This document shows, piece by piece, positions 1-64,000 of a DNA stretch of 64,000 nt. Within the stretch, counting starts at the first letter, position 1. Every line of letters begins with the position of its first letter. The translations under genes and the position numbers were made by a program. The notes under the pieces are model-generated. The model worked only from the letters and a program-made list of their open reading frames with translations, did not search any database and was not told where the DNA came from. This stretch comes from Endomychus coccineus (taxonomy: Eukaryota > Arthropoda > Insecta > Coleoptera > Endomychidae). The stretch spans positions 57,176,039 to 57,240,038 of the forward strand of contig OY294067.1 in assembly GCA_958510875.1 (NCBI GenBank). The letters are read 5' to 3'.

Positions 1-399
1 AATTTGCCGTGAAACGGTGCCAGGTACAAAGAAATATCAGGTGACCTTATTTGATTAGATTTAAATCTAAGTTCGTCCTTAAAAAGTAGTTTTTACAGGG
101 GGATAACACTTTTCGGGTCAATTTATTGTTATTAAATACCTATATCTGAGCCACTGGATATGATAACGGACTCAAATTATGGGCACACGTTTCCACGATA
201 CCAAATTTCATTGAGACATCTTGATTATCTTCAGAGATACAAGCAAACTTAAGATATTTTTTATAAAATTCAACACCACCCTGTATCTCAAAAATTAAGC
301 GTCTGTGCATATATATTAATGGGAACTTTTTCCCTCAAAATCAGATTTCCTATCGACTGTTCGAATTCTGCTACTAAAACCTGGCACACCCTGTATATT
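1..399. other. Noncoding repeat-like DNA at window edge
   Basis: No convincing gene. The 9-mer GTGCCAGGT at 17-25 returns inverted at 379-387, followed by CACCCTGTATA, a phrase often seen at the ends of insect transposons. This suggests a short degenerate inverted-repeat element, but no target duplication is visible. Confidence 0.3.
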
Positions 400-477
400 A
401 TTACGAATTTGTAGTCAAAGTTATTAAAAAATCAATAGATTGCACAATAAAATGCATTTAAGGTGCATTATTGCACT
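400..477 (+). repeat. Outer inverted repeat (copies at 3542-3620 and 3679-3750)
   Basis: This ~78-bp block is repeated in inverted orientation at 3542-3620, and again more weakly at 3679-3750. All share a core around TGCATTTAAGGTGCATTATT, itself partly palindromic. The copies bracket the broken gene at 589-1330 and the fold-back mariner at 1557-3377, so the whole 0.4-3.75 kb interval may be one composite inverted-repeat element. Confidence 0.6.
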
Positions 478-588
478 TTTTTTATTATTGAACACAATAT
501 AAATTTTTGTCAAACAGTGAAAACAAGATCAGATTTATTGCGCTGCTTAGAAAAAAGTAACACGATAATGACATAGAATCACGTCAAA

Positions 589-1330
589 ATGTGGGTGATG
601 CGGACGGAAAAATTGGAACAACTGCTGCCAGCAAATCTGGAATGGCTGACAAGAGAAGTGGTTGCAGTGCCTGAAGACACAGATGCTCTTGTGTTATTGA
701 TCGCACTTACGCCATCAGAAGGCAAAATTTATTTTCATAAGCCACCTTCTGGTTTAATAACTTATTCAAGTCATAGTTTCAACGAGTATAAGCTATGCAA
801 GTCGCATATTTTAATATTGCATGAATTTACCGAGTTCGACGACGTCCGCTTTCTCCAATAAAGGCAAACAAGTATTTTTCAAAAACCTTGAAAACTGTCC
901 AATCTTAAAGAGCATGCAGAAAAGTTCAAAGAGAAATATCTTGAAATTGAAGATTTATTGGAAAACGGATACCAGCTGCTACTAGTTTTATATAGTGCAA
1001 CATTGAATTTCCGCAAGTTTAGCATACCTGTACAATACCAGGTACCAACATTAGAACTCTCACACATCTTGAGATGTAGGTCTTTTGCCGCTGTGATCTC
1101 AAAAAAGAAAGCAGTACGTCTCTGTACAATTATACCAACATTAGACGTATTTACGCAACATTTGAAACGTGTATACCTCCAGGTTCAAAATTGGATGTAT
1201 GGTGTCAAACCGATACAGACATGATTGAGGAGGGCATTAATGTTGAATTACCCGATACCGGACAAGAAAATAGTGAATCAGGTGATGAAATTGCTAAGCA
1301 GTTAGATTCAAATGATGTTGGTAGGTACTA
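589..1330 (+). pseudogene. Broken TE-associated protein, possibly PIN/FEN-like
   Basis: An open segment at 589-861 reads into degraded sequence that continues in shifted frames through about 958-1224 and on to about 1330. The first part has an acidic EDTDALVLLIAL stretch, then IYFHKP and CKSHILILHEFT. The second has KKKAVRLCTIIPT and LKRVYLQVQNW. This order resembles a multicopy family of uncharacterised arthropod proteins whose DTD motif suggests a PIN/FEN nuclease fold; that identification is from memory of the family and is tentative. At least two frame breaks and a stop near 861 make it a relic. It lies between inverted repeats at 400-477 and 3542-3620, consistent with carriage by a transposon. 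Confidence 0.45.
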
Positions 1331-1423
1331 ATGTTAATCAAGATGAAATTGAATAAAATGTACCATGTAAAGACTATTGTAAAAATATATTGTTAAATAA
1401 ATAAAATTAAAAAATGTTGATCC

Positions 1424-1500
1424 GTAATAATAATAATTATTAATAATAATGATACTAATATAATAATAATTATTAATAATAATGATACTAATATAATTAA
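1424..1500. repeat. AT-rich tandem duplication
   Basis: Two copies of a ~38-bp unit built from AATAATAATTATTAATAATA followed by ATGATACTAAT. The rest of 1331-1556 is plain AT-rich DNA without a gene. Confidence 0.7.
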
Positions 1501-2054
1501 TATGATAAGAAGAATATAAATATTCTAATGTATAATAAAGGATTTTATTTTATATACAGAGCGTTTCAGTTTTTTCGTTCATAACTTCACCAAACGATAG
1601 AGCTTCTGAAACTGATGAAGGTCTTCCATATAAAATTTTTCTCTAAATCACTTCGTTTCCGAGATAGATTGAAGTTTTGGCAAATTATTACACTTTCTCC
1701 ATTATCTTCTAAACAAATGAAGACTTTAGTTTTACTGGATGACAAATTTTTAAGGTTACGAAATGTTTTCGAGACAAATACAGTAGCGTAGTTATGGGGT
1801 TTTGTACCCACTTAAACCCCTTAAACTTCTAAGACAATGGTTGTAGATTATTATTGTATACAAATTTGAGAATTTTGCTTTATTTTATATAAAAAAGTAT
1901 TCTTGATAAATTTCACTTAGAGGCTTTTTGTTCGAGCAATTTTTCTAATCAGGGTTATCTTATGGAATAAGAAGGCTATTTAAAACGTAAGAAAATAGTT
2001 AAATACCTATTTATTGGTAATGATGAAAAATAATTCAAAATAAATGCTCAACAT

Positions 2055-2306
2055 TCAACACTCTTCGAATACCATTAAGTAGATCTTCTCTAATATGAGC
2101 CGGCGTGGCATAATTTTATCTTTTAAATAATCCCAAGCAAAAGAAACATTTGGACCAAAAATATTGTTTTTGTAAATGCCAAGCCAGACATTGACATTGA
2201 ATTCCTCTTGAAAATTCCTAGATCTTGTGTCCTGATTCATTTGCACATAAGAAACTGAACTACAACGAGAACTTTCTCCAGCAAATATTGTGGACAGATG
2301 AAGCAC
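2055..2306 (-). pseudogene. Mariner transposase remnant, left arm
   Basis: The minus-strand reading contains VNVWLGIYKNNIFGP, a conserved mariner-type segment, joined directly to SFAWDYLKDKIMPRR, which normally lies much further downstream. The catalytic RSPDLNPLD stretch between them is missing, so this copy has an internal deletion. The same final segment reappears on the plus strand at about 2680-2735. Confidence 0.6.
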
Positions 2307-2339
2307 ATTTTACACGGACGTGGACTTATTAATTTTCAC

Positions 2340-2839
2340 AATTTACGTTCATGGACAAATGAAAACACTCATGGTACAAGATTCAGAAATTTCCAAGAAA
2401 AATTCAGTGTCAATATCTTGGCATTTACAAAAACAATATTTTTCGAACATACGTTTTACCAGACAGACTAACGGCCGCTGCATTATTAGAATTTTTGGGA
2501 ACTTATCACGAAGACACCACACAATGAGGGAACAAATGCATTGATACAAATGGATGACTGTCCTGTCTATTTTTGCAGACAAGTACGAGAATGGCTAAAT
2601 AGAAAGTACGGTGAAAGATGGATGGTGGTCCAGTTGCATGGCCTCCTCGATCGCCTGACCTCAATCCTCTGAACTTTTTTGCTTGGAATTATTTGAAAGA
2701 TAAAATTATGCCACGCCGATTCATAATAGAGAAGATCGACTCAATCGTATTGGAAGAGCTTGTGATGAAATTAATAATAAATGTTAATTGGAAGAAGGCC
2801 GTTGAGAAATGTCGGCGATGCGTTGAATTAAATGAATAA
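2340..2839 (+). pseudogene. Mariner transposase remnant, right arm
   Basis: Plus-strand counterpart of the left-arm relic. It starts with a corrupted copy of the RNFQEKF region near 2385, runs through stops and frameshifts, then gives a clean 73-codon stretch at 2618-2839 with WPPRSPDLNPLNFFAWNYLK (third catalytic Asp within SPD) and the C-terminal KKAVEKCRRCVELNE. It keeps the catalytic C-terminal block that the left arm lost, so the two arms are independent deletion derivatives of one family. Confidence 0.65.
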
Positions 2840-3750
2840 TTTTAAGCATTTATTAAGAATTATTTTTCATCGTTACCAATAAATTGGTATTTAGATATGT
2901 TCTTACGTTTTAAATAGCCTTTCGAAAAGAATTGCATAAGATAACCCTGATTAGAAAAATCAAAATAGCTCGAAAGGAAATCCTCTAGGTGAAATTTATT
3001 AGGAATATTTTTTTATAGAAAATAGAATATCATAAATCGAAGTTTCTAAATTTGTATATAATAATAATTTCCGACCATTGGCGTAGAAGTTTAAGGGGTT
3101 TAAATGGGTACAAAACCCCGTAACTACGCTACTGTATTTGTCTCAAAAACATTTTGTGACCAAAAAAATGTCTCAACCAGTAAAACTAAAGTGTACCAAG
3201 TTAGAACTGAAAATTTCTAATTGTTCAGAAGATAATGAAGAAAATGTTATAACTACTCAAAACTTCAACACCCTGTATCTCGGAAACGAAGTGATTCAGA
3301 TAAAAATTTTATATGAAAGACCCCTATTAATTTTAGAAGTTCTATCGTTTGACGAACGAAAAAACTGAAACACTCTGTATATTAAATGTTCGTTTCAATT
3401 TGACAAAATGTATGTGTCTATCATTTATAATCTCTTCATATATGCCTTATTTTTACCAAATTAGCACTTTACATTCATACTCGGCGATCTCGGAAACCTC
3501 CTTCAGCCAATTCTTTACTCATTTTACTTGGTATTGAAAAAGTGCAATAATGCACCTTAAATGCATTTTATTATGCAATCTATCATTTTTCTGATAAGCT
3601 TAACTTTGTATTCGTAATTAGCCACCTCCAAAACTCCCATATACCAATTTTCAACTCATTCTATTCAATATTAAAAATGTGCAATAATGCAACTTAAATG
3701 CATTTTATTATGCAATCTATCATTTCCCTAATAACTTTGACTACAGATCC

Positions 3751-4786
3751 GTAGTATTGGATGAGGGGTTACAATGTCAGGTAGGTTCGAGCTATCGTTA
3801 CTTCACATTTCGTCAGAAAAGTGAAAAGTAAAAATTAACTGAGATTCGTGGATCACTAACCTCCCTCACCTATGGAATCGATAAAATTTTGCAAATGATC
3901 AGATGAAGACTTAGGGAGACGTCAAATTACGTCATTGGACTTGAAGTTCATTCGAATTGACAACATATGTGTTTCACAACGACTTTTATTGTATTATAAT
4001 AAATACGGATAAATCAACTACTATTGTTACGTCCTGTTGGCACAATTTTTGTCTTTCGGACACTTCTGCGGGTTAAATATACGATTGTGATACTAGCTGT
4101 TGCCCACAGACAACTAAAAACCTAGGAAGACGTCAATTTTAACCGCATCGGAAGCTCATTTGAATTGACAACATATTATGTGTTTTACCAGGTGGATAGA
4201 TTAGCTTTATTTGTACTGTAGATAGTGATTAGTGTACAGTGTAAAACACGGCAAAAATATGATAAAAATATAAAAATTACAGGTAAGTATAAAGTCAATT
4301 GAATAATATCAAGTAATATTTATATTCTTATAAGTAGTCAAACATTTAAAATAACAACATTACAGTATGTAGATTACGTATTGTCTCTCAAAGACAGTTT
4401 GGACCATGATAATGTTCGAATGATGTGGGCAATTAGGCAAAGAACTTTTAGCTTGTTTGCTCAATTAATGATCTCATTTTTTTAATTTGTTAGTAATTGT
4501 GTATTCATTTAATAGCGTCAGCATTGACAAAGTCAAATATAATGAATAATTACATAATTTTATAGCATCGTATTGGTCGTGATTTGCTAAAATTGAATAC
4601 GAAATACATGAGGAATCAGATAAGTTGGGATGAAAAATCGTCATCCTGGTTTTTGGTTGAAGAGAAATATTGCTATTTTCATTTTCTAGTTGGGCATAAC
4701 TAACTATTTTAATAAATCAGATACATGGATATAGTAAAATAAAACACTTTTACTTTGTTTCTTTATCAAATATATCATAGAACAAA
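3751..4786. other. Noncoding, with a 67-bp direct repeat pair
   Basis: No gene seen. A ~67-bp block containing GAAGTTCATTCGAATTGACA at 3908-3974 recurs in the same orientation, diverged, at 4119-4185. Each is followed by a line rich in TTTATTGTA-type words, so they may be ends of one old element. Confidence 0.45.
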
Positions 4787-4830
4787 ATCGTGACTATAGT
4801 TTCGACACTAGCGTGTCATCTTCAAACGAT
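4787..4830 (-). ncRNA. Hammerhead ribozyme-like fold (C3 to U)
   Basis: Minus strand, 5' to 3': stem I AUCGU; core UUGAAGA (canonical CUGANGA with C3 changed to U); stem II GACAC/GUGUC closed by a GCUA loop; GAA; a two-base-pair stem III AC/GU with a UAUA loop; cleavage nucleotide C; then ACGAU, which pairs perfectly with the first five bases. This is the minimal type I layout of Penelope-like retroelement hammerheads. The C3 change should abolish or strongly reduce self-cleavage, so this is probably a dead copy. The flanks (TTTTACTTTG and its complement near 4855) are themselves inverted repeats. Confidence 0.6.
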
Positions 4831-5244
4831 ACATTTGTCTCTATAAATTATGTGACAAAAACAAAGTAAAAGTCTTTTATTATATTAAATCAATATCATA
4901 AATTATCACAAATAATGGCTTCCACCATTGAATCATATACATGGTATTTATAGATAATTACATAACAATATTTATGTATCATTTTCATAGAATTAACGGG
5001 TGCAGGTTTTTTATCTAAATATAAATAAGTCCTATCTAACAGACATGGGATTACATCATGAGCAGTCGTGGTCTACGATAATTGAAATTTTGTCTATATT
5101 TATTTTTGTAAGAGGTTATCTTCTAAACATTCATATATTGGAGATAACTTCACCAAAATCATGAATATTAATAATAATTATAAGACCCTATGTTCTGACA
5201 ATGATAACTCAAAAATGAGGAATATTATACACGAAAGTTATTTG

Positions 5245-7017
5245 AGTTTTATTGGCATTGTGCCAGTCCTATCAAAGGTTTTCGAAAAGATTATTACATA
5301 CAACTGAGAAACTATCTAACTATTAACAACATACCGGGATATCAAAAATTATCTTGGTCAAGGGTGGTTGTGGAATCTAAAACGAGTGTCTTACTCTGCG
5401 TTTGAAATAATTATGTCACTGTCACACTGACATCATGAATAACCTACAAATTTCATACCTATTCATTTCAGTTGTAAAACAATAATGAACTACAAATTAT
5501 GAAATAATTATGTGAACTTTGAACCTTTTCAGAGGTCGTGATAGCCACAATCTGGGTCAAAAACTGTTTGGAATAGATAATTTTCCGTAAATCGAATGAC
5601 GTTCACGTGAGAAGCCCGTAGCACGTGAGTTAGAAAAGTGCAAACTGGTTGTACCTAATACGGCTTTACGACGACTTTTCGCGTGCCGTTTTCGCTCCAT
5701 GTTGTTAGATTTAGTATCGGACCGTGCCCGAGGGCCCTTCTTTTTCCGATAAATGTCCATTAAATAGGAAAATTTAATCAAAACAGTTTGAGCTAATCTC
5801 AGATCTCAGCTACGCGCATCTAAAGTGCGACGTAACAAAGGGAATTATCTCGCGACTAAAATATTCACGAAGCGGGTAAAAGCTAGCGGCCCATAGCCAA
5901 AAACACTTTATTACAACTGGCGCCGGTTGCACGGGGCAAGAAACGGCCCCAAATTAACAAGACCGAGGTAACTTACTTACGCGCAGCGAGCTCCTCGAGG
6001 TATATGTCAAAATGATTTCGTTCGTAGCTAATCACATAGGACGTCTGGCGTTCATGCAATTATGTTTTTAGATAATTCGAACCTTCTAATTTCGATAGGC
6101 CACGAGAAAATCCCGGAGTCCAAAGAGCTAAAAAGACTTTTGAGTGTTACAATATTCGTATAAAATTGCGAAATTTCGCACTTTTAGAAACTTCAAATTA
6201 ATTATGACATAATTATTTCAAACGTAAAATAAGACATACGTTTTAGATTCCACAACCACCCTTGACCAAGATAATTTTTGATGTCCCGGTATTTCCCGGA
6301 GTTCAGTCTGGATTTAGACCTCATCACAGCTGCACGACCGCACTTCTTTCAATTAGCGACGATATTTTGATGGCAACGGATCAAGAACTTCACTCTGTAT
6401 TGACTTTAGCAAGGCCTTTGATCTGTCATGATGTTTTGCTGGCCATTCTCGGCTATATTGGCTTGGGTGCGGGTGCATTGGATTTGTTTGGATCATATTT
6501 GAAGGATAGGAGACAAACGGTCGTCCTGGGCGAGATCGCTTCATATCAGTTCAATGTAAGACTAGAAGTTCCTCAGGATTCTATCCTGGGGCCTTTGTTG
6601 TTTGCTAATTATATTCATATCTTTCCGAGTTGCTTAAAACACTGCCGAGTGCATACGTATGCTGGCGATACCCAGATTTACTACTCTTTCTCGGTATCCG
6701 AAGTGGAAGATGCTCTACAGAAAATTAATGAAGATTTACAGTTAATAGCGGATACATCTCTGAACTATTCTCTCTGCCTTAATCCAAGGAAGTCTACGGC
6801 ATTATTGTTTGGTAGCAATGCTAATTATAACGTGATACGGAGTCAAATTAAGCTACAGATAGATAACACACCGGTTCCTTTGGTAGACGGGGCGAGGAAT
6901 CTTGGTCTCGGTATGGACAACTCTGTTAGGTATAGAGAACACTTGAAGCTTTGTAACAGAAGGGCTTATGCAAACCTGAGGATGTTGTATCCACATCGAG
7001 GGTATCTCCCCATCTGA
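5245..7017 (+). pseudogene. LINE reverse transcriptase relic, split by an insertion
   Basis: Non-LTR reverse transcriptase of the Jockey/CR1 group. The upstream piece (5245-5331) reads GIVPVLSKVFEKIITYN; the downstream piece (6292-7017) begins FPGVQSGFRPHHSCTTALL and continues through VPQDSILGPLLF and YAGDTQIYYS to LYPHRGYLP. The catalytic YADD box is YAGD and the VPQG glycine is aspartate, so it is inactive even where open. The 251-codon open frame starting at 6262 takes its first nine codons from the inserted element at 5334-6289, so that apparent start is an artefact. The 5' half of the LINE (endonuclease) is absent. Confidence 0.8.
5334..6289. mobile_element. TA-flanked inverted-repeat element inside the LINE
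   Basis: Both ends read CCGGGAYATCAAAAATTATC inward, and the inverted match continues for about 90 bp. TA lies immediately outside each end (5332-5333 and 6290-6291). Removing the element and one TA restores an uninterrupted reverse-transcriptase reading, which independently proves the boundaries. At 956 bp with no substantial gene, it is a nonautonomous Tc1/mariner-type element by its TA duplication. Confidence 0.8.
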
Positions 7018-8420
7018 TGTGCATAACATTAATATTCATAGGAGAGACATGATATCGGTACCTCGTCATGGGTTGTCACTTTTTAAACGTTCTTCAGTTA
7101 CCAGGTGTATGCACTATAAGCGGGTTGTCTGCATTTGCCAGAAAATTAAATAGGATACATGTTCGATGTTTTGGTTAATGTTCAGTGGGGGACATGATGA
7201 ATGTGTGATTTCTTGAGTTTGATAATTTGTTATTTTTTTGGATATTATTGTTATTATGTTATTGTGTTATTATATATGTTTATATTCGAATCTCGTAAAG
7301 TTTGCCGTGTAACTGGGATTTAATTTTGGATTTTGCACCTGCAGGTTGATATAATCTGGTTGATATTGCATTGGATTTGTTTGGTTTTCATTATTCAAAT
7401 TAGGGTTCAAGTGGTAGAACAGAGGATGACTATTCGTATTCATCCATGTGAACTTCGCCCTAAGCTTCATACAAGTTAACTAGTTTTTACTTTTTTTTCT
7501 TTTGTGATATTTAATTGCATATTCTATGTATAATTTCTTATGTGAATGAAGACGTATTATTATTATTATAATTCATGTTATCAGGATCATGATAACGATC
7601 ATTTTGATATTAGCCGTGAATTTTATTACACGAGGCTCAACTGAAAATTGTACTATGAATAATCTCAATGAACCTGAATCACTCATATTTATATTTTCCT
7701 CAACTGTGCGCTCTACGAATGGTTGATCACCTGCAGGGCGACGTATAACTGATCTAAACTATTTAACTCGAATTTTAAATAGTGTCGATTATACTACTTA
7801 TATTAAGCTACTCTGTTATTATATGATTGATGTCATTGAAACGTCGTTTATACTCAATGGAGAAAAATGCACGTACTTCCCTTAACTCCAATTGGCATAT
7901 TTTTTCAGAACTGTCATTATTATTAATCTATTTGTTTTTTTCTATTTCGTAGAAAGTGTAAACGATGATCTATACTAACTATCAACTTTGCTGGCATTAC
8001 CTACTTTTTTTGAAATAAAATATATTTTTGGGAATACTATACTAGTAGAATCTTTGAAACTTTGTTTCTGCCCAGGTAAACATGCAGGAAACTCCAAACG
8101 GCAACGTTATCGCAGGTTTTATCTTAATTTTTCTAAATTTATCACCGACTATTGCATATTGGCGTATTATTAATTCTTACTGGAGATTTATTACCAGCCA
8201 ATCCATACTAATAAATATAAATACTGACCAAATGGTTATTTTACTGCTCAAAAATCCGATTATAAGTTATCAAATTTTATAAATTTACTGAGTCTTTTAC
8301 AAAATTTAATGATTGTTTTTAATGTTATAATGTAAATTATGAATTAAACACTGTTTAGTTTATTATGATCCATATTTCTGTAACATTTTTTTTCTTCCAC
8401 TCTCGCAATATCTGGTATTA
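7018..8420. other. Noncoding AT-rich DNA
   Basis: No gene supported. Open stretches on both strands are short, low in complexity and resemble no family I recognise. Confidence 0.5.
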
Positions 8421-9866
8421 GTCGAGGAAATAAATCAGAAAAGGTCAAAAATAAAATCGGCAGAACCGATTTTGATGATTTTTTTAAATCGATTCTAGAA
8501 ATCGTTTTAAAAAAATGTTACCCATCTATTTTTTCATGATATGCATTTCAGCATTTCTACAGAGGAAAATGTATCATTTTGAATGTGTTTTCAGGAGATA
8601 CCTAATATTGGAAATATTGAAAAAACGGACAAATATAGTCAAAATAGGCCAGAATTTCTTACTCGGTGGTTTTTGGGGTTACTAATCACGATTTCGATGC
8701 TAGATTCGAACTACGATGCACCTGGTGCTAAGAAAATTCTGGCACCTTCGTCGTCTCTAGGAAATTCGAGAAAATATCTTTTGCAATGGAGTGAAACTTG
8801 TGGGGGAGATTCTTTTGAGGTTGCCACTTGTGACCATGACCCTCAATAGTCACCTGATGGTCAGGATATCACGATGATCTAGGTCACCTCTATGGATTGT
8901 TTTTTAATAGGCTCTGAAATGCAACCAAATCCGTCTCGGGGTTTTTTGGGCGCTGATCACGATTCTGGAGTCGAAATCAATCGACGATGCATCTTATAAA
9001 CATATATGTGATGTCGGCAACAAAGAACTCAAAAAATACCTTCTGCACAATAATCAAACTTGATTGAGTTTTTCAAGTACGAAAAATATAATAGTGAATG
9101 ACTTTTGATTTCGAATGTTGAAAATTTTAATAATTAAGTTTGTTTTTTTCAAGAATCAATCTACAACATATAAGTTTACAAGAGGAAACAACAAAAACAA
9201 TATTGTAAAACACGAACTTCAAATTCAACTTTTTGAATAATTTATTAGAAATGTTATATAAGTGAAAATCGAGTAGTTTTTATTATTATTAATATTTGTA
9301 TTATTTTTGATTCGCTCCAAACTCCAGAATCGTGATCAGCGCCCCAACAAATCCCCGAAATACGAATTTGGTTGAATTTCAGAGGATATTAAAAAACAAT
9401 CCATGGAGATGGTCTATGTCATCAGGGTATTCTGTCCACCAGGTTACTATTGATTGTCATGGTCATGACCGGCAACTTCAAGAGAACCTCTCCAATGAGT
9501 TTCTTTCCATTGTGAAATATTTTCTCGAATTGCCTGGAGACGGCGATAAAACAAGGATGTCCTGAGCCCCAGGTTCGTCATAGTTCGAAACTGGGACCGG
9601 AATTGTGGTAAGCAGCCCCGAAAACTGCCGAGTAAGAAATTCTGGCCTACTTTAGCAATATTTGGCCATTTGTTATTATTATATCCTGAAAATTAATTCA
9701 AAAAGATGCATTTTCCTCGGTAGAAATGCTCAAATGTACATCAAGAGAAAATAAACTGGTAACATTTTTTTCAACTGACTTCTCGAATCGATTTTAAAAA
9801 ATCCTCAAAATCGGTTATGCCGATTTCTTTTTTACTTCAGACTTTTTTCTGCTTTATTTCCTCGAC
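8421..9866. mobile_element. Fold-back element, family A copy 1
   Basis: Starts GTCGAGGAAATAAATC and ends with the complement; TATTA flanks it on both sides (8416-8420 and 9867-9871), a likely 5-bp target duplication. The arms, over 500 bp each, mirror each other: the segment around CATGACCCTCAATAGTCACC near 8840 returns inverted near 9445. It has no gene. The word GTGATCAGCG recurs in both arms. A relative lies at 49836-51158. Confidence 0.7.
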
Positions 9867-10306
9867 TATTATATTTATAAACATGCTTGTGAATAATCTG
9901 GTGCGCATTTGTGTGACCAACATATCTTTCTTACTTTGAGCTCAAAATCATGTGTTTTAAGAATGTAGTTTCTTTTTAGCACAATAAATTCTATTATTAT
10001 TATTGTCATATGATAATTCATAAAACCGAACCAAATGTTATACTCTGGCGACATTTTTGCAATAAACTTGTAAATCATCATTTGAACATCCAAGGTAGGG
10101 GACTGTGAGTATGCTATAGATCATAAGTGAAGAAATAGGTTATCTATGTGTGTTTGAAATAATTGGAGATCATTGGTGCAGAGGCTAATTAGAAAAGTTG
10201 ACTATATTTTAGAGCTCTAGTCCTTTATGTATAAAATAATAAATACTTGTTGTCTTAAATGCTAAACTACGTTAGGTAAAAAAAGTTTCTAACTAAATGT
10301 TTGTTA
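9867..10306. other. Noncoding; desaturase 3' region
   Basis: Lies just downstream of the desaturase stop codon (10307-10309, minus strand) and presumably holds its 3' untranslated region. No gene is seen. Confidence 0.4.
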
Positions 10307-10589
10307 TTATTCTAATTTCGGCGATTCTGGAATTTCTGTGCCCCATCGATGATGTGATCCATCACCGTGATTCATAACTATAGACTTCACTAGTTCTTTT
10401 GATGGTTGCTTTAGATCATACGCCCATCCAATTTTGGCAAAAAAGTCTATGAACATGGTTGTAAGATTCTTGGAATATTGTCCGAGTTCTGCTGCTTTGT
10501 AGTCCCAAGGGAACGTGTGATGATAGTTATGCCAACCTTCTCCCATAGATAATAGAGAAACGGCCAGATTCTCGGCCGGATTTATTTTC
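10307..10589 (-). CDS. Desaturase coding exon 5 (histidine box III)
   Basis: Begins after a CTACAG acceptor and reads KINPAENLAVSLLSMGEGWH, then NYHHTFPWDYKAAELG, ending PESPKLE and TAA at 10309-10307. The first 43 nt lie upstream of an internal ATG and are supplied only by correct splicing. Confidence 0.93.
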
Positions 10590-12877
10590 CTGTAGAAAAA
10601 ATGAAATCATGTACTTATTTATATATACAAAAATATTCAAAAGATTCAGTAATATATCTGATAACTCAACGCGATATCGGTACTCTGGTGCATTATATAG
10701 TCCATCCATCATTTATTGTATCACGAAAATGTTTTACATGATTGAAGGTAAGGAAAAACTAGCCTCTCACGTCCAAATTTAAACTATTCTAGAGTCTGCT
10801 ATTCTAAAATAAAATCAGACTCTGGGTGATTCTTTCTTTTATCTTTAAAGTAACGTCAACTTTGAGCTCATCCAATATTTAGCTCCAAAATTGCGCCCAC
10901 AATATGGTGTCTTCGTAATACATGGCAGGCATCCATTGAATAGTATGGGGAATCATCTAGCTGTGTAGCATTGGATATCTCCAAAACATTTGACCGAGTC
11001 TGGTACCCGTGCCTTCTTGAGAAACTTCTGTCATATGATTTACCCCCCCAACTTTATCGTTTTTATTTACTGAAAGTAGACGCAGGTAAGCATGTGGCAG
11101 CGCTCTTCTTTGATCTGTCAAAAGCTAAATATTTTGTTCCTTGTTCATTGGTTGATGAAAATATCCTCTCAGTACCAAGTAGATCTAGACGTCTTTCTGG
11201 GCTTCGTGCTTGGACCACTGTTATTTCTTCTATTCATTCATGCATATTAGTATATTTAATTGGTAATAAAGGCAGAAGGTCTTGAAAAACTCTTAAATAA
11301 GCTGAATAAAATTTGCTAGGATCTAAAAATATGGTGTAAGTAGAATAAGCAAATCATTAGCAAGAGCAGAAGTTTTTGTATTCAGTTCAAAAATGAAAAT
11401 GATATTTCACCAGATAGCGTAAAAGCATAAAAATTGATCTCTCAATTCACTGTAGATTCTTGGGAATCTACGTAGATGAATATCTAATCTGGATAGAATA
11501 TAATAACTGTGTTTCAAGAATGTTAGATAGTGCTTTCTATAACGCATTGCAGTTTAACTTCTCAATATTGACAGCTTCCTGAATCTGTATTCAGCAGTCG
11601 TCTAGTCGGGTAATATGGGCTCGATGGATACATGTAAACTGACTTTCAGGAAGTACAAAATTGTAACATTTTCCTGCAGTATGAGTCTGATCATGATGTG
11701 CATATGATAGTCTTGTGAGTTAGAGCCAGCCAGACGCATTGTAATAATTTAAAAGAGAAACAAGTGAAGCGCTATTATCGTGGGTTGTACCATCTTACGA
11801 TATGGGATGCTGTGTAGTCTCACTTCACTGTCAACTTACTGTGAGGTTATACATCGATTTGATAATTTTCAGTACTTCGTATATTTGTTCTATGAATAAT
11901 GAAATTAATCTGTAGTACCTACTTCAATTCAATTCTAGTTCTAGCACCATCTTTAAATAATCATTTTATGCTTACCACACAACATCTTGGAATGAAATGG
12001 AGTGTTCGGAAGCGATCATTCATTTCCATATTTTTCGAATCTCGCTCGCACTTTTCGAATTATCTCACACCGCTCGATCTGACTCAAGCTTTATAGGTGT
12101 ATACCTACTATATATATAAAAGAATTGCCTGTACACAGTTCCTATCATAATTATCCAACCGGAGTAAATATAATGTTAAGTAATTCACCAAACAATACAA
12201 CTAGATTCGAAAAAGCAACTTGCTATTCTGACATCAAATTATTTAATAGTCTATAAAATAAATACAATAAGTTCCGATTAAAATAGCTTCTAACATCAAA
12301 ATGCTACTACAGCCTGCAAATATGTATGAATGTTATGCAATAACTTGAAAAATGTTGATGATACCTTAACTAAATCTAAGAATATTTTAAATATTACGTT
12401 TTTGAATCTGATACTTGATATTCGTATTATTTTGTCTATAATCGATTTATAAAATTATAGACTATTCACAGATTAGGTATATCTCAGTACATCACATGTA
12501 CTATGAGGTATATCTATCTGAAACGGTGGTTGACGGAGTCCCCTCTGATATAATTGCTATTGATGCTGGTGTTCCACATGGACTTCTCTTGGCACCAACA
12601 TTTTTTCTGATCACGTGACCTCCTGTCCGGTCCACAGCTTTTTCGATGATGGTACCATTCGTATCAGTTTCTCCACTAGATTTCCCATATCATCCAATAA
12701 GTCAAAGGTGCAAGACAGATACAGGACGATGCAATAAATATGAAATTGCAAAATCGAAATCTGATAATCTAGAAGAGTTTAATGTAACCAAAACTCTAGT
12801 TTGTATTTTCTCTGGAGGTGGATTCCACAATACAATTTATGTAGTCCTCAATATTCATGCTCGGTATCACTACCATC

Positions 12878-12971
<94 letters not shown>

Positions 12972-15900
12972 CGGAGATTATTAGAGGTCCATGACCAAAA
13001 ATTGTTCCATCGTAACTTGGTTTTCTATTCCGTGCCAAGAACTGCTCTAAATTCCAGCAGCTTCTCCAGATCTATAAAGCACAGATTCGACATGTCTTGG
13101 AGTTCAACTCCAAAGCATAATCTTAAATTATAATTGGAAGAGAGCTAATCGTCTCGTTGTTGAGCACACACTTACGAGTTGATGTATCTCTGCAGAACTT
13201 CGTAGAGAGGTGGGCGATCCATCCATCTCCTATAGATATTTTCATGGTCGATGCTCGTCGGAAATATCATCTGTTAATTCACGCCCGTGCGATCTAGGTA
13301 GGCAATTTTTCTATTGAACGGCAAAGTTGTGGAGCTCTTTGCCAGATGAAAGTCTTTCCCGACGCCGGTAACCTTCAAACTTTCAAGAAAAGTTGCAATG
13401 CCTATTATCTCTCCCCTCAATACTCCACCGCTTGTTCACACGATGTTTTACTAACATCATAGGATGTTCTCTCGAGTGGTATAAATAAAAAAGATGTTTT
13501 AGGAGCTACTCATTTGACAGGTAGTGCAAACTTTATATAGATATACAATTAGGCTTTTTATAACCTTTTATGTTCCTTTGCTGCACTCTATTATTTTATT
13601 GACCTAACAAAGACATAATAAACAAAATCTACTTACTTGTCGTATGGCTTCATTCCCCATAAATGTGCAGCACTGTTGACAGACCAAGTGATATTTAGTG
13701 TAGTTACATATCTTGCCACTGATAACGCAACGAACGATTCAAAGAATGATGAACCCCAGCAATAAACCGGTACCATGGTTGGTATGATGAAGCAGAAAAT
13801 CGCTTTCAAATATATGAAATATCTGTGAAAGAAACACCGATTAATAGATTACCTGGTTGACATCCATTATCAGATTTATCTATAAGAGAGAAACAATTTA
13901 TATATCTCTTTTATTTGGAAATTCCTAAATGGCATCTTATATATTATTCCTTCTAATGAAGGAATGAAAACGATAATGTAGCTCATTTTCGATCTAACTA
14001 AATTGAAATAATTTTTTGTTCAAATGATATCATAACAAATGAGGGAAGCAAATAAATGTGAAATATTACGTTCGGGGTTCTGACACTGGATAATAATCAA
14101 ATGCGGATAATTGACTTCAAACAACTACCATTCACAGTTAATACAAGAACAGATAGCCACATCAAATAATTGAATCGAAAATGGACCCTACAAATGAATA
14201 CAAAAACATTTTTTTGCCGAAACTAAATCACAACGCTAAATACAATGAGGAAATACTCTAATATTATGACCTAAAATGTTCGATTAAGATTTGGTGTCAA
14301 TTATCTTATCTGATAAGAAAATGACGAACCGTCTTCATCCAATTGAAGATTAGGCGCACTCTCATTATAGATCGTATATTTATTCACATTGTAATATACC
14401 AGTAAGGGATTTATCTTCCATAAATTCTGAGGCAGGTAACCTAATAGAATTCCATTTTCTCATTGCGGAACGTTATTCACAACAACGTTCACTAGATTAT
14501 GAGCATGCTATGCAGTAGCATATGCTTAGTCGACATTGAAGCCACTTTTGAGCTAAGAGGCCAAGTTTTGACTTGTCTAAGGCGATGTTGGAACATCGCA
14601 CTATGACAGGGTTTTCCCACCGGATCTAGAGCGAATCCTGTCAGCAAAGGGCGTATATCAGCTGCACCGATCAAGATTTTGTATGCATTAATTTACTTTT
14701 AGATAAATTTATTTGCAAATATCTGTTTCTATATTCCATAATAAATTCCGCATTTATTTTTTTTTTCATTTGATAGTATCGGTAACAATTCAAATAGTAA
14801 ATATATCTCTTTTTGCAATGATTATACTCAACGGAGTCATATACAGATATTCTCAACCAATACATATTTTTGAACTCCCCTCGATGACACCATTTCCATT
14901 TGTCGGAGTTAGGTTAGGTTAGTTCCTCAACCAGATTATGGCAGATTCGAAGAAGTTACATGCACGGACACAAAATATGGGAATGCTCATGACTTTGCCA
15001 TTAGGTTGGCAGCAGGATAGGGGCGGCTTTCGCGGACGAGCATGATTGGACTGTGGAGAAGAACCACATGAGTAGAAAACTGAAAAGTAGCTGAAAAGTG
15101 GACAAGTAGGAACAAACAAGAGATATAACACAATGCGCCCCTCTGAAGTAATGCTAACCCGGATCCGGAAGGGATGGATGAAGAAGATAGAAAGGTTTTA
15201 GCCAGTAAGAGCCCAATACTACTAAGACATATGTAGGGTGTCCATGATAGATTCATCTAATAGCACACGCTCAAAATTAGGTTAGGTTAGGAAAATGATG
15301 GCGATAAACGTGTTTGGATCCGTTGAAATGCTTCCTTGACATATTAGATCTGAGAAGCTGCAACTTTTGATGCAGGCAAGGTGTCTCGTCAAGGGCAGTT
15401 CAAAAAATATTTGGAATGATGACATTTGAGAGTGGAGCGGGAATAAAGAATTTGAATCTCCATCCTTAAGAAACTCGTTCTGCTCCCATTATGAAGCTCT
15501 CCTTTTGTCGATTGCATTTCTAATAACTCGTGATTGAATTGATAATCACCGCAATTCTGCTGTAATCGAATATGTTCATTTGGATATATGTCAGTCAGTA
15601 ATGACGCAAATCGATTATATTTACATTTGGAGTACACTACGTACGTACATATACAACTCATAAACTCACTTTAAGTGAAATCTGAAGACTGAATCTTCAT
15701 AAAGATCATTGATATCGACGTGTTTTCCTTTCCTCAATACTTCAGGATGCTTCTTCATCATTAACCAGCCCACATGAGCGAAAAAAAATCCACGATTCGA
15801 ATTATGTGGGTCCGCATCGGTTTCGCTGAACTTATGGTGAACTCTGTGATCTCTCACCCAATCCAATAAGCTATTCTGTAAAAAATATGAAGTAGCTATT

Positions 15901-18900
15901 TAGGTTAGTTTATGTTATAAAAGGTGTTTCAATGAGAACTGACTGTTTTGTAATTATCAAAATAAAATGAAAATGGTTACGAATTTTGTATGGTGTAATA
16001 ATCTGAAAAATTATTACTTTTGGGTTCCTTGGAATGATCAGTCTCGTAACTCTATATCTCCTATCCGGAGCACCGACTTCTTAGCCAGTCAGGAAGTATG
16101 CTTAGCAACGTGAGCATACCACGAGAACAGTGCAACTTTTTCTCTTAGTCAGAGGAAATTCACGTGGAGTTGAAAAGAGTCATCATGGACTGTTTTTGCA
16201 CCTAGTCCAGTAGATATACTGGGCTAGTTCTACGACAAAAACCAAGATGGCGGCCATAGGGGTGTCGGTCCGGTGATAAGGATCGGTTGTTTGTGAAGAG
16301 TATACTTCGTAGACTCGACCGACTCATGCGGCTCGCAAGCGACTTCGATAAATGAAAGGTCGGAGATCATCGGCTACAACGTTTCGTGCGACTTCGCAGA
16401 CTCGTTCTAGTTTGCGGGTGTTAATATCGATGAGGACAGTATAGCTCAAGATGAAGTGTGTGGCGGTCGACATTCAGAGAAACCATAGAGCTACAGAGCA
16501 CAACCAGTCACAACCATGGAGCTAAAGGTTATAGAGCTAACCTGAGTCGCAGACTGGAAGAGGTGTCATGGTGTCTGTCATGTGGGTCTTCAACGAGGTG
16601 TCTTGGTGTCTACCGTGTGAACTGTCATGGAGGATCTTTCATAGCGTGTGTTTCCATATTTTTGATATGAGGAAAATCAATATGATGCATACAAATTGGG
16701 GTGGGGAGAACATCAAGCTATAGCTTCATGTGTATCAAAATACACAATGATTTTGACGAGTGAGTGGTGTTTTATTGAATTGAAGATCCGGCGACCATCG
16801 TTCACGAACGATGATGACGTCACTGCTCCAAGCCAATGACAGTAACTGATTCAATCCGGCGACCATAGTTCACGAACGATGATGACGTCATCATCGTTCA
16901 CGAACTATGATGGGCTAATGAGGAATAAAATGTGAATAATCATAATGATTGTATCACATTTATACACATGTTTTTTCGCATGATTCAACACATGCTTTAA
17001 CATTCAGACAAGTGTTTCAACATTCAGACACGTGTTTCAACATTCAGACACGTGTTTCAACATTCAGACACGTGTTTCAACATTCAGACACGTGTTTCAA
17101 CATTCAGACACGTGTTCCAGCATTCATACCTATTTAACATGTATTTGATACCTGATTTTGACAGAACCGTAGAAGCACCTAACCGCGCGATCAGACATAC
17201 ACAATATAACATCATCATCTAGTATATAAACAAATGCTTATTAACATATGTTCCAGTATGATTTCGATTCGCCTTCAGGCATGATGAAGATTGTTAAGCA
17301 AAAAGACTCGTTGAGTATTATGAACTTAGGGTCAAGCAATGAGAATGTTGAACAACCACAACGTCACAGCTCTCTGCTGCCTAATACTCTACGAACAATA
17401 ATCTGTGGTCCAAGTAATTGTGGGAAAACAAATGTGATGTTATCTCTATTGTTAGATGCAAACGGTCTGAAATTTGAAAACGTGTACATATATTCAAAGT
17501 CTTTACACCAACCAAAATACCAGTTACTAAAGGAGACATTGAAGAAAATTGAGGGGCTTGGATATTTTCCTTGTACCGAAAGTGATGAGGTCATAGACCC
17601 CACAGAAGCGAGGCCCAATTCAATCATAATATTCGATGACGTGATGTTTGAGAAACAGGAGAAAATTCGTGCTTATTTTTCAAGAGGGAGACACAACTCA
17701 ATTGATAGTTTCTATCTTTGCCAGTCTTTTGCTAAATGTCCAAAACATGGATTGCGCGACAATGCCAATTGCTTGATTATTTTCAAACAGGATGAGCTCA
17801 ATTTGAAACATATATTCACCGATCATATAAGTACCGACATGTCACTCGAAAAATTCAAAGAGATATGTAGCGTATGTTGGAAAGATAAATATGGATTCCT
17901 TATGATAAACAAAGACTGTGATATGAACAAAGGACGTTATCGCAAAGGTTTTGATAGTTATATATACATCTAACATGTATATATACTTTCATTTGAAATA
18001 GACAACCCGCTCAGCATGGACGTGGGTGTGAGTAACACGCTTAAAGAAAAACAACAATTGAAGAAAAAAATTTGGGAGTTAGCAAACGTTGTGAGGAAAA
18101 AATATATGGCTGTGAAATTGGGTAAAGCTGAAAATGATGAGATTCTAGATAATATGTTCAGGAATGTATCTAAACCTCTGGAGGAAATTGCGAAAAATGC
18201 TGAAATAATCAAACAAAATTCGTTGGTTAAACCTAAAAGTATTGTTTCTACAGCAACACAAATGGAGACCATACCAATCCCAAATATTGTAACTGAAGGG
18301 GAAGAGTTCGTATATAACCCCCAAAATACTGAGGAGGATGTGTTTACCCTCGAACCTACTATCGATCAGATTCGTGAAGAATTCAGAAAACATAAGAAAG
18401 ATAATGCAGAGGCTACAGAGGAGTTTCTGCAACAATACCCCACATTAGCACGTTATTACTTGGAAGGATTCCTATTGGATGATGATGTCAAGAAATACGA
18501 TGATAGAATGGGATTGCAATATAATTCAACTTTAGACAAATGGTTCATGGGTAATCAACCTATAGAAATTGATAGTGAGAGTAATATAATTATCAAGGGT
18601 ACTCCGTTCAAGGGTACCACAGGACTGTATAATTTGATATTTTACAGAGATGTTCTACCTGATACTTACACTGTGGAAGATGGGAAAAATTACAGTCAAA
18701 TGATGGAAATGACTAGTGCCCATAGGCGTAATAACGATCCAGCTGATCGAATAAGAAACATTGTAAAATACAAAAATGTACTGAAACCTTTGATTAATTC
18801 CATGAAAAGACCCAGAGCCAAAACATACACTGGAAGTGCATATATCAAAAATGATATGCTTGAATATAACGAGAAACATATCGAATATGTTTATTGGGAT

Positions 18901-21900
18901 GACGTTAACGAAATTGTGGATAGACTGAGACTTCTTGTTGCATCCTCGCATGCAGGTAACCATAATCATCACAATGAGATAATCTCTATAATAGAAGAAT
19001 TGATAGAGGCAGGGGTAATTGAACAAAAACCAGGTGTAAGACAAATTCATCTCAGTTATAAAGATGGTTTCAATGGATAAGTTTGGCAGAGCCTCCTCTT
19101 CCATGTGGATATATGATACAAATGTATTTAATAATAATTTCAAACAAGTTCACGGACAAGGATTATTCCTAACGAGCGATGGAAGTTATGATATGGAAAA
19201 TCGTAGATTGTGCAACGTAAAATCACCGAATGATGATGGAGATGTTGCAAATAAAGTATATGTTGATAAATTAACACACAAACTGAATCTGAAAACGGAA
19301 ACCAGTCTTAAAGATACCTTCAATGTTAGGGTTGATAATTTGATCAAAGATATCAACAAGGATCTGGATGAACATAACTTAACGAATGACAAGGTTATTC
19401 TCAACATTGATAAACATCTGATGGACATTCAGAATAAATATAATGGAATGGGGATCTATATAAAATCAGAGTATAAAACAATCAGTGATAGTGTGAGGGA
19501 AAACAGAAATGAATTGAAAGAGATCAATAACACATTTAACAGTGTGAACATGCGTCTAAATGACATTACTAGTAAAGTGGAGGCGTTAGAACGACGGATG
19601 ACATCTGTGGAACCTTCTAAGAAGAGACCCTCATCATCCACAACAACAAAGCAGGGCTCTGTGAAACGTATATCTCCAAATCCTGTGAATATACCCAAAA
19701 AATTAATTCTACACTAGATTTCCACATTGATAAGATGAGTAGAGAACAAGTTGTGCATGAGCTTCATAAGCCGAGTAGGAAGAATTTCAAACGACGCAGA
19801 ACGATCATAAAAGGTTTGGATGATTTGTGGCAAATGGATCTGGCAGAAATGGGTAATTACGCTCGTGAAAATAGAGGATTCAAATACATTTTGATTATGA
19901 TCGATTGTTTCTCGAAATTTCTATGGACACGCCCGCTGAAAACGAAATCAGCCGAAGAAGTTCGGAAAGCGGTCAGTTCTATATTGCTAGAAGGACATCG
20001 TAAGCCTAGGAATCTGCAAAGCGACCAGGGAAAAGAATTCTTCAATAAACACTTTAACGATCTAATGAAGAAACATAATATCAATCATTATAATACGTAT
20101 AGTGTGAAAAAAGCAGCCATTGCTGAACGTGTCATTCGAACGTTAAAGGAATCGCTCTACAAACATTTCAGTCTCAGCGGGAAATACAAATGGCTTGATA
20201 TACTTGAAGAAACCACAGAAAAATATAATAAACGTAAACATAGTACTATAAATATGGCTCCAATAAAAGTGACGAAACAGATTGAGAGCGAGATATTGAA
20301 GCGATCCTACTCACACATCAAGTTAGCTCTGCCTCACAAATACAACGTAGGAGATGTGGTACGAATAAGTAAGGCTAAACATATTTTTGAGAAGGGATTT
20401 ACGCCCAATTGGAGTACGGAATTATCTAAAATCATCAAAGTAAAAATTACCAACCCGGTCACATATCTACTAGAAGATATGACCAACGCACCAATCAGCG
20501 GCTGTTTCTACGAGGAAGAATTACAGAAAACAAAACAACCCGATGTGTATTTAGTCGAAAAAATATTACGGAAGAGGAGGGGTCAACAGTATGTGAAATG
20601 GTTGGGTCTAGATAATAATCACAACAGTTGGATCAATAATTCGGATCTCGTTCAATGAATCCATCATTGATCATTTGGAGATTATTAGGAACAAACAAAT
20701 AGCTGGAATATTATTGACTCGAGGGTATGGTTATTATAATAGAACAATAATTCCGTGAATATGAGGGTGAATCAAGAGTGAAGATTATAATATTTGAAAC
20801 ATATATTGTTAAGATTATACTTAAGTCTTTTGTATTGGGAAAATTTTGAAATTAATAAAAAATATTATTTTGAGATCTTTGATCTTTCTCCCTCCCCTCG
20901 TTGAATAACGGTGCAATCTTGAATTTTCATCAGTCTGTATGGAAGCGTACGTAGGAGAAGGTGTTCTCAATACGCTTATAAACAAGCTCCCGTTTGAACT
21001 TCATATTCCTGGTTATCAATTCTGTGGTCCCGGTACAAAATTAGAAGAACGGTTGAGAAGAGGAGATTCAGGTATCAATCCACTCGATAAAGCTTGCCGC
21101 CAACACGATATTTCATATCTGCGAAACGCTAGTTTGGAAGGACGTCACGAGGCGGATAAAATATTAGAGAACGCTGCTTGGCAACGTGTCAAATCTAAAG
21201 ACACAAAATTTGGAGAAAGGATTGCCGCTTTCGGTGTAAATAAAATTATGAAGGCAAAGAGGAAATTGGGAATGGGTATGAGAAAGAAGGTTGGGTTCGG
21301 AAGTGCAATTGTCGATGGGGTGAGAAAAGTTATGAAGAATAAGTTTGACTCATCCAATCTGAAGAAAACATCCCAAACAGCGTTGAAAGTTGCACGAAAA
21401 CAATTCAAAAAAGCGGGTGGTCGGAAAAATGTTCGGTTACCAAGAGTAATTCCTATTCCAAAGACTGGAGGATTTCTACCATTTTTAATACCTCTGTTTG
21501 CCGGCTTATCAGCTGCTGGAGCATTGGCGGGGGGTGGTGCAGGCATCGCTAAGGCCGTCAACGACAGCAAAGCAGCTCGGAAAACCTTGGAGGAAACGGA
21601 AAGACATAATAAAACAATGGAAGCTATAGCTTTGGGGAAACAAGGATCTGGTCTATATTTGAAAAAGTATCGCAAAGGTCTTGGTCTATATTTAAATAAA
21701 CATCCAAAAAACTGTCAGTAAACCTACCCAGAAGACCTCTGACCGATCTCGATCTACGAAAACTAGCAAAAACTCTGAAAATTCCCCATTTTAGAGGAGT
21801 ATTTATGCGTGATGAACTACCATCCAACGGACCATGGAAAAACGAGCGTGGAATAGTTAATTTAGATAGCTCGGAAAATGGAGGCACTCACTGGGTTGGG

Positions 21901-24900
21901 TTTAATAAAGTCGGTGATACAGTTTTATATTATGATAGTTTTGGCAATTTACGCCCCCCCTCGCGAACTAGTGGATTATTTCGAAAAGTGTAAGATATTA
22001 TTCAATCACGATAATTTTCAACAATATAACACTTATAATTGTGGTCAGTTATGTTTAGATTTCCTCTCTAACTCTTCAGTTGTGCTCGACTAACCCTGCA
22101 TTTATTAGTATATAAATAGATTGTTGGTAAAGTTTGCATCAATCATGTCTCAGACGTTCACTATCACGGGTAAGAGCTCCCGCTTATCTGTAGATTTCCA
22201 CCCACCTATAGAACTAGATCCTCATTCATATTATTCTATCGCACTTGTTGGCTTGCATAGGTACAATAGCATTCCGAACATTGAAGAAGGTTTTAATAAA
22301 TTTTATTATAAAAATGTGAAGGGTGAGGAAGAAGTAGTAACTATACCTACGGGGTCCTACGAGTTGACAGACATCGAGGATTTCATACAAAGTGCAGTTT
22401 GTGGGATAGGAGTGAAGCAAGAAGAACGTGACCGGAAATTATCAATAAAATCTAACAACAACACTCTACACACAGAGCTGAAGAGTGATTTTGAAGTGAA
22501 TTTTATTCCTAAAGATAGTATAAGCGAACTGTTGGTATTCAGCGAAAAGAAATTGACATCTCGCGAACTACACGTATCTGATCGACCTATAAACATAATC
22601 AAAGTTCAAACAATACGTGTTGAGTGTAACTTAACCGCAGGAGCATATTATAACAATAAGATAGCTCATACGATATATGAGTTCTCACCTCTTGTACCAC
22701 CTGGGTTTTCCATTGATATAGAGCCGAAGAATCTTATTTATCTACCGGTCATCAGCAAGACGTCATTCGATAACATCACGCTGAATATTTTAGATCAGAA
22801 TTGGAAACCGGTAAATTTTCGTGGAGAAGAAATTATTATACGATTGGAATTGAAAAAGATCGTTAGGGATTATACCTCACAACAATAAATAATAATCCAA
22901 TACTCACCACCACTCATTATATGAAAGGAATTCAACTGAGAAGGTTGCAGTAGCCATCACTTGAGAACATGGGTTTAGATTTCAGAAATAAAAGACATCC
23001 CCATAGTGGTCATCAGTCATTATCTACAACGAGCTCGAAGGAGAAGGTTGCTACTGCAGCATTATCATTGGAGAATATAAATTTTTTGAAGTTCCTTGGT
23101 TACAATGTCAGAAAAACTTCAAATATTCAACGAGCCAAACTTCATTGAAGACATCATCCGAGAAGAAACTCACACCTACTATCCACACACAACATCTTTT
23201 GGCAACAGCGATGAAGTTGAGATATTAATCAATCAACAAGACGTGTTGGTAGATTTGGCATCGTCTGCTTTATTCATCGAGGCAGAATTCCAGCCAGAAG
23301 CAAGTGGTGATGGTGAATGTAAACTAACGAATAATTTCGGAGCGTTTCTCTTCGAATATATCAGTTATGAATTGAATGGGAAAGGGATAGACAAAGTACG
23401 TGATCCTGGTATTGTCAGCACCATCAGAGCTTATCTAACATATTCCAAACATGAATCTATACCTCTAGCTATTTCTGGATGGTCATTTAAGGATGCACTG
23501 AGTTCAGTCTACAATAATAAAATCAATTTATGGATACCGTTGAATTTTCTACTAGGCCTATTCATTGACTATAACAAAGTTTTGAGTGGAAAACATAAGT
23601 TGCGCTTGATAAGGTCTCGAACCGATAACAATTGCTATACTAATAGCACAGGCACGAAGAGGGCTAAAATAAATGTGAAGACGATAGCATTAAAAGTGCG
23701 ACATGTGTTTCCAAGTGATCAAGTTAAATCTCAAATGTTGGAGAATTTGAGTGCTGAGAAGCCTATTTTGATTCCATTCCGTAGTTGGGATCTGCATGAA
23801 AATCCGTTGATGAAGGAGAGCACTCGCGACATTTGGGCTGTTAAAACATCAATGAATTTGGAACGCCCCAGATATGTGATTCTAGCTTTCCAAACTGATC
23901 GAAAAAATAATCCTGTGAAGCACAGTGCATATTTCGATAATATAAACTTGCTAAATGTAAAATTATACTTGAATTCAGAGTGTTATCCCTATGAAGCAAT
24001 GAAATTGAATTTCACCGACCAGCAATACATGGAAGCATACCAGATGTACTATGATTTCCAGAAATCATTTTCAAATAAAATAATAAGCGAGCCCATGTTG
24101 GATTATATAGCATTCAAGAATAGAGCAATTTTTGTTATTGATTGTTCAAAACAGAACGATGCTATAAAGTCATCAACAGTTGACGTCAAACTAGAGATGG
24201 AAAGTTTCCTGAATTTCCCCAAAAACACCAGGGCTTATTGCATCATCATTAACGACCGTATAATGGAGTATTCCCCGATTACAGGATCAGTTCGGAGTTT
24301 AGTGTGAAGAGCCAGGTCATGAATCATAATGTTATTATTTTAATTACAAATGATGTACTATCAAAATGTATTCTTCCCAATAAATGTTATCATTATTATT
24401 TTTGGCATTTTATTTCTCAAACAGGGTGGCAGTGCTGTAATTATTCAGCGTTCATAGTTGTTCACAAACTGCTAGCAGGTATCCATTATGTCACGTGCTT
24501 AACACGTGTCTGAAACACGTGTCTGAATGTTGAAGCACGTGTCTGGATACTGAAGCACGTGTCTGAAACACGTGTCTGCATGTTGAAGCACGTGTTGAAT
24601 CACGCGATAAAACATGTGCATGAATGCATTACAATCATTATAATTATTCACATCTACCCATCATCGTTCGTAAACTATGGTCGCCGGATTGAATCAGTTA
24701 CTGTCATTGGCTTGGAGCAGTGACGTCATCATCGTTCGTGAACGATGGTCGCCGGATCTTCAATTCAATAAAACACCACTCACTCGTCAAAATCATTGTG
24801 TATTTTGATACACATGAAGCTATAGCTTGATGTTCTCCCCACCCCAATTTGTATGCATCATATTGATTTTCCTCATATCAAAAATATGGAAACACACGCT

Positions 24901-27900
24901 ATGAAAGATCCTCCATGACAGTTCACACGGTAGACACCAAGACACCTCGTTGAAGACCCACATGACAGACACCATGACACCTCTTCCAGTCTGCGACTCA
25001 GGTTAGCTCTATAACCTTTAGCTCTATGGTTGTGACTGGTTGTGCTCTGTAGCTCTATGGTTTCTCTGAATGTCGACCGCCACACACTTCATCTTGAGCT
25101 ATACTGTCCTCATCGATATTAACACCCGCAAACTAGAACGAGTCTGCGAAGTCGCACGAAACGTTGTAGCCGATGATCTCCGACCTTTCATTTATCGAAG
25201 TCGCTTGCGAGCCGCATGAGTCGGTCGAGTCGAACTGGTGGCGCCATCTCCACGTATCAGTCTATACCTTTTGAACCAAAGGTACAGAATGCTTCGTAGA
25301 GGTGCTTCGCCCCTCCATTAAGCAATCTGTACCTTAGGTTCGTCATGACAGCTGTCACTTGGTGGTGACACCTCTACGAAGCAATCTGTACCTTAGGTCC
25401 ACCATGACAGCTGTCACGAGGTGGCGACACCTCCACGAAGCAATCTGTACCTTAGGTTCGTCATGACAGCTGTCATATGGTGGCGACACCTCTACAAAGC
25501 AATCTGTACCTTAGGTCCACCATGACAGCTGTCATGTGGTTGCGACATCTCTACGAAGCAATCTGTACCTTAGGTTCGCCATGACAGCTGTCACTTGGTG
25601 GCGACACCTCTACGAAGCAATCTGTACCATAGGTCCACCATGACAGCTGTCACGTGGTGGCGACACCTCTACAACGCAATCATGACAGTTGGACCTTATG
25701 GTCACCATGACAGTTGAACCTTATGGTCGCCATGACAGTTGGACCTTATGGTCGCCATGACAGCTGTACCTTATGGTTGCCATGACAGTTGGATCTTATG
25801 GTCGCCATGACAGCTGTACCTTAGGGCCGCCATGCTGTCATGTGTTAGTCACGTGACCCTGTGACACACTTTTTGCACACACCCTGTATACTCTTTCATG
25901 TGACACACTTTTTGCACGCACCCTGTATACTCTTTACAAACAACCGATCCTTATCACCGGACCGACACCCCTATGGCCGCCATCTTGGTTTTTGTCGTAG
26001 AACTAGCCCAGTATATCTACTTAGTCCTATTCCTATAGATCGCTTCAATAACATATGGGCGGGGTCCGCCCCCGGTATTCTAAATGAAACAAATTTTCTA
26101 AGTTTTGTGCGTGGGGTTGGCCCCTGCCTCAATGGTTTCGTAAAAATTAAGTTAGTTCGGTAAATTAATTTTCTTCTCCAGCCTGTTTATACTCCCTGAT
26201 GAGGAATAATCCATGGTTCGCAATAATTCAAGTCAGATATTTCTCACCTACATTCCACACAAAGTAATTTAAATGTTTTTAATTTTGTTCTTATTGTTGT
26301 CGAGATAATATCTCTATAAAGTTGTAAGTAATTTTCTAGTCAAGGCAAGTAGAATGTCAACCCATATTAACCTTTGTTCTTAATATCATATTTTTTGAAA
26401 TCAATTAATATCCCTGTGTGTCAGTATTGTAACAGATTAAATTAAAGTAATTAGATAGAGATCAAGTTGATTTATCAAGTTGTGTTCATATAAGTGTACA
26501 GTGAACGGAGAAATTCTTAAAGTTCGATGGACTCCAAGAGAGCGCAACCTACAATAAATTTTACTTGTAGTATTGTAAAATCTGTAGGTAGCTTGCGTAG
26601 GGGTAGTTTGTAGCCTTGAATTGGCTCGTAGTTAGAACCCAGTTGTGAAATTGAACGTCGTATTTGTGCAACAGGAGTTATTTATTCCACATTATATTCT
26701 ATATTAAACCTGTATTCTGCGCGATTTTGTGAATGCAAACTGGCTAATTATTTCCTATGAATAAAGTTAATTATGGAAAAAATCGGAATATGGCGCTCCT
26801 CTATTATTTGATGATGGAGCAAGCGTCGTCATCTGCGTTACCCCCACCTCCGCTGCTAATTTACCCAGAAATCAGGGAAGAAAGAACTCTCCACCTTTCA
26901 AATATTTGACCTGTATATGATTATTGAATCATCTATTTTCCCAAACCATAAACCAAATTCAATTGGGATTCAAAGCTTCCCTATAATTCCACGTTTTACT
27001 CTCCATCCATTTGAATTGGTTTCTTAGTACGAGTATGTTTTTACTGTATATGTTATATAGATATTCACACTTGATCTTTAAGATTTTCCTCAATAAATTT
27101 ATTAATATTGGACTATTAACTTCCCCTACTCTAGATACTGGAATGTGTTACGGATAACCTATTGATTGGAGTAGTTAGTCCTCATCAACACCATAATACC
27201 CCCCCCCCTCCCATACGTAATGGCCCTTCGTTGTCTTCCCAACTATTCCGGATGCCTTGGAGATAGATGAACAAGACCACCAAGTGAACCACAACACCAA
27301 TGGGAGGTTCTTCCTATTCCTAAATCCTGGCTGTGCTAGCTCAAAGCTTCTACAATATGAACTCTCCAATGTTGGCAAGGATCAGCATATGGTCTGCTTT
27401 CTCGTCCTCTTTTTCTCATGCTACACACGGTGGGTTATTCGACCTATCATAGTGCCTTATTATTGTCTTCTGTTATGGCATGATAGAATTTGATGCTTGG
27501 CTTATGGTGTTTCCGATCAATTCTACTTTCGAGGTGATCCTGTTTCTACTCATAGTTAGTATCATGCTCCGATGTATTCTCCGCTGATTTTAAGATCAAT
27601 AATTCATTGGACACTATGGACTTTAGCATAGATTTCCGATTGAAGTAATGTTTTCCCTTCTATTCATTCATGGCTACTGTATTTCTGCTCCGTCTATTGA
27701 TTTGTTTTCTCTTCATAACAATATAATTCGTGTAGAACTGTATGAAGAGTATGATGTAAAACACTGATATTTACCTGTCCCGCTACGCAGTAACATAGCA
27801 TCAAAATTATTCTCAATGGAACTTTTGCTTTATAACATCGATGTGTGAAAAATCTATGAGCTCCACCTGTGACGCCAAAGCCTCCAACGAAGCCAATCCA

Positions 27901-29186
27901 TATTGCTGTAAAAAAAAATCGTATTCATGAAGTATTCTGCTGTCTTAGGTTGATGATTTATGTTACCAGTGAACAAAAACAATGCTTACTGGTTAAACAT
28001 CACAGTGGAATAGAACATTGTTTATGGAGAGCTAATGAAAAAGGCGTGTGTTACATTGACCATCAACTAACGGAAGTCAGACGATGGGAGGTTCGTCCTA
28101 TTATTTTTCATAATAATTGATAAAACGTTAATCAGAAGCTATTGTTGTTACTACACCATTTATCAGGATTTTATTATCGAAAAAATTACCGAACGTTCTA
28201 TTCATCATATTATGATGGCGTGATTCTAAACTATAGAGAAGTTACATATTTCAGAAAACGATTCATTACTAATTACCTCTAATAAAAATATTGTAACTGT
28301 CTCAGAATTTTCTGTGAAACTATGAAATGTGTTGAATGAAACATTCAGTGAACAACAGACAAAAGTACAAATCATACATAACACATATAGGTACATATAT
28401 TTAATTAAATTTTTTTCTATATTTTGACTACACTAGAGGAAAATCTGTAATGTTCGAAGAATATCGTGTGAGCCAGCGGTGGAATGTTAGGAGAGGATTC
28501 GAATTTTTATTGAAGGCTTGGAGGTTATAAGCATAGATGAAGGTTTGGAGGAAAAAGGCATGAGGAAGACCTCAATAAGCAAAGAGCTTCACAACTTTGC
28601 TGTTTGATAGAAAAAGGATGTCTGGTAGGAAGAAGTTTGGCAATGAAATAGTGACTAGCTTGAGCTCGTCTAGTTCGCTCATCTGGAATCCCCCTCTGTG
28701 GAACGACCAACGAGATTTCTGATGAACACCGACCATGTAAATATTTATAGAAGAGGGAGAGGTCAACCATCTTTCTACGATGTTCTAGAGACGTCAATAT
28801 GTGTGACATCATAAATCAGACGAATAGCTGGATATAATGAAAGAGCTTCAGCACATGTTTGGGAGCCGAACTCCAGACATATGAACATTAGTCCAAGACA
28901 GGTCGAATATGTACTTTGTAGATTATGAGGAGCTGCTGGGAAGTAAAGTAGCTTTTGCATGGATTAGAAAATCAAGTTCTTGTGAAGCCGTTTTCGTTAT
29001 GGACCTCACATGTTCATCCATGTGAGTGTTGTTGGTGATGATCCCGAGCATGTATAAAAAAGACTTCGTGTCAATTGTTATACCTCACATCATCATATCA
29101 GAGATTGTGAGATCTGCCTTCCTGGAGAAGACGCGAGCTTGAGTTTTGGTTGGAAAATCATTGCAGATCTCCATTAATTGCTTCAA

Positions 29187-29229
<43 letters not shown>

Positions 29230-32200
29230 CCTCTGGCTTGAAGAAGCGATATGAAGTGTACAATCATATGTAAAGCTGTGGACGAAAAACGCGGCCACTT
29301 CTAGAAGATCATTAATATGGAGCAGAAACAAAGTTAGTTCAAAAATAGGTCCCTGTGGAATACAAGAGTTGATAACCATTATATCGGACGATACTCCGTC
29401 GATCACCAGATGGAGTGATATATCTGAGAGGAAATTCAATAGTAAGCGACAAAGTTGAGGTGGCAAACCATATGACGGAAGTTTCCCAAGAAGGCTTTGG
29501 TGCCATCTTCGGCCAAATGCTTTGGAAAATCTAATGCTCAAGCTAGCCATCCCCATGTTTTTCAATAGATTACAGCCATACAAATGTTACGTAGAACAGC
29601 AGGTCTCCTGTTGATCTCTGCCAACGAAATTCATATTGCCGGTCATTCGCAATTTTGGGGCTCTCTCTAGGTATTGTATGACCTCGATGTTGATTGCTTT
29701 CTCAATCATTCAGGAGATCACAGATAATAGTGTAATAGATCTATAATTATTGAGAAGGGTCTTTGTTCCTTTTTTTTGGAATTGGTTGGACTCTAACGGT
29801 CTTCCAGTGAGAAGGAAAGACACCAAGTTTGGATGAAAAGGTAAACAACCTGCAGAAAACTGGTGTTAATTCAGGAGCACGTTATTTGAGAACGGCAGGT
29901 GGGATTCTGTCAGGCATCATAAACTTTTTGGTATTGAGATCAACTAGAATAGCTCCTAATTGTGCGCTGACGAAAGACAATGTATATGTCTTCCGATGGC
30001 AGCAATATCAGGAGGGTTTTTCACTTGTGAATCCTAAGTGGAATTTGCTGCAAACATTTCAGGAACAAGATTGGGTTCTTCTTGTGGTTTAGTAGCTAGT
30101 GTGCCGTCTTCTTTGATTAGGGAAGGGAATGAACTGAAAGAAAAATGTTCACCAATTGCTTTGGCGAGAGAGAGTCCAAAACGAACAGGCATTCGATAAA
30201 CTATGATCTTATTTTGGCATGATATCCCTCTTTCGGAGCGTTTATTGTTCCACTGCTCTTATTTCTGGCTTCAACATATCCTGTTCTGGTTTCCAGACAT
30301 GGGTTATCGCGCCAATGACGGTATGCTGTTTGTTTAAGCCATCGTTCACCAGATGACGGGGATTTGTTAGTATGGGCCATGTAAGTTTGCATTCCTAGCC
30401 TGATAATATCCGCGATTTCTGTGGCACATTGCGTTGGGTCATCAGATTCAAACTCGGACAAAAACGTATGAAGATCATCCCAGTAGGCTGAGTTGTGTTG
30501 CCAAACTGTGCTTAGAGGTGTTGAATTGGTTTGTGGAGTGATATAGGGCCATGTTGTGGAGATGAGTGAATCGTCAGAGTGTGCACAGACATTTACTTCG
30601 TAGGGATCGGGATTGTTAGTTAGGAATAAGTCAAGCGTATTAGCGTAATTATAGTTGTTATCAGGGATTCATGTTGGTTCATTATTTAACTACTCGAGAA
30701 CATAGGTAATAGCGAAGGCCTGAGCTGTCTTGTTTGAGAATTTGAGCCAAACGGTGTTGTGAATGTTGAAATCCCCCATGATGATAATTTCAGCTGCTAA
30801 GTAGTTCTGCTGAATTAGGTTAAGTTTGAGCGGAAGAAATTCAAAGAGACAACAGAGAAATTTTATCTTTTTGTGATTATCAAGCTTGAACCACAGTACA
30901 TCAAATTCTTGTGGTTCTAAATTCTCCTCTCGGTGGTATGGGAGATCATTTCTGGAATAGAGACAGATACCTCTTTCGAATCTGAAACGAGAGTGGAGCT
31001 TGTAGCCAAGGCAGAGAAAATAGGTCGTTTTGGTGGATGGATTGACTCGCGTCTCAGTTAAGGCCGGTATGTCTGGTTCGTCTGCAGGTGGTAATGAACA
31101 AGTTTTTGTTTCTGCTAAGACCTCTAATGTTACAGAAGTCTATCTTCAAGTTCATATTGTTCAATATTGAAGCCCCTCCAGCACCCCTCGCCCGGAAATT
31201 CGAATGGAGAGATTTCTCCCTGGCAATTTCACTCTAGGAGACTTCATGATTAGTAATTTTACCTAATATATTACATTTATATGAAATTCTACAATTTACA
31301 ACAATTTATAATACAATACAATGGAGTTTGAATACAATTTGGAACTATTTTGAAGTTATGATTTTCCCTAATGAAGTTTTGGTAATTTTAGTTATGTATT
31401 TTTTATCTTTCTTCACTTATGTTTCATATTGAATTCCAAATTTCGGGTATTCATCAATCAACAATAATTGTGTTAGTTAATAGGAAGTTTTGTGGGATAT
31501 GCATATTCTGTTTTCGGGCCAATAATGATTCCGATATCAGCAAGAGGTAAGACACATGATTCCATAATTATACATCTTATCTTTCTAATTGATGCTCTCT
31601 TGTACTTTATTCATGAGCAGCAATGTTAGAATCAAGGATCAAGTATGAGGGCCGTGTTGCACAATGAATATCGTTTACACATAATCAGATATCAGAGTTT
31701 TCAACACGTTTCTAACTGTGAGTATATAATTAGCAAATTTCAAAGGACTGCCGCAGTTACATCTCTTCATCTCTTATCAAAGTTATGGTATTTCATTGAC
31801 CTACAATAAACCCGATTGTCATTTTTACATTGTCTACAATAAACCTGTAATTACTTATTAGTCAACACTAATCAATTACAGACAAATAAACAACACATAG
31901 GTCAAAATGTGACGAAATGAAATGATTCATGAAAAACCTATTAAAAATGTAGGGAACATATAAAGTTCAGCATGATGTCAAGCAAGTAGAATACTTGATG
32001 TAGATAGATAAGGGTAAAATTCAATGGATTAATGTATCAGGTATTTAATTCATAGGAAACATAATAAAATGTTATCCAATATTCTAATAGAATAATAAAT
32101 AAAAACGTAAGAATAGAATAACATAATATTGAGTATTTAATCAGTATAAAAAAGCCAATTTATGATGATTTCAAACTTCAATTCATCCATTAGTCATATA

Positions 32201-33409
32201 CAGATACTTCATAAATCCTTAACATTTCCTAATAATACTTTCTCACACATCAAACAACACCGCAAATTTTTCTGCAGTTTCTATTGCAGACGGATTTTAT
32301 ACATCATATAACACTACCTATAAACTAATAAATAAATCAATTTTGACAAAGATATCCAAAATATATCGAAATAACGTCGAACTCGAGACTATTTTTATTC
32401 ATAGTAATACATCCATCTCGAAGAGTACATATATCGGCGACGAATTGTAAAACAAGGCGACTAAACCAGGCAAAGAGCCGGAAAAGAAAGGAAAAGGACG
32501 TGTAGGGGTCAGAATCGAAAAATTGTTGTGGAATGCGATTCGTGGGGTTATCAGGATCATTCATAACACACAAAACCTCACCGGTCACCCCCCCTTCCCC
32601 GCCTTGAGGGGTCAGGAATGACAAAAACTTACCGATTTTCCACCTCCATAATCGATTAAAGTAAAGCTGACGTCAAAATCGTGATCAGCGACCCAAAAAA
32701 CCTCCTTGGTGGATTTAAAATCCCAAAAATAATATATGATGCCAAAATAATCTATAAGGGTGCAAAAATGAATAGTTTGATCGATTTTACACCCCCAGAA
32801 TTGATTACAAGTAAATCTGACGACAAAATCGTGATCAGCGACCCAAAGAACCTCTTTGGTTCATTTTAAATTCGAAGTTACCCTTTTCGGGGGTATTTCT
32901 GGCCCCCAAGGAGGCGGGAGGTTGACCGGTGAGGTCTTATGTGTTATTAATGATCCTGATAACCCCACGAATCGACTCCCACAACATTTTTCGATTCTGA
33001 CCTACATGTCTTTTTTTATTATAGCTGAACTCCCGGCTCATTGCCTGGATTGGATTAGTCTCTTCCTCAACGACTGGGCGAATTGGATAAATTTCAATTA
33101 TACGTGAAGAAAAGTAGGTATAATCCTGGTTTGTATAGTAAACTATTGCATGGATAACTTACCCCATAGTGCAGTCCTCCAATTTCCTATATAGTCAAAA
33201 GTGAGAAACGTGTATAATGCCCATAAATGAACTAGACTGATGAAGAAAACGTTAGTGAATTTGAGAGGCATTTCAAATGTTCCCCATAACGTTTCATAAC
33301 TATCACTAAGATCATCAATGTGAGAAGCTCCGTTTTGTTCTTCAGTCTTGTGGTTCAGGGCATTCGCTTTTTCGATGGAGACGGGCGGCATTTTGGATTC
33401 TGGCGGCAT
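10307..33409 (-). CDS. Acyl-CoA (delta-9 type) desaturase, five coding exons
   Basis: Membrane fatty-acyl-CoA desaturase of the endoplasmic reticulum. The family inserts a double bond into acyl-CoA using a di-iron centre held by three histidine boxes. Coding exons (minus strand): 33409-33163, 27905-27775, 15875-15670, 13822-13637 and 10589-10307. With GT/AG introns they sum to 1053 nt, giving 350 residues plus stop, normal for insect desaturases. Box I is HRFFTH (residues 99-104), box II HRVHH (136-140), box III HNYHH (277-281). The N-terminal ATG follows a TTTCAG acceptor at 33415, implying an upstream untranslated exon that I could not place. Introns are 5257, 11899, 1847 and 3047 bp and hold a LINE, a Polinton and further LINE relics. 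Box I is unusual in having FFT where many insect desaturases have LWA/LWS. No lesion is seen. Substrate and bond position cannot be read from sequence. Confidence 0.93.
10930..11760 (+). pseudogene. Two fused LINE reverse transcriptase fragments
   Basis: Sits in desaturase intron 4, antisense to it. From about 10960 to 11070 it reads VALDISKTFDRVWYPC and SYDLPPQLYRF, start of the palm domain of one LINE. At about 11071 it switches to a different copy, DAGKHVAALFFDLSKAKYF, which re-enters the same domain and continues in broken frames through a primer-grip-like region (near 11300) and FLGIYVDEY-like sequence near 11460. The double start of the same motif shows two independent 5'-truncated insertions joined end to end. 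Many stops. Confidence 0.7.
12500..13450 (+). pseudogene. LINE relic with expanded CT repeat
   Basis: From about 12530 the frame reads VVDGVPSDIIAIDAGVPHG and LAPTFFLIT, the VPQG/LAPTLF region of a Jockey/CR1-type reverse transcriptase, then decays. A 90-bp CT run interrupts it at 12880-12969. From about 13180 to 13440 a C-terminal tail resembles RWAIHPSPIDIFMVDARRKY and QTFKKSCNAYYLSP, the same tail as the LINE at 28500-31230. No intact reading frame. Confidence 0.7.
12880..12969. repeat. (CT)45 microsatellite
   Basis: Pure CT dinucleotide run of 90 bp in desaturase intron 4. It creates long but meaningless Ser/Leu and Arg/Glu open frames. Confidence 0.98.
13637..13822 (-). CDS. Desaturase coding exon 4
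   Basis: 186 nt between a TCACAG acceptor and a GTAAGT donor. It encodes the second membrane block and ends NITWSVNSAAHLWGMKPYD, a conserved signature before the last histidine box. It enters and leaves in phase 2. Confidence 0.92.
14906..15291. repeat. Insert bounded by TTAGG tracts, desaturase intron 3
   Basis: GTTAGGTTAGGTTAG at about 14907 and AGGTTAGGTTAGG ending about 15291 bound a ~385-bp GC-richer segment unlike the AT-rich intron around it. Overlapping open frames on the minus strand show no family resemblance. It is probably a transposed segment, but no target duplication could be identified. Confidence 0.4.
15670..15875 (-). CDS. Desaturase coding exon 3 (histidine box II)
   Basis: 206 nt between a TTACAG acceptor and a GTGAGT donor. 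It begins NSLLDWVRDHRVHHKFSETD and continues ADPHNSNRGFFFAHVGWLMM, the most conserved part of the family. It leaves in phase 2. Confidence 0.93.
16203..16208. repeat. Polinton target-site duplication, left
   Basis: TAGTCC abutting the first base of the left terminal inverted repeat; identical to 26022-26027. Six bases is the standard duplication for Polinton/Maverick integrases. Confidence 0.92.
16209..17125 (+). repeat. Polinton left terminal inverted repeat
   Basis: Begins AGTAGATATACTGGGCTAG and is matched in inverted orientation by the right end, with few mismatches, through the CRE-like TGACGTCA palindromes near 16840-16890 into the 20-bp tandem repeats near 17000-17125. Relative to the right repeat it lacks ~690 bp at about 16313, where GAGTATAC is followed almost directly by ACTCGACCGACTC. 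Confidence 0.88.
16990..17125 (+). repeat. 20-bp tandem array at inner edge of left repeat
   Basis: Six or seven units of CATTCAGACACGTGTTTCAA, each carrying the palindrome ACACGTGT. Related, more scrambled units lie inverted at 24500-24600, at the inner edge of the right repeat. Confidence 0.9.
17223..17230 (+). promoter_or_regulatory. TATA-like box before ATPase
   Basis: TATATAAA, 25 bp before the ATPase ATG. Similar boxes precede the DUF8207 (17978), penton (22111) and capsid (23076) genes. Confidence 0.4.
17248..17973 (+). CDS. Polinton genome-packaging ATPase (FtsK/HerA, A32-like)
   Basis: Predicted to pump element DNA into preformed capsids, as the A32/FtsK-HerA ATPases of adenovirus-like elements and large DNA viruses do. 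The 241-residue product has a Walker A motif GPSNCGKT (residues 54-61) and a Walker B strand SIIIFDD (125-131). The spacing and overall length fit Polinton packaging ATPases. It is the first gene after the left inverted repeat, in the same direction as the rest, and about 40 bp precede the next ATG. Uninterrupted, with both nucleotide-binding motifs intact. The stop is followed by alternating TA sequence that may be the promoter of the next gene. Confidence 0.92.
   Translation: MFQYDFDSPSGMMKIVKQKDSLSIMNLGSSNENVEQPQRHSSLLPNTLRTIICGPSNCGKTNVMLSLLLDANGLKFENVYIYSKSLHQPKYQLLKETLKKIEGLGYFPCTESDEVIDPTEARPNSIIIFDDVMFEKQEKIRAYFSRGRHNSIDSFYLCQSFAKCPKHGLRDNANCLIIFKQDELNLKHIFTDHISTDMSLEKFKEICSVCWKDKYGFLMINKDCDMNKGRYRKGFDSYIYI
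18016..19080 (+). CDS. DUF8207-type Polinton protein
   Basis: 354 residues, no enzymatic motif. The N-terminal ~90 residues are highly charged and likely helical (KEKQQLKKKIWELANVVRKK). The C-terminal part holds the recognisable block: GTTGLYNLIFYRD (about 197-209), then YVYWDDVNEIVDRLRLLVAS, then NEIISIIEELIEAGVIE near the end. That block matches what is called DUF8207, common in insect and other invertebrate proteins tied to Polinton/adintovirus-like elements. Role unknown; a virion or assembly function is a guess from its place between the ATPase and the fibre-like gene. The frame overlaps the next gene by 17 bp, suggesting one shared transcript. No lesions. Confidence 0.82.
   Translation: MDVGVSNTLKEKQQLKKKIWELANVVRKKYMAVKLGKAENDEILDNMFRNVSKPLEEIAKNAEIIKQNSLVKPKSIVSTATQMETIPIPNIVTEGEEFVYNPQNTEEDVFTLEPTIDQIREEFRKHKKDNAEATEEFLQQYPTLARYYLEGFLLDDDVKKYDDRMGLQYNSTLDKWFMGNQPIEIDSESNIIIKGTPFKGTTGLYNLIFYRDVLPDTYTVEDGKNYSQMMEMTSAHRRNNDPADRIRNIVKYKNVLKPLINSMKRPRAKTYTGSAYIKNDMLEYNEKHIEYVYWDDVNEIVDRLRLLVASSHAGNHNHHNEIISIIEELIEAGVIEQKPGVRQIHLSYKDGFNG
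19064..19717 (+). CDS. Fibre- or spike-like coiled-coil protein
   Basis: 217 residues starting inside the end of the DUF8207 gene; a second ATG three codons in is equally plausible. Near residues 40-65 it has RRLCNVKSPNDDGDVANKVY, a pattern common in trimeric tail-fibre and spike proteins of phages and other viruses, where it starts a helical shaft. The following ~110 residues show regular hydrophobic spacing typical of coiled coil (for example RLNDITSKVEALERRMTSVE), then a basic serine-rich tail (KKRPSSSTTTKQGSVKR). Inference: a homotrimeric fibre or spike that may mediate particle attachment. There is no signal peptide or membrane segment. Intact. The identification rests on one motif and architecture. 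Confidence 0.65.
   Translation: MVSMDKFGRASSSMWIYDTNVFNNNFKQVHGQGLFLTSDGSYDMENRRLCNVKSPNDDGDVANKVYVDKLTHKLNLKTETSLKDTFNVRVDNLIKDINKDLDEHNLTNDKVILNIDKHLMDIQNKYNGMGIYIKSEYKTISDSVRENRNELKEINNTFNSVNMRLNDITSKVEALERRMTSVEPSKKRPSSSTTTKQGSVKRISPNPVNIPKKLILH
19735..20658 (+). CDS. Polinton integrase (RVE family) with chromodomain
   Basis: Retroviral-type DDE integrase, expected to insert the linear element and generate the 6-bp duplication. In 307 residues, the catalytic triad is visible as D35 (WQMDL), D97 (SDQGKEF) and E131 (AAIAERVIRTLK), with 33 residues between D97 and E131. The C-terminal ~37 residues form a chromodomain (VYLVEKILRKRRGQQYVKWL, then NSWINNSDL), which in related integrases guides insertion to marked chromatin. 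I see no N-terminal HHCC zinc finger; the protein opens with a short basic region. All catalytic residues are present, so it could be active. An ATTAATAAA-type polyadenylation signal lies near 20850. Confidence 0.93.
   Translation: MSREQVVHELHKPSRKNFKRRRTIIKGLDDLWQMDLAEMGNYARENRGFKYILIMIDCFSKFLWTRPLKTKSAEEVRKAVSSILLEGHRKPRNLQSDQGKEFFNKHFNDLMKKHNINHYNTYSVKKAAIAERVIRTLKESLYKHFSLSGKYKWLDILEETTEKYNKRKHSTINMAPIKVTKQIESEILKRSYSHIKLALPHKYNVGDVVRISKAKHIFEKGFTPNWSTELSKIIKVKITNPVTYLLEDMTNAPISGCFYEEELQKTKQPDVYLVEKILRKRRGQQYVKWLGLDNNHNSWINNSDLVQ
20939..21721 (+). CDS. Minor virion protein with parvovirus-type PLA2 domain
   Basis: 260 residues. The N-terminal domain has the calcium loop YQFCGPGT (26-33) and the catalytic dyad in CRQHDISY (H56, D57), the layout of the secreted-PLA2-like domain of parvovirus VP1, which opens endosomal membranes during entry. 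Related domains occur in Polinton and adintovirus virion proteins. A long basic region follows, then a hydrophobic Gly/Ala-rich segment (GGFLPFLIPLFAGLSAAGAL, about 178-197) and a tail with two GLYLKKY-type repeats. The second half resembles membrane-active or core minor capsid proteins (pVI/pX-like) of this lineage; that comparison is by general features only. Domain residues are intact. The stop codon overlaps the open reading preceding the protease. Confidence 0.85.
   Translation: MEAYVGEGVLNTLINKLPFELHIPGYQFCGPGTKLEERLRRGDSGINPLDKACRQHDISYLRNASLEGRHEADKILENAAWQRVKSKDTKFGERIAAFGVNKIMKAKRKLGMGMRKKVGFGSAIVDGVRKVMKNKFDSSNLKKTSQTALKVARKQFKKAGGRKNVRLPRVIPIPKTGGFLPFLIPLFAGLSAAGALAGGGAGIAKAVNDSKAARKTLEETERHNKTMEAIALGKQGSGLYLKKYRKGLGLYLNKHPKNCQ
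21700..22093 (+). pseudogene. Adenain-type cysteine protease, frameshifted
   Basis: Maturation protease of the adenovirus C5 type, which cleaves capsid precursors during assembly. Frame 1 (21700-21991) carries LRKLAKTLKIPHFRGVFMRD, the active-site His in GTHWVGF and the Asp in YYDSFGN. At a run of seven cytosines (21954-21960) the reading must change frame; the second frame continues to 22093 with the catalytic Cys in TYNCGQLCLDFL. The gene is thus split by a single-base length change in a homopolymer, between the Asp and the Cys. It also lacks an upstream ATG: the first in-frame Met is at 21805, after conserved sequence, and a stop lies at 21697. It may be a recent lesion, an assembly error, or programmed slippage. 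All triad residues are otherwise present. Confidence 0.85.
22111..22118 (+). promoter_or_regulatory. TATA-like box before penton gene
   Basis: TATAAATA, 34 bp upstream of the penton-like gene ATG at 22145. Confidence 0.45.
22145..22888 (+). CDS. Polinton minor capsid (penton-like) protein
   Basis: 247 residues from ATG at 22145; the frame is open a little further upstream, but there only to a TTG, and the first Met is followed directly by the expected SQTFTITGKSS start. It is the vertex protein in Polinton particles, a single jelly roll that forms pentamers. Visible features fit: beta-rich sequence throughout, HPPIELDPHSYYSIALVGL near the N-terminus, and a hydrophobic SFDNITLNILDQNWKPVNF strand pair near the C-terminus. 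It lies between protease and capsid, the usual order in this lineage. No lesions. Assignment rests on position, length and the N-terminal pattern. Confidence 0.8.
   Translation: MSQTFTITGKSSRLSVDFHPPIELDPHSYYSIALVGLHRYNSIPNIEEGFNKFYYKNVKGEEEVVTIPTGSYELTDIEDFIQSAVCGIGVKQEERDRKLSIKSNNNTLHTELKSDFEVNFIPKDSISELLVFSEKKLTSRELHVSDRPINIIKVQTIRVECNLTAGAYYNNKIAHTIYEFSPLVPPGFSIDIEPKNLIYLPVISKTSFDNITLNILDQNWKPVNFRGEEIIIRLELKKIVRDYTSQQ
22969..23148 (+). CDS. Small basic protein overlapping the capsid start
   Basis: 59 codons from ATG at 22969 to TGA at 23146-23148, in a different frame from the capsid gene and overlapping its first 44 bp. The product is Ser/Lys/Arg-rich and ends with a short hydrophobic helix-like LENINFLKFLGYNV. 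Small ORFs with a similar N-F-L-x-x-L-G ending occur beside capsid genes in other insect Polintons as I recall, but this is weak. Function unknown. Confidence 0.45.
   Translation: MGLDFRNKRHPHSGHQSLSTTSSKEKVATAALSLENINFLKFLGYNVRKTSNIQRAKLH
23076..23082 (+). promoter_or_regulatory. TATA-like box before major capsid gene
   Basis: TATAAAT, 29 bp upstream of the capsid ATG at 23105. Confidence 0.4.
23105..24307 (+). CDS. Polinton major capsid protein (double jelly roll)
   Basis: 400 residues from ATG at 23105; an in-frame TTG three codons upstream is not a likely start. Expected to form the hexon-like trimers of an icosahedral shell, the adenovirus/PRD1-type double jelly roll of Polintons. The N-terminus (MSEKLQIFNEPNFIEDIIRE) and a strand region YISYELNGKGIDKVRDPG about 85 residues in are characteristic. 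It also has a central basic spacer and a second beta-rich half with the segment ECYPYEAMKLNFTDQQYMEA. The length is a little short of many members but covers both halves. No frame breaks. It is the last gene before the right inverted repeat; a canonical AATAAA lies at 24379. Confidence 0.88.
   Translation: MSEKLQIFNEPNFIEDIIREETHTYYPHTTSFGNSDEVEILINQQDVLVDLASSALFIEAEFQPEASGDGECKLTNNFGAFLFEYISYELNGKGIDKVRDPGIVSTIRAYLTYSKHESIPLAISGWSFKDALSSVYNNKINLWIPLNFLLGLFIDYNKVLSGKHKLRLIRSRTDNNCYTNSTGTKRAKINVKTIALKVRHVFPSDQVKSQMLENLSAEKPILIPFRSWDLHENPLMKESTRDIWAVKTSMNLERPRYVILAFQTDRKNNPVKHSAYFDNINLLNVKLYLNSECYPYEAMKLNFTDQQYMEAYQMYYDFQKSFSNKIISEPMLDYIAFKNRAIFVIDCSKQNDAIKSSTVDVKLEMESFLNFPKNTRAYCIIINDRIMEYSPITGSVRSLV
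24379..24384 (+). terminator. Polyadenylation signal after capsid gene
   Basis: AATAAA 72 bp past the capsid stop, before the right inverted repeat; probably ends the plus-strand transcripts. Confidence 0.5.
24490..26021 (-). repeat. Polinton right terminal inverted repeat
   Basis: Inverted counterpart of 16209-17125, ending CTAGCCCAGTATATCTACT. It is about 600 bp longer than the left copy because of tandem arrays at 25250-25925. The inner edge holds ACACGTGTCTGAA-type repeats. Confidence 0.88.
25250..25925 (+). repeat. Tandem arrays unique to the right Polinton end
   Basis: Three consecutive arrays. First come about seven units of ~60 bp (to about 25670), each with CGAAGCAATCTGTACCTTAG and the perfect palindrome TGACAGCTGTCA. 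Then come about six units of ~33 bp built on CATGACAGTTGGACCTTATG (to about 25840). Last are two units around GACACACTTTTTGCAC and CACCCTGTATACTCTT (25860-25935). Confidence 0.85.
26022..26027. repeat. Polinton target-site duplication, right
   Basis: TAGTCC, identical to 16203-16208. Joining the flanks through one copy gives continuous intronic sequence. Confidence 0.92.
26028..27774. other. Desaturase intron 2, remainder
   Basis: AT-rich intronic DNA with a GC-rich stretch near 26055-26130. Open frames near 27175-27490 resemble no family I know. No gene supported. Confidence 0.4.
27775..27905 (-). CDS. Desaturase coding exon 2 (histidine box I)
   Basis: 131 nt between a TTACAG acceptor and a GTAAAT donor. 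It reads WIGFVGGFGVTGGAHRFFTH, then RCYKAKVPLRIILMLCYCVAGQ, with the HX4H box at the end of the first part. It joins exon 1 in phase 1 and leaves in phase 0. Confidence 0.9.
28500..31230 (-). pseudogene. Near full-length LINE relic, endonuclease plus reverse transcriptase
   Basis: Non-LTR retrotransposon of the Jockey/CR1 group in desaturase intron 1, in the same direction as the gene. Reading the minus strand from 31200: endonuclease start LKIDFCNIRGL, catalytic-region IIIMGDFNIHNTVW (about 30790), a long open segment at 30461-30201, then reverse transcriptase at 29583-29158 with SKAFGRRWHQSLLGKLPSYG, a CIPQGPI (VPQGS) box and FTYDCTLH where FADDCTLH would be expected. The C-terminal tail LEHRRKMVDLSLFYKYLHGR lies at 28812-28525. 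Frames shift several times and the YADD-type catalytic pair is lost, so it is dead. A GA run has expanded inside the coding region. Confidence 0.82.
29191..29226. repeat. (CT/GA)18 microsatellite in LINE coding sequence
   Basis: 36 bp of CT (GA on the coding strand), giving an Arg-Glu repeat just after the reverse-transcriptase palm. The flanks match the LINE copy at 46660, where the same place reads AAAAGACAGAGACAGG without expansion. Confidence 0.95.
31231..32449. other. AT-rich intron 1 sequence
   Basis: No gene, repeat family or RNA recognised. Confidence 0.4.
32450..33065. mobile_element. Fold-back element, family B
   Basis: Arms at about 32450-32600 and 32905-33065 are inverted copies sharing GTGGGGTTATCAGGATCATT and ACCTCACCGGTCA. 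The centre carries two direct copies of ATCGTGATCAGCGACCCAAA (about 32680 and 32830), the word that marks family A as well. No gene. Ends are approximate. Confidence 0.6.
33163..33409 (-). CDS. Desaturase coding exon 1
   Basis: Residues 1 to 82 plus one base of codon 83. It starts MPPESKMPPVSIEKAN and ends in the first membrane segment, DYIGNWRTALW. The donor is G|GTAAGT at 33162-33157. An open frame continues upstream to 33433, but the TTTCAG acceptor ending at 33415 makes the ATG at 33409 the better start; a second ATG six codons in (MPPVS) is also possible. Confidence 0.85.
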
Positions 33410-33783
33410 TTTGGCTGAAATGAAGAATTTCATATATTGCTCACAATTCGACTAGACACAGAAGAAATCAATTCACTCCTGATTTGATGATTTTATTGTT
33501 AAACAACAGTTCATCAGTTTGACACGTTTGAAGTGAATGAAGGATAAGCTTGAAAACCAATGTGCTAACAAAACAAAAAGTTCCCTGATTATTTCGCATC
33601 AGGACAGTATAATTGGATGGTGATCTTCAGCCGAACTGTAAAGCAAAATAAACTAAAGCAAACGGGGATATGATTTTGAGATAGGAAAACAAAATATTAT
33701 CACATATAGTAACTTATTATGTAGAATTTCAAATATAATTCTGATTTTCCCAATTGTTACAATTGCTGCTCTACCGTCCTAAG

Positions 33784-34062
33784 GATGAACGCCGTATGTT
33801 CCAAAATTTCGTAATTTGAGTTATTGGTGCCGGAGACTTTTTTTTACTCAGACTTAGATATCTGCCAAACATGAAAGCCGTATCTGTTCAGGAACTATAT
33901 GAAGCCATTGACAAAAAACCTGCCGTATGTCTCAATTAGCAATTCGTGCCAAATAAGAACGCGGTATCTGAGCTCTACCAACAAAGAACGCGGTAAAAAT
34001 AGGGTCTGTATGCGAACTTACCGCGTTCATCCTAAGAACGTGGATTATACCGCGTTTTTTCC
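33784..34062. repeat. Left subterminal GCGGTAT/ATACCGC motif cluster
   Basis: Copies near 33787 (AACGCCGTATG), 33873, 33920, 33958 (AACGCGGTATC), 33987 (AACGCGGTAAA), 34020 (inverted TTACCGCGTT) and 34049. They are irregularly spaced and in both orientations, matching the cluster at 37165-37480. Confidence 0.65.
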
Positions 34063-34758
34063 TGGGATCGGCGCGGTGCAACAGCGTTGTTTTTGCAGGT
34101 TCAAACGCGCTTTGATTTCTCCCACAAATAAGATGCAACTAAGACGTAATAATAATAATTTCAGTTCCTTTTGCTGTGTGTTAGTTGTTATTGTGAAAGA
34201 AATATATACGTTTTATGGTAAGTACTTTTCAATATCATGTAGTTTATAGTAAGTATAATCTGATAAAAACAAAGTGGTTATATCCGAAATGACCGAAATG
34301 TATTCAAATAATAATTTATTGTGATCAACTAACTTACAGGCATACAAAATATAAATGCATTCATATCGTGGGCCTGGGGCGTGATTTGCATCGTGTAAAA
34401 TAAGTCTGGAAATTGGTAAATTATAATTTTTGGTAAAATTATTATTTTATACCTGGTGTCCGATATAGAGTGGAGAAATATAAATTTGGTAAAATGACAA
34501 AAATGCCGCCAATCGAATACGAATATTATAGACCTTCTAGATTGTAGCAAAGGGAATTAGCGGCAGTTCAAAAATGTAAAAACCCAATGTGGCGGCAGTA
34601 AGAAATAACAAAGTTGATACTGAATATTAAATAGGATGATCAGGCACACTTTTCATGTGTATCCGGTTTACGAAAAAATGCACTAAACTTTCATACTTTA
34701 TAATCATAAATTGCGAAGCGGTTAAATGAAGACAATTAAAATAATTTTATTTCAGAAA

Positions 34759-35496
34759 ATGAGTCACAGAACTAGGACCAATTTGATACTTGCATTGGCA
34801 ACTAAAAAGCCTTTAGAGCCACCGCCTGAGGATTACGAAACAGTTTTGACACCTTTATTACCAGTGCCCATGACAGGTGTTAGTTGTTGCTGGGATATAC
34901 AACCAAAACAGTCATCACTTTCAGATAACATATTTCCAAGCAGCCTAATCCCAAATAATACCTTGATGGAATTAAATCCCATGAGTACATATCAGCCAAA
35001 TTTTCCTTTACTTAATTTACAAAATTGTCCCGGAAATACTTCAGATTCACCAGAACTACCTGTGCAACCGGCAGCTCCAACAGACCTATTTATACCTTTG
35101 GAATCATCCTGTACAATTTCTGCAGGTGGCAACGTTTCCTACGCTACAGTTCGAACCCAAACTGATCAAAATGTGTCTATGGAAATAGAGAATTATTTTG
35201 AAGTGAGAGATGATATTTCCCCGAATACCGATAGTGATAATAATGATTTTAATCAAACAGGAAATTGTGCCGAGCGACAAACATTTGAATTTAACGAAAT
35301 AAATAATATTACTAATGTTCAAGAAAGGGATGAAAGCAGTGATTATGAGGATAACATACCACTTTCCAATTTGATTGCAGCAGAAAAAGTAAAAGGTAGT
35401 GGCGAAAAAAGCTATACAAAAAAGGGTACTATTAGAAAAAGGAAAAGAGCAAGAAATACCGAACAATTAAATGAAGAGAATACTAAGTTCTTGTGA
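34759..35496 (+). CDS. Upstream ORF of the DUF7869-like element
   Basis: About 245 residues from the ATG at 34759, which directly follows a TTTATTTCAG acceptor; the open frame's earlier ATG at 34726 would lie in the intron. The product is acidic and Ser/Asn/Pro-rich with low-complexity stretches (DDISPNTDSDNNDFNQ) and ends in a basic KKGTIRKRKRARN that may be a nuclear localisation signal. No catalytic motif. It overlaps the next ORF by 26 bp in another frame. It may be the N-terminal half of one protein whose frame has been broken or is joined by a very short intron, or a separate accessory protein. Confidence 0.5.
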   Translation: MSHRTRTNLILALATKKPLEPPPEDYETVLTPLLPVPMTGVSCCWDIQPKQSSLSDNIFPSSLIPNNTLMELNPMSTYQPNFPLLNLQNCPGNTSDSPELPVQPAAPTDLFIPLESSCTISAGGNVSYATVRTQTDQNVSMEIENYFEVRDDISPNTDSDNNDFNQTGNCAERQTFEFNEINNITNVQERDESSDYEDNIPLSNLIAAEKVKGSGEKSYTKKGTIRKRKRARNTEQLNEENTKFL

Positions 35497-36976
35497 CCGC
35501 TTGACAGTAAAAAAACGTCGTCATTGTGAAGACGATCCTAGAAAACAAAATACTTTTAGATATTACTTAAAAACAGAAAATGATGAGCGAAGAGAGACAT
35601 GTAAAGTATTTTTTCTAACAACGCTAGGATATCACAAAAATAATGACAGGATTGTTCATGACACACTTTCCAAAACTCCTAAAGGTCAACTTCAACCACT
35701 TCCAAATATGCGCGGAAAGGCTAAGAATAGATACAAAATAGATGATACGATCATCAATGACCATATAGAATCATTCAACCCATGTATTTCGCATTATAGG
35801 CGTGAACATGCTCCCAATCGCAGGTACCTTCCGAGTGACATATCGATTTCTAGTATGCATGAAGATTTTGTATCCAAACATCCAGATCTAAAAGTGTCAT
35901 ATGAAGCTTATAGAGTAAAAGTAAAAGCAAAAAATATTTCATTTGCAAAATTAGGCAACGAGGAATGTGAAATATGCGAGGAAGCTAAACTGCATGAACA
36001 CAAACAAGATAATTTGCAGGAAGATTGTGAAATATGTGTCAAATGGAAAAGACATATCGAACATGCGGATAAATCAAGAAAACTGTATCAAGAACAAGCA
36101 CGATCCAGTTTTAGTGCAGGTACTATCTGTGTTTCGGTAGATCTTCAGAAAATAATAATGCTTCCTAGAATCGACACTTTCAAGAAAATTATATTCGTAC
36201 AAAGATTAACCACATATCACGAGAGCTTCGTTCCACTAGGGAAAAACTCGAATTTACCACCGTTTGCAGTTGTTTGGAACGAATCTATAAGCGGGCGTAA
36301 CAAGGAAGACATAATAAGCACATTTTATGCCTTCTTATTAAGTCAAAGAGATGCAAATCGTATTATCTTTTGGCTGGATAATTGTTCCAGCCAAAATAAA
36401 AACTGGTGCTTTCTAACATTTTTAGTAAGGATTGTCAATTCAAATGAAATTGCAGCTCAGGAACTCATAGTATATTATTTCGAACCTGGCCATACGTTTA
36501 TGTCGGCTGACAGTTTTCACCACCAGGTCGAGCTGTCATTGAAGAGGCAGGGCAAAACCTACGATTTTGATGACTTTGTTCAAGCTGTTGGCACATCTAG
36601 AAAATCAAAAATCGACGTAAAGTCCATGACTCATAAGGACTTCTACTTATGGAAAGATTTTAAATCTCAAACCAAACTCAACAAAGATTTAAATCACCCG
36701 CGCCTGTCAAATATTGTGCAAATAAAAGCCAGTCGGGGAAATTATATTGTTCAGTACAAAACCTCGTTGAATGAGGATGAAGATTTCAAAAACTTAGAGT
36801 TTCTATGCAAAAAGGCCATGAAAAAATCCGGACCTCTGTTAGCACCGGTTACTTCTTGTGCCAAACCTTGTGGTTTCTCACAGTCCAAGAAAACAAAGTT
36901 GCTCAAAGCGCTCGATGGTATCATTCCAGAGAACCGGAAAAAATTTTGGGTTAATCTTCCAGAGTGTGATGATTGA
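35471..36976 (+). CDS. DUF7869-like, transposase-like protein
   Basis: 501 residues. A basic N-terminus with CKVFFLTTLGYHKNN and RYLPSDISISSMHEDF is followed by two paired CEIC motifs (about residues 160-195), likely a zinc-binding unit. A putative RNase H-like catalytic core comes next: an Asp in TICVSVDLQKI, an Asp in IIFWLDNCSSQNKNW, and a later acidic/His stretch FEPGHTFMSADSFHHQVE. This matches the uncharacterised DUF7869 proteins abundant in insect genomes. Inference: it is the transposase of the element at 33768-37495. It is uninterrupted over its length, so the copy may be young. The start could be earlier if it is fused to the upstream ORF. Confidence 0.68.
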   Translation: MKRILSSCDRLTVKKRRHCEDDPRKQNTFRYYLKTENDERRETCKVFFLTTLGYHKNNDRIVHDTLSKTPKGQLQPLPNMRGKAKNRYKIDDTIINDHIESFNPCISHYRREHAPNRRYLPSDISISSMHEDFVSKHPDLKVSYEAYRVKVKAKNISFAKLGNEECEICEEAKLHEHKQDNLQEDCEICVKWKRHIEHADKSRKLYQEQARSSFSAGTICVSVDLQKIIMLPRIDTFKKIIFVQRLTTYHESFVPLGKNSNLPPFAVVWNESISGRNKEDIISTFYAFLLSQRDANRIIFWLDNCSSQNKNWCFLTFLVRIVNSNEIAAQELIVYYFEPGHTFMSADSFHHQVELSLKRQGKTYDFDDFVQAVGTSRKSKIDVKSMTHKDFYLWKDFKSQTKLNKDLNHPRLSNIVQIKASRGNYIVQYKTSLNEDEDFKNLEFLCKKAMKKSGPLLAPVTSCAKPCGFSQSKKTKLLKALDGIIPENRKKFWVNLPECDD

Positions 36977-37164
36977 ACTTAAGTTTGATTTACTTTTATA
37001 TTAATAAATAATGTCTACTTATTTCTGTGTAAATGTATATCTTAATAACACGTTTTGTTCTAAATGCTAGTCATTTTTTTTTCTAGAAATATTTTATACA
37101 AATATTAAATTTTGCTCTGGAATGAAGAAATTCATTATTATTTTTATCATTAAATAAGGTTTTA

Positions 37165-37495
37165 GCACATACCGCATTCATTTTTAGTATCACCTCTGAA
37201 AAACTCTAAAGAAAAAAGCGGTGTATTGAATTCACTAGAAGTACCGCTTTCATCCTTGGTAAACTGATGATAATTTTCAAGAATAAATGCGGTATGTCGA
37301 TTTTTGGAAAAAGTATTGAAATTTATGGAACTAAAAACTTGCTGTAAAATGCAAGGGATATATACTACAAGAATCCACAAAAATATTATTTATATGTCAT
37401 AATATGTGTAAGAGCCAAACCAAAAACTTTAAAAGTGAATATCTCAGTTTGCTGCCTCATGAACATACCACGTTTATCCTTATGAGGGCAGTGCT
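37165..37495. repeat. Right subterminal motif cluster and inverted end
   Basis: Contains ACATACCGCATTC (37169), AAGCGGTGTATT (37215), TACCGCTTTCATCC (37241), AATGCGGTATGTCG (37286) and CATACCACGTTTATCC (37465), ending near 37495 with GAGGGCAGTG. Confidence 0.65.
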
Positions 37496-38396
37496 ACTTT
37501 CTTACATTTTTCAAATATTTCCAAAATAGTCTTCTCTACAGACACTGGAAAAAATGATTCTAGCTACTCTTGTGTCATTGTACTATATCCTTGTTGGTGA
37601 TCATTTACAATTTTGGGAATCCAGTTTCACACGGATCTTGAGTCAATGAAAATGCTAATGTTATTTTTCCATTGGTAATTATGTAGGTTATACTGAACGT
37701 TTTGCATATCCGATCATTTCTACTTTTGCTAGATTTGATATGTTTTGAACAAAGTCCTTTAATGTCTTCATGTTCCTCCATACTCCATACATATTCCTCA
37801 CACAGTTTTCGAGAGTGTTTGTCATTAGTTTGCAAACTTCATTCGGACTCCAAGATCTCTGGTGTGATATCCTGCACACATTTTTCTTTCAAATTTCTCA
37901 AATTGGCAAAAGGATGTGACTTTATCCAAATTTCAATGAGGTCTTTGGAAATATATGCAGCTTATTTTCATCTCAGCCTTTATAGGTTAGTGTGTTCGCT
38001 ATATTTGCTAATTTTATTTTTCATATTGTCTGATCACCTACTGATTCGGGCATAGTTCGTTCATTTATCACGCATTAGGCACTTTCTAACTCAAAATTCT
38101 CCCTAGCAGCGCCCAACTAGTATATGCAGAAGAATCAAAACCTAATTTTTCGTGGATTTCACTTCGCTTATATAAATTTTCAATATTTTTTATAATTTTT
38201 TTCAGGAGTGCAAGAAACAAATACTCTTAGATTTACAGCGTTATGCACAGCAACATAACGTTCAACTATATATAACTGAGAAGTAACTGGACGCTTTTTT
38301 GGGAATCCTAATAATAATGAGATTTCATCTGTTGCCTGGTATAAGAATGTATTAGTCAACTGATGCAAATTTACAAGTTTCACGTATTTCAACAAT
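37496..38396. other. No recognised gene
   Basis: AT-rich DNA. A minus-strand open stretch at 38180-38395 has gene-like composition but no family match I can name. Confidence 0.35.
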
Positions 38397-39114
38397 TATG
38401 TCCTTGAGGAATGTCCTACATATTTCAAGATATTACACGTAAATAACAACGAACAAATGCCAAAAAGACAAGACGAGTCCTTTGACAAACTGTATAAAAT
38501 TAGACCAATTATAAATATGTTGACTAAAACCTATAACACCCAATTCATTATTTGTCGTAATGTATCTATCGACGAAAGTATGGTAAATTTCAGGAGGACA
38601 TCAAGCTTAAAACAGTATATGCCCATGAAACCCATTAAAAGATGTTTCAAAATCTGGGAAATTTGGTTTTCTGAAACTGGCTATTTGTAAAATTTTATTG
38701 TTTATTGAGGAAAATTTACATCCAAAGAAGAGGAGGACTCTCTAGGAGGAAAGACTGTCTCAGAACTATCCGCTCCTTTGCGAGACACAGGTCATGCGTT
38801 ATACTTTGATAACTTTTTTCTACAATACCCCTCATGTCAAAGCTGCTATCTCTTTGGATGTTATGCATTTCGCAAGAATTGAAAATTTTATCCAGAGAGA
38901 GATCTTGCTCCCGATGAGAATTTGAAAATAAATGATTAAGATTTTGCCAAAAGTAATGATGTATCTGTGGTAAAGTGGAAAGCTCGAGGATCGAAGAGTG
39001 TCATTTTTGTTAGCAAACTTCCATAGTCCTGGAAAGGTATGTGAAATACTAGGACAAACAAAACAGGAAAAAAAGAAGTGATCAAATATCCTCAAGCTAT
39101 TAAGGATAACAATA
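38397..39114 (+). pseudogene. piggyBac-like transposase, first part
   Basis: DDE transposase of the piggyBac type. Plus strand from 38397: MPKRQDESFDKLYKIRPIIN (38457 on), SIDESMVNFRRTSSLKQYMP with the catalytic Asp in SIDES, MKPIKRCFKIW and FSETGYL, to about 38690. It then continues in shifted frames through CLRTIRSFARH-like, FSTIPLMSKLLSL and a GKVESSRIEECHF-like region to about 39110. Several frameshifts and stops; inactive. The mariner at 39115-41211 interrupts it, and the C-terminal part resumes at 41212. Confidence 0.78.
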
Positions 39115-41211
39115 CAGGATGATCCATCTCAGACGAGCCACCCCGTATATTTCTTATCCCATAGTGAGTGGAAAAATCTTCCGAAACACGTCGAATGATT
39201 TTGTTTGGGGGACATCTTTTGACGTATATTTGAGGCTTGAACGAGCAACCCCCTGAAAGGGGGCGCTTAAACCCCTCAAAATTGAATAGGGGAGAGGGGT
39301 TGGGTGATACGTCATTTGAAAGGTCTTGGAAGCCTCTTTACAACGGTGTATGAAGAACGTGAATTTGATGAACCGTTTTTGCCAAAAATTAATTTTGTTG
39401 CTCGAATGCGCCACCTTGAATATTTTGGTTATTTGTACAAGCTCATTTTTATTAAGCCTTTTTTACGAACTTAAACAATCTTCAAAAAATCACATTCGTA
39501 AAAAAATTGAATTGTGTTGTCATGCTTACAATGAAAAAAATTAAATCTGCGTGTTTAAATCAAATGTTCAAATTGTCCTCCATTGACTTCCATACAATAA
39601 TACAATCTTGACTGAAAACCGTCTCTAACATTTCAGCATAATTGGAGTTATTTGACGACAATCATTTACAATTCGTTGGCGTAGTTCGTCCAAATTTTCA
39701 GGCTGAGTCACAAAAATCTTGGACTTAAGATGTCCCCACAAGAAGAAGTCCAGAGGGTTCCGGTCAGGAGATCGGGCAGGCCACTCCATAGGACCTCTTC
39801 TTCCAATCCAACGACCGGGGAATTGCAAATTGAGGTATTGGCGAACTGGTGCGGCTTAGTGAGGAGGAGTTCCGTCTTGTTGGAAATGCAATTGTCGCTC
39901 AAGTAGTAGTGGATCGTTTTCTAATTATTCAGTTATTAACGGATCAATCGCATTTTCCAACATTCCAAGATAAATTTCGCCATTTAAATTACCAGGGATA
40001 AACAGAGGTCCAATTAGGTGGTCTCCCAGAATTCCTACCCAAACGTTCAGCTTTTTCCGATGTTGAGTGTGAGCTTCTCGAAATACATGAGGATTTGTAT
40101 CGCTCCAAATTCTACAGTTACGCCGGTTAACCTCTCCATTAAGTAAAAAAGTGCATTCGTCAGAAAAGCAAACGTTGTACAAGAAATTTGGGTTATTGTT
40201 GATTCGCTCGACCATAATTTCGCAAAACTCTTGCCTTCGATCCCAATCATCATTATTTAATTCCTGAATTAATTTAATTTTGTACGGATGGAACTTGTGT
40301 TTATGTAAAATTCTGAGAACGTTAGATTGGCTAATACCGGAAGCTGCAGAAAGTTCTCGTACAGATTGTGTTTTTGGCATAAGTTGGACATGTCCCAATA
40401 CCGCCACAGCTGCTCCTTCATGATTAACAATTCCAATGGGTGCCCTTTTTTTATCCATTACTGAACCCGTCACCACAAATTTTGAAATCAATTCCATTAC
40501 GTACTTATGGCGAACGCTACGTTCAGGATGGTTTTCGTTAAATATCCTTGCAGCCGCTCGAGCATAAAGGCTAACCAGCTCAACACGTTCTTGCAATCTG
40601 TACACCATATTTTTTGAAATTTTAACCAAATCAGCAAAGTAGTAACTAAACAGATTGATTAAAATCATGGAATGATCGAAGTAACGTTAAAACCAGATAA
40701 ACACCTTCTAAGAACAAAAAATGAAGGCAACATAAGCGAATGTTTTGCTCTTTTTTTATTTATTAGTTTGAGAGAATGTATTATTGTATGGAAGTCAATG
40801 GAGGACAATTTGAACATTTGATTTATACACGCAGATTTAATTTTTTTCATTGTAAGCATGACAACACAATTCAATTTTTTTACGAATGTGATTTTTTGAA
40901 GATTGTTTAAGTTTGTAGAAAGGCTTAATAAAAATGAGCTTGTACATTGTACAAATAACCAAAATATTCAAGGTGGCGCATTCGAGCAACAAAATTGATT
41001 TTTGCGAAAACGGTTCATCAAATTTACGTTTTTCATACACCGTTGTAAAGAGGCTTCCAAGACCTTACAAATGACGTATCACTCAACCCCTCTCCCCTAT
41101 TCAATTTTGAGGGGTTGAAGAGCCCCCCATTAGGGGGTTGCTCGTTCAAGCCTCAAATATACTATGGGATAAGAAATATACGGGGTGGCTGGTCTGAGAT
41201 GGAACAACCTG
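39115..41211 (-). mobile_element. Mariner-like element with ~0.5-kb inverted repeats
   Basis: Begins CAGGATGATCCATCTCAGAC and ends with the complement; flanked by TA (39113-39114 and 41212-41213). Inverted arms are unusually long for mariners: about 39115-39606 against 40772-41211, including a matching CCCTCTCCCCTATTCAATTTTG region and CACATTCGTAAAAAAATTGA. The left arm has a ~50-bp extra segment near 39170-39230. The transposase lies between the arms on the minus strand and is broken. The insertion splits a piggyBac relic. Confidence 0.85.
39625..40608 (-). pseudogene. Mariner (IS630/Tc1) transposase, two nonsense codons
   Basis: The frame runs from MVYRLQERVELVSLYARAAA (ATG at 40608; a Met 20 codons upstream is an alternative) through a helix-turn-helix-like SVRELSAASGISQSNVLRIL, the first catalytic Asp in CFSDECTFLLNG, the second in FQQDGTPPH and the third in WPARSPDRNPLDFFLWG, ending near 39625. 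Asp2 to Asp3 is about 37 residues, a DDxD arrangement as in maT-like groups. Two in-frame TAA codons, at 39925-39927 and shortly downstream after GTPPH, truncate it; the frame is otherwise continuous, so decay is recent. The helix-turn-helix would bind the element ends. Confidence 0.88.
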
Positions 41212-41640
41212 TATATTGTTCTATTATTTTTTGGATACATTCAATGAAAATTTCTACTTCATTCACTGTCAAATAAGGAAAAAGTCAAGTAACAAGATAA
41301 TACCTGAACTAGAATTTCGAAGTATTTTAGCTAACCAACTGATGGACAATTACAGTGGAGTGAGTAAAAAAGGTTCACAAAAGTTCACAAGGCAGCAAAA
41401 AATTGATAAAATGGGAAAAAATACTAATATTTCAATTCCAAATACTGTACGACAGACAAGTTTTGTTGCACATTTATCTACAAATTGCACATACAGAAGA
41501 TGTGCCTTCTGTAGCACAAAAAAAGTGTGAAAAGCTCAAATAGTATTCCACGTCAAATGTAACGTAGAATTATGTGTTCTGAACCATTTCACGCAAAATA
41601 GATGGAAAAAGGGTTTTTGTGATTCAAATATAAAAAATAC
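41212..41640 (+). pseudogene. piggyBac-like transposase, C-terminal part
   Basis: Continuation of the relic at 38397-39114 after the mariner. It reads FYYFLDTFNENFYFIHC, then FRSILANQLMDNYSGVSKKG and the cysteine-rich end CTYRRCAFCSTKKV, then KCNVELCVLNHF. This matches the zinc-finger-like C-terminus of piggyBac transposases. About 25-30 residues of the family's GGVD region seem to be missing at the mariner junction. Confidence 0.75.
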
Positions 41641-42219
41641 GTTTTTCCGATATTATGTCAACTCTTAATTTTGGAATTAAATTTTTGTGTTTATTGTATT
41701 TTTTATTGCATCTATCACTTTCGTTCTTTATTTGATGATGATAACAGAAGTGCCATCTATAATATCCACAGAGCATGTCCTACGTGTTGGCGTTATACAT
41801 GAATAGTGGCACGCGACCACCTATTTTTTCGAAAACAAATAGTTAATTTTTTTCCAAATCATCTATATGTTATTCTTGACGAGTGAAAATATTTAAAAAT
41901 TGCACAACTAAAAATAGTTTTGTCCTTTAAGCGGTCAAATCGCCATTAAGTATTCCATGAGGTTGAAAAATGATATAATAATGATAAGCGTATATTTTTC
42001 TATTGTAGTTTTCAGTGTTGAATGTGCATTTTATTTGCCTTATGAAAGTTAGGACCTGCGAACTCTTTTTTTCTGGCAAATAATTCTCTTCCACTATAAC
42101 AGTATATGGTCTAGCCAACGTTTCGTTAACAATTAAAATAAAGCAATCTTTTGAAACGTTTATTGCAATTTTTGAGCTTGTGAATCATCTGAACCTCTTG
42201 TTTTTAATAATTTTGCAGA

Positions 42220-42430
42220 GAAACTCGTCGAGTAATGGCTCTTGACACCAGCTCACCAGCCATTTGCAGAAACAAATTTCGTCACAAAACGAATCCCTGA
42301 GGAACACCAGCGTTGATAAGTGTCCTAAGAGACTCCATTAACCACATGGAGTGATGCATCTGAAGATGAGTTTGTTGATTGCTTTCTCCTTTACTTTAAA
42401 GATCATAGATAGTAGTTAGTCGAGTCAATT
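42220..42430 (-). pseudogene. LINE reverse transcriptase fragment
   Basis: Minus strand reads HHSMWLMESLRTLINAGVPQ then GFVL, the VPQGSVL box of the Jockey/CR1 type. Short and degraded. Confidence 0.55.
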
Positions 42431-42603
42431 TAGCAATAAAGCTCGGAATTTTTTCCAAACAGACCAATTAACTTAATTTTTTTTGCAAATCGTTCCTGGA
42501 CGGATACTAAACGATATTGAACTTTAAGATCGAGTCGCTCGACTGTAAAATTTGTAAAATTGGTAAGTATTGCCAAAATTGGCTGGAAAACTCCAATTTT
42601 TCT

Positions 42604-42836
42604 GACATAAAATTGGCCAATTTCTAGCTACCGCGGTATAAAATGGTAAATCTGAACTCGGAATCGTGATCAGCGACCTCGAAAACCCCCGAGTGAAATG
42701 TTTCAGTCATTTTCAACATAAATTACGAAATTATTAAATTTTTCAGACATATAATTGACCAATTTCTAGATACAGCGGTCGAAAATGGTAAATCTAACTT
42801 CGGAATCGTGATCAGCCACCCCGAAACCCCCCGGGT
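42604..42836. repeat. Two tandem units with the GTGATCAGC word
   Basis: Direct units (about 42604-42698 and 42748-42836) share CCAATTTCTAG, AAAATGGTAAATCT, CGGAATCGTGATCAGC and CCCGRGTG. The word is the same as in fold-back families A and B. Confidence 0.65.
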
Positions 42837-42849
42837 GGAGATGAAATTA

Positions 42850-44211
42850 CGTAGGTACATATTATGAAAAACAACGGTACAATGGTTCCTCTTTGAAATC
42901 GATACATAATAGTTTACAAAATGTTGAATACGTCACCGCCCAGGCTTAAACAATAAAATATCAAACATACACCTCAGGGTATAACGAACAATGCAACTAT
43001 TACCGAATCTAAATATTCGCTAAAGTCTCATGTTGAAAAGATAGATTAACATCAATGAAGCAACAAGTCCTTAGAAAGAAAGTTAATACCGGGTATATTG
43101 GATGGTATCATACTAAAGAGACACATATCGGCTATAATCTAATCACAAAACTTTCATTGATTAAAATTTGATTGCTGCTCGATTGCTGTTGTAGAGGTGT
43201 GAATACATCACTAAGTGATAGCTTTCATAATAGGATTGTTTTACATGATTTGAAGCGGTCGTATCCGAATGAATTAATTGAATAAATCATTGTACATTTT
43301 CGACGTTTACTACGAGTAAATTTCATGCGAATAAATTAAGAATATAACACTAATTGGTCCTTGAATAAATATTTCAGCATCTAATAGCAACCTCATAATA
43401 ATTAATAATACGATATTCAAGTCAATTTGTACTAATTTTTAGATATTCCATTTGTGGCGCGCAAATTATCAGGGCATGAGTAATAGTTATTTACTTAACA
43501 AGTGCTGGAAGATACTTCCTATATCTGTCATGTATCATGTATTGGGTACAAAATGTTTCCTATAAGCATGCGGATAACATCTAAGACATATGAAACAAAA
43601 ACTTTATTTAATGATGAATATTAAAATTGAATGTTTAGTTTGAGGCTGTGTTTAAATGTTATGTGGACGTTAACTGAAAAGATTGCAATTCGGATATGAT
43701 TTCACTTGGGACCATATATCGCTCAGGCTGGTGAATCAGGATCTTGATCAGTTATTGTTTGTAAAATCACTACTTTTAAGTACTCGGAAGCTGTATAGCA
43801 GTATATTTTCCAATAGTTTATTGGTCATTTCTTTTATAATTTTCAGATTGGGCTGGGCTTTAGTTATTGGAAATACATCAAATCATAAAAGAACACTACA
43901 TTGAATAATAAACTATGAAAAAATTTTAAATAAATTTTTTTTATAGGAATGAAAAACATAGTCGGTTCTTCAGACTAAAAATGGTACTTAAACTTACAAA
44001 GGTATTACTAGCTAAATAAATATACAGAGATAAGGGCTGACTAAATGATTGAGAATCCAGATTGTTAACAACTAACTTACTGGAATACAGATTGTATAAA
44101 CTAACGAATTAAAATCTAATAATTAATCTGCGACATGCTTGTGCGAGAAGAGATTAAGAAGCGGAGAGTAGGATAATCCACCCAATTATCAGATAAATGA
44201 AGTGAACTGTG
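42850..44211. other. No gene recognised
   Basis: AT-rich DNA without motifs I can assign. Confidence 0.4.
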
Positions 44212-45188
44212 ATTAAATGAAAGAACAATCACTTTGTTTTTATGCCACTTTTAATAATAACATGAAAACGTTACTTCAGTTTCAACACCGGAGTGTATCT
44301 GTTTGGTAATGTCACTCCGGTGTTGAAACTCGGAAAACGTTAATTGAATCCCACTTATAAAATCATATTACGTGAATGTAATCCTGGGTTTCAATATAAT
44401 TCCCAGAATATTCTTAGAAATGAGAGTGTTAGGATTAGCGCGATTACAATATTTACATTCAACAAAGTTAGGTTATTAAGTTAGGTTAGGTAAGGTTTGG
44501 TTAGGTCAGCTTAGTTTAGGTTAAGTTATGTTAGGTTAGGTTAGGTTAAAAATAAGGGGGTACAATAAACAATCATTATTGGTTATTATGAGAGTGTTGA
44601 GATTAGCGCGACTACAATATTTGCATTCTATATCAATAAAGTTAGGTTAGTAGATTAGGTTATATTACTTTATGTTAGGTTAGGTAAGGTTGGAAACAAA
44701 GGGGGTACAATATTGTTTATATGAGAGAGAGTGTTAAGATCAGCGCGAGTACAATGTTGGCATTCTATACCAAAGTTAGGTAAGGTTAGGTTAGGTTAGA
44801 AGCAGAGGGAGTACAATAAACAATCATTATTGATTATTATGAGTGTTAAAATTACAATATTTGCATTCTACATCAACAAAGTTAGGCTAGTTTCGATACA
44901 AAGGGGGTACAATAAAAAACCGTTATTGGTTATTGTGGAAATACTTGCGTACAGAAGGATGATTGGCCTAGGCAGCACTACATGCTAATTATATGACCTG
45001 ACAACCAGGTATATACCTGGTACTTAGTTCACGTAGCCCTCAAAACACCCGGGACTGAATTTACCTACATAGAATGGTAATTAATACATGTCGGACTCAA
45101 TTTACGTTGACCCTTGAAACTATAGTAACGTTTTCATGTTATTATTAAAAGTATAAAATGAAAGTAATTGTTCTTTCATTTAATCATA
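44212..45188. mobile_element. Inverted-repeat element with TTAGG tracts
   Basis: Ends at 44212-44275 and 45128-45188 are inverted copies (GATTAAATGAAAGAACAAT; TTTTAATAATAACATGAAAA). Inside is a 17-bp perfect hairpin, GTTTCAACACCGGAGTG against its complement (about 44279-44328). Then come three to four ~140-165-bp tandem units, each with GAGTGTT, TTAGCGCG, TACAATATTTGCATTC, a run of (TTAGG)n variants and GGGGGTACAATAAACAATCA. No coding sequence. Confidence 0.6.
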
Positions 45189-46440
45189 ATGATGAATTAC
45201 CATGAAGTAACGGCTTCTACTATATAAACAAACGGATAAAACCCGTAATTATCAAGAATACGTATTAACATGTGATATCTTTCACAGCAAATCGCCCCAA
45301 GGAGTAAACGCCACTAAGCCCAATGAAACAACATTTAGGGGCAAAATCATTGACTTTTAATCGTATCAAGCACAGATGACTAAATGGACAAAAAGAACTA
45401 AGACATAATTAGACTCGTACATAGTAAAAATCGCTTTTACCGCACTTAAAGCCTATATTCGTACAGAAGTGTCGACAAAATATACCGAATTGTAACAAAG
45501 GATGAATATACGCATGATGGATAAATTGGTCGTTGAACTGGTCATCACTTCTTGGGTTGTTACCTTAAATAGGAGGATTCACAACTATAATGCCAATGTC
45601 ACAACCAATTCCAGCCTGTTTTCTGGGTTATGAAGATCCCGCCTGTAATGGCATTGGTAGTAAACGGTTTTGTTTAATTAATAATGATAGTAACAAATCC
45701 CTGAAATTGAAGTTTTAGAACTAATTTTGGGAAAACTTTTTGAACAACTGCAATTCTATCGATGAGATACCTCACAGTAATGCAAAGACACTTGAATACT
45801 ATATGTTATCGTCCTTTTTTTAATCTGAGCTTCAGTTAATTTTATTCTCTATTTACTTTCCTTGTTTGAAGAATCTATTATTGGCTATCCCGATAATGTA
45901 AGTGTGTTAGTACAACAGCTAACACCTAATTTCGATTTTTCATACGCTTATGTATTTTAACAGTGACTTCAAGTCAATATTTTTAGAATGTGACTCGGTA
46001 ACGTTTTAATATTGAAGCAAAACGAAATTCCAACCCAAAGTACATCCGCGCCTCGCAAAACCGTCTAACCAAACAATAACTGAATAAGTTGTTATTGATA
46101 ATAGAATAAAGTAAAATCAATCTTTAAACTTCTACATCAACACATGAATAGTAATGTTGGAAAATGGGAGTGTCTGGGCTGCTATTTTTACACTTGATGC
46201 GGATTCCTCTGTTTTTCTTAGTTTATAGAAGTTTTCACTCTCGTTTGGAAATATGTCGCTATTTTTATAGTTTCAGACCAACAGAAGATTTACTTGTTAC
46301 TGCTACGAAACACACTAAATGATCTTTTTCATCTTTGAAATAAACTAGTCATTATTCATTACGATATAACGCCTTCTTGGGAAATTTTCTTCATATTTGT
46401 CGCTCCCAAACTTTCTTTTCTTTCTTTCCTTCCGTTTTTC
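45189..46440. other. No gene recognised
   Basis: Plain AT-rich DNA on both strands. Confidence 0.4.
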
Positions 46441-47110
46441 TCTCAGATTATTCACCCATTGCGGTAGTGTCATGGACTCTTCTCCAATACAATGTTCTTC
46501 AACGCTGATGTGTCTTCCAGGGCTCTTCGATCACCAAATCATTCTCAACTCCATACCAACGATCTGTTGGAAGTGACTTCCTGTCCCCCCCTCCTCAGCT
46601 TCGCAAATGATGCTACACTTCATACCGCTTTCTCCTCTAGAGACTCTATATTATTCAATGAAGCCAGAGGGAAAAGACAGAGACAGGTCGATCCAATAGA
46701 AGAATTTGAAATGGGGATCTGATGGCCCTAATGTGATGTCAGGTACTCATGACGCTACTTTCTAGACCAAACTCCCCGAAGAGAGACATAGTCACCCCCA
46801 GGAGCTCCGTAGTGTCTGAGCACTAGTATCGGGGTTTCTTCCGCTTCTTTGCATGCACTAGGCCGATCCTTCTGATATGGCTGTGGATTATGCAGTATCT
46901 CGTCATGAATCATGTTATGTTATTGCTGCTTCCCTTCATGCTATCCAAGACATTATTTTTTCCTAAGTTTGTCTCGGAGGATCTTGAACTGTTATTGTCC
47001 CGCCAGAGTACTGTTTTCTTTGTGTTCTGATGAGGACATTTGCTGAATAGTATGAGCCCTTATACCGCAGAAGGGTTCCGGTCCTATGAGAATTGTTTCA
47101 GCTCCTGTTC
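46441..47110 (+). pseudogene. LINE reverse transcriptase fragment
   Basis: Reads LHTNDLLEV and FANDATLHTAFSSRDS (the FADD box is FAND), then RGKRQRQVDPIEEFEM, the segment homologous to the GA-expanded site of the LINE at 28500-31230. Decays after 46740. Confidence 0.65.
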
Positions 47111-48789
47111 ATTTCCTGCAATTCCTGTATGTTCTGGGACCCAATGATGAGGGACTCTGTTTATTTTGGTTATGCTGGTGAAAACAACCCTTGAGGTATG
47201 CCCTTCTTTTTGTATCATTTGTTCAGTCTATAACTCTCAAATATTTAAGAAAAATACAATTGCCTTCCTCGTCTCAACATGCTCCTCTACTGGTTCAGAC
47301 GGTACTCCACGAGCATGTGCTTATCTCTCGTGCATAAAATTGGAAGCTAGTTCTATGTCTGATGTCTTTCCGTTTTCCTCACTATACGTTGTATAAGGGA
47401 AGTATTGTTATCTATATCAAAGAAATTATTTCGGAATTTTACAGAAATGTCCACTTTGAGCCCTCCGGAATCGAACTAGACTATTTTTGATATGGTGTCT
47501 GTGTGTGCGTGCGTATGTGATTCAAAACTGTAACAGATATTTTATTTAATCACAATCAGGAACCTATTTACCTATAGATGTGACAGAAATTTTCATTTCA
47601 GTAGTCAAGTTACGTCATCGATGTCACGTCACCTTTGATTTTATGTCTTTCCTCTGTGGCATCGAACCATACTTTATACAGTACAGTTCAATGGTCTGTG
47701 GTATCATGGAAGTTAGGTCATATAAAGTCAATAATTTTGATGTGTGTCAGTGGGTGTTACTATGAAACAAGGTTATGTTATAGTATGAATGATTTTGAAA
47801 GTCAACCTGACAGCAGGTATCAGCATAAAACAGAGTTATAAAAGTTATTTATAATTTGAGTGAGATATAAGCATTAGTAACGCCCGCATGCGAGGTTAGT
47901 ACACACAGTCCAAGCAATAGACGACGACCTAATGTTAAATTTGCAGGAGTTAATACCGTGAAAAAAAAAATATGAGCGTCTAGGAAATTAAATTTAAAGG
48001 TTAGTTTCTGTTTCATGCAACTCGATCCGAAATGGCGAACATAACCTAAAAAATCAGCTAGATCTTCTCAGCGGATCATCCTAGAGTAGCGATTCCGGGC
48101 TTATTTTCTTCTTGAAGAGTTGTGCTATAGTCCTATTAAAGAAATATAGCGATTTTTCGAATTTTAAGGATAAAAAAATGACTGAAAAAATTGCACCTTT
48201 TTTTCAGATAAGTCAATTTTTATTTTAGGGAAATGTCTGTCGGAAATCGATTCCTGACATTTTCTCACAAATTACCAAAGAAAAATGTTCCATTCACGAC
48301 CTTCTGGACTAGAGAAAATTTTTTTATTTCAAAAAAGTCTGTTAGACGCAATACACATTCTACAGAAGTGTACGTTATGAATGTTAAATATTTACATTTT
48401 AAATAAAAAATACTAGGATATGTTTCATTGAAAATGATAAGAAAATTGAAGCCCCGTGCTATTTCACAACAGAGTTTGTTGATAGTAAGAGAAAAAATAT
48501 GCCAGGTGAAACTGTTGCTGAAATTCCTTTTACGTTATTTACAATAGGGCTATACATACGTTAGTAGAAGATACATTTGTGAAACATGAATAGTTATTTG
48601 AGGATCTAGATTGGTTAGCCCCCCGTTTCTTCAGAGATATTGCAAATTTTCCTCAAGATCCACTTAAAAATGAACAAATTTCTAGCCTTGATGAAATTTG
48701 TACATCTACCGATACATTAGTCGATCGCTGCCAAAATTATGTAGGCCGTTATTGCAAACACTGTGCTACCGTTACTACTAAGATATAAC
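47111..48789. other. No gene recognised
   Basis: Several short open frames without family resemblance. A gene-like stretch near 48590-48780 could be further LINE sequence upstream of the next relic. Confidence 0.35.
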
Positions 48790-49570
48790 GTTATGCCAGA
48801 AGAAGAACGTGGATTTGTACCTGGCCGTTCAGTCGTAACCAACCTATTCAACACTAGGAATTAATCGTAAGCAAAGCACATCATCTATCTAGATTTTGCC
48901 AAGGTCTCCGATCAGGTTTCAAAGTTTCGTTTCTTTGCAAAACTTAAACGCTTTGGGATATGTGGAAACCTACTATCCTGGATATCTGGATTCATCACCG
49001 ACAAAACTGTCTGTGTCAGAGTTGGTGCATGCTGCTCTCTCAATAACGTCGTCTCAAGTGAAGTTCTCAAGGGATGTGTGCTTGGTCTTTTGCTGTTCTT
49101 GGTATACACTCCCGACATGTCTTATTATAGTTAATCTAAATTCTCATCTTTTGCCAAAGATTTGATGCTTTATGCAGATCCTACCACTAGCCATGCCCAA
49201 TTACGTAGTGATCTGAACATTATTGATTGATGGTGCTTGGAGTGGCCTCTTGCCCTGAACGTGAATAAACGTGTTGTTATTTACATGAGTAGAAATAACC
49301 CTCGTTATCAGTACCTCATTTTAATCAATATTTCCTCATTTAAATAAAGAAGACTTCGTGGCGATCTAATTATAGCTTATGGTATTTAACATAATCTATT
49401 CGGAGTAGACCTCAGCTCAATTCTCACTATGAACGAGGATGACCGCTTACGTGGATACCTCTTAAGCTCAAAAGCGGGATCTTCAAATCCAGGCGTACAC
49501 TGTACTCCTCAGAATTTTTCTGGTCGTGCGTTGCTTGTGCTGCGTCTGTGAATCTTTTCAAAAATCAGTT
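48790..49570 (+). pseudogene. LINE reverse transcriptase fragment, another family
   Basis: Reads EEERGFVPGRSVVTNLFNTR, IYLDFAKVSDQVSKFRFFAK, FGICGNLLSWISGFITDKTV, then VLKGCVLGLLLFLVYTPDM (VPQGSVLGPLLF changed) and SFAKDLMLYAD (SFADDLKLYAD changed). Catalytic boxes and several stops are mutated. It differs from the other LINEs in the window, with the FVPGRS start typical of a second Jockey/CR1-type lineage. Confidence 0.75.
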
Positions 49571-49835
49571 TGATTTGTAGTGCAACTGTGCATGTACGTA
49601 CCTATTCTTTCAAATTATTGTGTATCTCTTAGACTTACTTAATATTCAATTTTTCTTGTTCCTTGACTTTATATGATTAATTCAACAGTCCTTCCCATTT
49701 ATTTAATGATAACAATAGAGAGTGAATGAAGGGTCTATCCCGTTTCGTCTCGTGGAATCACTACTATCCAACATTGACATGAGTGTTTTGCGTGTATATC
49801 TCCAGTATGAGAACTGCCAACAACTCTTCCTCAAA

Positions 49836-51158
49836 GTCGAGGAAATGAAGCGAAAAGGTCGAAAAAATTTGCAGAACCTATTTTGATGATTTTTCTTGAA
49901 TTGATTCTAGAAATTATTTAAAAAAAATTTTACCAGTTTATTTTTCCATGATATGCATTTTAGCATTTTTACACAGGAAAATGCATCTTTTCGAATGAAT
50001 TTTCAGGAGATAATATCAAAAATGTTGAAAAATGGTCAAATACAGCCAAAATTGGCCAGAATTTCTTACTCGGTGGTTTTTGTTGTTCCTGATCACGATT
50101 CCGGTACCAGATTTGAACCACGGCGCACCTGGGTCTCAGGACATCCTGGTTCTATCGTCGTCTCCAGGATTTCGTTAAATTATATTTTGGAATGGTATGA
50201 AACTTGTAAAGGTTCTTTTGAGGTTGCCGGTTGTAACAATGACCCTCAATAGTCACCTGGTGGTCAACCTAGGTCATCTCCATGGATTGTTTTTCAATAT
50301 GCTCTGAAATGCAACCAAATTCGTTTGTCGGGGTTTTTTTGGGTTGCCGATCACGATTCAGGAGTCGGCATCAATCGACGGTGCATCTTATAAACAGATA
50401 TGTGATGTTGGCAACAAAGAATTAGCAAAATACCTTAGTAATCAAACTTAATTGAGTTTTTCAAGTGCGAAAAGAATAACAGTGAAATATTTTTGATTTT
50501 AAATGTTGGAAATTTTGATAATTAAGTTGGTTTTTTAAGAATCAATCTACAACATATACGCTTACAAGAAAAAACAACAAAAACAATATCGTAAAACACG
50601 AACTTCAACTTCAACTTTTAGAATTATTGATTAGAAATATTATATAAATAAAAATCACGTAGTTTTTATTGTTAATATTTTTGATTCAGACTCCATAATC
50701 GTGATCAGCGCCCCAAAAAGCACGAATTTGGTTGCATTTCAGAGCATATTAAAAAACAATTCATGGAAATGACCCAGATCATCAGGGTATCCTGATCACC
50801 AGGTTACTATTGAGTGTCATGGTCATGACCGGAAACCTCAAGAGAACCTCCCCAATACGTTTGACTCCATTGCAAGAGATATCTTCCCGGATTCCCTGGA
50901 GACGACGATAGTACCAAAATGTCCTGAGCCCCAGGTGCATCGTATTTGGAATCTGGCACCGGAATCCTGATCAGCAACCCCAAAAACCTCCGAGTAAGAA
51001 CTTATGGCCTATTTAGGCTATAGTTGGCCATTTTTTCAACATTTTTAATATTATCTCCTGAAAATGTATTCAAAAAGATGCATTTCCTAAAATGCTAAAA
51101 GGCATATCATGAGAAAATTCTAAAAAAAATCATCAAAATCGGTTGTTATTTCCCCGAC
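49836..51158. mobile_element. Fold-back element, family A copy 2
   Basis: Diverged relative of 8421-9866: same GTCGAGGAAAT start, same internal CCTCAATAGTCACC and CATGACC segments in both arms, same length class (1323 bp). Flanking five bases do not match each other, so the target duplication is lost or the ends are off by a few bases. Confidence 0.7.
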
Positions 51159-51262
51159 TATCAGGTAAACTCTGATATTATAATATGTTATGTAGTAATA
51201 AACTATTATATATAAATTCTCGGGAAATAGGTCACATTAACACTTATGCTTTATATTTTCTT

Positions 51263-51304
51263 GTCTTTACGTACGTTTCGGTCTCACGACCATCATCAGA
51301 AGAC
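51263..51304 (-). ncRNA. Hammerhead ribozyme, type I minimal
   Basis: Minus strand in order: stem I GUCUU; core CUGAUGA; U; stem II GGUC/GACC with loop GUGA; GAA; stem III AC/GU with loop GUAC; cleavage nucleotide A (GUA site); AAGAC pairing perfectly with the first five bases. All conserved core residues are present. Two-base-pair stem III is usual in Penelope-like hammerheads, which may act as dimers. Confidence 0.82.
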
Positions 51305-51521
51305 TTATTTTGTCTAAAAATGGATTACTTAAAGCAATTGTATTAAACAAAGCAACCTTATCGCACCAATTTCAATTAAAATGCCCACGTCGCCGAAACG
51401 AACAGAAACACGATTAATCAAAACTGTAACACCTCTCCTTTTGGGCATTTTAATTGAAATTGGTGCGATAAGGACTTTTTGTTTAATACAATTAGTTTAA
51501 GTAATCCATTTTAAGACATAA

Positions 51522-51563
51522 GTTTTCTGATGATGGTCGTGAGACCGAAACGTATGTAAAGAC
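51522..51563 (+). ncRNA. Hammerhead ribozyme, type I minimal
   Basis: Same fold as 51263-51304 on the other strand: core CTGATGA at 51527-51533, stem II at 51535-51538 and 51543-51546, GAA at 51547-51549, stem III AC/GT (loop GTAT), cleavage after A51558. Stem I is GTTTT against AAGAC with one G-U wobble. Confidence 0.82.
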
Positions 51564-51679
51564 AAGAAAACATAAAGCATAAGTGTTAATGTGTGACCTA
51601 TTTCCCCAGAAATAAATAAATACCTGGGTCAAGAATCTTTATTGTAATAAACTATGGAAGAGTTCACACTGTGGACACA

Positions 51680-51900
51680 CAATGACACTATAAATAAGAA
51701 ATAATCACCCTTATCAACTAAAAATACTGTTAAAGTACTGAGGACCTTTCGACTACCAAGTATTGCCATCATCAGAGTAAACTGTTTATGATAACGGTTA
51801 CTTGGTAGCCGGAAGGTTCTCGGTAATTTAACAGTATTTCCAGTGGATAAGAGTGATGTTTTCTTACTTTTAATGTTATGTAGTGGAGATGCTTTATTCG
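51680..51900. mobile_element. Second inverted pair of Penelope-type ends
   Basis: Arms around AATACTGTTAAAGTACTGAG (51724 on) and, inverted, TCGGTAATTTAACAGTATTT (about 51818) flank a centre with TACTTGGTAG in both orientations. The left arm carries a hammerhead-like fold. A different subfamily from 51231-51608. Confidence 0.5.
51736..51779 (-). ncRNA. Hammerhead-like fold, second subfamily
   Basis: Minus strand: stem I UACU; core CUGAUGA; an imperfect 17-nt stem II region beginning GGC and ending GUC; GAA; stem III AG/CU with loop GUC; cleavage nucleotide C; AGUA pairing with the first four bases. Core intact, but stem II has mismatches. Confidence 0.5.
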
Positions 51901-53159
51901 TGGATATTTAATAAAATACCTAATTCATCATGAAAAAACGTTCTATTCCATTAGTTGTGTATGTTTTGCAGGTGAAGTGATGATATTCATGGCTCATTAG
52001 GTATAATATAGAAGCGAAATCATGGATCATGAATACAAAACGTGATGACATACTGCTACAGCCGAGCATCACGTACCTGAACTGTCATCGCAATTTTATC
52101 ATTACTTTGCTCAGCACTATATTGGAAGAACATTATATTTTATTATATTTGATAACATTTGATAATTTTAATCGTTTTCTATGGAATTAATAATATCTGC
52201 AAGATGATATCCCATTATTATAGGTAGAGATTCCATCATTTGTGTTACTTAACACCATCTAGTAATGACGTTTGTTTAATGAAGCGTATAGTCCCAGTAC
52301 ACGTATTATCGTTCATAACAGTTTTATTACATGTTGCAAAAGTAAAATAATGGACGTTGTTAACAATATTCAATAGAGGAAAGTAAATATTTTATTTACA
52401 GATTGAAAACAAAAGACGTATTTCGCAATAATAAATATTAGGTTTTGTTTGGATTGTGTAAAGTTAAATAAGAAATTATGTCACCAGAAGAAGGACACGC
52501 AGAAATTGTTTTCATATCCGGAGTTAAAATATTCCAAACTATTAGTTTCAACTGACAAATAGGACAACCTGGAAAAATGCTAATAAGAAAGGTAATATTT
52601 TCACATTAGCTTACATCATACAGGAGTAAACTAGGAATAATAAACCTTCTGATGCTAGTTCCCATACCTTTGTTAGTTTGCAGTATTACTCATCTGTTGG
52701 ATTCTTAACGCAGTTATGATTTATGGCCATGAGGCTGCCATACATGAACAACGCTATTTTATCATTTTCTGTTCATACTGAGAAGACAATGTAATAACAA
52801 TTGTATAATTGTAATGTGTTTGTTGAGTTCTTCAAATACAGCACTTCAACGATTCGTTTATGTCCACTGACCTTCTATAATCCGAGGAGCAGGTGTAGTT
52901 TAAAATTTGGCTGAATTTTAGTAGCACTTCTAAAGTACCGAGGATAAAAATTAGTTGTTCCGATATAGAATACTCTAGATTTTCTACGGAATAAGTATTA
53001 CTATTGAAACTGAATATACCTAGAATCATCTCTGGCAGATCTGAACCGAACAAGAAAGATTACAATGATCTCCATAGATGATAATTGAAAATAATGATTA
53101 TAATAATTATATGAAATAGTAACTATCCCAAATACATTCCGCGTGCATGACGCACGTCT
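51901..53159. other. No gene recognised
   Basis: AT-rich, no assignable motif on either strand. Confidence 0.4.
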
Positions 53160-55070
53160 AAAGTAGTCTTCATTCCCAAAACAAGTAAGGAAAGCTACAA
53201 CAACGCCAGGGATTTTGGACCTATCGTCCTTTATGCTGCAGACCCTGGAAAGATCTGTACATCGAGGATGAAGGCCTGATCACAAACCCACTGTATGTAG
53301 AACAATACGACTACAAAGATGGTCAATCGATGGGAGGGTCATTCGACGGAATCTGCCCTATACTCAGCAGTCTCCCTCATTGAAAATCAGCTATAAAAGG
53401 GTGAGTATGCAGTGACAGCATTCTTAGAAATAGAGCGTGCCCTCAACAATACGACAACCGAGAGTATTTTCGAAGTCCTCAAGGATGAAGGAGTTCTTAA
53501 CTTAGTAAGTACCTGGATTCAGAACATGTAGAAAAACAGGAATCTTCAAGGCTCCAGAGGTGACACCACGATTAGTGTATCTGTGGAAAGTGGATGTCCA
53601 CAAGGGGGAGTACTTTCACCCACCATCCGAAACATAGTAGTCGATGGTGGATTCAGGAAAGTAGCCAACCTCGGACGTCATGTGATCGGGTATGCTGACG
53701 ACATACTCATAATCGTCAGAGGATAATTTTCGATTACTCTGATGGAACTAATATAATCAACCCTGACTGCACTGAATGAATGGTGCAGTGATAACGGGTT
53801 GGAAATTAACACTAAAAAAACAGAAATTGTAGTTTTCAGTAGATAGTAGTACAAAACTGTACTCACAAGAGAACAGATCATAGCAGGTCTGGTGATTGAA
53901 ATCAGCGACCAAGCTAAATACCTGGGAGTCATCTTGGATAAGAAAATTCTATGAATACCACAACTGAAACAACAATTATGATTCTGCAGAAGAGTTAATG
54001 GCAACAACTGGGATCGAAGCCCAAACACCATAATGTGGATCTTTGCAGCCATCCTTAGGCCGAGGTCGACATACGCCTCGGTGATGAGGGGGAAAATGAC
54101 GAAGTTCCAGGACAACCAAATCAAGCTTCAAATATCTGAGAAAGCTCATCCTAGGTGCTGCCACGGGAGCTTCAGAAATGCTCCCCCGGTCGCACTTGGA
54201 GTGCTAATGAAGGTGGAACAAATCCACCTCATTACGAAAGGTGCGGCAACGAAACCTGCTCACAGACTCATATCAATAAGACTGTGAAAGGCAAACTGTA
54301 GCCACACCAATCGGTGGTAAGACACACCCCATCTAATCAGAGAGAACGAATGGGGTGACACCACGATAAACCTGTGTATGGAGTATTGTATAAACATATC
54401 CCCCAGAGAAAATTGGTTGAATAATAATCAATCAGCCTTGCCAACCAATGATGAAATCTGGCTCACTGATGCAGTCAGAAACCATGAGCAGGCGGAAGCA
54501 GGGATATACCGCAAGGGCCCATGGGAAATTATTTTTATACCTCTGGGCAAACACACCACCATTCTTCAAGCGGAAATACTGGCAATAACACGATGTGCCC
54601 AACTAGCGCTGGAAGAAGATATGCAAACTCACATCAGTATGTGAACAGCATGGCAACCCTTGCTGCGCAGGGTGGCATGAAATTAACATCGAAGCTGGTG
54701 TGAGAGTGCATCAACACGCTAAACAAGGTGAGGTCATCATATTTTGTATTCTCTGTCACTCTGAAATGAGGTGAAATGAAATAGCCGATAAGCTTGCTAA
54801 ACTGGGAACTATAGAACCCCTGATAGGACAGCGGTGGACATCTCGGAGAGTAACATCAAAGAGACAATCGATTGCTGGGTCGGAACACAACACTCGGAAG
54901 AGTAGAAACTAGCGAACGGTTGCAAGCATTCAAAAGCACTGTTTGGAACGCACGTTAGGAAAGACTGGTCTCACCAAGTACAAAACATGTTTAAAACCGA
55001 TGCCAAACAGCTGACACAGATGCTGACAGGACATGGACCGTTTAAACACCACCAACCTTAGCGATTTGCC
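53160..55070 (+). pseudogene. LINE with reverse transcriptase and RNase H (I/LOA/R1-like)
   Basis: From about 53400: EYAVTAFLEIERALNNTTTE, SVESGCPQGGVLSPTI, then VIGYADDILIIVRG with an intact YADD box near 53690. After that come TALNEWCSDNGLEINTKKTE (about 53765), QAKYLGVILDKK and a thumb-like region with WIFAAILRPRSTYASVM (about 54033). RNase H follows: GIYRKGPWEIIFIPLGKHTT and LQAEILAITRCAQLAL (54500-54640), with later fragments to about 55070 (QLTQMLTGHGPFKHHQP). Carrying RNase H separates it from the other LINEs here. Stops and frameshifts occur throughout. Confidence 0.78.
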
Positions 55071-55429
55071 TTTGCGCAGGTTGTGCAAAAGGAAAAACGA
55101 AACATAAATTTCAATATGATTAATACCATTTCCACAAATCCAGTATAATATGAACTGGAGTTACAAAGTTCAATATGACATGTTTCCACCTTATAGGTGT
55201 GAGGGCAGATGAATATCTATCAATTAAGTCAAGGCGTACTTTGAGAGCAAGACCGGAAACTTAGACATTTTTAGAAGCTTGCGGAGCTGAATTAGGTAAG
55301 GGAGGTATTGTATCAGTGTTTGGAGAAAAATTTTTGTTCAAAATTCAAAAAACATGCGGAGCAAGGAAATAAATTCATTTTCTATTTCGAGTTTTCAAAA
55401 TACATTACTAACAAATTTTAAATTAAGGT

Positions 55430-58400
55430 AAGTAAGAAGAGGATTCATTGTAAGTACACATTACTTCTCAAATCTGATGAAGCTAACGTAGCTGACTAAA
55501 TGGGCATATGATTTTCAATAGTTGTAGTCGGTAAGGGTGCTGTGATTTTACTATTAGAACAGTCAAATTACATACATGTACACAAATTCAGTATGGGAAT
55601 ATATTATTTTGATTCAATATCGAAAAATGTTATCGGAGTAACGTAAGAAAAAGATTAATAATGAGTACACATTACTTCTCAATATCTGATGAAGTTGACG
55701 TAGCTAGCGAAATGGGTATATGATTTTGAATAGTTGTTGTTGGTTAAGGTGATGTGCTTTTATTATTGGAGCAGTCAAAATTACATAGATATACATAAAT
55801 TCAGTACAGGAATATAATATTTTCATTCACTCAATATCGGAAAATGTTATCGGATTAATGAAAGAAGAGGATTAATAATAAGAAGACATTACTTCTCAAT
55901 ATCTGATCACTTTTCAATATCCGATGAAGTTAGCTTAGCTAGCGAAATGGGTATATGATTTTGAATAGTTGTAGTTGGTAAAGGTGCTGTGCTTTCACTA
56001 TTGGATTAGTAAAAATTACATAGATATACATAAATTCGGTATAGGAATATATCACTCTCATTCACTCAATATCGAAAAATGTTATCGGAGTAATGTAAGA
56101 AGGGGATTAATTGTAAGTACACATCACTTCTCAATATCCGATGGAGTTAACGTAGCTAGCGAAATGGGTATATGATTTTTAATAGTTGTAGTTGGTAAGG
56201 GTGCTGTGAGATTTTACTATTAGAGCAGTCAAAATTACATAGATGTAGACAAATTCAGTATAGGAATATATTATTTTCATTCACTCACTATCGAAAAATG
56301 TTATCGGAGTAACGTAAGAAGAGGATTAATAATGAGTACACATTACTTCTCAAATCTGATGAAGCTAACGTAGCTGACTAAATGGGCATATGATTTTCAA
56401 TAATTGTAGTCGGTAAGGGTGCTGTGATTTTACTATTAGAACAGTCAAATTACATACATGTACACAAATTCAGTATGGGAATATATTATTTTGATTCAAT
56501 ATCGAAAAATGTTATCGAAGTAACGTAAGAAAAAGATTAATAATGAGTACACATTACTTCTCAATATCTGATGAAGTTGACGTAGCTAGCGAAATGGGTA
56601 TATGATTTTGAATAGTTGTTGTTGGTTAAGGTGATGTGCTTTTATTATTGGAGCAGTCAAAATTACATAGATATACATAAATTCAATACAGGAATATAAT
56701 ATTTTCATTCACTCAATATCGGAAAATGTTATCGGATTAATGAAAGAAGAGGATTAATAATAAGAAGACATTACTTCTCAATATCTGATCACTTTTCAAT
56801 ATCCGATGAAGTTAGCTTAGCTATCGAAATGGGTATATGATTTTTAATAGTTGTAGTTGGTGAGGGTACTGGTGGTTTTACCATTAGAGCAGTCAAAATT
56901 ACATAGATGTACAACCGAAATTATAATAAAGATTCTTGACCCAGTATACTGAATCATAGATGTACACAAATTCAGTATAGGAATACATTATTTCCATTCA
57001 CTCAATATCGAAAAATGTTATCGGAGTAACGTAAGAAGATGATTAATAATGGGTACACATTACTTCTCGAAATCTGATGAAGTTAGCGAAATGGGTATAT
57101 GATTTTTAATAGTTGTAGTTGGTGAGGGTACTGGTGATTTTACCATTAGAGCAGTCAAAATTACATAGATGTACAACCGAAATTATAATAAAGATTCTTG
57201 ACCCAGTATACTGAATCATAGATGTACACAAATTCAGTATAGGAATACATTATTTCCGTTCACTCAATATCGAAAAATGTTATCCGAGTAACGTAAGAAG
57301 AGGATTAATAATAAATACACATTACTTCTCAATATCTAATGGACCAAACGTAGCTAGCTAAATGGGTATATGATTTTGAATAGTTGTAGTTGGTAAAGGT
57401 GCTGTGCTTTCACTATTGGATCAGTAAAAATTACATAGATATACATAAATTCGGTATAGGAATATATCACTCTCATTCACTCAATATCGAAAAATGTTAT
57501 CGGAGTAATGTAAGAAGAGGATTCATTGTAAGTACACATTACTTCTCAAATCTGATGAAGCTGACGTAGCTGACTAAATGGGCATATGATTTTCAATAGT
57601 TGTAGTCGGTAAGGGTGCTGTGATTTTACTATTAGAACAGTCAAATTACATACATGTACACAAATTCAGTATGGGAATATATTATTTTGATTCAATATCG
57701 AAAAATGTTATCGAAGTAACGTAAGAAAAAGATTAATAATGAGTACACATTACTTTTCAATATCTGATGAAGTTGACGTAGCTAGCGAAATGGGTATATG
57801 ATTTTGAATAGTTGTTCTTGGTTAAGGTGATGTGCTTTTATTATTGGAGCAGTCAAAATTACATAGATATACGTAAATTCAGTACAGGAATATAACATTT
57901 TCATTCACTCAATATCGGAAAATGTTATCGGATTAATGAAAGAAGAGGATTAATAATAAGAAGACATTACTTCTCAATATCTGATCACTTTTCAATATCC
58001 GATGGAGTTAGCTTAGCTAGCGAAATGGGTATATGATTTTTAATAGTTGTAGTTGGTGAGGATACTGGTGATTTTACCATTAGAGCAGTCAAAATTACAT
58101 AGATGTACAACCAAAATTATAATAAAGATTCTTGACCCAGTTTACTGAATCATATATGTACACAAATTCAGTATAGGAATACATTATTTCCATTCACTCA
58201 ATATCGAAAAATGTTATCGGAGTAACGTAAGAAGATGATTAATAATGAGTACACATTACTTCTCAATATCTGATGAAGTTAGCAAAATGGGTATATGATT
58301 TTTATTAGTTGTAGTTGGTGAGGGTACTGGTGATTTTACCATTAGAGCAGTCAAAATTACATAGATGTACAACCAAAATTATAATAAAGATTCTTGACCC

Positions 58401-59520
58401 AGTATACTGAATCATAGATGTACACAAATTCAGTATAGGAATACATTATTTCCATTCACTCAATATCGAAAAATGTTATCGGAGTAACGTAAGAAGAGGA
58501 ATAATAATGAGTACACATTACTTCTCAATATCTAATGGAGCTAACGTAGCTAGCAAAATGGTTATATAATTTTGAATAGTTGTAGTTGGTAAAGGTGCTG
58601 TGTTTTCACTATTGGATCAGTAAAAATTACATAGATATACATAAATTCGGTATAGGAATAGATCACTCTCATTCACTCAATATCGAAAAATGTTATCGGA
58701 TTAATGAAAGAAGAGGATTAATAATAAGAAGACATTACTTCTCAATATCTGATCACTTCTCAATATCCAATGAAGTTAGCTTAGCTAGCGAAATGGGTAT
58801 ATGATTTCTAATAGTTGTAGTTGGTGAGGGTACTGGTGATTTTACCATTAGAGCAGTCAAAGTTACATAGATGTACAACCGAAATTATAATAAAGATTCT
58901 TGACTCAGTATACTGAATCATAGATGTACACAAATTCAGTATAGGAATACATTATTTCCATTCACTCAATATCGAAAAATGTTATCCGAGTAACGTAAGA
59001 AGAGGATTAATAATAAGTACACATTACTTCTCAATATCTAATGGACCTAACGTAGCTAGCTAAATGGGTATATGATTTTGAATAGTTGTAGTTGGTAAAG
59101 GTGCTGTGCTTTTAATATTGGGGCAGTAAAAATTACATTGATATACATAAATTCGGTATAGGAATATATTATTCTCATTCACTCAATATCGAAAAATGTT
59201 ACCAGAGTAATGTAAGGAGAAGACTAATTGTAAGTACACATCACGTCTCAATATCTGATGAAGCTAACGTAGCTAGCGAATTGTATATATGATTTTGAAT
59301 AGTTGTGGTTGGTAAGGGTACTGTGATTTTACTATTGGAGTAGTCAAAATCACATATATGTACACAAATTCAGTATAGGAATATATTATTCTGATTCACT
59401 CAATATTGAAATATGTTATCGGAGTAATTTAGAAAGAGGATCAATTGTAAGTACACATTACCTCTCAATAGCTGATGAAGCTAACGTAGCTAGCAAAATG
59501 GGCATAAGATTCCGTATAGG
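55430..59520 (+). repeat. Satellite array, ~215-bp monomer with higher-order structure
   Basis: About 19 tandem monomers marked by ATGGGTATATGATTTTGAAT, then TAGTTGTAGTTGGTAAGG, CAGTCAAAATTACATAGATG, CACTCAATATCGAAAAATG and GTAAGAAGAGGATTAAT. Spacing alternates among ~215 bp, ~240 bp (extra GATCACTTTTCAATATCC) and ~260-280 bp (with a 41-bp insert). Variants recur in order: the type with GCTGACTAAATGGGCATATG appears near 55495, 56370 and 57575, indicating higher-order units of about 0.9-1.2 kb. Frames inside have no coding meaning. Confidence 0.93.
56914..56954. mobile_element. 41-bp Penelope-end insert in a satellite monomer
   Basis: Contains AATAAAGATTCTTGACCCAG, the end sequence found beside the Penelope-type ends at 51615-51640. 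It is flanked by 12-bp direct repeats CATAGATGTACA (56902-56913 and 56955-56966). The same insert with the same flanks recurs near 57175, 58110, 58375 and 58880. Confidence 0.75.
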
Positions 59521-59529
59521 AATAATATA

Positions 59530-61039
59530 ACAAATGTTGGGGGCGAAATTCAATTTGATTCATTCAAATCAGCAAGTTGATCATTCACGAATTTGTAGAA
59601 GTGAGAGTTTACGTTTTAATAAGAGTCTGCATTCTACAAATATTCTAGATAGACCATCTGCATTGGTTTAACATTATCTTGATCATCGTAAATCAAATAG
59701 GCAAATTGATGTAATCCATTCATGGCTGTTACGCACGTAACCAAGTTCATAAACGTTGTATCAATTACAAATTACAGTTTGACTTGAGTATATCATTGTT
59801 TTTATTATTTCATATTGAAGAAGAAAATAAGAAAAACTCAATCATTATATAAAATGATAAAATGAAACAAAACATATTACTGAGAGTACCTTCCTGTTTT
59901 ACATCATATGTTACATTTAATTATTTTCGTCATTATGTGATACACTAATTACCAAAATAATTGCCAAATGATTGTTTTCCATGACCCACCAATTATAATA
60001 TAATACTAATTATTTATTTTAGAAACTGTCCTACGCGGATCGTTCAACAACTGTAAACTATTTCAACAAATATCGTATTATAAAATCATAATTATTATAT
60101 TACTTAGTGTTTACTGTTTTTCTCTCTAAAAATCACTTTTAGCAACTCACTGTTTATTTTTCCCAAACTAACTATCAATCAATCCAAATTTTTCATGGTA
60201 TAATATTATATCACCTACCTTTTGGTAATTTAATAATAATTAAACACTATCGTAGTAGGAAATTATGTCACACTTAGCACGAACTTAGACGACACACAAT
60301 TGGAGAACAATATGAAACAATGTTGATTTATAAGGAAGTAAGGGCCGACGAAATGGTAATGAAATTCGCTGTGAGACTAAGCTAGGTCAATACTTCACTT
60401 ACCATTTCTCCACTAGTATCTTTGCAATTTCTCTTCAGACAATCTAAGCAATACGTTGAATCAGTAGGATGGATGTTCAACTTTTTGGCAGATCTAACCT
60501 TCACAATAAATAAAAGTTATGTAACACAAATGAACACTATAATTCAGTCTTGAGATGCATAATAAAACCGACCGGGATTTTTATTTCGATTTACATCTGC
60601 TTGAAAATTATTAAGATGGTACATTTCAATATGCAATTACACGAAATTTTCTTCATTCACAATAACAAACTAGCATGATTTATCAAACAAAGTTGTCATG
60701 GTGAAATGCATCATAGTATATCCCGCAATAATCATGTTATCACTTGATTCAATATTATAAGATTTTTCACACAATAATTTTAAGTGTAACAAAAAACTCC
60801 TGACAACTAGATTAATAGAATGATAACTTAACGCTTGTTCTATCATCAAACACATAATTTAAAGATATCAATGAAGCTCATTATTTAATGCTGAATAATA
60901 CAGAATATTGCTAACTATATTGTCAGCAAAAAGAGAAAATACAGTTGAATGACGGTCTCGAACATAACCGCGAGACGAAGCTATTTTAGTTTGAAGTTAT
61001 TTCGAAGTTTCGATTTCAATTGAAAATATTAATAATGAA
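59530..61039. other. No gene recognised
   Basis: AT-rich DNA between the satellite and the Penelope relics. Confidence 0.4.
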
Positions 61040-62800
61040 TCTAGACCCAGGTATGAATCATATGTAAATTCTCCGGAATCAGTTCATACTAATACCAATG
61101 TACGTTTCGGTCTCACGACCATCATCGGAAAACGCATCAACGTCTAAAACGGGATTTCTTGAAACTAATTGTATCAGCACAAAGTGTCTTTAACACACCA
61201 ATTTCAATTGAAAATGCCCACGTGAATCATCTCCAGAATAGATCTTTTATAATAATTGGTTTTCTTAGTTAAAATATCAACATTTTTGTAATCGAATTAA
61301 TGGTTATGATCAAAACAGTGTTTCGCAAAGGGCGGTGGAATTTTCAAAGTTTTTGTTTGTATTCCTGTATGAGTCCCATCGCAATCTGAATCATTTAATT
61401 TGTATACTGTGTGGGTTTGCTAATCTTTAGGTATGAAAGGTTTTAGATTCAGAAAATATTTCCCTACAGTTAGTAGGTTTATGCATAACATTAATATCAT
61501 ACTTTTTTGGACATTTTCTCTGAGGTCTCAATAAAATTATCTGTATAACCGTCTATTTTATTTATATATGACGTTCCATCATAGATTTTGCTTATTCTTT
61601 CTTTAATGATGGGATTGAAAAATATTTCTGGTTAGCCAGTCGCATTTAGTTAATTACGAACAATTCTTAAATTTTTGGGACGGTCTGAGTGGGACAATTT
61701 AACAGCGCGATATGTAAAGCTGTTTGTAACACTTTTTTAATAATTTGTTGGTGCAACTGGATTGAAGTGAAGATAACGTTGAGACCAAACTTCTTCAGTG
61801 AACAACGAAGTTTTCATTTTTCCATCTGCGTCATGCCTAATATTCATATCTAGGAAATTTATGTTATTGTTCATTCCTACTTCACAAGTAAATTGAAGTT
61901 GACAGTGAAAATTGTTAAATTTATTAATCACTTACTGAATTTTATCATTGGGAACACACATCAGGCAATATACATACCGTTTGAAGAATACGGGTTGAAA
62001 ATCTAATAAATTTGTTACAGATTCCTCTAGGCATTCCATAACTAAGTTAGCAATAGTAACGGAAATAGGAGATTCCATTGCTATGCATAATATTTCTCCA
62101 AAATATTGCTCACCTTATTGAAAATAAGAGCGTTTTTTGATGCTAATCAATGCCAAAACGATTGGTACATTTGCAAAGAAAAAAGCAACGTCCAAAGAAA
62201 TTGATAGGTGATCTACGGGTACGAATTGATTTTTTTATGAATTCATTAAAATAACATGAATCCTTCACATAAAATTAATTTTTTCCTATTATATTGTTGA
62301 TAGATTTTGATAAATTGTAGGTAGGTGCTCCAATATCACTTACGATGGATCTCGATGGATTTTATCTAGTTTCGAAAGTCTATAGATATAAAGTGCTTGC
62401 CTATTATGGCAAATTACTTTATCTTTCAATTCAATAGGGATTATATGATTCTTGTACCATTTATTCATTAATTTATTCATGTCAATCTGTACTGATAACG
62501 GTCAGATTTTGATTTAATGTAAGCTATTTCATCATTTAATAGATTCCCTATTTTCTTTTCGTAATCATCCTATGCATTATGACGGTTTTATTACATTTAT
62601 CCGCCTTCAAAACAAATATTTGAGAATTCTTTTTTGTGTGATAGTGAAACCGATTTTTTGCTATGCCTATTTCTGCTTTCTGTTCATTCTTCTCATATGT
62701 CAAGATGCTACAAATTTTATTTCTAATTTCATTTTCTTTTTCTACATTTTTATTCCTAGTTCCGCAACTTAAATTAACAATTATATTATCGATGGGCACT
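61040..62800 (-). pseudogene. Penelope-like element relic, minus strand
   Basis: Reading the minus strand from 62800: a conserved N-terminal segment QIFVLKADKCNKTVIMHRMI (about 62600). Degraded reverse transcriptase follows, with FNNFHCQLQFTCEVGMNNNI (about 61900), NFLDMNIRHDADGKMKTSLF and RYLHFNPVAPTNY at 61737. Then come the endonuclease-linked region and terminal repeat with CACCAATTTCAATTGAAAATG near 61197 and a decayed hammerhead at 61099-61133. Penelope elements combine a telomerase-like reverse transcriptase with a GIY-YIG endonuclease. Many breaks. Confidence 0.72.
61099..61133 (-). ncRNA. Decayed hammerhead motif
   Basis: Minus strand: CCGAUGA instead of CUGAUGA, with intact stem II GGUC/GACC and GAAAC, but stem III and the cleavage site have changed to GUACAUUG. 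Homologous to 51263-51304. Confidence 0.55.
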
Positions 62801-62883
62801 ACACACCTCTAGATCAATCTGGATTTATAAATGTAGTAGAGTTTTGTTTAGAATGCACTTATTTTCAATACGGTTAGCAATAT

Positions 62884-63905
62884 TGTGGACTAATATTCGG
62901 CACAGCAATGGTATCTCCTATTTCAGGTACTATTGCTAACCTAGTTATGAAAGGCCTAGAGGAATCTGTAATAAATTCATTAAAATTTCAACCCGTATTC
63001 TTTAAACGGTATGTAGATGATTGCCTAATGTGTGTTTCCATTGACAAAATTGAGGAGATCTCAGAGAAAATAAAGAAACGTTTAAAAAAGTATGATATAA
63101 ATGTTGCGCATGAACCTACTAATTGTGTTGGGAAATATTTCTCAAATCTAGAACCTTCAATACCTAAAGATAAACAAACCCATACAGTATACAAATTAAA
63201 TTGTTTATATTGCGATGGGAGTTATACAGGAATCTCTAAATATTTACAAAAAGGAATGAATAGCCATAAGTATAGTACAAGAAACAAAAACTTAGAAAAT
63301 TCCACCGCACGTGCAAACACTGTTTTGATTATAACCATAACCATCAATTCGATTACAAAAATGCTAATATTTTAACTAAGGTAATCAATCATTATGAAAT
63401 ATCTATTCTGGAGATGATTCACATAAGACGTGACTCCAAGTCTGTAAATTATAGAGCAGGCTTCAATCATTGAGTCAGATCTATACCAATTTTATTATTA
63501 AGACCCTTGCAAATTTCTACATGCCTCTTCATAATGATAAAAGTATATTTTAGGTAGAATGCTGAAATTGTAATATTTACAATAATGTCTGATAACCTTT
63601 TTATATTACCTCATAGATCTTTAACATCTGAGTCGAAAGTGGATACTTGACCGTTATATTTTTGGTTTCAGTCGTATACAAAGATTGCTTGACATGACTT
63701 CGTATACTATAAGAAAATTGTTAAGCAGAAAATTCTTGATACATATTCATATAATTAAAACAATGATGTGTTACAATGTCGATTACTCATATTTCTGTTC
63801 ATTTGTGAGCATTTTTAATTTAAATTGGTGCGATAAGGACGCTTTGTCCAGATACAATTAGTAAGAATAAATTCCGTTTTCGACATTGATACGTCTTCTG
63901 ATGAT
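62884..63905 (+). pseudogene. Penelope-like element relic, plus strand
   Basis: 5'-truncated copy facing away from the one at 61040-62800. The 155-codon open segment (62908-63375) has MVSPISGTIANLVMKGLEES, then PVFFKRYVDDCLMCV, a reverse-transcriptase catalytic box (YVDD). It then enters a GIY-YIG-like endonuclease (TVYKLNCLYCDGSYTGISKY). A shift near 63305 breaks the frame; the other frame continues with a conserved C-terminal segment of His/Asn-rich sequence and NILTKVINHYEISILEMIHI to about 63460. The region past 63800 has the terminal repeat (ATTGGTGCGATAAGGAC) and stops inside a hammerhead core at 63893-63905. Confidence 0.75.
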
Positions 63906-64000
63906 AGATGGATAAACTTTATTGAAATTACCATTGAAATCATTCACAAAGTTATAAACTTATACCTGAACCTAACCTTAATACTAAACTAGAATATAAA

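What the first reader, a model, noticed from the sequence alone, without database searches (positions are those of the whole stretch)
16209..26021. Complete-looking Polinton that lacks DNA polymerase B
Both ends, the 6-bp target duplication, integrase, packaging ATPase, penton, capsid, protease, PLA2 protein and fibre-like gene are present in 9.8 kb, yet no frame resembles the protein-primed PolB that defines self-synthesising Polintons. The genes are tightly packed and inverted repeats abut both sides, so no obvious deletion scar is seen. It could be a virion-making satellite that borrows a polymerase from another Polinton or the host, or a lineage with a different replication mode. This is the best candidate for an undescribed system.
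Basis: partly seen in the sequence, partly recalled or inferred. Interest (0 to 1): 0.88.

Follow-up and report, generated by a model that had tools for sequence, protein, structure and literature searches.

The report
Polymerase-less viruses hitchhiking on Polintons
This animal genome, probably an insect's, holds a family of virus-like elements that carry capsid, packaging and integration genes but no DNA polymerase gene, and they share their ends and a close integrase with other, polymerase-carrying elements in the same genome, which likely copy them, so they look like capsid-making satellites of Polintons.

Summary
Window 16209-26021 is a complete insertion: exact 16-bp ends, long inverted repeats, 6-bp duplication TAGTCC, genes for packaging ATPase, integrase, PLA2, penton and major capsid protein. 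37 PolB queries (34 different) find nothing in the window. Corrections: this copy's protease lies broken over two frames; the 354-aa gene belongs to a family of unknown function (DUF8207).

It is not a lone deletion. The host genome (906 Mb) holds 20 exact copies of the end, forming 8 elements with perfect, different 6-bp duplications. Four are this family (A, a lower bound); none of the four has a PolB gene. In 17 of 18 gene comparisons between three A loci dN/dS is below 1. One A locus keeps a 17-aa PolB-like relic behind the capsid gene, so PolB was probably lost by an ancestor.

Three other elements with the same ends form family B (18-23 kb); two of three carry a PolB frame. A and B capsids are 40% identical, integrases 84%, and both families carry both variants of the terminal sequence. 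I infer that A is a capsid-encoding satellite replicated by a PolB supplied in trans, most likely from B-type elements. The helper step is untested. New variant of a known kind.

The parts
16203..16208 (.). left copy of the 6-bp target site duplication TAGTCC
   Evidence: read; paired
16209..16884 (+). left terminal inverted repeat (97 nt + 573 nt), starts AGTAGATATACTGGGC, end type 1
16930..17129 (+). left subterminal stretch with an array of 20-bp units (ACACGTGTTTCAACATTCAG), imperfect match to the right side
17248..17973 (+). packaging ATPase, 241 aa; Walker A GPSNCGKT, Walker B IIIFDD (motif names recalled)
   Evidence: Pfam Pox_A32 6.4e-6; motifs
18016..19080 (+). DUF8207 protein (PF26634 is the precomputed domain of its relatives), 354 aa, unknown function; position matches ORF2 of Sf Maverick 1/2
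   Evidence: 151 homologues; model pLDDT 78, no confident fold match
19064..19717 (+). coiled-coil, fibre-like protein, 217 aa
   Evidence: weak hits only: Filament 0.0027; minor head PHROG 6.5e-5, tail-fibre PHROG 5.4e-4
19735..20658 (+). retrovirus-type integrase, 307 aa, D35, D97, E131, chromodomain-like C-end
   Evidence: Pfam rve 5.8e-15; Chromo 4e-4, under its cut-off; spacing
20939..21721 (+). parvovirus-type phospholipase A2 protein, 260 aa
   Evidence: Pfam PF08398 1.8e-10
21700..22090 (+). adenain-like cysteine protease, broken in this copy: the gene changes frame (21700-21990, then 21866-22090); one-frame versions exist at other loci
   Evidence: Peptidase_C5 0.014, under cut-off, for the first piece; one-frame gene at C31 and in both C1:148M sets
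22145..22888 (+). penton (minor capsid) protein, 247 aa
23105..24307 (+). double jelly-roll major capsid protein, 400 aa
   Evidence: Pfam PF21738 3.5e-89; 351 homologues
24308..24502 (+). region behind the MCP where the A copies differ from each other (likely site of PolB loss); AATAAA inside
24503..24653 (-). right subterminal stretch with 20-bp-type units
24659..26021 (-). right terminal inverted repeat, with tandem arrays at about 25232-25924
26022..26027 (.). right copy of the target site duplication TAGTCC
   Evidence: read; paired

Best explanation
The window holds one member of a family of PolB-less Polinton-related elements (family A) that likely behaves as a capsid-encoding satellite, its DNA predicted to be copied by the PolB of other Polintons (family B) in the same genome that share its ends and a close integrase. 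Shown: A has four loci with different perfect target duplications, none with a PolB gene; B has the same ends and two of its three copies carry a PolB frame; both families carry both end variants. Inferred: an ancestor of A lost PolB behind the capsid gene and kept or acquired ends and an integrase matched to B. When a B-type Polinton is active, its PolB would recognise the ends of A and copy A by protein priming, A's own ATPase and capsid would package the copy, and the shared type of integrase would insert it. The present window copy may not complete this alone, as its protease gene is broken.
For: (1) 20 exact ends, 0 for the reversed control pattern; 8 pairs with perfect, different 6-bp TSDs. 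(2) Family A: window, C31:241413, C1:217363445 and C1:148335954 (two tandem gene sets); proteins other than the broken protease 91-99.5% identical to the window. (3) 0 of 4 A loci have a PolB frame; 37 PolB queries (34 different) hit no A piece but a 17-aa stretch in the two C1:148M sets. (4) Two of three B copies (C2:126.6M, C2:133.5M) have a frame of about 1070 aa, read in two adjoining pieces each. That of C2:126.6M has six PolB motifs in order, 0 of 217026 shuffles (the patterns were written after reading the frame), and an endonuclease VII domain, as weakly reported for Sf Maverick POLB (PMC5803895 Table 3). (5) INT A versus B 84%, MCP 40%, penton 42%, ATPase 56%, PLA2 54%. In Sf Maverick 1 versus 2 INT (60%) stands close to ATP (59%), ORF7 (59%) and PRO (57%) (PMC5803895 Table 2), so INT and ends look exchanged here. 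(6) End type 1 is in A (window, C31) and B (C2:126.6M, C6); type 2 in A (C1:217M, C1:148M) and B (C2:133.5M). The window's first 97 nt are 98-99% identical to the type 1 B copies, its first 88 nt 88% to the type 2 A copies. (7) Silent changes exceed the neutral share between A copies: 25 of 52, 58 of 107 and 39.5 of 83, p 1e-4, 2e-11 and 1e-6 with an assumed 24% silent share; dN/dS below 1 in 17 of 18 gene comparisons. (8) Arms differ by 4 in 1516 at C31 and 17 in 1483 at C1:217M, so these two A insertions look young.
Against: No replication was observed. Shared ends could come from conversion among resident copies. The PolB of B was identified by motifs (names recalled, patterns post hoc) and EndoVII; Pfam PF03175 did not hit it, it has no blastp or phmmer match to 30 PF03175-type frames and profile comparison was weak (E 0.0018, probability 15%). 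The genome has many other PolB elements (201 PF03175 matches, 76 of 1489 candidates scored) that could be the helper. No A copy examined is wholly intact: the window protease is broken; the coiled coil changes frame at C31 and C1:217M, where the protease also looks interrupted; INT has a stop in both C1:148M sets and the coiled coil in the one set where it was counted. C1:148M arms are only 86% alike over 553 nt, so not all A insertions look young. One gene comparison gave dN/dS 1.18 (PLA2, C31 versus C1:217M). Constraint may partly predate PolB loss.
Confidence: 0.6

Rival explanations
1. Family A is a set of defective deletion derivatives of a PolB-bearing Polinton that amplified passively, like MITE-type non-autonomous elements; capsid genes are passengers and no virion is made.
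For: A PolB-like relic sits behind the MCP at C1:148M; A loci differ in what follows the MCP; every A locus has at least one broken gene.
Against: Six genes (ATPase, DUF8207, integrase, PLA2, penton, MCP) are free of stops in window, C31 and C1:217M and show an excess of silent changes between copies; passengers should decay.
Confidence: 0.25
2. A replicates without any PolB of its kind, using the host DNA polymerase (for example by hairpin ends or host repair after integration-linked excision).
For: No replication gene was recognised in A; the DUF8207 protein has no confident fold match, so a hidden role cannot be excluded.
Against: A keeps ends of the type found on PolB-bearing B, which host replication would not require.
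Confidence: 0.1
3. The absence of PolB is an assembly artefact: a collapsed or missing piece.
For: Tandem arrays and microsatellites are present in several loci; C6 has 200 N; the two C1:148M sets may be an assembly duplication.
Against: Four separate loci with TSDs show the same absence; the window has no N and the sequence behind the MCP in window and C31 matches at 86% over 409 nt.
Confidence: 0.05

Closest known systems
Insect Mavericks/Polintons, Sf Maverick 1 and 2 (PMC5803895; part 1 of section 11 and passages seen)
   Same: Same row of genes by the paper's table: ATP, ORF2, INT, PLA2 'CAP', PRO, ORF7 of 404 aa; INT with chromodomain hit; adenovirus-like PRO hit.
   Different: They carry POLB (1162 aa), ORF6 (148 aa) and ORF8 (158 aa); family A in the window has no PolB and ends after the MCP. 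That ORF7 equals our MCP rests on size and place and was not tested by sequence; the paper itself did not name a double jelly-roll gene in them.
Vertebrate Mavericks (PMC8097293; passages seen)
   Same: 6-bp TSD, TIRs, intronless ORFs, core genes under purifying selection.
   Different: Intact ones were 12,723-24,620 bp with protein-primed PolB among their conserved genes; the window element is 9,813 bp without PolB.
Polinton-like viruses (PMC11071308; passages seen)
   Same: Capsid-making, Polinton-type PolB mostly absent.
   Different: PLVs mostly lack the retrovirus-type integrase and carry other replication proteins; A has the integrase and no recognised replication protein.
Virophages (mavirus; PMC11071308 passages, otherwise recalled)
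   Same: Virion-making parasite that depends on another virus; the penton fold matches mavirus.
   Different: Mavirus has its own pPolB; the proposed helper of A is another Polinton, not a giant virus.

Membership tests
[quoted passage not shown]
   0 hits in the window from 37 PolB queries (34 different) at E 0.01; no Pfam polymerase hit
Autonomous (self-synthesising) Polinton/Maverick | retrovirus-type integrase | tested here: met
   rve 5.8e-15, D35 D97 E131
Autonomous (self-synthesising) Polinton/Maverick | 6-bp TSD and TIRs | tested here: met
Autonomous (self-synthesising) Polinton/Maverick | packaging ATPase, DJR MCP and penton | tested here: met
Autonomous (self-synthesising) Polinton/Maverick | adenain/Ulp1-like protease | tested here: inconclusive
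   gene present but over two frames in the window; weak Peptidase_C5 hit 0.014; one frame of 130 aa at C31 and in both C1:148M sets
Polinton-like viruses (PLV) | other replication protein, mostly without retrovirus-type integrase | tested here: not met
   integrase present, no replication protein recognised
Satellite of a Polinton (works like) | ends matched to a PolB-bearing element in the same genome | tested here: met
Satellite of a Polinton (works like) | replication depends on that element's PolB | not testable with these tools
   needs an experiment
Virophage | replicates in a giant virus factory | not testable with these tools
   no data on co-infection

The most novel reading that the evidence does not exclude
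Polintons of an animal have their own satellite viruses: a lineage that gave up its DNA polymerase, kept the capsid and packaging set, shares a helper Polinton's ends and integrase by recombination, and spreads as virions or insertions at the helper's expense, a Polinton-on-Polinton counterpart of the virophages.
Probability: 0.45. Interest if true: 0.87.

Novelty: new variant of a known kind. Interest (0 to 1): 0.74.

Why it matters
PolB is the gene by which self-synthesising Polintons are defined. A multi-copy family that lacks PolB, still shows constraint on its virion genes and shares ends and a close integrase with a PolB-bearing family in one genome makes helper-dependent replication among animal Polintons directly testable. 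It would also show how integrase and end modules move between capsid lineages, and why surveys that look for PolB miss such elements. I did not see such a pair described in the listings of my eight paper searches of an open-access library, nor in the passages I read; subscription papers were not searched and the adintovirus paper was not held.

Tried and rejected

Counts dropped: the constraint test used 3 of 4 A loci (C1:148M left out) and 6 of 8 genes (coiled coil and protease left out because they are broken in some copies). The MCP tree used the 120 listed of 351 homologues. The motif shuffle test was run on the C2:126.6M frame only.
Full report

Host. The window lies in a 906-Mb genome of 129 contigs without a name. 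Among the 120 MCP relatives listed of 351, those with names are beetles and ants (orders recalled), and a quick tree puts the window MCP on the 80-row side that holds Sitophilus, Tribolium and other beetles, with no strong support for its closest kin. A desaturase-like exon and retrotransposon pieces were recognised by eye. I take the host as an insect, perhaps a beetle; this is inference.

Copies. The exact end occurs 20 times, with 0 for the reversed control. Eight pairs have perfect 6-bp TSDs: TAGTCC, AACGCC, CATGTT, TAAAAA, TAAGGA, GACGGC, AACTGA, GATGAG. Four loci belong to the window's family (A): window; C31:241413-252332; C1:217363445-217376188; C1:148335954-148371529, which is 35.6 kb and holds two nearly identical tandem gene sets. 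Three belong to family B: C2:126.6M, C2:133.5M, C6:4.62M, 18-23 kb, with another gene layout. One (C2:80.15M, 52 kb) was not resolved.

PolB. In B, two of three copies (C2:126.6M, C2:133.5M) have a frame of about 1070 aa near the right end, read in two adjoining pieces each. In C2:126.6M it carries FDFE, HNLSGYD, YLKTDV, DVCNLY, NAIFG and YTDTDS in this order; 0 of 217026 shuffles did. The names of these as exonuclease and polymerase motifs are recalled, and the patterns were written after reading the frame. It has an endonuclease VII domain (Pfam 1.8e-5; PHROG 1.8e-5), as weakly reported for POLB of Sf Mavericks (PMC5803895 Table 3). Against: PF03175 does not hit it. The C6 copy showed neither PolB nor integrase and has 200 N. 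In A, 0 of 4 loci have a PolB gene (about 340 nt of C1:148M unread). In C1:148M, 150-200 nt behind the MCP stop of both sets, 17 codons match PolB at 82% (E 5e-5 against the short regions; 0.001 against all pieces). I read this as a relic of a lost PolB; a captured scrap or chance is possible.

Family trait or accident. The A loci have different target sites, so they inserted separately. The sequence right behind the MCP is shared for about 100-155 nt in all four and then differs: inverted repeat in window and C31, two other frames at C1:217M (one with an MSV199 domain), the relic and further sequence at C1:148M. Between window, C31 and C1:217M silent changes are 25 of 52, 58 of 107 and 39.5 of 83, above the assumed neutral 24% (p 1e-4, 2e-11, 1e-6); dN/dS is below 1 in 17 of 18 gene comparisons, the exception being PLA2 between C31 and C1:217M at 1.18. 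The pairs are not independent and part of the constraint may predate PolB loss. Divergence differs along the element: MCP dS window-C31 0.004 but penton 0.049, while penton C31-C1:217M is 0.019, which suggests recombination between A copies. Arms of the repeats are near identical in C31 (4 of 1516) and C1:217M (17 of 1483); in C1:148M they are 86% over 553 nt, and in B 92-97% over 614-668 nt. So two A insertions look younger than these B copies and one does not; the tandem arrays make arm ages rough.

Link between A and B. Identity A to B: MCP 40%, penton 42%, PLA2 54%, ATPase 56%, DUF8207 33%, but INT 84% (dS about 0.67, dN 0.09). In two Maverick lineages of Spodoptera INT (60%) is close to ATP (59%), ORF7 (59%) and PRO (57%) (PMC5803895 Table 2). 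Two end variants exist, and each occurs in both families; the window's first 97 nt match the type 1 B copies at 98-99%, its first 88 nt the type 2 A copies at 88%. The simplest reading is exchange of ends and integrase between A and B, which fits a shared replication and integration system.

How it works (inferred). A PolB from B, or from a similar element, starts at the shared ends and copies A; A's ATPase and capsid proteins package it; the integrase inserts it with a 6-bp duplication. Steps shown: ends, TSDs, genes, PolB frame in B. Steps not shown: expression, copying in trans, particles. No A copy examined is wholly intact, so a live A source was not seen.

Known or new. The gene row is that of insect Mavericks (PMC5803895) without PolB. 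Because the defining PolB was tested and not met, I do not file A as an autonomous Polinton; it works like a satellite of one. PLVs differ by mostly lacking the integrase and having other replication proteins (PMC11071308, passages seen). Eight paper searches listed no such pair; the library lacks most subscription papers.

Noticed in passing
G000:C1:148335954-148371529 (L064, L066, L068, L069): Two tandem family A gene sets about 12.6 kb apart, 99.6% alike over 854 nt behind the MCP, inside one pair of ends; real tandem copy or assembly duplication.
   Followed up: partly
L064:3-887 (+): Open frame with a threonine-rich linker that by eye looks like a matrix metalloproteinase piece, inside the C1:148M element; possible captured host gene.
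   Followed up: no
L023:2942-3685 (-) and L023:2012-2542 (+): The C1:217M copy carries an MSV199-domain frame (3e-5) and a 177-aa frame 45% like a B gene, between MCP and inverted repeat.
   Followed up: partly
G000:C2:80204937, 80210304, 80215658: Three right ends with the same flank at about 5.3-kb spacing: tandem duplication of an element end.
   Followed up: no
L011 (G000:C2:117827106): An unpaired end whose outside flank is a PolB frame 67% like that of B: one element inserted in or next to another's PolB.
   Followed up: partly
G000: Many PF03175-type PolB frames, apparently of two kinds by the part of the profile matched best, a number of them open over 1000 aa: the genome is rich in other PolB elements.
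   Followed up: no
window 25232-25924: Tandem arrays of 59-bp, 25-bp and 39-bp units in the right repeat only; C31 has such arrays in both arms.
   Followed up: partly
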